DNA of 37,042 nucleotides from Candidatus Avoscillospira stercorigallinarum (GTDB lineage Bacteria; Bacillota; Clostridia; Oscillospirales; Oscillospiraceae). The DNA lies in NCBI GenBank assembly GCA_018713205.1, contig DVFN01000051.1, positions 1-37,042 on the forward strand. The letters run 5' to 3'. The notes under the pieces are model-generated. The model did not search any database. It was not told the DNA's origin and worked only from the letters and a program-made list of their open reading frames with translations. Every line of letters begins with the position of its first letter. The first letter of the stretch is position 1. Made by a program: the position numbers and the translations under genes. This document shows, one piece after another, positions 1 through 37,042 of the stretch.

Positions 1-469
1 ACAGAGCAGCGGGGGAAGTGTGAAGGGGGCAAAAAGCCCCCTTCGCGTTCAATCGACACGTATTTTTAAACTTTTTAGAAAGTTTAAAAATACGCACAGC
101 GTGGCGAAAAGACTTTTTCGACACGCTGGGGCTGCATGCCCACATGCCGCCGATACCGGGTTCCGTGGACCGCAAGCCCAGTGATGCCGGCGGCCCCATT
201 GGGCGGGGTGTGGGCACCCCGCCCGACGGACCAGGTCGAAAGCGCGTCATAGCGCCGGGCACCGGCATATCCGCCGCCTTTCGGACATAGACTGTCGGGA
301 AGGGAGTGGTCCCATGGAACATCTGTGCCGCGACTCCGGCGATCTCGACGACTGGATTTTCGACGGGGAGGATTACAGCGTCAGCCAGCGATAAAAAAAG
401 AAAAAAAGGGCTTGCTTTTTCCGGCCCGGTATGCTATCATATTGGAGCTGAAAGAAACAGCGCCAAGAT

Positions 470-546
470 CCGGGTGTGGCGAAGTTTGGTATCGCGCTTG
501 AATGGGGTTCAAGAGGCCCTGAGTTCGAATCTCAGCACTCGGACCA
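470..546 (+). tRNA. tRNA-Pro(GGG), prophage attachment gene
   Basis: Cloverleaf: acceptor CCGGGTG/CACTCGG, D stem GCGA/TCGC, anticodon arm CTTGA-ATGGGGT-TCAAG (GGG), T arm CTGAG-TTCGAAT-CTCAG, encoded CCA. Confidence 0.95.
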
Positions 547-547
547 A
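499..547 (+). repeat. attL core
   Basis: TGAATGGGGTTCAAGAGGCCCTGAGTTCGAATCTCAGCACTCGGACCAA, identical to 34383-34431. Confidence 0.93.
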
Positions 548-585
548 AACCACCGAAAACAATAGGTTTTCGGTGGTTTTTCTTT
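547..585 (+). terminator. tRNA-Pro rho-independent terminator (phage-side copy)
   Basis: AAACCACCGAAAAC-AATAG-GTTTTCGGTGGTTT followed by a T-rich tract. Confidence 0.85.
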
Positions 586-628
586 TACGAAAATTCAGCG
601 TAAAATTTCGCTATTTTGAAAAATTATG

Positions 629-654
629 TGCTATTGCAGACCTATTGCAGACAA
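629..654 (+). repeat. Putative integrase arm-type site, left end
   Basis: TGCTATTGCAGACCTATTGCAGACAA; 25/26 identical to 34320-34345 at the other prophage end, same orientation. Confidence 0.75.
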
Positions 655-657
655 GCC

Positions 658-683
658 AAAAGCCGCCCTTGCCGGGCGGCTTT
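658..683 (-). terminator. Terminator of leftward late operon
   Basis: AAAGCCGCCC-TTGCC-GGGCGGCTTT hairpin immediately after the endolysin stop codon. Confidence 0.75.
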
Positions 684-685
684 AA

Positions 686-1387
686 CTATTTCGCGGAAAA
701 CAGGTGATAGAACCGATGCAGCACGGTGACAAGCTCTTCTCGGGTGGGCTGACGCTGCCATTGGTAGTCCGGAGTGCCGTCCGGGAGCGTCCCTGCGCCC
801 TGGAAGAGGCCGACAGAGACAGCCCACTCGCGGGCTTCTTGGCTCCATTCGGAGGCATCTCCGGCGGTGCCGGGGCTGCTGGTGGCCTTGGAAGCGTAGT
901 CCGGCAGGCAATAGCCGCGGATGTAGCGGCCATTGATCTGGAGCGTGCGGTAGGCAACGGCGTTGCCGTTGTTACCCTCGATGATGGTAAGGGTGGTACC
1001 ATTGACGGCGGCCACCATGCCCACGTGGTCGGGGTTGCCTCTGTTGTTGCCTGCCCCGGTGTCCTGCCAGTCGTACATGATGATATCGCCGATCTGCGGG
1101 ACGTAGGCGTCGTCCTCAATCCACCGGCCGCGCTCGTCGTACAGCTCGATCATGCGGGGGCAGCTGCACTCGGGCAGGATTACATCGGTCATGCCCAGGG
1201 CCTGGCCTACGGCGGACACCGTGGCGGCGCACCACTCGTCGGAGTATTGGAGGACGTACCCAACAGGGACAGGTCGAATGGCGTTGTAAAGATCCACAAT
1301 CTTCCGGTAACGGCCATCGGCCTCGGAAAATCCCAACCATTTTTTAAACTGGGCGACGGCTTTTTGCCGAAGTTCCAGCTCGGTCAT
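686..1387 (-). CDS. CHAP-domain endolysin
   Basis: WCAATVSAVGQALG, PQIGDIIMYDW, DHVGMVAAVNGTTLTIIEGN: CHAP cysteine peptidase motifs. Confidence 0.88.
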   Translation of the reverse strand: MTELELRQKAVAQFKKWLGFSEADGRYRKIVDLYNAIRPVPVGYVLQYSDEWCAATVSAVGQALGMTDVILPECSCPRMIELYDERGRWIEDDAYVPQIGDIIMYDWQDTGAGNNRGNPDHVGMVAAVNGTTLTIIEGNNGNAVAYRTLQINGRYIRGYCLPDYASKATSSPGTAGDASEWSQEAREWAVSVGLFQGAGTLPDGTPDYQWQRQPTREELVTVLHRFYHLFSAK

Positions 1388-1401
1388 CTTGCATTCTCCT
1401 C

Positions 1402-1647
1402 TCAGTCTTCGTGGGCTGCGACCGCGTTCATGGCGTCCTGGACCTTTTGAGCCGCGTCACCTACGGCGGCGGCGTCAATGCGTCCCTCTGTGATGATGTA
1501 GGTCACGACGGATACCACGGAAATCACCGCGCCGCTCACCGTCTCGGCCACGTTCGGGTCAATCCCAAACATCATGGCTACACCCACGATCACACCGACC
1601 ATGGCCGCCCACAGCTTCCTGGATTTCAGTTTATTCAACAATTCCAT
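1402..1647 (-). CDS. Phage holin
   Basis: Short protein with two hydrophobic segments next to the endolysin (MELLNKLKSRKLWAAMVGVIVGVAMMF...). Confidence 0.75.
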   Translation of the reverse strand: MELLNKLKSRKLWAAMVGVIVGVAMMFGIDPNVAETVSGAVISVVSVVTYIITEGRIDAAAVGDAAQKVQDAMNAVAAHED

Positions 1648-1691
1648 ATATGTTCCCCTTTCAGTCAAAAATGTCGCCTTTTCTTCCTATG

Positions 1692-2015
1692 TTAATCTTC
1701 CAGCCGCAGCGGCAGCTTGTTAACCTCCGCCATGAGCTTGTCCATGTCTCCGTTCCCGCCAAGTCCATCGTGATACAGTTCGTGCCATTTGTGCAACTGC
1801 CGCCGGTCATCCATGGATATCTCTCCGTCTCGTATGTACCCCTTGGCGGTTTGGATCATGATGTAAAGCATCAAATACCGGAGCGCCTTGGTCTGCGCAC
1901 TCCCCTTGTCGGATTTCTCCCAGAGCCGCCGGATGAACATTTGCATGATGGAGGAGATGCCGCTGCAAATTGCAGCCCCGGCAGCGCCGGAGAGAAACAT
2001 AACCCAGGTGTCCAT
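1692..2015 (-). CDS. Small membrane/holin-associated phage protein
   Basis: N-terminal hydrophobic segment, in lysis cassette. Confidence 0.5.
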   Translation of the reverse strand: MDTWVMFLSGAAGAAICSGISSIMQMFIRRLWEKSDKGSAQTKALRYLMLYIMIQTAKGYIRDGEISMDDRRQLHKWHELYHDGLGGNGDMDKLMAEVNKLPLRLED

Positions 2016-2024
2016 ATATCCTCC

Positions 2025-2561
2025 TTACTCCACCAGCTCCCACTGCCAAACATCCGGCATCCCAGGATACCAAACACAAGGCTTCATTGTGCCGCCGTCC
2101 GCAACGCGGTAGATGTGACCATTGTAGCTGTAGTATTTTCCGGCATAGCAGTCCATCCCAGATACCCACGGGATGGGGTCAGCCTGCGTTCCGGCGTGCT
2201 GCCGCTCGATGGGGCGATACACCGCCAGCATCCCGGCGGAATCAGGCGGCTGGTGCGCCTGGGGCGTGACTGCGGTAGACTGACTCTGCCGGTAGCACTG
2301 CCCGTTGTGCACGATGCACACCCCCGGCGGGATCTGCTCCCCGGCGTCCAGATAGCTCTGCCACGTAGGCAGGATATCCGGCATGGTCAGCGCGTCGGCG
2401 TCGGAGAGGGTGGTCATGGTCCGGGCCATGGCTCTTGTAAATGCCACGGCCTGGGTTTCTACAGTAGGCGGCTGCTCCGGCTGCTCCTGGGCGGACTGGT
2501 TCCAGGCGGCCTCTTCCTCGGGGGTCATGTCTCGCGTGACGCCGTTTTCGCAGATTTTCAC
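2025..2561 (-). CDS. Phage tail-associated protein, XkdW-like N-terminus
   Basis: MKICENGVTRDMTPEEEA start and W/Y-rich C-terminal half, ATGA overlap with the upstream fibre gene. Confidence 0.5.
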   Translation of the reverse strand: MKICENGVTRDMTPEEEAAWNQSAQEQPEQPPTVETQAVAFTRAMARTMTTLSDADALTMPDILPTWQSYLDAGEQIPPGVCIVHNGQCYRQSQSTAVTPQAHQPPDSAGMLAVYRPIERQHAGTQADPIPWVSGMDCYAGKYYSYNGHIYRVADGGTMKPCVWYPGMPDVWQWELVE

Positions 2562-4513
2562 TCCACCACCTCCTGCCCGTATACTTTGACGACAGTCCCA
2601 GGCCGGAACATAAAACTATCTGTTTTCTGAGATCTGACTTCAAAATATGGGATTCCATCTACGCCGTCTAATTCCATACTGGCTGGGTTTAAAAAAGCTG
2701 CATTCATAACACCAACAGCAAATCCGGACAATCCAATCGCAAATCCGCTTATTCCGCGTTGCATAGTATTTGGATTTGAAATGCTTGAAATAACCCGTCT
2801 ATAAGCAGATAATCCTCCAGCATACAACCATATAGGAAAAGTTCCAGTTGCTCCGCCCTCAAGCAAGGCAGGCAAAATGAGAAAATATATCTTCCTCACG
2901 CAGAACGGCCTACCTTCCGGGTCTTTGTCTATCACAATTGACGCGACCGCATCACCCTCAACCGTAAAATCTGCGAGAGTGATAAGCTCGTTGCTTCCCC
3001 CGCCACTCGGCGGTGCAACCCACCCGGCAGGGCTGAGCAGATAGTCCGTCGGCACGCCCTCGGTGGATGGGACGCCAGCACCGGCGGGACCTGCCGGGCC
3101 TCGTGCCAGGGTGTCGGTCTTGACGTTCCCGACATACCAGTACCCATCCTCTCCGATATATGGGGCCTGACCGCCGGCGTAGAGGCCGGTATCGACGTAC
3201 TGCCCGGATACTGCATCCCAGATCATCCATGTATCGTTGTCGGATATGATCGGCTGCCGGATTGCTGCATCCTCTGCCTGCTGTACCAATGCACCGACGG
3301 ACTCCAGCGCGTCCGTCTTCGCTCCTTCCACCGCACTGACTGCGTCGGTCTGCGCCTGGCTGATGGCCGTTGTGGCGGTCCCCTGGGCGTCCTGGACGGC
3401 CTGGACGGCGGTGGTCTTGGCGGATGATACCGCGCCGGTGGCGGTGGTCTGGGCCTGTCCTACGGCCTCCAGGGCGGCGTCCTTGGCCGTGCTGACCGCG
3501 CCCACGGCGTCGTCTCCTGCCTCCTCCACCCGCTGGACCTGGGTCGTGCCCTGGGCGGTGATGGCCGCTTCCACGGACTGGAGGGCGACGGAGTTGTCGA
3601 TGGGCACCGGCGGCAGCGTCTGGGTCTGCCCGTCCGCCGGGTTGCGGAGCGTCAGCACCAGCGCCCCGTCGGAGTCCAACGCCGCCGCGCTGAGCCCCCA
3701 GCCCTGGATGCCCTGGAGCCCCTGGGGGCCTCGTTCGCCGGGCTCGCCTTGGGGGATACCAAACGCAATGGTAGGAGCCTCTGCGGGTCCGGAGACCTGC
3801 ACGGTGGCCTGCTGGCCGGGCGGGAGGGTGGACACGTTGACGGAGATCTGCGGCGTTGCACCCGTGGGGCCGGCGGGCCCTGCCGGGACGGTGAAGTTTA
3901 GGATGGCCGCGTTCTCGTTGCCTACGTTCCGCACAGCAGCATGCGTCCCAGGTTCGCCGGTCGTGGTCGCTCCAACCTGGATTGTGGCGGCTTTTCCAGG
4001 CGGACCTTCGGCAACGGGAGGAAGCGGAAGCTGCGACTGAACATATGCTCCGGACTCGAGATCCCATGTCATCCAATACCCTTCATCTCCGGGGTACGGG
4101 GGATGTTGGTTGAGATCGAGGATGTTTTGCTCGACCTGGGTGAACTCCGTCGGAACGGTCGGCCACTGGGCATCGCCGGAGAGGCTCGCGCCCACGTACG
4201 CCTGGAATTGATTTGTGTATTTGACAAGCTCCCCCTGGGTTGCCCGGAGCTGCATGGTGTAGTATCCGGTCAGCGGGATCATTTCGGCGGTCAGCGTGAC
4301 GGATAGGGAGCCATCCTCGTCCTGCTCCATGGGGATGATATTTAGATTTGTGCCGCATTGCACCATGAGGTCCCAGGACCACCCCGCAGGGACCGTGCCT
4401 GTGACCTGGAGCACGTCGGTGAGGTTGTCGTACTGATAGCCGATAGACGTAGGGCCGGAAGGGCACAAAATCCACGACGAAAAGTTGAGGGTCATACCGC
4501 GACCTCCTCCCAC
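2558..4513 (-). CDS. Tail fibre/appendage with collagen-like and Ala-rich coiled-coil repeats
   Basis: GPAGPTGATP, GEPGERGPQGLQGIQG and repeated VGAVSTAKDAALEAVGQAQTTATGAVSSAK-type repeats. Confidence 0.75.
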   Translation of the reverse strand: MGGGRGMTLNFSSWILCPSGPTSIGYQYDNLTDVLQVTGTVPAGWSWDLMVQCGTNLNIIPMEQDEDGSLSVTLTAEMIPLTGYYTMQLRATQGELVKYTNQFQAYVGASLSGDAQWPTVPTEFTQVEQNILDLNQHPPYPGDEGYWMTWDLESGAYVQSQLPLPPVAEGPPGKAATIQVGATTTGEPGTHAAVRNVGNENAAILNFTVPAGPAGPTGATPQISVNVSTLPPGQQATVQVSGPAEAPTIAFGIPQGEPGERGPQGLQGIQGWGLSAAALDSDGALVLTLRNPADGQTQTLPPVPIDNSVALQSVEAAITAQGTTQVQRVEEAGDDAVGAVSTAKDAALEAVGQAQTTATGAVSSAKTTAVQAVQDAQGTATTAISQAQTDAVSAVEGAKTDALESVGALVQQAEDAAIRQPIISDNDTWMIWDAVSGQYVDTGLYAGGQAPYIGEDGYWYVGNVKTDTLARGPAGPAGAGVPSTEGVPTDYLLSPAGWVAPPSGGGSNELITLADFTVEGDAVASIVIDKDPEGRPFCVRKIYFLILPALLEGGATGTFPIWLYAGGLSAYRRVISSISNPNTMQRGISGFAIGLSGFAVGVMNAAFLNPASMELDGVDGIPYFEVRSQKTDSFMFRPGTVVKVYGQEVVE

Positions 4514-5121
4514 CCTGCCGGGTACGCGTCAGGCGCCCAGGTGTTGCCGTCGATCTTGGAGCGGTAGAGCACGCCGTTATACCGCACGATGTCGCCGGTG
4601 TTGTAGGCGTCATGGGCGCCACTGGGCTGCACCCAATCAGGATATTCCGTCGCGCCGGGGTCGGGATCGGGACCGGGGTCAGGCGCGACGGTGCCGCCGC
4701 TTACCGCTTTCCACCCGGCGGAATAGACGTCGGGGGCCCAGACGTTGCCGTCGATCAGGGACTCATAGAGCGTCCCCCCGTAGTTGACCACGTCGCCCTT
4801 GTTGTAAGCGTCATGAGCGCCGGAAGGCTGGGCCCAGATGGGATAGCCGGAATCATCCAGGCCGAAAGCCGTATAGAGGCTCTCGGTGCCGGAGCCGGGC
4901 GGATAGATGGACTGGCTCATGTGGGCCTGTGCCACCTTGTAGAGCTGGGGGTCTCCCACCGGGTTGGTGCCGTAGGAGATCACGGCCCCGGCGGCATAGT
5001 ACTGGTCCGGGGCCCAGACCGGGAATACCGTCGCAATCTCCAGGGCCTTTTCGTCGGCCAAAGTTGCGGCAAGCATCTGGAGGGCCTTGCGCAGCTGTTC
5101 CGCTGCCAAAAGTCTGTCCAT
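4492..5121 (-). CDS. Tail protein with duplicated CBM5/12-like carbohydrate-binding repeats
   Basis: Two copies of W(A/V)QPSGAHDAYN(K/T)GD.V.Y.G.LY.S.IDGN.WAPD.Y.AGW. Confidence 0.7.
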   Translation of the reverse strand: MDRLLAAEQLRKALQMLAATLADEKALEIATVFPVWAPDQYYAAGAVISYGTNPVGDPQLYKVAQAHMSQSIYPPGSGTESLYTAFGLDDSGYPIWAQPSGAHDAYNKGDVVNYGGTLYESLIDGNVWAPDVYSAGWKAVSGGTVAPDPGPDPDPGATEYPDWVQPSGAHDAYNTGDIVRYNGVLYRSKIDGNTWAPDAYPAGWEEVAV

Positions 5122-5122
5122 G

Positions 5123-5407
5123 TCAAATCACCCCCAGCAGCGTATTGAGCACGTCGGTATCGGACGCGGCGGACGGCTCCTCCGGGTGCGCGGCTTTCCA
5201 GGCGGACCAGGCGTCGGGGTTGGGTGTGATGGTGTAGCCCATGGAGCCGTCGGGCTGCACATTTTCCGAAACCGTAACAAAGCCACCGTTTTCGATCACC
5301 ATGTCGCGCTGTACGTCGGTGATGGGGATGGTGTTCTCCCCGGGGAAGTCCTGCGGGGGCGGATAGGCCCCCGAGGGGTTGGGAGTTTTGTGCAGGTAGT
5401 AGGTCAT
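5123..5407 (-). CDS. Small phage tail-associated protein
   Basis: MTYYLHKTPNPSGAYPPPQDFPG..., ATGA overlap with the upstream gene. Confidence 0.5.
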   Translation of the reverse strand: MTYYLHKTPNPSGAYPPPQDFPGENTIPITDVQRDMVIENGGFVTVSENVQPDGSMGYTITPNPDAWSAWKAAHPEEPSAASDTDVLNTLLGVI

Positions 5408-7308
5408 GTCGTCGCCGCCTTTCTGATGGCCACATAGGAGTACGTGACGCCCTGGGAATTGAGCTGGTCTGCCGCGCTGGTCTCGCTGTACCAGGTGGCG
5501 GTGGTACCGTTGATGCAGGCAGGGCCGGTGGTAACCGTGCCGGAGATGGCCAGGGTCTTTCCGTCGCCGTAGATGGTCACCACAGCGGGCGCGGTGGGGA
5601 ATGTCAAGGTGTTGGGGCTGTCCTGGCCGAAGGTGCCGGTGCCGGTATAAGTACCCACCGAGATCACAGCAGCGCCGATCACCGGCAGCAGCAGCTCCAG
5701 GGCCTTGTCCATGGTGCCGCCCCAGACCGACGGGACTTTGACGCACTCGGCCAGGGTGGGCGGCATGAGGTTCTTGCCCTCCACCTGGATCTGGGCCGGG
5801 CCGCCGTCTTCCGGGAACAGGACAACCTGCTTGTCATAGGTCCAGGTACGGGTGGCGCTGACCTGGCCGCCGGAGGTGTTGACGGATGCAGAGATCTTAA
5901 CGGTACCCGCTCCGGTGGGAAGATCCATGACGGGGATCGTGTAGGCGAAGCCGCTCTGCACGGTCACAGTGGCCACCAGCTGACCGTTGACATAGCGTTC
6001 CACGGAAATGGGATTTCCAGTGTCAGACGACACCGTATAGCCGATGTCCGCCGTCAGGGTACCGAGGTACCCATCCGTGCCGGAGATCACCAGGGCAGAG
6101 GCAGAGATCACGGGGATCGACGGGCTGGTTTTGTATGTACCGTACTGGCCGTTGGCGCCGCCCTTGACACGGTACTGGACCGTGGACCAGCCTCCAGACG
6201 GCGTGTCGGTATAGCTCTTGTTGGCGCCGGAATAGATCTGCGTCCAGCTGCCGCTGTTGACCTTTCTCTCCAGGATGTACGTTATGGCGGCAGGCGCGGC
6301 GCTCCATGAGATGGGGACGGACTGCCCCGCCATAATCTGACTGGGGACGGTCAGCTTGTCGATGGTATACGGCAGGATCGTGACCGCGGTGCTGGTGGTG
6401 TAGCCGCTTACGATGCCGACCTTGACAGTAGCCACCTGGTACTTGACGCTGTTCCACACGCCTGCCGTGTCGCTGTAGCTGGTCTGGGTTCCGGTGTAGA
6501 TCGTCTCCCAGGCACCGCCGTCCACAGACCGCTGGAGCTGGTAGGACTCTGCCCCGGAGACGGAGGACCAGGATACGGCTATAGCAGCACCGCTCGGCAC
6601 GGGAGACGTGGGGACGGCGATAGACGCTGGTGGGGTTGGGTAAGCGGCGGCAAGGATGTTGTTGTCGTCGTCTACGATTAAATCAGGCGGACATACCAGG
6701 GCAGGCCGGACGCCAATGGGGAATGAGCCCAGATTGTAGCCTATAAAACTGCCCGATTGCGTGATCCCGCATACATTGGCGTTTCCGGGAAGGTCAGGAG
6801 ACCTCAGCCACCAGTCAAACGGATTTCCGTTGTATTTTGCCACCCGTCGTTCGGAATTTAGTGCGGAATCGAAGTATGCCAGCTTTGCGCCATCCACGGG
6901 TGGGCTCGCCGTGCTTGTGGTTGTATCGGAAAACCCAAGTTCGTATGCGCCTAGGAGGAAAATCTTACAACTCAGTCCATTAGATCCCACATTTATATGG
7001 CCGGCGTAACCATAGCCTTCCCAATACGGGATCCGCACCTGACGTATGGCGTCCTGCATCTCGCCATCAAACAACCCCAGAAATGTCGAGTTCAAATAAG
7101 TCTGTATCGGTGAATTTCTGTAATCCGCTAGGTCTCCCCAATCTAGCACGTTATAAATAATGTTCCTGAGCAGCCACGTTCCGTTGCAGCTCGCGTCATA
7201 CATGGAGCTCGGCAACCCCTGATGCACTACCAGGTAATCCTGGTACACCCCGTTTTCCTTCATATGCAGAATTGTGCCAACTGGCACGTTTCCCAGCTTT
7301 TGCGCCAT
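5404..7308 (-). CDS. Large tail fibre protein: DUF6273-like N-terminus plus fibronectin-type repeats
   Basis: WWLRSPDLPGNANVCGITQSGSF...GVRPALV (DUF6273-like), then repeats ISWS..PAAITYILERKVNSGSWTQIYSG / VSWSSVSGAESYQLQRSVDGGAWETIYTG. Confidence 0.7.
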   Translation of the reverse strand: MAQKLGNVPVGTILHMKENGVYQDYLVVHQGLPSSMYDASCNGTWLLRNIIYNVLDWGDLADYRNSPIQTYLNSTFLGLFDGEMQDAIRQVRIPYWEGYGYAGHINVGSNGLSCKIFLLGAYELGFSDTTTSTASPPVDGAKLAYFDSALNSERRVAKYNGNPFDWWLRSPDLPGNANVCGITQSGSFIGYNLGSFPIGVRPALVCPPDLIVDDDNNILAAAYPTPPASIAVPTSPVPSGAAIAVSWSSVSGAESYQLQRSVDGGAWETIYTGTQTSYSDTAGVWNSVKYQVATVKVGIVSGYTTSTAVTILPYTIDKLTVPSQIMAGQSVPISWSAAPAAITYILERKVNSGSWTQIYSGANKSYTDTPSGGWSTVQYRVKGGANGQYGTYKTSPSIPVISASALVISGTDGYLGTLTADIGYTVSSDTGNPISVERYVNGQLVATVTVQSGFAYTIPVMDLPTGAGTVKISASVNTSGGQVSATRTWTYDKQVVLFPEDGGPAQIQVEGKNLMPPTLAECVKVPSVWGGTMDKALELLLPVIGAAVISVGTYTGTGTFGQDSPNTLTFPTAPAVVTIYGDGKTLAISGTVTTGPACINGTTATWYSETSAADQLNSQGVTYSYVAIRKAATT

Positions 7309-7889
7309 CAGTCCTCACCCCCATTGTAGTAGACCTGGAACGGCTCGGCGGTCAGCAGGAAGTCGGGCAGCTGCTTCCGGGGAACCTTTCCGTTTTCGTC
7401 CAGGGTTGCGACGCCATTCGGCTGGGCCTTCTCCCGGAGCGGGATGAAAAGCAGCGACGTGTCGATGACCGCGGTCACGCTGGCCGCCTGGTCAAAGATC
7501 AGCACCGCGCCGAAAATAAACTCCCGGAGCTGGGCTGTGCCGGCCTGGATATGCTCTCCCGCTCCGAAGGCGTTGCCGTAGCAGGCCAGGACTTCTCCCT
7601 CGTCCGGGTCCTGGGCCCAGAGGCCCAGCTCCTCCCAGATAAACTCCGGGCGGCCCTGATTGAGCAGCTGGCCCAGCACCGTGGCCCGGTTGCCGCTCTC
7701 GCTGATGTCGTAGATGCTGATATCATCCAGGGGCATGACCAAAGCCTCCCGATCCAGGGAGCTGCCGGAGGGCAGGGAGCCGGTGCCGATCTGCCAGCGG
7801 GTCACTGGAATGGCACCGCCCGCCGGAGTTTTGGCCAGCAGGGCCGCGCCCTTGCTGGTGAGTTTGATCTCGGGTATCATGTCGTGCAA
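7308..7889 (-). CDS. Phage tail fibre N-terminal/tail collar-type protein
   Basis: MHDMIPEIKLTSKGAALLAKTPAGGAIPVTRWQIGTG, downstream of baseplate genes. Confidence 0.65.
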   Translation of the reverse strand: MHDMIPEIKLTSKGAALLAKTPAGGAIPVTRWQIGTGSLPSGSSLDREALVMPLDDISIYDISESGNRATVLGQLLNQGRPEFIWEELGLWAQDPDEGEVLACYGNAFGAGEHIQAGTAQLREFIFGAVLIFDQAASVTAVIDTSLLFIPLREKAQPNGVATLDENGKVPRKQLPDFLLTAEPFQVYYNGGED

Positions 7890-8413
7890 TCAACCTCCCA
7901 CAGAATAATATCTCCCTGCCGGGGCAGCGATCCGACGCGGATGCTCTCCTCGGTAGTCTGCCTGTATCCCAGAATCCAATCCAGGTGACCGGGCTTGATC
8001 TCGTTGACAGACGCGATCAGGTCCGCCACGTTCTCCGGCTCCTCGATGGTGCCCACATACCAGATGATGAAGCGGTACAGAGCGGACTCCTCGATGACCT
8101 CTGCCGGGTACTGAGAATAGCTCTGGGCGATGGCCTGGATCAGCGCCTTGGTGGTGACGCCGGCGCCGCGCACCTTGGCGAGAACGCGGTCCCGCCGCCG
8201 CTGCTCACTGAGGGTCCGGTCCGTGGGGATGCCGTAAGCCTCCTCCCAGATCTCCAAGCCCCAGCCGCTGCAGGTGGAGGGGAACAGCTGCCGGAGGGTA
8301 AACGCCATATCGCCGTCGGCCCGGCGCAGCACGTTGAAGATCACGCGCTGCAGCTCCGCGTGCTGCGGGGTCAGCAGGTAAAAGGCAGGGAGCAGCTTCT
8401 CCACTGTGGTCAC
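7877..8413 (-). CDS. DUF2313/YmfQ-like phage tail protein (gpI-type)
   Basis: LLPAFYLLTPQHAELQRVIFNVLRRADGDMAF...GLEIWEEAYGI; position after baseplate J. Confidence 0.75.
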   Translation of the reverse strand: MTTVEKLLPAFYLLTPQHAELQRVIFNVLRRADGDMAFTLRQLFPSTCSGWGLEIWEEAYGIPTDRTLSEQRRRDRVLAKVRGAGVTTKALIQAIAQSYSQYPAEVIEESALYRFIIWYVGTIEEPENVADLIASVNEIKPGHLDWILGYRQTTEESIRVGSLPRQGDIILWEVDCTT

Positions 8414-9501
8414 GTGACCACCACCTCCCCCAGGGTCGGGATGCTGTCCGACGGGATAGAGATGTCAGCCGTGCTGCCGCCAACGGTTAGGGTCGAAAAG
8501 TTATCCACACCTGGGATGGTGAGCAGCAATGCGAGGATCCGGTTGTAGACCACAGTATAGGGAAGATCCTCGGTGGGCTGATAGTAGATCCGCTGATACT
8601 TGTTGTCGATCAGCGCCCTGAAATAGTCCTGGAGGGCGGCGGTGAATGCCTCTTTGACGGCCTCTGCGGTGGTTTCGGCCAGGGTTACAGCGGCGGATAC
8701 ACGGATCTCCACGGCCTTGGCAGCCTCCACCGTCGGCGTTGCGCCGATGGGCTTTTTCTGCAGAATATTCTGCAGCGCCGCTTCCACTTTTTCCTCGGAC
8801 GCCGGGGCATAGGTGCTGTCCACCAGAGTGACGCCCACGGTTCCGGGGCCGTTGGCCAGCTCCACGACCTTGGCCTCTCCGACGCCGTCGATCTCCAGGG
8901 CCCAAGCTCTGTAGTCCCAGCCGTTGCCGCTGGTGCGGGGCCGCTTGCGGGCCTCGTCGATGCGCTCATAGAGCTGCTGGCCGGATTCGTCGTCGGTGCC
9001 GCCGGTGGCCTCGGTATTGTAGTAGCTGGTGAGTCCCGGGATGTTGATCCACATGGAGGCCAGCGCTCCGGCGGCGATGTTATAGGCCGCGCCGTTCTCG
9101 GCCGCCTGGAGCTCGCAGACGGCCCGACCGTCCGCGCCGATGGTCACGGCCGCCACGGTGGAAAAACGCAGCCCTTCCGCCGTCAGGAAGACGGTGCCGC
9201 GCTGGATCAGCGTCCCCGGCGTGCCGAAGAGGTCCATGGAGCACTTGGCCACGGTCCCGCTCCGGCGGGTCATGTTGAAGTAGTCCCCGGCCACCAGGTC
9301 CAGGAACTGCCCGGAGGTCGGGTCCACAAACAGCATGGACGGCACGGCCCGCAGAGCCTGGTAGAACTCACTGGTGACCCGAGCTGCCGCGCCGATGGTG
9401 GCATCGGCAAAGCTGCCGGCCATGGCGCTGATGCCGGTGGCCGGGCTGAGCTCCTCCAGTGCCTCTTTCTTGATATTGGCCGTGGTGCGGTCCTCAAACA
9501 T
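8410..9501 (-). CDS. Baseplate J-like protein (XkdT-like)
   Basis: GDYFNMTRRSGTVAKC..F.GTPGTLIQRGTVFLTAEGLRF; start taken at MFEDRTT. Confidence 0.88.
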   Translation of the reverse strand: MFEDRTTANIKKEALEELSPATGISAMAGSFADATIGAAARVTSEFYQALRAVPSMLFVDPTSGQFLDLVAGDYFNMTRRSGTVAKCSMDLFGTPGTLIQRGTVFLTAEGLRFSTVAAVTIGADGRAVCELQAAENGAAYNIAAGALASMWINIPGLTSYYNTEATGGTDDESGQQLYERIDEARKRPRTSGNGWDYRAWALEIDGVGEAKVVELANGPGTVGVTLVDSTYAPASEEKVEAALQNILQKKPIGATPTVEAAKAVEIRVSAAVTLAETTAEAVKEAFTAALQDYFRALIDNKYQRIYYQPTEDLPYTVVYNRILALLLTIPGVDNFSTLTVGGSTADISIPSDSIPTLGEVVVT

Positions 9502-9919
9502 AGATTGCATCCCTCCCATACGGGGTCGTATATTCCACACGCATATGCAGCGTGGAGCCGTCAAAGGTCACGTCGTAGACGCGGCAGCTCTCGATATAAG
9601 GGTTGACCAGCAGCGCCTCGGTGACATAGCGTACCGCCTCGGACCGCTTGGTATCGGCTCGATAGGGGTAGCCCACCAGGCGCTCCAGCTCGCAGCCATA
9701 GTCCCAGGAAAAAGCGGCCCACTTGTACCGCTCTGTGGCGATAGCCCGCCAGACCCAGCTTTTCACGGCCTCGGCCCCGGAGACGATCACCGGGTTTCCG
9801 CCGGACCACCGCTCCCGGCCGGCCTCGGCGTCCCAGCTCACATCCCGGTAGATGGGAAGCGGGGCTGCCGTAGACTGCCCGGCGGGTACGGCATAAATCG
9901 GAAATAACGCTCTGGCCAT
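9494..9919 (-). CDS. DUF2634/XkdS-like baseplate wedge protein
   Basis: Size, order and motif content (WRAIATERYKWAAFSWDYGCELERLVG). Confidence 0.78.
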   Translation of the reverse strand: MARALFPIYAVPAGQSTAAPLPIYRDVSWDAEAGRERWSGGNPVIVSGAEAVKSWVWRAIATERYKWAAFSWDYGCELERLVGYPYRADTKRSEAVRYVTEALLVNPYIESCRVYDVTFDGSTLHMRVEYTTPYGRDAIYV

Positions 9920-9920
9920 A

Positions 9921-10223
9921 TCAACTCACCTTCGCTGTTAGATCATAGGTTTCCTGATCCGAGGACAGCATCATGACCCGGTCCCCGGCCCGGAGCTTGT
10001 TAGGGGCGCCGTCGTCCACGGTGTACTGATAATCCAGCAGCACAGAGACGTGGAGATCTTCCTTTTCCAGCCGCAGTCCGTCGGTCTCCACCACGATCAC
10101 CCCGCCGCCGGCGGCAATTACCTTCCCGACGGTGAAGGAATTGTGGGGCTGTACCCGGCGGGCCAGGCCCTGGACGGCCACGGCCATCCGCGTGATGCTT
10201 TCGTCGAATGTGGGCAGTCCCAT
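9921..10223 (-). CDS. DUF2577/XkdR-like protein
   Basis: LLDYQYTVDDG...LRAGDRVMMLSSDQETYDLTAKV; gene order. Confidence 0.75.
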   Translation of the reverse strand: MGLPTFDESITRMAVAVQGLARRVQPHNSFTVGKVIAAGGGVIVVETDGLRLEKEDLHVSVLLDYQYTVDDGAPNKLRAGDRVMMLSSDQETYDLTAKVS

Positions 10224-10224
10224 A

Positions 10225-11208
10225 CTATCCCTCGCTTCCCGCGCTCATTTCGTTGACGATGTTCCGGAAATTCAGCTTTAGCTTCGTCTTGTGCAGGCCG
10301 TTTCTCCAGGTGTGGGTATCAGAGTCGATCCAGAACAGGCCGCTGACGCCGCTGCCGGTGTCCCGGAGCAGGATGGCCTCACCGGTAATCAGCCGGACAT
10401 CCCCGTCCACCTCCACGGTCAGCGTCTGCTGGAGACCGTGGTCCTGAATCCAGGCCTCTGCCTCTGCCTGGCTGTCCTGGCCGCTGGACTGCTGGAGGAT
10501 ATGCTGCAGCGTCCCGTTCTGCCGGACGGATTCGGCGTCGCTGACCACCGTGACCTCCGCGCCGGTGTCGGTGACGATCTTCACGGTGTTCTGCAGCTTG
10601 GAGATATCCCATGTGATGGTCACGGCCTGGGTGATTTTGATTTCCAGATTGGCCGTATCAGGCTTCTCCGCCACGTCCAGGGCTCCGTCGCCGGAAAACC
10701 GCATCAGATACCGCTTCCCGTTGTCGGCCCCGGCTATGGTGTAGGCGGTGCCGATGATCTGCAGCAGCGTGACGCCGGGGAATTTCCGCTTGATCTTGCT
10801 GCCGGTGGCGGCCAGCTGCCCCACGGGAATGCCGAAGTCCCCGCACACCGTGGCGGCGATCTGCTCTGCCGGGGTACCGTCAAAGCGGTACCAGCCCTCA
10901 TTCTGGGCCAGGTACCAGCCCCGGTCCATGGAGGTGATATCGCCCAGGACGCTCTGGCTGTCGGTGGTGACAGACTGGAGCGGGCCGGTGTAGATGGCTT
11001 TTCCGTCCACCAACATGGTGATCTGGCAGCCTTCGGCCAGATCCGGCAGGCTGGCCGGGTCCCGCTTGTCCAGGGCCAGGGTTGCACCCCACTCCCGGGG
11101 CACCTTGGAGATATTGCCCTGCCAGGTGATATCCCGGATCAGCTGGGTGATATCCCTCGCGCTGCCGCCGCCCGGGGCGGTGAGGAGCACGCTGTAGTCT
11201 CTATCCAT
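10225..11208 (-). CDS. XkdQ/YqbQ-like tail hub protein
   Basis: DITWQGNISKVPREWGATLALDKRD...GDITSMDRGWYLAQNEGWYRF; gene order. Confidence 0.8.
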   Translation of the reverse strand: MDRDYSVLLTAPGGGSARDITQLIRDITWQGNISKVPREWGATLALDKRDPASLPDLAEGCQITMLVDGKAIYTGPLQSVTTDSQSVLGDITSMDRGWYLAQNEGWYRFDGTPAEQIAATVCGDFGIPVGQLAATGSKIKRKFPGVTLLQIIGTAYTIAGADNGKRYLMRFSGDGALDVAEKPDTANLEIKITQAVTITWDISKLQNTVKIVTDTGAEVTVVSDAESVRQNGTLQHILQQSSGQDSQAEAEAWIQDHGLQQTLTVEVDGDVRLITGEAILLRDTGSGVSGLFWIDSDTHTWRNGLHKTKLKLNFRNIVNEMSAGSEG

Positions 11209-11950
11209 AGTTAAGCCTCAGATTCCAGGTGCCGGTGGTCGGGTCCCAGGTACTCTCGGTGCGCTCCTGGATGATTTCTGAGCGGCTCTTGGCCTGCGCC
11301 GCCGGGAGATCGTCCCGGGCCGGAATGGTAATGGTCTGCCCCGGGTAGATCAGGTTGGGGTTCTCTATGATATCGCTGTTGGCGGCGGCAATGCGGCGGT
11401 ATTCCGTGCCGCTGCCGTAGTACCGCTCGGCAATGCCCCAGAGGGTGTCCCCGGCCTCGACGGTGTAGGACCGGGCCGTAGCCGCGCCGGTGGCGTCATC
11501 CCGCTTGGCGGCCGCGCCGCCGGAGATGGGCAGCACCGCCGCAGCAGGCCGCTGGTACCCCCGGAGAGTGATGGAGGCCGTGACATCATTGGTGCCGTCA
11601 TCCTCGCCCCAGGTGAGGTCCTCGAGCAGCACCTGGTCGTTGACTCTGGTGCCGGATACGATGTAGCGCACCACGTCCCCGGCCTGGCACCAGCTCTGCA
11701 GGATATTGAGATAATAGTCCGGGTCAGCCACGGCGCCGGGATTGCAGAACGGGTAGAGCTGGGCCGGGAGCAGCGCCTGGATCGTGGCGGTGCCCAGGGT
11801 CCTGGTGCCGGGGTAGTTGGTCTCGCCGATTTGATCCAGGCGGACGCTCTCGATCTGGTTCCCTGTACTCCAGGTGTAGCTGCTGGGCGTCACCGGCAGC
11901 ACCAGCTCCCGGCCCGTGGCCTCATGGAGAAAGGATATGGTTCTCAGCAT
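11201..11950 (-). CDS. LysM-domain tail protein (XkdP-like)
   Basis: YTVEAGDTLWGIAERYYGSGTEYRRIAAANSDIIENPNLIYPGQTITIP LysM motif. Confidence 0.88.
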   Translation of the reverse strand: MLRTISFLHEATGRELVLPVTPSSYTWSTGNQIESVRLDQIGETNYPGTRTLGTATIQALLPAQLYPFCNPGAVADPDYYLNILQSWCQAGDVVRYIVSGTRVNDQVLLEDLTWGEDDGTNDVTASITLRGYQRPAAAVLPISGGAAAKRDDATGAATARSYTVEAGDTLWGIAERYYGSGTEYRRIAAANSDIIENPNLIYPGQTITIPARDDLPAAQAKSRSEIIQERTESTWDPTTGTWNLRLNYG

Positions 11951-14028
11951 CAGCTGCCCACCCCCGCTGCCAGCGCCCGCTCCAGGGCGTCCGCGATCCG
12001 CGCCGCGATCAGGTCGATGTCGCTGTCGTCCCGAACGCTCCACTGGCCGGATATATTGACGTTGACGCTGCGGGCAGCCGTCGAATCGGCTTCCCGGGCC
12101 TCCCGGGCGGTCAGCACTCGCTCCCCCTCGTGGAGGATGGCCCGGAAGCCGTCATAGGGGACGCGGTTGAGGCCGTAGGCGTAACCGCCGGTGGACTGTA
12201 CGCGCTTTGCGTAGGCGTTCGATGAAGAGATATAGGCAGAAGTGTCAGCTGGAGCATTCGACCATGGCCGAAGGGAAAGTGAAGTCTCAGACATAGCCTC
12301 TGACAGGGCCGCCTGGAGGCCCTTGGAGAACTTCTGCCCCAACTCATAGCCAGCATTCCACATATCCTCGCTGGCGGCGCTGTCCTCCTGGACGCCCTGG
12401 ATCAGTCTGCTTTGCATCTCGCGCATCTCCTTGGCGCCTTCGCTCTCGTTGTAGTCGCTCATGCCCTTGACCTGGGCTTGCATGATCAGGCGGCCCATTT
12501 CCGCGGCATTCCCCTCGGCCTCGGCGATCTGATAGTCTTCGTTGTTCGTCATGACGTCGGTGATGGCGTTTCGGATGTACTCCTCTTTTTGGTTCTCCAG
12601 TTTTGCCATGTATGCTCCCATGGCCCGGTTTGCCTCTTCCATCATGGCCCCGGACTCGCCGGAGAGGAAACTGATCTCGTCCTCCAGGCCCTGCTTGCGG
12701 GTCTCGTTGTATCCCTCGCCGTAGGCCGCGTCCATGGCGGTCTGGGCGTCGGTCAGGGTGGACTGGAGACCGGAGAATGTCTTGGCCATGGTGTCCATAG
12801 CCCCGGCATAGCGCTCCATGCCATTCTGGATGATGTCCACGGCGTCCTGGCCGGAGATGGCTCTTTCACTGATCATGTCATAGATCGTTCCCTGGTCCAC
12901 TCCGTAGTGCTCACTCATCATGCCAATGACATCCACGCCACGTTCCTGGAGCATATTGAGGTATTCCAGGTTTGCCTTGTCGCTCGTCTCCATGCGGCTT
13001 AGACTTCGCGCCATGATGGTCATATCGCTACCGCTCAGCCCAAGCGAGCTGCCTGCGTTTCCGATTCCCTCCATCAGGTCCATCATGCGCTGGAGACCGC
13101 TGATCGTGCCGTCAGCAAAGCCCGGGGCCAGGGCGCGGCTCATAGCCGTCAGGTCGCTGTATTCCAGTGGCGTTTTGTTTGCAAATTCACGGAGCGCATC
13201 AAGATATCGGCCTCCGTATCCTTCTCCCAGCAGCTGATTGAAGCCGATCCTGTCCAGCTCCCACTGGGCGGCGGTGGTGGACCCGGCGGCAATGCTCTCC
13301 TGCATGGCGGTGAGCTGGCCTTCCACCGCTTCCTGGACGTAAGCTTTAAAAGCGTCGTCCTTTTGCTCGTAGTTCTGCGCCGCGCCTCCTGCCAGGCCTA
13401 CCAGGCCGCCGACTGCGGCGCCAATCGCAGTTCCGACGCCTGGCGCAATCATGGTTCCGATGGCAGCGCCGGATCCAGCGCCGCCCAGGGCCCCGGAGAG
13501 AAGATTTCCGCCGGCGTTGCCTAGCCAACTGCCGCCGACGGAATTGGCCCACTGGCCGGCCATGTCGCCGATCTGGGAATAGAGTCCGGCCTGGCCGATG
13601 GACTGGAGCATGTTCATGGCGCCCTGGGGCTGGGTGCTGCCGCCTATGCGGTTGTTGGCTCTGGAGATAGCCCCGGTGGCCTCCTCCATGTCCCGGGTAG
13701 TGGCCCTGATCTGGCGGCCCACCAGCTCATACTGCTGGCGGATGTTGGTGAGGTTCTCCTCTGCCTGCCGCCAGTCTGCCTCGGCGGCTTTCCTCTCAGC
13801 TTCTGTGGCGCTGTCGCCAAGGGCCTCAAAGGCCTTCTGGGCGCTCTTGGCCTCCCGGGTCGCACTGGCCAGGTCCATTTTCATCTGGACCCGGGTGCTG
13901 TTGAGGCGGTCCAGCTCCCGCTGCAGCTCCGACACGTCGGTCCGGAACGCGGTCATAGAATTGCGCATTCCGACCACAGCCTGGGAAAGATTGTCCTTGA
14001 CGCTCATGGCTACGCTGGCATCTGGCAT
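11950..14028 (-). CDS. Tail tape measure protein
   Basis: 692 aa, N-terminal coiled coil, Gly/Ala-rich hydrophobic segment (APGVGTAIGAAVGGLVGLAGGAA), tail-gene context. Confidence 0.88.
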   Translation of the reverse strand: MPDASVAMSVKDNLSQAVVGMRNSMTAFRTDVSELQRELDRLNSTRVQMKMDLASATREAKSAQKAFEALGDSATEAERKAAEADWRQAEENLTNIRQQYELVGRQIRATTRDMEEATGAISRANNRIGGSTQPQGAMNMLQSIGQAGLYSQIGDMAGQWANSVGGSWLGNAGGNLLSGALGGAGSGAAIGTMIAPGVGTAIGAAVGGLVGLAGGAAQNYEQKDDAFKAYVQEAVEGQLTAMQESIAAGSTTAAQWELDRIGFNQLLGEGYGGRYLDALREFANKTPLEYSDLTAMSRALAPGFADGTISGLQRMMDLMEGIGNAGSSLGLSGSDMTIMARSLSRMETSDKANLEYLNMLQERGVDVIGMMSEHYGVDQGTIYDMISERAISGQDAVDIIQNGMERYAGAMDTMAKTFSGLQSTLTDAQTAMDAAYGEGYNETRKQGLEDEISFLSGESGAMMEEANRAMGAYMAKLENQKEEYIRNAITDVMTNNEDYQIAEAEGNAAEMGRLIMQAQVKGMSDYNESEGAKEMREMQSRLIQGVQEDSAASEDMWNAGYELGQKFSKGLQAALSEAMSETSLSLRPWSNAPADTSAYISSSNAYAKRVQSTGGYAYGLNRVPYDGFRAILHEGERVLTAREAREADSTAARSVNVNISGQWSVRDDSDIDLIAARIADALERALAAGVGS

Positions 14029-14585
14029 TTATCCCGCCTCCTCTCGCTTTCTCAAGTAGTCGATCAGCAGGGCCATGGTGAGGGCCTGCTCGGTGGGGCT
14101 CTGCCGGAGATATTCCCCCGGCAGAATACCAAAACGAAGCAGCACCTGCATGACATCCCACCGGCCCTGCGGGATCAGTTTTTTTCGGCGTCCTCCAGGA
14201 TATCCGCCACCGCGTGGCTCTCCAGATCAGCCGCCGGGGCGTCCATGGTCACGACGCTTCCGGCAGCGTAGCCGTTGATGACGTCTGCCGCCTTGCAGAT
14301 CTTCTCGATCTCGCCGCCGCGGAACAGCTTTTTCACGGCGTCCGCCGGGGTGGCACAGCCCATCTTGTCCCGGTAGAACGCCTCAGACCGGAAGTCCGGC
14401 GCTTTGACCGAGGCCAGGAGGTAGGCCATATTGGCGTCCTCCCGGCGACGGCAGCGCATCAGTTCGTCGTAGCCGATCTCCTGCAGGGTCAGCTTCAGGC
14501 CCAGGCGGGGGATCAGGACGTCCTTGGTCTCCTTCTCGGGGAGCTCCAGCCCCAGCAGGGCATTCAAATCGGTTTTGGTCTTCAT
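14029..14585 (-). CDS. Tail assembly chaperone, -1 frameshift fusion product (GT-like)
   Basis: 0-frame ORF 14175-14585 ends EDAEKN*; slipping at A AAA AAC (14184-14178) continues KLIPQGRWDVMQVLLRFGILPGEYLRQSPTEQALTMALLIDYLRKREEAG* directly before the tape measure ATG. Confidence 0.82.
14175..14585 (-). CDS. Tail assembly chaperone (XkdN-like), unshifted product
   Basis: KTDLNALLGLELPEKETKDVLIPRLGLKLTLQEIGYDELMRCR; between tube and tape measure. Confidence 0.85.
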   Translation of the reverse strand: MKTKTDLNALLGLELPEKETKDVLIPRLGLKLTLQEIGYDELMRCRRREDANMAYLLASVKAPDFRSEAFYRDKMGCATPADAVKKLFRGGEIEKICKAADVINGYAAGSVVTMDAPAADLESHAVADILEDAEKN

Positions 14586-14600
14586 GTAGTCCTCCTGTCT

Positions 14601-15041
14601 TTAGTTCGGCTCGATCACGTCCAGCAGCTCGTACCGCGTGAACGTGAAGGGGCGGGTCACCGTGCCGGGCGTGGCCACCTTGTGGTCCGCCAGGGTCACA
14701 TCGTCAAAGCTGCAGTTGTAGAACGCGATGCGCTCGCAGCCATAGGCATCCGGATCGTTGACCTTGGTGATGATGGTATAGCGCCGGTCGATACCGTTCA
14801 GAACACCCTGTTCCTCCTCCAGGTCCGCAGAGTCCACCTTGTGCATGGTGAGACTGCCGGTGCCGGAGCCGCCGGTGGCCTTTTTGTCTTCCATGAACTG
14901 GCCGCACAGTTGGATCACCGTCTTGTTCTTGGCGATTTTGGCCTGGCAGGCCGTGCATTCCGCCTTCAGGATCCCATCGACCCATACCTCGGTATAGGTG
15001 CCGTTGATGACCCGTTTGGCGCTGTCAATTCTCTGTGCCAT
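14601..15041 (-). CDS. Tail tube protein (XkdM-like)
   Basis: MAQRIDSAKRVINGTYTEVWVDGILKAE...GTGSLTMHKVDS. Confidence 0.88.
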   Translation of the reverse strand: MAQRIDSAKRVINGTYTEVWVDGILKAECTACQAKIAKNKTVIQLCGQFMEDKKATGGSGTGSLTMHKVDSADLEEEQGVLNGIDRRYTIITKVNDPDAYGCERIAFYNCSFDDVTLADHKVATPGTVTRPFTFTRYELLDVIEPN

Positions 15042-15055
15042 TCTTGCGCACCCCC

Positions 15056-16156
15056 TTAGAGATTGCTGAAGCGGACTTCGAAGTCCTCCATGGCGTCCAC
15101 AATACGGCCGCCGCAGCGGATAAAGACCCAGGTGCCGGTCTGGTACTCCAGAATCTGCTGCCGGGTCAGACCGGACACATCCACGCCATTGGCCCGCAGC
15201 CAATTATACTGGGCATCGTAGTCCACCTCGGCAAAGCTCTCCCCGGGGTTCAGCACGCCCTCCCGCTCCAGGTACTGGAAATAGGACAGGATGGCCGCCA
15301 CCAGGATCTGCTTGTTGTCGTAGGTGTTCGGGAACTTGCCGATATACTCTCCTTCGATGGTGGTCCGGAGGTAGTAGGTGATCAGGTCCATGGCCTCGAC
15401 GATCTTGATCTTCCGCCAGTCCTCTTTGCCGCCCTTGGGAATCGTCTGCATGGAGTTGACACCCCGGGCGATCTTGGCCTGAACGCCGTCGTGGACCAGG
15501 ATCAGCTTGCCGCCATCGATGGCGTCATTGATCGCCGACGTGGTACGAGCCGTGACGGCAGTCAGCTCCGGCAGCGGCGCGTAGGTGGAGGACATTCCCA
15601 TGGGGATGCCAGCCAGCACGCCGGCGATTCTGGCGCAGTAGCTGGAGGCGGTCACCGCCTGGTCTCCCTGCATCATGCCGGTTTCGTCCAGCTCGATGAC
15701 GCCGATGTTGTCGGCGCCGGTGGTGTCAAAGGGCCGCACCAGCTTGGGCGTCCGGTACAGCGCCCGCTGGGCCAGGGTCCACTCCAGCAGCTTGGCGGAC
15801 TCCTCGTCCGTCATATCGGGCGGCCCGGCGATGTAGTCCACGCTGTAGCGCTCGATGAGCTTCAGGCCGTTTTCCAGGGCCGTGGTGTTTTCCGTGCCGG
15901 GGGCAATGACCAGCAGCACCACCAGGGACGGGACGCCCCGGTCGCTGCCCTCAAAGGCGGTTTTGATGTGCGTCTTGTTCGCCTCTCCCAGATCCTCCGG
16001 GATCAGCGTCTGACTCTGCAGCAGGTGCACGCCCTGCTTGTTGGGGTCCCGGACGATCACGGCCACATAGCCGCGCTTGGCCCGGTTGTTGGCCGCCTGC
16101 GCCGCCGCCTCAAAGGCGATAAACAGCTTCGGCAGACCGATGGTATTAAGCGCCAT
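15056..16156 (-). CDS. Contractile tail sheath protein (XkdK-like)
   Basis: GLPKLFIAFEAAAQAANNRAKRGYVAVIVRD..., LPELTAVTARTTSAINDAIDGGKLILVHDG; next to tube. Confidence 0.9.
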   Translation of the reverse strand: MALNTIGLPKLFIAFEAAAQAANNRAKRGYVAVIVRDPNKQGVHLLQSQTLIPEDLGEANKTHIKTAFEGSDRGVPSLVVLLVIAPGTENTTALENGLKLIERYSVDYIAGPPDMTDEESAKLLEWTLAQRALYRTPKLVRPFDTTGADNIGVIELDETGMMQGDQAVTASSYCARIAGVLAGIPMGMSSTYAPLPELTAVTARTTSAINDAIDGGKLILVHDGVQAKIARGVNSMQTIPKGGKEDWRKIKIVEAMDLITYYLRTTIEGEYIGKFPNTYDNKQILVAAILSYFQYLEREGVLNPGESFAEVDYDAQYNWLRANGVDVSGLTRQQILEYQTGTWVFIRCGGRIVDAMEDFEVRFSNL

Positions 16157-16643
16157 ATGATTCTCCTTCCTCGGAATTGACCCGCAGCGCGTAGTCCTCC
16201 ATGAGCGGCGTGGCCTTCGTCACGGGGTCGTCCGGGTCATGTATATCGTGATAGCCAGGCCGCTGGTCGTACCAGGACGCAGTGAAGCGGATATAGGCCA
16301 CGCCAGGGCCGCTGCCGTCCGCCACTGTGGAAATCTGCACCGCCCGGTCCCCGACGATCAGGTGCGGGGCTCCGAAGGCCTCCAGCACCGCCGCCTGGTT
16401 CTGCCGCAGCTCCTCGGTGCTCTGCTCATCGTAGTCGTCGGTGGAACAGAACAGCTCCAGCTCCGTCTCCACGTTCCACAGCACCACCGCGATGCCGGCA
16501 GAGGTAAATCCCGCCTCGGTGACATAGAGGAACGACGACGGCCTTTGGAAGTCGGCGGGGCAGAAGTCCCGGTAGATCATCCGGTCCGGCCATAGTGCGG
16601 CGATTTTCGAGGCAATGGCCTCACAGAGGTCAACCTGGTTCAT
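16146..16643 (-). CDS. Phage tail terminator-like protein
   Basis: MNQVDLCEAIASKIAALWPDRMIYRDFCPADFQRPSSFLY; between sheath and neck genes. Confidence 0.6.
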   Translation of the reverse strand: MNQVDLCEAIASKIAALWPDRMIYRDFCPADFQRPSSFLYVTEAGFTSAGIAVVLWNVETELELFCSTDDYDEQSTEELRQNQAAVLEAFGAPHLIVGDRAVQISTVADGSGPGVAYIRFTASWYDQRPGYHDIHDPDDPVTKATPLMEDYALRVNSEEGESYGA

Positions 16644-17131
16644 CCGCGTCCCTCCAGTCTGGCAGCCACGACAGCAGCCAGCTGCCGCACCGTCGCGGAG
16701 CCCTCGGCCTGCAGCTTGGACCGGGTGCCGGCATAAAAATGCTTGCCCGGCACAGCCGCTACTTTGATTCGCGGCTTGTAGTAATACCCCTGCTTCTTGA
16801 CGGCGCTGGGCCGCCGGTGCCGGTGGCCGTTCTCAATGGCATTGGTCACATAGCCCACGGCGTACTGTTTGCCGCCCGGCGTGGTCTTGTAGGTGTTCGC
16901 CTTGGGCCGGACGGCCACATAGCCCTTACCGCTGCCGACGTGCTTGTCCTGCCAGCTCTGCACCTGCCCGGTGCCGCCAATGGCGCCCTGGACATCTCCC
17001 AGGAGCTTACCCGCCAGCTGCTCCAGGAGGTCGCCCTTGATATCCGGGTAGTCCCGCAGCAGCGCCTCGAAGTTGTCGATCAGCTCATCAATGCCGGTCA
17101 TCTCTACACTGTTCACAGAGCACCTCCTCAC
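16640..17131 (-). CDS. HK97 gp10-like/XkdI-like neck protein
   Basis: Size, basic C-terminus and gene order. Confidence 0.65.
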   Translation of the reverse strand: MRRCSVNSVEMTGIDELIDNFEALLRDYPDIKGDLLEQLAGKLLGDVQGAIGGTGQVQSWQDKHVGSGKGYVAVRPKANTYKTTPGGKQYAVGYVTNAIENGHRHRRPSAVKKQGYYYKPRIKVAAVPGKHFYAGTRSKLQAEGSATVRQLAAVVAARLEGRG

Positions 17132-17745
17132 ACATCGCGGCTAAATGCCAGCTCATACTCATTCTTGTTGACGCCTGCCAACAGGTGGCGCTTCTGGACG
17201 TTGTAGACGGCCTGGAGAACGGCCTCTTCAATGGTCACTAGGTCGCCCACCTCCAGCACAATTTCCTTGGGCGTGACCAGGACGAGCGCGTCGTCCTCGG
17301 CAGCGTGGGTGTCGGATTTCTCATAGCCGGACCACTTTCCCGTTATGATCCCCGGGAAGGTGACCGGCGTCTTCTCCACCTTCTGCGGCCGGTTTCCCTC
17401 ACCCAGTACAGTGGTATATCCGGTTGCGGTGCATGGAGAAACAAAGTCGCAGATGGCAGCCTTGACCGCCACCCGGTCCCGTGCTTCTCCCACCTCGATG
17501 GCCGTCGGGAGCAGGAATTTTCCTGCCCACCGCATGGCACGGAAGAGGTCAAACCGGCCATCATGCCGCATGGTCACAGTCACGCCCATGGCAGCTGTGC
17601 CAACCGAAGAGAACACATTTCTGCGCCTGTCCTCCACTACGCTCGCCCAGGCCAATCGTTCCCGCTCCCACCGGTATTCATCGCCGGTTTTCCGGAGCGC
17701 CAGCACCTCCACCTTGTCGTCCAGCAGGGTCGATAGATTTTCCAC
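17128..17745 (-). CDS. Head-tail connector/closure protein
   Basis: LAWASVVEDRRRNVFSSVGTAAMGVTVTMR...; gene order. Confidence 0.6.
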   Translation of the reverse strand: MENLSTLLDDKVEVLALRKTGDEYRWERERLAWASVVEDRRRNVFSSVGTAAMGVTVTMRHDGRFDLFRAMRWAGKFLLPTAIEVGEARDRVAVKAAICDFVSPCTATGYTTVLGEGNRPQKVEKTPVTFPGIITGKWSGYEKSDTHAAEDDALVLVTPKEIVLEVGDLVTIEEAVLQAVYNVQKRHLLAGVNKNEYELAFSRDV

Positions 17746-17747
17746 TT

Positions 17748-18074
17748 CTACCCCCCCTCTACACCGGGCAGCAGATTGGTGCTGTGCATGTTGAGGATCT
17801 GCAGCACCGTGGGGTTCATGGTCCCGGACTGGGCCGTGATCTGGTGGCTGTCCACCATCTCTGCGGCCATGGCCTTGATGGCATAGCTGATATCCTCCAG
17901 CTGGCAGTCCTGCATGCTGAGGCCGGTATATCCCTCCACCGCGGCCTTCGCGGCGGTCAAAGCGGCCTCACAGTCCATGCGCTCGGCGTCGCTGAGTGCC
18001 GGGTAGTCTGCCGCATCCAAAATCAGCCGGGCAAAGAGGGCGATGTCAACCGCCCGGATCTCCGCTGGGATCAT
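17748..18074 (-). CDS. gp6-like head-tail connector (YqbG-like)
   Basis: LILDAADYPALSDAERMDCEAALTAAKAAVEGYTG. Confidence 0.65.
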   Translation of the reverse strand: MIPAEIRAVDIALFARLILDAADYPALSDAERMDCEAALTAAKAAVEGYTGLSMQDCQLEDISYAIKAMAAEMVDSHQITAQSGTMNPTVLQILNMHSTNLLPGVEGG

Positions 18075-18240
18075 TGTTTTCCACGCCCTTTCCTCTGGGC
18101 TTTTTCTCCTTCACCGTCTCCAGGTAGTTGCAATGGAGCAGCGGGGCAGCGACATCCTCGGGGACGTCGCGCACCTCACCCACCGCCATGCTCACCGGAC
18201 CGGCAAAGGACACCTTTGCGCGTACCAGCATATCAGCCAC
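18046..18240 (-). CDS. Small hypothetical phage protein
   Basis: 64 aa, lies between capsid and connector genes, overlapping starts. Confidence 0.5.
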   Translation of the reverse strand: MADMLVRAKVSFAGPVSMAVGEVRDVPEDVAAPLLHCNYLETVKEKKPRGKGVENNDPSGDPGG

Positions 18241-19390
18241 CCGCGCCCATCTTCAGGACGGCGACTTTCTGAGAGTTTTCGACCTTGCTGTCGAGTTCCA
18301 GCCAGCAGATCGCGCCCACAGCATGCTGATCGGCGAACCGCTCCCGGAGCACCTCGACGCTGGGCTTTTCGCCCAGCTTCGTCGCGACGCCGGAGCAGTC
18401 CAGGAAAACAATGGCGCGGTTGTTGGCGGCCATCTCGGGCATGGCATCGGAGACGTACACCGGATTGCCCAGGAGGCTGTGGCCCCAGGGTGCCGTCAGG
18501 TCTTTGCTCAGGAGATACTGCCCATCACTGTCCTTCATCTTCCGGATCGCGCTTCGGGACTTCTTGCTCATGATCCAAATGGCGTTTCTCTGGAACCGGT
18601 CCGGGACGCTGTCCTGCAGATCGATCAGCTCGTCAAAGGTCACGGCGGTGGCAGCCGCGGCGGTGACTGCGGGACCCACGGTGGAGATGCCATCAATCTT
18701 GCTGGCCGTGCCGTTGAGGATTTCCTTCTCGATCCAGTAGGCCGCCGCCTCGCTGAGCTTTCGCACCACATAAGCTACCAGGTCAAAGTCAGTCTTGTTC
18801 ACCAGGGAGCGGCTCAGCTTGGCCAGGGCACCGGCCAGGAAGCCTCCCAGGGACACGCTGGTGAATTTGCCAGTACTGGATACCAGGTCGGTGAATTCCT
18901 CCGCGTAGGCCATGGTGATGGCGGAGGAACTCTCGTCATACACAGGGATGTCGATATTTCCGCTGACATTGTACTGGGTGGAGCGCGCGTAGATAGGAGA
19001 GATCTCCTTGACCTGGTCGATGATCTTCCGGGCGATGGACGTGGGGATCACGGCGCCGTTGTCGGTGGTAGTCATATTGACGGCAGCCCGGGTCTCCTCG
19101 TCGGCCACGGTGCCGCGGATGTAGGCCGCAAAGGCCCGCTCCTCCAGCTCCTCCTTGCTGGCGCCGGTGCCGCCGGCACTGCGGCGCTCGGTCTGCCGAT
19201 ACTTGCCGGCCTGTTCGGCGGCGTCCAGGGTAGCGTCGATGGAGCGCAGCTCCCCGATCAGCTGGGTGTATTCCTGCTGTTCGCCGTCGTTGAAGGCACG
19301 GGTCTCGGTGTTGCAGGCGTGCAGCATGGCTTCCAGCCGGTTCAGGATCTCCGCCCGGCGCTCTTCGAGCTTCTTGAAATTAAAGGGCAT
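18233..19390 (-). CDS. HK97-family major capsid protein
   Basis: N-terminal coiled-coil delta region, DNGAVIPTSIARKIIDQVKEISPIYARS, AIWIMSKKSRSAIRKMKDSDGQYLL...LGNPVYVSDAMP. Confidence 0.93.
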   Translation of the reverse strand: MPFNFKKLEERRAEILNRLEAMLHACNTETRAFNDGEQQEYTQLIGELRSIDATLDAAEQAGKYRQTERRSAGGTGASKEELEERAFAAYIRGTVADEETRAAVNMTTTDNGAVIPTSIARKIIDQVKEISPIYARSTQYNVSGNIDIPVYDESSSAITMAYAEEFTDLVSSTGKFTSVSLGGFLAGALAKLSRSLVNKTDFDLVAYVVRKLSEAAAYWIEKEILNGTASKIDGISTVGPAVTAAAATAVTFDELIDLQDSVPDRFQRNAIWIMSKKSRSAIRKMKDSDGQYLLSKDLTAPWGHSLLGNPVYVSDAMPEMAANNRAIVFLDCSGVATKLGEKPSVEVLRERFADQHAVGAICWLELDSKVENSQKVAVLKMGAGG

Positions 19391-20030
19391 TGTCTCGTCT
19401 CCTTTTCATGGTGTAATATTCTACAGTCTTTCGAACCAACGCCATGGTGCTTTCGCCCTCCGGCGTAATGGTTTTTTCCTGGGTGGTGGCCGTCGTCTCG
19501 GTCTCCCGGACGTAGTCCACCCCACCGTCCAGCTCCGCTTCGGCCCGGAATTCGATGAGGATCTCATCTTCTCCCCGGGCCTCGATGCTGGTAGCGATGT
19601 ATGCCGGCGTCACATTGAGGACCGACACCTCCCGGAGCTCCAGATCGTCCACGAAGCGGCGTCGGGTCCCGTTCTCGTCGGTCTTCCAGTGATCCTTCTG
19701 CTTGACGAAGCCAAAGGACCAGCCGCGCAGCTCTTTCCTCTCGGCAGCGTCGATCACCTCCGGGTCCGTCACAGTGGCCTGGGCCCAGAGGCCGATCTGG
19801 TCCTCCCGCAGCTGCATGTCCGGCGACTCCAGCGTCTTCCGGTGGTTGTACCGGAGTTCCACGGGCTGGCCGCTTTGCAGCGCCCGGCCAAAGGCTCCCG
19901 GGCTGATCTGCTCGATAAACCCGCCCGATGCATCTCGGAGGACCCGGGAGTCTCGGCCCACCACATTGACATAGCCGCTGACGCGGATGCTCTCTTTATC
20001 CGCTCTGATTTCCACTCGCACTTGCTCCAC
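19380..20030 (-). CDS. HK97-family prohead protease
   Basis: ISPGAFGRALQSGQPVELRYNHRKTLESP...GWSFGFVKQKDHW...VSVLNVTPAY. Confidence 0.93.
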   Translation of the reverse strand: MEQVRVEIRADKESIRVSGYVNVVGRDSRVLRDASGGFIEQISPGAFGRALQSGQPVELRYNHRKTLESPDMQLREDQIGLWAQATVTDPEVIDAAERKELRGWSFGFVKQKDHWKTDENGTRRRFVDDLELREVSVLNVTPAYIATSIEARGEDEILIEFRAEAELDGGVDYVRETETTATTQEKTITPEGESTMALVRKTVEYYTMKRRRDNAL

Positions 20031-21261
20031 CCCCTCTCATGCCGGTGTCCGTCCACTCTTTGGTGTTCGGCGTGTAGATCATACCCGTCTCCGGGTTATA
20101 GATCACAGAGTCAAGGCCCAGGCGTACAAAGTTCAGCCCAAGCGGGTTGCGGCCCTCTTCATAGCGGACCTCGTCCAGCTGCATCCAGCCGTTTTTCACG
20201 GCCACCTCGTAGGCCTGATAGCGGCTGAGCATGTCCGTGCCGTCCAGGACGTCCATGTCCAGCTCGAATGACAGCGTGCCCTTTTCACTCTCCAGGAGAC
20301 AGAACCGGTTGATCGCCGTCTGGAGCGCCGTCACCACCGGCTTGATGGCAAACCGGACCGTGTTTTTCAGGTCCTCCGGCGTGGCGCCTCCCTCGAAGAT
20401 GCTGGGAGCGATGCAGAACAGCTTGTAGATCTCGCGGCTGTTGGTCTGCTTGGACTCGTTGAGCTGGGACTCCACGGCGGTCTGACCGGCGTCCTGGAAC
20501 TCGATGCCGTCATTGAGCACCACCACGGTCTCGTCGGAGGTGTTGCCGTAAAGCTTCCGCCAGGCGGATTTCAGCTGGTCAATCACCTCCCGAGTGAGCC
20601 TCGATTTGCTCTTCAAAAATCCCTTTTTGGACCCGGTGCGCACCATGCGGTTCTCATAGACCAGGGCGTTCAGCATAGTCTCCAGCTGAGTGGGACTCTC
20701 CCCCACCACGCCGATGCCGGTGGCGCCGTCCCGGGTGTGCCGCAGCACACGGAAAACCCGGTGATCCTGGTATTGCTGGCCGCCGATCCAGAATCGAGCT
20801 GTCTTGTAGATGGGATCCACGCCGATATCGGCTGACACCTGGGCCGGGTCCACGTAGTAGATCCCCTGGAGCCGGTTTCCGGACCAGTCCAAATAGCTGT
20901 ATCCGTTTCCCATCAGGACAAAGTCCCGGCTCAGCGTACATTTCCACTGGAAGGCGTCCAGGAGGTCCCCGGTCTCCTGATTGAGGAGCCGCAGCCGGTA
21001 GTCGTCGGTGATCTCCTCGGTCCGACCGTTCTCGGTCCGGTAGAGCCGCACCGGCAGCGAGGCGACAGTCCCCGCGATAAATTCCACCGCGCCGCTCAGC
21101 GCCGGGATGTTCAGTGCGTTGGCCACCGTGACCACTTGGCCGCCCAGGGCCGCCCGCAGCGCCGTGTCCAGGCTGCTCTCATTGAGCACGTTCTCTCCGG
21201 CTTCCCGGATCTCTTTCTTTGCGAAAATTCCCGTTTTTCTCACCCCACTTGTACGCCCCAA
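19996..21261 (-). CDS. Phage portal protein
   Basis: ALNIPALSGAVEFIAGTVASLPVRLYR...ALLNQETGDLLDAFQWK; APSIFEGGATPEDLKNTV. Confidence 0.92.
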   Translation of the reverse strand: MGRTSGVRKTGIFAKKEIREAGENVLNESSLDTALRAALGGQVVTVANALNIPALSGAVEFIAGTVASLPVRLYRTENGRTEEITDDYRLRLLNQETGDLLDAFQWKCTLSRDFVLMGNGYSYLDWSGNRLQGIYYVDPAQVSADIGVDPIYKTARFWIGGQQYQDHRVFRVLRHTRDGATGIGVVGESPTQLETMLNALVYENRMVRTGSKKGFLKSKSRLTREVIDQLKSAWRKLYGNTSDETVVVLNDGIEFQDAGQTAVESQLNESKQTNSREIYKLFCIAPSIFEGGATPEDLKNTVRFAIKPVVTALQTAINRFCLLESEKGTLSFELDMDVLDGTDMLSRYQAYEVAVKNGWMQLDEVRYEEGRNPLGLNFVRLGLDSVIYNPETGMIYTPNTKEWTDTGMRGGGASASGNQSG

Positions 21262-22913
21262 CTCATTTGGGCATTTGTCAGCAGATCGACCTGCACCAGA
21301 TAGACCGCATCGATGGTGGCCATGACCATATCAACCTTTCCGGCGGATCTCTTTTTATTTAAGAATCTATTGAGCATTGTATCGTAGGTGCACCGGGCGT
21401 TCTGGAAGTTGATCTCCAGCAGCCGGTTTTCCTCATAGGACATGGTACGGTTCAGGATCATCTCCAGGAGCAGCTTGGTGGGCGCGTGAAGAACCGAGCT
21501 GTGCTGCTTAATCTCCACGCACTCGATTCCATGCTGCTCCAGCTTCTGGACCGTGGATATGGCGTTATACCGGTCATACCCAAGCTGCACGATCTCCACG
21601 CCGTACGTCTCCGGCAGGGAGAGGATAAACCGCTCCACAAAGCCGTAGTCTATGACCTCTTCGCCGCAGGCAAAGCAGACACCCTGCTTGATCATGCGGC
21701 GGTAGTCCAAGTCCTCTTTGGCCGTTTTGAGTTCAATTTTATCTTTTGGGATGAAGCCCCACACCTTGACCCGGATGGTCTCGCCATCAACAGCCACCAT
21801 GGAGACGGCTGTGTTGTCGTCGGTCTGGGCCAGGTCAATGCCCAACCACACCCGACGGCCCCGCCAGAAGTTCAGATCCTCCGGCACGGCGCAGCGCATT
21901 ACCTTCTGCACATCCACGTAGCCCTCTGTGCCCAGGCCCTTGTAGAGGATGTTGCAGTGCTTGCAGAGGAAGTTCTCCCGCTTGTTCTCGTAGAGGATGG
22001 CCGTGGACCGCAGATCCCGGATGGCCGCGAAGACTTCCTTGTTTCCCACCGCAACCGGGTTAGCCTGGTAGAGTACCAGGTCGTTGGTCTTCCACTGGTC
22101 CTTGATGGCATCGTCCGGCTCATAGAGCAGGGCGAAGACGTTCTCCCGGTCCATGACCTTGTCCAGGATCTTCTTGGCGATGTCCACCTCGTCGATCATG
22201 ACGTTGTTGTCGTTGGGATACTGGGTGCTGATGATGATGCCCAGCTTGTTGATCAGCGTGATCTGTGAGGACCGCATGGCCTCCACTGGGTAGCTGTCCA
22301 GGGCTCCGGCCTCATCCGCCAGCCAGATATTGGCCAGGCGGCCGTCCATGCCGTCATTGCTGTAGGCCAGGGGCGTATACTCAATCTCATTGAGCTTGCA
22401 GGTCACCATGTCCCGGGTGACCTTGAAGTGCTGCACCAGTGCCGGACTGACCTTGATGATCTTCCGGACCGCCAGCCGCAGCTCTGAACTGAGCTTGTAG
22501 TCCGGGGCCACTGAGAAAAACCGGGAAAAGCGCGGCTCGCTCAGCATGCCGAGGAGGAAGATCACCGCCGAGTTGAAGGTCTTGAAGTTCTTCCGGGCGA
22601 TCTCCAGCAGCGCCGTCTGATACCAGCGCCGCCCGTCGTCCCGGCGGACCGTGCAGAACACCGCCACGATCAGGAACCAGGCATAATCCTCCAGCCCGTC
22701 GTACATGGAGCAGCCCAGGTCCGGGTGGACCATCAGCCGGAGCAACTTGCAGATCTTCCGGTAGGCTTTCTCGCTGACTTCAGCCTGCCGGTGCCTGCCG
22801 TTGGCGATTCGGAGCCACGCCTTGGCCTGGAGCTTGATGTACTTCCCGACCTTTCGGTTACTTTTCAGCGTGCACCATTTTGCGTAGGCATAGGCGCGGC
22901 TTTCCTCAATCAT
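21240..22913 (-). CDS. Terminase large subunit
   Basis: Nuclease-domain motif WLGIDLAQTDDNTAVSMV, QTALLEIARKNFKT, NIWLADEAGALDSYPVEAMRSSQ. Confidence 0.93.
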   Translation of the reverse strand: MIEESRAYAYAKWCTLKSNRKVGKYIKLQAKAWLRIANGRHRQAEVSEKAYRKICKLLRLMVHPDLGCSMYDGLEDYAWFLIVAVFCTVRRDDGRRWYQTALLEIARKNFKTFNSAVIFLLGMLSEPRFSRFFSVAPDYKLSSELRLAVRKIIKVSPALVQHFKVTRDMVTCKLNEIEYTPLAYSNDGMDGRLANIWLADEAGALDSYPVEAMRSSQITLINKLGIIISTQYPNDNNVMIDEVDIAKKILDKVMDRENVFALLYEPDDAIKDQWKTNDLVLYQANPVAVGNKEVFAAIRDLRSTAILYENKRENFLCKHCNILYKGLGTEGYVDVQKVMRCAVPEDLNFWRGRRVWLGIDLAQTDDNTAVSMVAVDGETIRVKVWGFIPKDKIELKTAKEDLDYRRMIKQGVCFACGEEVIDYGFVERFILSLPETYGVEIVQLGYDRYNAISTVQKLEQHGIECVEIKQHSSVLHAPTKLLLEMILNRTMSYEENRLLEINFQNARCTYDTMLNRFLNKKRSAGKVDMVMATIDAVYLVQVDLLTNAQMSWGVQVG

Positions 22914-23364
22914 CGTCCATCATCGCCGCCACCAGCGGGTCCTTGGCCTCCTTGGCCTTTTGGGCAGCCAGGCCGCCGATCTTGGCCCGGGCCTGGGGCG
23001 AGAGGCAGAGCTCGCTGCACCCGCGCCACAGGTCGCTCTGGTACTTGGCTCGGGCGCTCTGCAGCCCGTTGTTGGCCAGCAGGCTCAGGTCTGCGTCGAT
23101 CATGCGGTTGATCTCCCGCAGCCGGTCGATGGCCACCACGGTGCTCTCCAGAACAAACACATCCAGCCGCCCCAAAATCTCAGCGTTCACAAGACCGCTG
23201 ACGATGAACTCAAACAGCTCCCGCTGCGCGTCGCTCAGATGGGGCGGCGGCTCCGGCGGCTGGGCTTCTCCCCGCAGCTTGTCCTCGATTCCGGCCCGGA
23301 CTTCCGCGTCCTCCGCGGAGATATCGCCGCTTTTCACCTTCACAGACTTCGCCGGCCGTGCCAT
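22906..23364 (-). CDS. P27-like terminase small subunit
   Basis: MARPAKSVKV...PPHLSDAQRELFEFIVSGLVNAEILGRLDVFVLE; upstream of large terminase. Confidence 0.82.
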   Translation of the reverse strand: MARPAKSVKVKSGDISAEDAEVRAGIEDKLRGEAQPPEPPPHLSDAQRELFEFIVSGLVNAEILGRLDVFVLESTVVAIDRLREINRMIDADLSLLANNGLQSARAKYQSDLWRGCSELCLSPQARAKIGGLAAQKAKEAKDPLVAAMMDDD

Positions 23365-23449
23365 CGCACCGCCTCCTTCCTTTTCATTTCTAAGGTTTGA
23401 TCTGTCCGGAGGCATGCTTGTCAGTCTTGCAAGCCTCGCGTCGAGGGGG

Positions 23450-23836
23450 CTACCCCCACCGGGGGGGAGTACTCGCCAATTCCCTGAGCAGATCCCGCGG
23501 TATTTTTCCATCGTCCGCCATGCTGTGGTGCTGGATGCAGAGCGTAATCAGGTTGTCTTCCTCCAGCCGCAGGTCCTCCCGCTCCTCCAGAGGCTCGATG
23601 TGGTGGACCTGCAGCTCTGCGTCTGAGGCTGGCAAGAACACGCCATAGCCTCCGGCGTTGCAGATCCGGCACAGGTGATAATCCCGCCGCAGAATGGTAT
23701 CCCGCTTGCGCTGCCACGCCCAGCTGGAGCGAAAGGCAGAAAAGCGCTTGTTCGGCTCCCGCTTACGCCGGGGCCGCTTTGGGCACCGTTCCTTGCTGTC
23801 GTGGATCAGGCCACAATATGGGCAGGATTTCAGCAT
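23450..23836 (-). CDS. HNH endonuclease
   Basis: CPYCG.., AFRSSWAWQRKRDTILRRDYHLCRIC...LQVHHIEPL...DNLITLCIQHH. Confidence 0.9.
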   Translation of the reverse strand: MLKSCPYCGLIHDSKERCPKRPRRKREPNKRFSAFRSSWAWQRKRDTILRRDYHLCRICNAGGYGVFLPASDAELQVHHIEPLEEREDLRLEEDNLITLCIQHHSMADDGKIPRDLLRELASTPPRWG

Positions 23837-23855
23837 ATGTCCTCCTTCTGGTATC

Positions 23856-23930
23856 TGGTAGGCCGTCACGGAATCGAACCGTGTCCGCGCTGTTATGAGC
23901 AGCGAGCCCGGACCCTCGGGCCAACGGCCC
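23856..23930 (-). tRNA. tRNA with CAT anticodon (Met or Ile2)
   Basis: Acceptor GGGCCGT/ACGGCCT, D stem GCCC/GGGC, anticodon arm CGCTG-CTCATAA-CAGCG, T arm CACGG-TTCGATT-CCGTG, CCA encoded. Confidence 0.88.
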
Positions 23931-24084
23931 ATATGACGCCCGGACGGGCGGAAGACGGACCCGCCCGGGCTTGCCTCCCTGGCCTCGTGCAGCTCCAGGA
24001 GACCTATGCCTCCTTCGAGGCATGGCGTGGTTTCGGAATGCACGCGATCCGGCCGCCGCGCCCTCATGCAGGCTCTGGCGGCAT

Positions 24085-24118
24085 GAAAAAAGGTGGGGTT
24101 CCTTGTGTTGACCCCACC
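24085..24118 (-). terminator. Rho-independent terminator downstream of RinA/ArpU-like gene
   Basis: Minus strand GGTGGGGT-loop-ACCCCACC followed by TTTTTT. Confidence 0.75.
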
Positions 24119-24157
24119 ATACCACAGGTTATAGGTTTTTTAATGCCAATTTCACCG

Positions 24158-24475
24158 TCACCGCAGACCATCACAGGAAAAGTGTGCGGCGATTTCCCGG
24201 ATAAAATCCCCGTGCCACCGCAACGCTGTCCGCTCGCTGCACGGGATCCGCAGAGCCGCCCCGGGAATGTTGTGCGTCCGTTTTAACAGCACCATTTCCA
24301 CTACAGCCATTCTCGCCTCCCCGTCTCTCCGGCGGCGCGTGGCCTCTATGGCAGCCTCCACCGCCTGGAACTCCGCCAGAGCCGTGCCTTCCAACGCCTG
24401 CCCCACGCGGCCGGGATAGGCCCGAGCCATAGACTTGCAATATCCCCACCAGCGTTTCCGAGCCGCCACACACAT
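24158..24475 (-). CDS. RinA/ArpU-like phage late-gene regulator
   Basis: EAAIEATRRRRDGEARMAVVEMVLLKRTHNIPGAALRIPCSERTALRWHGDFIREIA, upstream of terminase. Confidence 0.65.
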   Translation of the reverse strand: MCVAARKRWWGYCKSMARAYPGRVGQALEGTALAEFQAVEAAIEATRRRRDGEARMAVVEMVLLKRTHNIPGAALRIPCSERTALRWHGDFIREIAAHFSCDGLR

Positions 24476-24492
24476 GCCTCCCTCTTACTCCC

Positions 24493-24723
24493 TCACAGAA
24501 TAAACTTGTCCTTCCCCTCGCCGGGGAAGACGGTGATCTTGGGCCGGACGGGGGCCAGTGCTGTCCTTTTCTGGCAGACGCGGAAGCGGCCACAGGGTTG
24601 CACCTGGCCGCAGCGAGCTGGATCGTTGAGGCAGCGGTCGGGGCAGTCTTGGCGGCTGCAGTCGGCGCAGCAGGGGTCGCCTCGGCGGCGGTGGCATCCG
24701 CCCAGTTGGCAGCTCCTAGCCAT
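24493..24723 (-). CDS. Small Cys-rich (putative zinc-binding) protein
   Basis: CQLGGCHRRRGDPCCADCSRQDCPDRCLNDPARCGQVQPCGRFRVC. Confidence 0.6.
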   Translation of the reverse strand: MARSCQLGGCHRRRGDPCCADCSRQDCPDRCLNDPARCGQVQPCGRFRVCQKRTALAPVRPKITVFPGEGKDKFIL

Positions 24724-24946
24724 GATGGGTCACCAGCCTCTCCAAATCCCGGATCTGCAGCATCCGGTCTCGGACCAGTTTGTCGATCACCCGGCCTTCG
24801 TTGGTGTTCTCCATGGCGGCCAGCCGTCTTATGTTATGCGCCGTCTGTGCTGTCACCAGCACCGACACGCGCCGCAAGTTCTTTTTTCCGCTGCTCATGT
24901 CTGGCATACGCCCCCTTCGCGTTGTCAATGGCTGCGCACAGTTCAT
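24716..24946 (-). CDS. Small RHH/CopG-like protein
   Basis: KNLRRVSVLVTAQTAHNIRRLAAMENTNEGRVIDKLVRDRM. Confidence 0.5.
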   Translation of the reverse strand: MNCAQPLTTRRGRMPDMSSGKKNLRRVSVLVTAQTAHNIRRLAAMENTNEGRVIDKLVRDRMLQIRDLERLVTHHG

Positions 24947-25244
24947 ACCCGTGCTCCACGGTCGGGTCCAGCCTGAACTGGGACCTGGCCGCCTCTGTAT
25001 ACTGCAGCAGGTAGCGCCGCTGATCGGCCAGGAAGCACTGGTACTCCCGCTGTCTCCGGATGTCTGCTGCCAGCTTTTTGAGCCGTTTTTTCTCCGCCAC
25101 GGCTGCCTCCCGGCTTATCATGCCCAGCTGATAGTAGGCATAGAGGCCGCGCAGGGCCATATAGACCGCCGTATCGGCCAGATCCAGCCCGTCCGGAACC
25201 GGCAGCCCGCTCCTGGCCTGATCCTCATAGGGGAAATCACACAC
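24834..25244 (-). CDS. Hypothetical phage protein
   Basis: 136 aa ORF, in operon, overlaps 25237-25491. Confidence 0.55.
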   Translation of the reverse strand: MCDFPYEDQARSGLPVPDGLDLADTAVYMALRGLYAYYQLGMISREAAVAEKKRLKKLAADIRRQREYQCFLADQRRYLLQYTEAARSQFRLDPTVEHGYELCAAIDNAKGAYARHEQRKKELAARVGAGDSTDGA

Positions 25245-25491
25245 GGGTCATCCCTCCGATCCAATCTCCGGCCGCCGTGCAGATGGCAGCGCCCACGAAC
25301 GAAACCGCTGCGCCGGTGAGAAGGTCTGGGTCCACGCCCTTGGCAGCCAGCAGCACACTCACAATCCCCGCCCCGGTAAGCAGCAGGGCCAGCCGTTCCA
25401 GCAGCTTCCCCACAGCCCGAAGAATAGCGTCGGATCGCTCTTCTCGACGCGCCCGCTCCTCCAGCAGGAGCCGCCGCTCCATATCGCTCAT
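25237..25491 (-). CDS. Small membrane protein
   Basis: Hydrophobic segments LLTGAGIVSVLLAAKG / LLTGAAVSFVGAAICTAAG. Confidence 0.55.
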   Translation of the reverse strand: MSDMERRLLLEERARREERSDAILRAVGKLLERLALLLTGAGIVSVLLAAKGVDPDLLTGAAVSFVGAAICTAAGDWIGGMTRV

Positions 25492-25504
25492 TGCAATGCC
25501 CCTT

Positions 25505-25945
25505 TCATACTTCGGTGATGGTCAAGCCCAGCCGCTCGACCATCAGCTTGCGTTTGATCCTGTATGTCTCGGTCCGGGTTGCCCTGCTTTTGACGTCCTC
25601 GACGACGTACTGCCAGGCGCTCCCGTCAAATCGGTAGTAGGTGAAATCCGCCAGATACCGAACAGCCCGGACCCGCTCCCCGGTGGGCGTGGTGTATGCC
25701 GGCTGAAGGGTGAATTCCACCTGCAGCCGCAAGTCCCGAATCGTCCCGGCTGCCTGCTCCAGGCACAGCTCGTCGAAGCGCCGGGCTTCTTTTTGGCTGT
25801 CGAACCGGAGCTTGCCCCGGCTGGCTTCCTGGGCGCCGTACTTGCTCCGGCGCTCCTGGGGCAGCTGTCCGGCCTTCTGCCGGAGCTTGTCCAGAGCCTG
25901 CCGTTGATACCGGGGTGGAAGCGCTCCTAAATCAATTGGCGGCAT
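25505..25945 (-). CDS. DUF1064-family (putative nuclease/resolvase-type) protein
   Basis: RRSKYGAQEASRGKLRFDSQKEARRFDELCLEQAAGTIRDLRLQVEFTLQPAY...YLADFTYYR..WQYVVEDVKS. Confidence 0.8.
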   Translation of the reverse strand: MPPIDLGALPPRYQRQALDKLRQKAGQLPQERRSKYGAQEASRGKLRFDSQKEARRFDELCLEQAAGTIRDLRLQVEFTLQPAYTTPTGERVRAVRYLADFTYYRFDGSAWQYVVEDVKSRATRTETYRIKRKLMVERLGLTITEV

Positions 25946-26318
25946 GGAGCGGTCCCTCCAGATCCCGATCGCGCCGGTAAAGGTTCTCGACGCTGTAGCG
26001 CTCGTCGAAAGGCAGGATATCGTCCCCGCAGGACTCCCGGAGCATGCGGTCCACCACGTCCTTGGTGTAGACGATCTCCGGGTCATCTGCCCCATCCCCC
26101 ACGCAGAGGGCGGCGTATTCCAGGAACGTCTCCCAGAATGCGGCGGCGAATTTCGCGTTGCGGTCCGGACCAAACCCGAGTTTTTCATGGAGCGCAATCT
26201 GCGCCATGTCCAGGCTCTGCTGGAGGGTGAAGCCCTTCATCATCTCCAGCCGGGACTCTAGCTCTGCGATCCTCTGTCGTGCTGCCAGAAGCTGCACGTA
26301 TGTATTCGGCTTAGCCAT
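25932..26318 (-). CDS. Hypothetical phage early protein
   Basis: 128 aa, operonic. Confidence 0.55.
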   Translation of the reverse strand: MAKPNTYVQLLAARQRIAELESRLEMMKGFTLQQSLDMAQIALHEKLGFGPDRNAKFAAAFWETFLEYAALCVGDGADDPEIVYTKDVVDRMLRESCGDDILPFDERYSVENLYRRDRDLEGPLHAAN

Positions 26319-27108
26319 TTGTGTCCTCCTGTGTTCCCATCATCCGCGCCACGGCCTCCCTGGCCCACTCGGGTGGTTCTTGCACGGCTGCAGCTGCTTG
26401 CTTCCGGCCCCGCATGAGGCTGGCCGCCTGCTGCCGTTTGGCTTCCAGCGCGTCCCATTGTTCCAGGTTCCGCACCCCCTGGGCGCACTTATCCCGCAGC
26501 ACCGACCGTATATAGCTCCATTTCCTGGCGTTGTTGTCCTCAGCCACAGAGATTGCCCGGAGGCAGCAGTCCGCCCCCATCTCGTCGATATAGCCCAGGA
26601 GCTGATCCAGGCAGTCCCGGGACGGCGTCGGGTCGATCCGGTCCATGTATGCCTGCATGACGGCGGCGACGTCTTCGCGCGTGCGCGCGTCGGATTCCGC
26701 CTCCGAATACGCATACGCATAGGATTGGATTGGATTACGGGGACTATTGCTGTCATCTGCCGACACATGTCTGCACATGGCAGGAGGGTCCGGAAATTTG
26801 CTGCGCTTTGCACGGACACGCTGGTACTTGTCCCATGTGACAACGCGGAGGAACGGCTTCCCATCTACCTCGTAGAGTTCGACCAAACCAACGGACGCCA
26901 ATTTGGAGAGCGCACCAGTCATGTCCTTTTTTGTCTTGCCTTCCATCAGCGGGAAGAGCCGCGCCTTGAGAATTTCCGGACGGGCGTCGAAGCGCCCGTA
27001 ATCATCGCAGTTTACAATCAGCCTGTGCCAGAAGCGCTCCTCAAAATCGTTGAGCTGATTAAGCGTCTCACTGGAGCAGATGCTTTCTCGAATTAGACGA
27101 TCTGGCAT
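26311..27108 (-). CDS. Phage replication initiator/DnaD-like replisome organizer
   Basis: MPDRLIRESICSSETLNQLNDFEERFWHRLIVNCDDYGRFDARPEILKARLFPL. Confidence 0.75.
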   Translation of the reverse strand: MPDRLIRESICSSETLNQLNDFEERFWHRLIVNCDDYGRFDARPEILKARLFPLMEGKTKKDMTGALSKLASVGLVELYEVDGKPFLRVVTWDKYQRVRAKRSKFPDPPAMCRHVSADDSNSPRNPIQSYAYAYSEAESDARTREDVAAVMQAYMDRIDPTPSRDCLDQLLGYIDEMGADCCLRAISVAEDNNARKWSYIRSVLRDKCAQGVRNLEQWDALEAKRQQAASLMRGRKQAAAAVQEPPEWAREAVARMMGTQEDTNG

Positions 27109-27120
27109 ACCCCCACCGCC

Positions 27121-27570
27121 TTAAAACGGGAGATCCGGGTCGTCCATGTCGAAATACTGATCATACCCGCCGCCGTACTGTGGCTGCTGCGGCTTGGCGG
27201 GCCTTGATGCCTGGCGCGAAGGCTGTTGTCCTGCCGCCGGAGCGGGCATCTGCTGAGCCTGTTTCGGTCCGCAGAAGTGCAGCCGGTCCACCTGGAGCTC
27301 CAGGACCTTCCTGGCCTTGCCGTCCTTGTCCTGATACTCCCGCTGGGTCAGCTGTCCCTCGACCAGCAGCTCCTGGCCCTTGTGGAAATACCGGGCCGCG
27401 TTTTCGGCGGTGCGGTTCCAGGCTACGCAGTCTAGGAATACTTTCCGCTCTGTCTCCCCGATCTTCTCACTCCAGGCCACAGTCAGCGTGGTGACGGCTT
27501 TCCCGCTCCAGGTGCGACGCAGCTCCGGGTCACGGACCAGGCGGCCCTGAAGAACCATGCGATTGATCAT
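27121..27570 (-). CDS. ssb: Single-stranded DNA-binding protein
   Basis: MINRMVLQGRLVRDPELRRT...FLDCVAWNRTAENAARYFHKGQELLVEGQLTQREYQDKDG, acidic DMDDPDLPF tail. Confidence 0.95.
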   Translation of the reverse strand: MINRMVLQGRLVRDPELRRTWSGKAVTTLTVAWSEKIGETERKVFLDCVAWNRTAENAARYFHKGQELLVEGQLTQREYQDKDGKARKVLELQVDRLHFCGPKQAQQMPAPAAGQQPSRQASRPAKPQQPQYGGGYDQYFDMDDPDLPF

Positions 27571-27863
27571 GTCCACACCCCTTCCGTCATTACCGCAATC
27601 CTCTTTGCACATACGGTGCAGATGTGGCAGTTTCCGAGCTGGTGCAGCTCGTATTTTTCAATCCCGCATACCGCGCAGCGCGGCGTCGCTTTTTCGAGGA
27701 CAATAGAGTTTCCGGCAGTGTAGATGGACATCCGGTCTCCTTCTTTGATGTCGAGTGAGCGCCGCAGCTCAACAGGCAGCACAATACGCCCAAGCTCGTC
27801 AACAGGACGGCTGATCCCGGTGGGCCGAGTAGCGCCGTCGCTGCTCATTACAATTCGCGCCAT
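27567..27863 (-). CDS. AbrB/SpoVT-like regulator with C-terminal CxxC cluster
   Basis: ISRPVDELGRIVLPVELRRSLDIKEGDRMSIYTAGNSIVLEK then CAVCG...CHICTVC. Confidence 0.88.
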   Translation of the reverse strand: MARIVMSSDGATRPTGISRPVDELGRIVLPVELRRSLDIKEGDRMSIYTAGNSIVLEKATPRCAVCGIEKYELHQLGNCHICTVCAKRIAVMTEGVWT

Positions 27864-27864
27864 A

Positions 27865-28095
27865 TTACGCGCCTCCTTCCGGGACTTTGCCCGTCATAAA
27901 TTCCAAAAATGCCAGTCGCGGGATCAGGACCCGCCGCCCGAGCACAGTCACCCGAAATCCCAGCTTTGCCAAGTCGTCCTGAGCCTGGACGTTGATAGAG
28001 TAGGCGCTGCAGTGCAGGATCTGCGCCACCTCCGACGGGGTTAATGTGGCCTTGTCCATGGCCCGGATGTCATCAAGCGTCAATCGCGTCTTCAT
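27865..28095 (-). CDS. Excisionase-like/HTH DNA-binding protein
   Basis: LTPSEVAQILHCSAYSINVQAQDDLAKLGFRVTVLGRRVLIPRLAFLEFM. Confidence 0.6.
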   Translation of the reverse strand: MKTRLTLDDIRAMDKATLTPSEVAQILHCSAYSINVQAQDDLAKLGFRVTVLGRRVLIPRLAFLEFMTGKVPEGGA

Positions 28096-28351
28096 GGCAG
28101 ATCACCTCCTGTTTTTTGCTATGATACCGGGCCCGCTGCTTGGCCGCGATCTCCTCGCGGTTGGCCTCCCGGTAGGCCCGCTGCTTGGCCGCGATCTTTT
28201 TCTTTTCAGGCGGAAGCCTGTCAAACATCGCCGCCTTATCCGCCTCTCTGGACCGTTTGATATCCTCATTGGTCAGGCGGAATGTCTTCTCGATCTCCGC
28301 GTCAGCAGCTGCCATCTCGGCCAATTCTTCTGGCGAAAATAAAGGTTTCAT
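28073..28351 (-). CDS. Hypothetical phage protein
   Basis: MKPLFSPEELAEMAAADAEIEKTF..., highly charged. Confidence 0.55.
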   Translation of the reverse strand: MKPLFSPEELAEMAAADAEIEKTFRLTNEDIKRSREADKAAMFDRLPPEKKKIAAKQRAYREANREEIAAKQRARYHSKKQEVICHEDAIDA

Positions 28352-28584
28352 GTTGGTATCCCACCTTTTCCGCCGAATGTATCGCGGACCTTGCCAAGGT
28401 ACTCCACCCCAGCCTCCTGGTGATAAGCTGCATCCTGCCAACGGATGCCCCAGGCAGCTGCGGCGGTGACGAGGGCCTCGGTCCGGTTGGGCGCCACGAT
28501 CCTGATCTCCCGGCCAGCAAACAGCACACGCCAGGCCTTGTCCCCGGTGTAATCCGGGGCACGTTTTGTCACAATATCCGTCAA
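28348..28584 (-). CDS. Hypothetical phage protein (TTG start proposed)
   Basis: LTDIVTKRAPDYTGDKAWRVLFAGREIRIVAPNRTEALVTAAAAWG; start codon uncertain. Confidence 0.5.
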   Translation of the reverse strand: MTDIVTKRAPDYTGDKAWRVLFAGREIRIVAPNRTEALVTAAAAWGIRWQDAAYHQEAGVEYLGKVRDTFGGKGGIPT

Positions 28585-28705
28585 GTTGTTCTGCCCCTTT
28601 CGATGATTTTCCGCGCTGGTCCACGCCTTGCGGCGCACACCCCGTCACTCCAGCGCGGCCGGGGCGTTTGAAAGAGAGGACCCGCCGGCCATGTCACACC
28701 GGCGG

Positions 28706-28779
28706 TGGAGCGGGCAGCGGGAATCGAACCCGCATGGGCGGCTTGGAAGGCCGCTGTGCTGCCGCTGCACCATGCCCGC
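28706..28779 (-). tRNA. tRNA-Gly(TCC)
   Basis: Acceptor GCGGGCA/TGCCCGC, anticodon arm GCGGC-CTTCCAA-GCCGC, T loop TTCGATT, CCA encoded. Confidence 0.92.
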
Positions 28780-28783
28780 ACTG

Positions 28784-28859
28784 TGGTGCGCGGGGGCGGA
28801 TTCGAACCGCCTGCCGCCGGATTTTCAGTCCGCCGCTCATCCGAATGAGCTTCCCGCGC
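28784..28859 (-). tRNA. tRNA-Phe(GAA)
   Basis: Acceptor GCGCGGG/CCCGCGC, D stem GCTC/GAGC, anticodon loop CTGAAAA, T arm GGCGG-TTCGAAT-CCGCC, CCA encoded. Confidence 0.88.
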
Positions 28860-28867
28860 ACGTACCG

Positions 28868-29164
28868 TCAATGGTCCGTCTTGAACATGGCCATGAACAG
28901 CTGTATACCGTCCTCAGGCAGGTCGGTAAACTCCTCCCCGGCCACACCGGCCACTACGATGGGGCCCACGAAGTGGACGCCGAGCAGTGTGCAGTTCGGC
29001 TCCAGGCCGATCAGTCGGCCCTCTTCGTTGCAGATGATTGCGGCGTCGGTCGCCACGGTCACGGTCTCGATGTACCCGCCGACAAGCCCCTGCAGAGCCT
29101 CCAGCGTATTGGGGACGTCGCGGATCTCAGCCGGAAGCCCCGGGGCTTTGTAGATAATTTTCAT
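28868..29164 (-). CDS. DUF3846-like protein
   Basis: MKIIYKAPGLPAEIRDVPNTLEALQGLVGGYIETVTVATDAAIICNEEGRLIGLEPNC. Confidence 0.75.
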   Translation of the reverse strand: MKIIYKAPGLPAEIRDVPNTLEALQGLVGGYIETVTVATDAAIICNEEGRLIGLEPNCTLLGVHFVGPIVVAGVAGEEFTDLPEDGIQLFMAMFKTDH

Positions 29165-29179
29165 TTTTCCTCCCCCTGA

Positions 29180-29344
29180 TCAAAGGTTCGCATTGATATC
29201 GCCTTTGACCAAAACCCTGAGAGTCAGAACCGCGCCTTGGCCGTTCTCTTTCAGCTCATACTCCAGAACGTCGCTGATTTCGTTGCCATCCACAACGATT
29301 TTGGCGGCGTTCTCTTTTGTGGTGATCTGGACCGACTCAGCCAT
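29180..29344 (-). CDS. Small hypothetical phage protein (54 aa)
   Basis: MAESVQITTKENAAKIVVDGNEISDVLEYELKENGQGAVLTLRVLVKGDINANL; below the ORF track size cutoff. Confidence 0.55.
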   Translation of the reverse strand: MAESVQITTKENAAKIVVDGNEISDVLEYELKENGQGAVLTLRVLVKGDINANL

Positions 29345-29753
29345 CGCTCACGCCCCCCTCGTCTGGCATGCAGTACAGGACCGAGATCATGGAGTCAATG
29401 ATCCGGCAGGCTGCCTCGGTCTCCGAATTCAGCAGGTTGTCCTTCTCCAGCAGCGCCAACTGCTTTTCAAGGACATCCATAGCCTTTTGGTGGAGGCTCC
29501 GGGCGTTCGCTGGCGAAGCTGCCGCCCGCTCCTGAGCCGCAGCCGCCGGGGGAGTAAAGCCGGCCAGGTATGTTGGATTCACGCCCAGCGCGTCGGCGAG
29601 GCGCGCCGTACGACCCATGCCAGGATCTAAGATTCCTGATTCGACCCATTTGATTACATACACATCCATGCCGGACTTTTGGGCCAGCTGCTCCTGGGTG
29701 AGGCCTCTGGCCTCCCGGAGGGCCTTGAGCCGCTCTCCATAGGTTTGCACCAT
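29337..29753 (-). CDS. XRE-family HTH regulator
   Basis: YGERLKALREARGLTQEQLAQKSGMDVYVIKWVESG. Confidence 0.88.
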   Translation of the reverse strand: MVQTYGERLKALREARGLTQEQLAQKSGMDVYVIKWVESGILDPGMGRTARLADALGVNPTYLAGFTPPAAAAQERAAASPANARSLHQKAMDVLEKQLALLEKDNLLNSETEAACRIIDSMISVLYCMPDEGGVSDG

Positions 29754-29897
29754 TTGTTTATCCTCCTATCAAATCGTCAAGTTGTTCTGCCCCTGAAATC
29801 CGCCGGTCTACTGATCCTTCTCCGGCGGCATAATGGCTGCCTGCCGGGCCGCCATAGCCGCCACGCCCTCGGCGTAGCCCAGCAGGAATTCGCCTCC

Positions 29898-30101
29898 TCA
29901 CTTCTCGCCAGACTTGAACAAGAAGTCTAAATCCATTCCCGGAAAATACGCATCCCGAATCTGGCGAGCTTCGTCGATGGTGAACGAAAATCGCTCAGAA
30001 ATCTTGTCTCTGGTGCTTCTCTCTGTCTTCGAAATGACTCGCCCAATGTCGGTCGCAGAAATGCCGCGTCTAACCATCTCTGCCTTTAAGTTGGAAAGCA
30101 T
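29898..30101 (-). CDS. Cro-like HTH regulator
   Basis: MLSNLKAEMVRRGISATDIGRVISKTERSTRDKISERFSFTIDEARQIRDAYFPGMDLDFLF. Confidence 0.8.
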   Translation of the reverse strand: MLSNLKAEMVRRGISATDIGRVISKTERSTRDKISERFSFTIDEARQIRDAYFPGMDLDFLFKSGEK

Positions 30102-30117
30102 TCTCTCACCTCCGTTT

Positions 30118-30194
30118 ACCGTATTCGGTGGTTTACGTTGTCATGATATCACCATATACGGGTGTTGTCAAGAAGAATTTCAACCGTATTCGGT
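30118..30194. promoter_or_regulatory. Lysis/lysogeny switch: operators and divergent promoters (P-left TTGACA at 30166-30171)
   Basis: ACCGTATTCGGT at 30118-30129 and 30183-30194, related ACCATATACGGGT at 30151-30163; minus-strand TTGACA-N17-TATCAT. Confidence 0.75.
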
Positions 30195-30204
30195 TATTTT
30201 TTTC

Positions 30205-30232
30205 TTGACTTTTTACGCCTATATGATATATT
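30205..30232 (+). promoter_or_regulatory. Repressor promoter
   Basis: TTGACT-N16-TATATT, then GGAAGGAGG RBS and ATG at 30256. Confidence 0.7.
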
Positions 30233-30255
30233 GGTGATTGGAAGGAGGTGTAAAA

Positions 30256-30618
30256 ATGTGGCTTGACGCGCTTAAGTCCATGAAGGAGAAGAGTAATCTA
30301 ACTGCGGCGGAAATCGCTGCTGGAGCCGGGGTTCCGAAACCTACACTTGAAAAGATTTTGTCTGGCGAAACCAAAGACCCAAGACTCCCGACAATGAGGA
30401 AAATTGTCTATTTTCTCGGGTACAAGCTGGAAGACCTTTACAAAGACGAAAACGCCCCTACATCGTCCGAAGACGATGCGGAGGCGTTGAGTGTGAGCGA
30501 GGTTGGAAAGACTCTTGTGGAGGCTGGGCTGATTCCACCAGGGAGAGACTTGTCCGATGATGACCTAAGGTTTTTGACGGCGATGATCGCCGCTTTCCGA
30601 GATTGGTTTGGCGAGTAA
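30256..30618 (+). CDS. CI-like XRE-family phage repressor
   Basis: ALKSMKEKSNLTAAEIAAGAGVPKPTLEKILSGETKDPRLPTMRKIVYFLGY; divergent to the Cro-like gene. Confidence 0.85.
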   Translation: MWLDALKSMKEKSNLTAAEIAAGAGVPKPTLEKILSGETKDPRLPTMRKIVYFLGYKLEDLYKDENAPTSSEDDAEALSVSEVGKTLVEAGLIPPGRDLSDDDLRFLTAMIAAFRDWFGE

Positions 30619-30920
30619 GATGATAGTTTGCAGCATCCGTCGCGGGTGCTTTTGCTGGTTCAGCAGGGCGGCGAGCTTTTCGATATTCGGGAAGCTCCCG
30701 CCCCCATAGTCAATATCGGAAATACTTTTGTCTTTTGGCAGCATATGTGCAGACTCCTCTCGTCGTTGGAAATTTCTTCTTGCCTTTGGAAATTATAGAA
30801 CACACGTTCGCATTTTTCTATTGACATAGCGCACGAAATAACTCAATTTTTTTCTATCTGAAAACAACAGCGATGTCCTAATTGTGGAACACAAAATATG
30901 ATATGGGATGGTGGCTTTGA

Positions 30921-32264
30921 GTGGAAGGTGTTATTCTTGTAATCATAATTTGCGCAGTTGTCGCTCTCATTTCCGGACTTGCTAAAATAAGCGACCTATC
31001 AAAAGAATTGAAAGAAAAAGAAGAACTTCTAAACGGGATTGCAAATATTGATGCTTATGCCAAGATAAAAGCAGATGAAATGAATAAACAAGTCGAAGCA
31101 TCCGAGGATAAGATAAATAAAATTATCGCGGATGGAGAAGCTCGTGCCGACTCGCTTGACAATGAGATAAAGAGGTTGGAAGCTAAGAGGCAGTCCCTTG
31201 AGCAGGAAGTCACCAAACTGGAGGGCGAAGTCCTTGTCGAGACTGTCAGGATTGATGCCTACCTGGACATGAAGTCTGAGGACCTAAAGAACAAAATCGC
31301 AGTTCTACGGTCAAAAGAGGACGAGATGATCAAAAATGGCGAGGCCGTGAAGATCACAATGCCTAGCCGAGAAAAGAAGTTCCTCAATAATCAATCTAAG
31401 CAAATTCTACGCTGCTTCAACTCCGAGGTAACGGCCTTGCTGTCTTCGGTGACCTTTAAGAACGTTGATTCGGTAAGGACCAAGATCAGCCGGTCATATG
31501 AGACGGCCAACAAGATCTTTGCCGACGATGGAGTCCAGATCACCCACGAATATGTTTCTGCAAAACTCGAAGAGTTATCGCTAATCTATGCCCAGATCGT
31601 AAAAGAAGAAGAGGAGCGGGAGCAAAGGAAGGCTATCCGGGAGCAGATGGTCGAGGAGGAGAAGGTCCGTCGGGAGATCGAACGTGAAAAGGCGAAGATT
31701 GATAAAGAGACGACCCAGTTCTCCAATGAAGTGAAAAAGCTCATGGGATATCTTCAGAAGTCCTCCAACGATGTAGAGCGGCAGCTGTATGTTGACAAGA
31801 TCTCAGAGCTTGAGGCCAAGATCAAGAGCTTGGAGAAGGACAAGGAGAACGTCCTCCAGCGGGAGCAGAACACCCGGGCTGGTTTCGTTTACATCATCTC
31901 CAATATCGGCAGCTTTGGCGAAGGAGTCTATAAGATCGGCATGACCCGACGCCTCGATCCGATGGAGCGGATCTCTGAGCTGAGCAGTGCGTCGGTACCC
32001 TTTGTGTTCGACGTCCACGCTCTGATCTTCTCTGACGATGCCCCGGCTCTGGAGGCATGTCTGCACCAGACCTTCCGGGATCATCAGGTTAACCGCGTCA
32101 ACAGCAAGAAGGAGTTCTTCCGTGTCGATCTGGACCAAATCAAGGAGATCGTGAAAGAGAATCATAACGCTACGGTGCAGTTCATTGACATTCCAGAGGC
32201 CGCAGAATACCGAGAAACCCTGCGCATTGAGGCTGCCGAGGTCGAGAAGGTGTCTACTCCATGA
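30921..32264 (+). CDS. Membrane-anchored coiled-coil protein with DUF4041-like region and C-terminal GIY-YIG (T5orf172/Mug113) nuclease domain
   Basis: N-terminal TM (VILVIIICAVVALISGL), long coiled coil, central MPSREKKFLNNQSKQILRCFNSEVTALL, C-terminal GFVYIISNIGSFGEGVYKIGMTRRLDPMERISELSSASVPFVFDVHALIFSDDAPALEACLHQTF. GTG start. Confidence 0.85.
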   Translation: MEGVILVIIICAVVALISGLAKISDLSKELKEKEELLNGIANIDAYAKIKADEMNKQVEASEDKINKIIADGEARADSLDNEIKRLEAKRQSLEQEVTKLEGEVLVETVRIDAYLDMKSEDLKNKIAVLRSKEDEMIKNGEAVKITMPSREKKFLNNQSKQILRCFNSEVTALLSSVTFKNVDSVRTKISRSYETANKIFADDGVQITHEYVSAKLEELSLIYAQIVKEEEEREQRKAIREQMVEEEKVRREIEREKAKIDKETTQFSNEVKKLMGYLQKSSNDVERQLYVDKISELEAKIKSLEKDKENVLQREQNTRAGFVYIISNIGSFGEGVYKIGMTRRLDPMERISELSSASVPFVFDVHALIFSDDAPALEACLHQTFRDHQVNRVNSKKEFFRVDLDQIKEIVKENHNATVQFIDIPEAAEYRETLRIEAAEVEKVSTP

Positions 32265-32785
32265 AACGAATTGTAGCGATCCTGTGCCTCTGTGCCATGC
32301 TGCTCCTGCCTGGGTGCGCCCAGATGGCAGCAGAGGCGGAACCGGCGGAACCGGTTGTAGATGGAGGTTTCCGGTATACACCGCAGGAATTCATTGATAA
32401 AATCAATGAAGCGGCTGAAAACGATGATAGTGGGAAAATCATTAAGTTTGAGGATTATATCGAATCTGGAGAGTCAATCTGGCTTGCAAACGGCTCGCCA
32501 TCTGTCCTCCTCAAATTGGAAGAAAACGAAGCCGGTATGCTGGACGATGTGCGCATGTATTGGGCGATCAATTTTTACGATCTCAATGAGCAATATACCG
32601 TCGGGTATTACTGTGCTCAGATCCTAATTGCCATTCTTCCTGACCGCGCAGAAGAGATCGGTGAAGATTTGAACAGCATATTCGAAGCAGGCTCAGGAAC
32701 AGTAGAGTACACCTTCGACGGTGTCCATGTAAAGATGCTGTCATTCCAAGGTCAAAACACATTAGACGTTGAACTGGCAGAATAA
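32261..32785 (+). CDS. Lipoprotein, translationally coupled to the membrane nuclease gene
   Basis: Signal peptide with lipobox LLLPGC; ATGA overlap with upstream stop codon. Confidence 0.8.
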   Translation: MKRIVAILCLCAMLLLPGCAQMAAEAEPAEPVVDGGFRYTPQEFIDKINEAAENDDSGKIIKFEDYIESGESIWLANGSPSVLLKLEENEAGMLDDVRMYWAINFYDLNEQYTVGYYCAQILIAILPDRAEEIGEDLNSIFEAGSGTVEYTFDGVHVKMLSFQGQNTLDVELAE

Positions 32786-32892
32786 AAAATCCCCGCTCCG
32801 GTGTTGGCGCACCGAGGCGGGGAAAGGGGCAGAACAACTTGACGGATTGCTTCTGCCCCTTCATTGTACCATATCATGGAGGGAAAAACAAT

Positions 32893-34029
32893 ATGAATAA
32901 GTGCCGGAAATGCCGCGCCGTTTTGCCGGATGGGGCGAAGTTTTGCCCTGCCTGTGGCGTCAGGCAGGAGACAGCCGCGCATAAGCCCAAGTCCAGGGGC
33001 AACGGCCAAGGGTCCGTCTACCAGCGGGGGAAGACCTGGGTGGCCGTCAAGACCATCGGCTACACCACCGACGAGGCCGGGAAGATGCACCGCCGCACCT
33101 GTTCCAAAGGCGGCTTCCGCACCAAAAAAGAGGCCCTGGAAGCCCTAGCCACCCTGGCGCCCGCTCCCATGGAGCGCCTGGAGACCTTTGGCAGTATCTA
33201 CGACCGCTGGTCCCCAACCCACCGGGCCGGGAAGTCCACCATGGACTGCTATAAGGCAGCCTATAAATATTTCAAGGGGATCGAGGATCTGCCCTTCCTG
33301 GAGATCACCGTGGACGATCTCCAGGACTGCCTGGACGAGTGCCCCAAGGGCAAGCGCACCCGCGAAAATATGAAGGCCCTGGCCGGGCTGCTGTACAAAT
33401 ACGCCATACCACGAAACCTGGCCACGCTGAACATGGGCCAGTATCTGATCGTCGGCGGCGGCGATACCGCCCACCGAAATGCCCTGCCGGACGAGGCTCT
33501 GAAGGCCCTGGAGGAGGGCGTGGGCACGGTGCCCTATGCCGACTATGTCCTGTGTCAGTGCTACCTGGGATTCCGCCCTTCGGAATTCCTGGCCCTGGAC
33601 GCCAAAAACTACAATCGCAAGGAGCGGGCCTTCGTCGGCGGCGCCAAAACCGACGCCGGCCGCGACCGGATCGTCACAGTCTCCCCTAAGATCCAGCCGA
33701 TCATCAACCGCCTGCTCCGGAACAAAATCGCTGGTCCTGTATTCTGCGGCAAAGACGGCCGCCAGATGTCCATTGAAACCTACCGCGCCTTGTTCTACCA
33801 GGCCCTGGACGCCTGCGGCATCGACAACCCCACGGAAGAGTCCAACGGCGCCACCCGCCGCAAATACACCCCCCACAGCTGCCGCCACACCTTCGCGACC
33901 ATGATGAAGCGCGTCACCGGCTCCGACAAGGACAAGCTGGAGCTGATGGGCCATACCTCCACGGAAATGCTCCGCCACTACCAGGACGTGTCCTACGAGG
34001 ATCTCCGGAAGGTCACCAACGCGCTGTAG
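32893..34029 (+). CDS. Tyrosine site-specific integrase with N-terminal zinc ribbon
   Basis: CRKCRAVLPDGAKFCPACG; catalytic LGFRPSE, HSCRHTF, LMGHTSTEMLRHYQDV; RBS GGAGGG before ATG 32893. Confidence 0.93.
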   Translation: MNKCRKCRAVLPDGAKFCPACGVRQETAAHKPKSRGNGQGSVYQRGKTWVAVKTIGYTTDEAGKMHRRTCSKGGFRTKKEALEALATLAPAPMERLETFGSIYDRWSPTHRAGKSTMDCYKAAYKYFKGIEDLPFLEITVDDLQDCLDECPKGKRTRENMKALAGLLYKYAIPRNLATLNMGQYLIVGGGDTAHRNALPDEALKALEEGVGTVPYADYVLCQCYLGFRPSEFLALDAKNYNRKERAFVGGAKTDAGRDRIVTVSPKIQPIINRLLRNKIAGPVFCGKDGRQMSIETYRALFYQALDACGIDNPTEESNGATRRKYTPHSCRHTFATMMKRVTGSDKDKLELMGHTSTEMLRHYQDVSYEDLRKVTNAL

Positions 34030-34136
34030 CTCTGGCTCGATCGATGGCGGCAGCGGCCTCCTCCACGGTGTCGTAGGTACCGAGGTACCGACTACGATCC
34101 CGGGCGACCCAGCGCTTTCCGCAGCAGCTGCCCGCC
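34013..34136 (-). pseudogene. AP2-domain protein remnant
   Basis: Open frame AGSCCGKRWVARDRSRYLGTYDTVEEAAAAIDRARATARW* without a start codon; AP2 signature. Confidence 0.6.
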
Positions 34137-34319
34137 CTACGTTATACTAATGCTGGCCCGCCTAACTAGCTTGGCCGACGGACTCGATTTTGGCCCCGCC
34201 GACCCCGCTGAATAAATGCGAAAAACCCAAAAATCGGTTGACGAATCGCCGCCCGGTGGTGTAGTATTAAAATAAAAAGCCGAACTTTATGGCCGTCCAA
34301 AATCTTCTATCATGTTTTA

Positions 34320-34345
34320 TGCTATTGCAGACATATTGCAGACAA
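34320..34345 (+). repeat. Putative integrase arm-type site, right end
   Basis: TGCTATTGCAGACATATTGCAGACAA, directly repeated TATTGCAGAC, 38 bp from the att core. Confidence 0.75.
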
Positions 34346-34382
34346 ATACCTTGCTAGCCCCGTAGAATCAAGGCCCCAAGTA

Positions 34383-34431
34383 TGAATGGGGTTCAAGAGG
34401 CCCTGAGTTCGAATCTCAGCACTCGGACCAA
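34383..34431 (+). repeat. attR core
   Basis: Identical to 499-547; only the 3' part of a tRNA is present here. Confidence 0.93.
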
Positions 34432-34470
34432 GACCACCGAAAACAATGCGTTTTCGGTGGTCTTTCTTTT
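34431..34470 (+). terminator. Second copy of the tRNA-Pro terminator right of attR
   Basis: AGACCACCGAAAAC-AATGC-GTTTTCGGTGGTCT followed by TTCTTTT. Confidence 0.85.
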
Positions 34471-34513
34471 CGAAAAGTTCAGCGATATTTTGCAAAATGG
34501 CCTAACATTTTGG

Positions 34514-34565
34514 TCTATTGCTAATCTATTGCAAATCGGAAAGCCGCCCAAAACCGGGCGGCTTT
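34514..34565 (+). repeat. Degenerate copy of prophage left-end arm site plus hairpin
   Basis: TCTATTGCTAATCTATTGCAAATCGGAAAGCCGCCC-AAAACC-GGGCGGCTTT, same spacing from the att core (83 vs 82 bp) as at the prophage left end. Confidence 0.7.
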
Positions 34566-34667
34566 TGTTCACTCTTTTCCGGCGTACACGACTGGAGGCG
34601 GCCCACTCCCTGCCCTCTCTACTCCATGCGCCTGCGTCGTTCACCATAAGCTAAAACTATCACGGCT

Positions 34668-34940
34668 TTATTTTAACGCATCCGTAATTGCTGTGATCTT
34701 ACGATCAACTTCTGCTGAACTCGTCCCCCATTCTGACGCAATCTTATCAACATTAGATCTATATTGGCTATCGGAATGGTATGTTGAAGAATAGGGATCA
34801 TGCTCCGTTTCTCCCGAAACGCAGCCCACAAGCGTTAGTGACAATAGTGCAATTATCACCATACATATAATCTGTTTTAGTGCTTCAAGTTCTTTTCCTC
34901 CTAGTCTATAAGTTCTTGCCCACAAAACAAGCAAGATCAA
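34668..34940 (-). CDS. Small lipoprotein
   Basis: IICMVIIALLSLTLVGC lipobox, 90-aa ORF, start uncertain. Confidence 0.55.
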   Translation of the reverse strand: MILLVLWARTYRLGGKELEALKQIICMVIIALLSLTLVGCVSGETEHDPYSSTYHSDSQYRSNVDKIASEWGTSSAEVDRKITAITDALK

Positions 34941-35049
34941 GGGTTATTTTCATGATATCATCAAAAATCCATATTGTCAATTATTCTATACATCTATAGA
35001 TAATTAAATATCTGCATTTGCAAATTATAATATCACAAGAGGTGATGTT

Positions 35050-35334
35050 ATGATTTGTGACACCATCAAGCAGCTTCGCGAGAATGCCGGTTATTCACAG
35101 TCCGTACTTGCCAAAAAGCTAAATGTTACGCGATCCGCAGTCAACGCTTGGGAAATGGGGCTTTCTGTACCGACAACGCAATATGTCGTGGACATGGCAA
35201 GACTGTTTCGGGTTTCCGCGGATTATCTTCTGGGCCTATCCACTGAAACAACGCTGGTGCTGGACGGTCTCAGTGAGCAGGAAAAGAACATTCTTTATTC
35301 GCTGGTTGACTATTTTAACCAAAACCGTGAATGA
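35050..35334 (+). CDS. XRE-family HTH regulator
   Basis: IKQLRENAGYSQSVLAKKLNVTRSAVNAWEMGLSVPTTQYVVDMARLFRVSADYLLGL; AGAGGTGATG RBS. Confidence 0.88.
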   Translation: MICDTIKQLRENAGYSQSVLAKKLNVTRSAVNAWEMGLSVPTTQYVVDMARLFRVSADYLLGLSTETTLVLDGLSEQEKNILYSLVDYFNQNRE

Positions 35335-35457
35335 AGCTTCCGCTTAAAAGCCCATTCTCTTTTCAACCGTGTAAACGAATGCACGGTGTCTCGAATCCGC
35401 GAAGTGAGTATCTATCTGTGACCAGGCCGGATTAAAACGCCTCTGCCGGTTTTATTT

Positions 35458-35850
35458 TTGGAGGAGATGAAAGCTATGATTGATTTTAATAACGCGTCCT
35501 TTTTGAAGCTGAAGCCCGTCCCGGAGCAAAACTTTCTTCCGATGATCCAGCCGCTGTTTGTCCCCGGGGAAGAGGTGATCCAGGCATTTCAATCCATCCG
35601 GGATGGCGTCGTGTTCACGACAAAGCGCATTTTTGCGATCAACATCCAGGGTATCACCGGAAAGAAGAAGGATTTCTCCAGCCTCCCCTACAGCAAAATC
35701 CAGGCATTTTCTGTGGAGACCGCCGGCGTGCTGGATCTCGACAGTGAGCTGGAGCTTTGGTTCTCTGGTCTTGGAAAGGTGAAATTTGAGTTTACGGCCA
35801 GATCCAACGTTTCGGAGATTTGCAGGCTCATCAGCGAGAGAGTTCTATAA
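35458..35850 (+). CDS. Bacterial PH-domain-like protein
   Basis: VPGEEVIQAFQSIRDGVVFTTKRIFAINIQGITGKKKDFSSLPYSKIQAFSVETAGVLDLDSELELWFSG. Confidence 0.75.
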   Translation: MEEMKAMIDFNNASFLKLKPVPEQNFLPMIQPLFVPGEEVIQAFQSIRDGVVFTTKRIFAINIQGITGKKKDFSSLPYSKIQAFSVETAGVLDLDSELELWFSGLGKVKFEFTARSNVSEICRLISERVL

Positions 35851-35952
35851 TCTTACAGATTTCAGCAGGCAGCAGTAAATGCTGCGGCAATCCATACCAC
35901 AACATATATGGATTACACGTCATAAAATGAATATATTGCCTACATCTTGCGA

Positions 35953-35981
35953 TTGCATTTTTCTGGTTTTTGGCATATAAT
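35953..35981 (+). promoter_or_regulatory. Promoter of ToxI-like RNA
   Basis: TTGCAT-N17-TATAAT. Confidence 0.8.
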
Positions 35982-36046
35982 AAGAGTGCGGAGAAGTCCG
36001 CAAGTGTGAATTTAACGCTCCTCGTTATCTTCACCTCCTTTCAGAG

Positions 36047-36154
36047 CGGAGAGCCCGAGCCGAAAATCGGGACCGGAAAAAGCGGAAAGTCTATGCCGTA
36101 AGTTAGACCTCAAAAAAGCGGAGAGCCCTTGCCGTAAGTAGGGACCTAAAAAGG
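36047..36154 (+). ncRNA. toxI: ToxI-like type III antitoxin RNA: three tandem 36-nt repeats
   Basis: Repeats at 36047-36082, 36083-36118, 36119-36154, each CGGARAG...GCCG.AA....A.., with covarying stem; followed by a terminator and ToxN ORF. Confidence 0.88.
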
Positions 36155-36182
36155 GGCAGGCGTTTTGCCTGCCCCTTTCTTG
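36149..36182 (+). terminator. Terminator between ToxI repeats and toxN
   Basis: AAGGGGCAGGC-GTTTT-GCCTGCCCCTT then TCTT. Confidence 0.9.
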
Positions 36183-36196
36183 TTTGCTGGAGGAAT

Positions 36197-36682
36197 ATGG
36201 AGACACTCAAAATATATCGTATTTCGGATAAATACATACGGTTCTTAAAGAGCCGCGACACCAGAGTGCAGGACAATAAAAACCGCCGGAGGCCTTACGT
36301 CGGCGTCGTGCTGTATGTCGGCGAATTTCGTTACTTTGTGCCGATGGAATCACCAAAGCCAAACCACGCGAAGATCAAGGCTGGAAAGCACATTATGAAG
36401 CTTGCCGGCGGAAAACTTGGTCTGCTGGGTTTTAACAACATGATCCCGGTCCATGAGGCTGCGCTGATCGCATTTGATATCGATCAGGAGCAGGACAAAC
36501 AGTATGCCGAGCTTTTAAAGCGGCAAGCGTCATTCATCAACCGGAATAAAGCTGACGTATTGGACCATGCTTCGCAGACCTACTACAGCGCTACCTCGCA
36601 GAAAAACAAATTCCTGCTTGAAATATGCTGTGACTTTAAGAAGCTGGAAAAAGCCTGCGGACAGTATGATCCAAGCCGTTAA
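36197..36682 (+). CDS. toxN: ToxN/AbiQ-family type III toxin endoribonuclease
   Basis: LKIYRISDKYIRFLKSRDTRV..NKNRRRPYVGVVLYVGEFRYFVPMESPKPNH...LGLLGFNNMIPVHEAAL; directly downstream of tandem RNA repeats and terminator. Confidence 0.9.
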   Translation: METLKIYRISDKYIRFLKSRDTRVQDNKNRRRPYVGVVLYVGEFRYFVPMESPKPNHAKIKAGKHIMKLAGGKLGLLGFNNMIPVHEAALIAFDIDQEQDKQYAELLKRQASFINRNKADVLDHASQTYYSATSQKNKFLLEICCDFKKLEKACGQYDPSR

Positions 36683-36816
36683 AAACTTTGCTCCTTTGTT
36701 GACGCACCGGAACAGAAGAAAATACAGAATAACTGATAAAGACCGCATTGGGCGTTTTATAGTACAATAGCCCTGCAAGACATATTGCACCGAAAGATCC
36801 GCTCCAAAAGCGGACG

Positions 36817-36854
36817 CAAGAGGCACCGTGCTCGAACCTCAACACGCGGACCTA
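36817..36854 (+). repeat. Decayed tRNA-Pro 3' end (candidate old att site)
   Basis: CAAGAGGCACCGTGCTCGAACCTCAACACGCGGACCTA aligns without gaps to CAAGAGGCCCTGAGTTCGAATCTCAGCACTCGGACCA at 29/37 positions. Confidence 0.6.
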
Positions 36855-36875
36855 TAAACCCTAAAATGATATTCC

Positions 36876-37042
36876 TAAGGCAGCACCGCACAATTTGGCA
36901 AGAGCATTCGACCAAAGATTTTGCCTCATACGAAAGTTATAAAAGGGCGGGAATACTGTATGTATTTCCCCCTTTTATAACTGCACGGATGGGGCAAAAG
37001 ATTGGGCGAAGGCCGCAGACACAATTGTGCGGTGATGCCCTA
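36876..37042. mobile_element. MITE-like imperfect palindrome with terminal inverted repeats (may continue past the window)
   Basis: TAAGGCAGCACCGCACAATT at 36876-36895 versus reverse complement of 37022-37042 (TAGGGCATCACCGCACAATTG); inner arms AGTTATAAAAGGG/CCCTTTTATAACT. Confidence 0.7.

What the first reader, a model, noticed from the sequence alone, without database searches (positions are those of the whole stretch)
34383..36854. ToxIN sits on a tandem, integrase-less element whose ends mimic the prophage ends
Right of attR the sequence repeats the architecture of the prophage left end: tRNA 3' end, terminator, CGAAAA(G)TTCAGCG, a degenerate doubled CTATTGC arm site 83 bp from the core (82 bp in the prophage), then an AAGCCGCCC/GGGCGGCTT hairpin. 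At the far side, GACATATTGCA (36778-36788, as in the prophage right arm) precedes a decayed tRNA-Pro 3' end (29/37) at 36817-36854. Between them are a lipoprotein, an XRE regulator, a PH-domain protein and ToxIN, with no integrase. Inference: this is either the remnant of an earlier phage at the same site or a small satellite/CIME-like defence cassette that the resident integrase could mobilise in trans or together with the prophage.
Basis: partly seen in the sequence, partly recalled or inferred. Interest (0 to 1): 0.82.

Follow-up and report, generated by a model that had tools for sequence, protein, structure and literature searches.

The report
ToxIN on a decayed tandem element
Next to an apparently complete prophage in a gut bacterium's tRNA-proline gene sits the shrunken leftover of an earlier, related integrated element that lost its integrase and one working end but kept an intact phage-defence toxin-antitoxin system; it is a clear example of a known process, not a new kind of element.

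Summary
The sequence right of attR (34383-36854) is a second element. Its left end copies the prophage's left end (82% over 183 bp, same 132-bp core-to-arm spacing); its doubled-arm pattern occurs three times in 401 related genomes, all in this window; its right end carries a prophage-type arm word (1/5000 shuffles) and a decayed tRNA-Pro 3' end (29/37). A congener (G006) has the empty site: tRNA-Pro directly followed by an inositol-monophosphatase gene. The window ends in a MITE; another contig of the same genome starts in that MITE and continues into that gene, so the remnant is the host boundary. ToxN is absent from the 7 other congeners. The interpretation needs narrowing. The cargo (XRE, PH, ToxIN) looks like the repressor-to-integrase end of a temperate phage with the integrase deleted (XRE...PH-integrase order in Lactococcus phage ul36 and two gut elements). 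The right crossover site is dead (12/20 versus 18-20/20 elsewhere), so excision by the resident integrase is unlikely, though untested. Best reading: a CIME-like relic accreted in tandem, whose defence cargo was kept. New member of a known kind.

The parts
470..546 (+). tRNA-Pro(GGG), integration target; 499-546 is the attL core
   Evidence: ARAGORN; 48/48 identical to 34383-34430
631..652 (+). doubled 11-bp left arm of the resident prophage (CTATTGCAGACCTATTGCAGAC)
   Evidence: identical doublet in viral contig L158
30921..32264 (+). PD-Lambda-1-like defence gene of the resident prophage, in the position that ToxIN holds in the relic
   Evidence: PADLOC 9.1e-121
32839..34029 (+). tyrosine integrase of the resident prophage
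   Evidence: Pfam PF00589 1.7e-14; relatives with the same att plan
34322..34343 (+). doubled right arm of the resident prophage
34383..34464 (+). middle att site (attM): exact tRNA-Pro 3' end plus terminator; shared by prophage and relic
34515..34535 (+). doubled left arm of the relic (CTATTGCTAATCTATTGCAAA), 132 bp from core start as in the prophage
34540..34565 (.). GCCGCCC/GGGCGGC hairpin, as at the prophage left end
   Evidence: sequence
34668..34940 (-). small putative lipoprotein (annotation weak)
   Evidence: PF24052 E=0.004, below cut-off; no PHROG
35050..35334 (+). XRE-family regulator
   Evidence: HTH_3 5.5e-15
35458..35850 (+). bacterial PH-domain protein; homologues sit directly before integrases
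   Evidence: bPH_1 3.1e-38
36045..36152 (+). ToxI antitoxin, three 36-nt repeats with covarying pseudoknot stems
36150..36186 (+). Rho-independent terminator between toxI and toxN
   Evidence: inverted repeat I10
36197..36682 (+). ToxN/AbiQ-family ribonuclease toxin, intact
   Evidence: PF13958 1.4e-51; AbiQ 4.1e-48; PDB 4ato 3.3e-21
36778..36789 (+). degenerate right arm of the relic (AGACATATTGCA)
36817..36853 (+). displaced, decayed host tRNA-Pro 3' end (29/37): far boundary of the relic; crossover core 12/20
36878..37042 (.). MITE at the contig end, about 40 genomic copies; contig C24 starts in it and continues into the IMPase gene

Best explanation
34383-36854 is the relic of an older element, most likely a temperate phage, that integrated by site-specific recombination into the same tRNA-Pro(GGG) gene with an integrase of the same or nearly the same specificity as the resident prophage's. 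It restored the tRNA with its own 3' end and pushed the host's original 3' end to the far side, where it has decayed. The element lost its integrase and nearly everything between its left end and its repressor end, keeping XRE, PH and ToxIN. Later the present prophage integrated into the restored tRNA 3' end, giving attL-prophage-attM-relic-attR' (accretion). Shown: the tandem layout, arm homology, intact cargo, and the host boundary (by synteny). Inferred: phage origin, order of events, integrase deletion. ToxIN most likely works as in its family: ToxI RNA pseudoknots hold the ToxN ribonuclease inactive until phage infection upsets the balance. The relic is probably no longer mobilisable by the resident integrase, because its right crossover site is destroyed.
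For: Left end and spacing; arm pattern confined to this window among 401 genomes; same plan in phages with related integrases; right arm word and tRNA remnant; empty site in G006 and IMPase at the start of C24; ToxN absent from 7 congeners; XRE...PH-integrase order in ul36, MT837424 and G016; recombinase near ToxN in five of seven close relatives; right core 12/20; three ORFs open despite 8/37 decay of the neutral tRNA copy (0 of 3000 neutral simulations).
Against: No phage structural gene is left in the relic, so phage origin rests on neighbourhood and ends. No integrase fossil was recognised. The C125-C24 link passes through a repeated MITE. No strain with the relic alone was found. Decay is measured on only 37 bases.
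Confidence: 0.68

Rival explanations
1. The relic derives from a non-phage integrative element (IME-like, with a plasmid-type Rep) that carried XRE, ToxIN and an integrase, rather than from a phage.
For: L063 carries a 75%-identical ToxN with XRE genes, a G2P-like Rep and an integrase beside tRNA-Pro(CGG); a 4.4-kb Rep-plus-integrase element occupies tRNA-Pro(GGG) in G038.
Against: The relic's ends match phage att sites in arm sequence and spacing; the PH gene's closest named homologue is a phage gene beside an integrase; no Rep or mobilisation gene is present.
Confidence: 0.17
2. An active CIME or satellite-like cassette that the resident integrase excises in trans, or together with the prophage.
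For: Left arm fits the resident integrase's arms closely; cargo intact; tandem accretion with cis-mobilisation is documented for ICEs.
Against: Right core 12/20, 4/11 at the crossover; right arm doublet degenerate; no copy elsewhere in 98 relatives by DNA or in viral contigs by ToxN or arm.
Confidence: 0.1
3. Ancient chromosomal flank, tRNA duplicate or assembly artefact; the repeated ends are chance.
For: Full tandem tRNA-Pro duplicates exist in G060; G000 is a fragmented MAG.
Against: The remnant far exceeds shuffles and has no 5' half; G006 has no such genes between tRNA-Pro and IMPase; ToxN is absent from 7 congeners; arms lie at both ends.
Confidence: 0.03

Closest known systems
CIME (cis-mobilizable element) accreted in tandem with an integrative element (PMC5704250)
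   Same: Integration genes lost, both ends recognisable, flanked by a tRNA 3' end, in tandem with an element using a related att site
   Different: Partner is a prophage, not an ICE or IME; the right core is decayed, so mobilisation is doubtful
ToxIN / AbiQ type III toxin-antitoxin family (PMC5086642)
   Same: ToxN toxin, three 36-nt antitoxin repeats, terminator between, pseudoknot covariation
   Different: Nothing structural; only its location on a decayed tRNA-Pro element
Lactococcus phage ul36 repressor-to-integrase module
   Same: Repressor upstream and 70%-identical PH gene, same direction
   Different: Here ToxIN follows PH and the integrase (and metalloprotease) are missing
ToxIN-bearing integrative element in L063 (rabbit-gut Oscillospiraceae MAG)
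   Same: 75%-identical ToxN, XRE genes, tRNA-Pro neighbour
   Different: Has integrase and Rep; next to the CGG isoacceptor; no PH gene

Membership tests
Type III TA, ToxIN family | ToxN-family toxin | tested here: met
   PF13958 1.4e-51 over the whole model; PDB 4ato 3.3e-21
Type III TA, ToxIN family | Tandem 34-36-nt antitoxin repeats upstream | tested here: met
   Three 36-nt repeats, 36045-36152
Type III TA, ToxIN family | Rho-independent terminator between antitoxin and toxin | tested here: met
   Perfect 12-bp inverted repeat 36150-36178 followed by TTTCTTGTTT
Type III TA, ToxIN family | Pseudoknotted antitoxin unit | tested here: met
   Two crossing stems, 91% of cells paired, 20 double-change cells, 0/500 shuffles
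Type III TA, ToxIN family | ToxN toxicity neutralised by ToxI; phage resistance | not testable with these tools
   needs expression and plating assays
CIME | Integration and transfer genes lost | tested here: met
   No integrase, Rep or mobilisation gene in 34383-36854
CIME | attL retained | tested here: met
   Core 48/48, doubled arm, same spacing
CIME | attR retained | tested here: inconclusive
   Arm word and tRNA remnant recognisable, but crossover core 12/20, so probably inactive; filed as CIME-like relic, not as a working CIME
CIME | Cis-mobilisation with the accreted element | not testable with these tools
   needs excision assay
Phage satellite (PICI-like) | Own integrase, replication and helper-interference or packaging genes | tested here: not met
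   Only lipoprotein, XRE, PH and ToxIN
Remnant temperate phage | Repressor-to-integrase type gene neighbourhood | tested here: met
   XRE...PH-integrase order in ul36, MT837424 and G016; integrase itself absent here
Remnant temperate phage | Phage structural or packaging genes | tested here: not met
   None in 34383-36854; so phage origin is inferred, not a membership claim

The most novel reading that the evidence does not exclude
The resident integrase still excises the ToxIN cassette, alone or with the prophage, despite the decayed right core, making it a phage-driven cis-mobilisable defence cassette.
Probability: 0.07. Interest if true: 0.7.

Novelty: new member of a known kind. Interest (0 to 1): 0.4.

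Why it matters
It documents base by base how a defence system can outlive the element that brought it: attachment site and integrase decay while ToxIN stays intact, and the att site is reused by a new prophage that itself carries a PD-Lambda-1-like defence gene. Such stacking at one tRNA gene is one way defence islands may grow, and the locus is a clean test case for whether relics next to prophages are still mobile.

Tried and rejected
Relatives of the whole element: DNA search of 34383-36880 in 98 relatives and of 34430-35050 in 400 family genomes found only tRNA, hairpin or single-gene matches. ToxN, the relic's own arms and the attM sequence in viral contigs: none. Rfam matches (SpF03, Phe_leader, mir-5727, BjrC1505) are below gathering scores and rejected as chance hairpin matches. 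Integrase fossil in 36683-36805: three-frame translations show nothing recognisable by eye. Synonymous rates for ToxN and PH saturated, so only dN (0.10-0.19) could be given. tRNA-Pro(CGG) as parent of the remnant was rejected: 26/37 against 29/37 for GGG. No structure prediction was run: families were already clear from sequence.

Full report
Setting. The window is a complete contig (C125, 37,042 bp) of a metagenome-assembled genome, G000, of 2.19 Mb in 138 contigs. It holds a tRNA-Pro(GGG) at 470-546 and a complete-looking contractile-tailed prophage: terminase, portal, major head protein, tail sheath, tape measure, endolysin and a tyrosine integrase at 32839-34029.

Observation. The 3' end of the tRNA is repeated exactly at 34383-34430 and, beyond it, terminator, doubled CTATTGC arm and GCCGCCC hairpin follow as at the prophage left end: 82% identity over 183 bp. 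The core-to-arm distance is 132 bp in both. Searching 401 family genomes for CTATTGCWRAYNTATTGCWRA gives three matches, all in this window: the two prophage arms and the arm at 34515. At the far side AGACATATTGCA (36778-36789) repeats the prophage right arm (1 of 5000 shuffles), and 36817-36853 matches the tRNA 3' end at 29/37, local score 22 against a maximum of 14 in 300 shuffles. The 5' half of the tRNA is not there (11/40), so this is not a decayed tandem tRNA gene.

Arms and core in related phages. Viral contigs with related integrases show the same plan around the integrase: 11-bp repeats, mostly doubled, on both sides of a core TGAATGGGGTTCAAGAGGCC with a tRNA 3' end and a terminator (repeats read by eye). 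One of them (L158, integrase 59% identical) has the identical doubled arm CTATTGCAGACCTATTGCAGAC. The doubled repeats are therefore most likely integrase arm sites, and the left end of the ToxIN element is a real end of this type.

Host boundary. In the congener G006 the tRNA-Pro is followed by a terminator and directly by an inositol-monophosphatase gene. The G000 orthologue begins at base 151 of contig C24, which starts inside a MITE; the window's last 128 bases equal C24's first 128. The MITE has about 40 copies, so the overlap alone proves nothing, but with the synteny it places the IMPase gene about 45 bp, MITE excluded, after the third tRNA fragment. The fragment is thus the displaced host tRNA end. 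ToxN occurs in 16 of 401 family genomes, this one included, and in none of the 7 other congeners.

Cargo. XRE, PH and ToxN are full-length. ToxIN meets the family's sequence criteria (PMC5086642): toxin, three 36-nt repeats, terminator, and the repeat's pseudoknot stems covary over 14 units from six loci (20 double-change cells, none of 500 shuffles reaches that). The PH protein is 70% identical to ORF124 of Lactococcus phage ul36, which lies directly before the integrase in the order repressor, metalloprotease, ORF355, PH, integrase. XRE...PH-integrase order also occurs in gut phage scaffold MT837424 (74%, integrase there recognised from its sequence only) and in G016 (83%). ToxN's nearest relatives lie near a tyrosine integrase (L063, L143) or a serine recombinase (L064, L144, L146) in five of seven cases. 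So XRE-PH-ToxIN reads as the integrase-proximal end of an element whose integrase is gone: only 95 bp separate the toxN stop from the right arm, and no integrase fossil was recognised there. The resident prophage has a matching plan: regulator, PD-Lambda-1-like defence gene, a small ORF, integrase, att.

Can it still move? Site-specific excision needs two matching crossover sites (established for tyrosine recombinases; not shown here). The core is 20/20 in six viral contigs and at both ends of the G011 element, 19/20 in L158 and 18/20 at the displaced end in G038; at 36806-36825 it is 12/20, with 4/11 in the part around the anticodon loop. Mobilisation by the resident integrase is therefore unlikely, though untested. 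At the remnant's divergence (8/37), XRE, PH and ToxN would not all have stayed open under neutral drift (0 of 3000 simulations; about 1% at the lower confidence bound), so the cargo has probably been kept by selection or addiction while the mobility parts decayed.

History. Tandem elements with a decayed member are well described: integration, decay to a CIME, then integration of a second element at the shared att site (PMC5704250). The order here follows from the ends: the far tRNA copy is old and decayed, the middle copy is exact. Phage origin of the relic is favoured over IME origin because of the PH neighbourhood and the ends, but is not proven.

Verdict. It is a new member of a known kind.

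Noticed in passing
window 30921-32264: The resident prophage carries a PD-Lambda-1-like defence gene (PADLOC 9.1e-121) two genes before its integrase.
   Followed up: partly
G066:C1:108046-108269 (L008; L154 about 8047-8270): Three ToxI-like repeats with their leader but no toxN; HicA/HicB-like ORFs (recognised by eye) follow, then an integrase 41% identical to the one beside ToxIN in L063. Possibly an orphan antitoxin.
   Followed up: partly
L069 5317-9716 (G038:C18): A 4.4-kb element in tRNA-Pro(GGG) with an integrase and a Rep of the Viral_Rep plus RNA_helicase type (CRESS-like), flanked by a partial tRNA copy.
   Followed up: partly
G011:C18:9206-41590 (L067, L068): A displaced tRNA-Pro 3' end about 32 kb from the intact tRNA-Pro suggests another integrated element at the same target; its genes were not examined.
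   Followed up: no
window 36878-37042: MITE with terminal inverted repeats and TA flanks, about 40 full or partial copies in the genome, many at contig ends.
   Followed up: partly
window 1-130: Repeat found on several other contigs of this genome and in congeners.
   Followed up: no
window 23856-28859: tRNA-Met, tRNA-Gly and tRNA-Phe genes inside the prophage.
   Followed up: no
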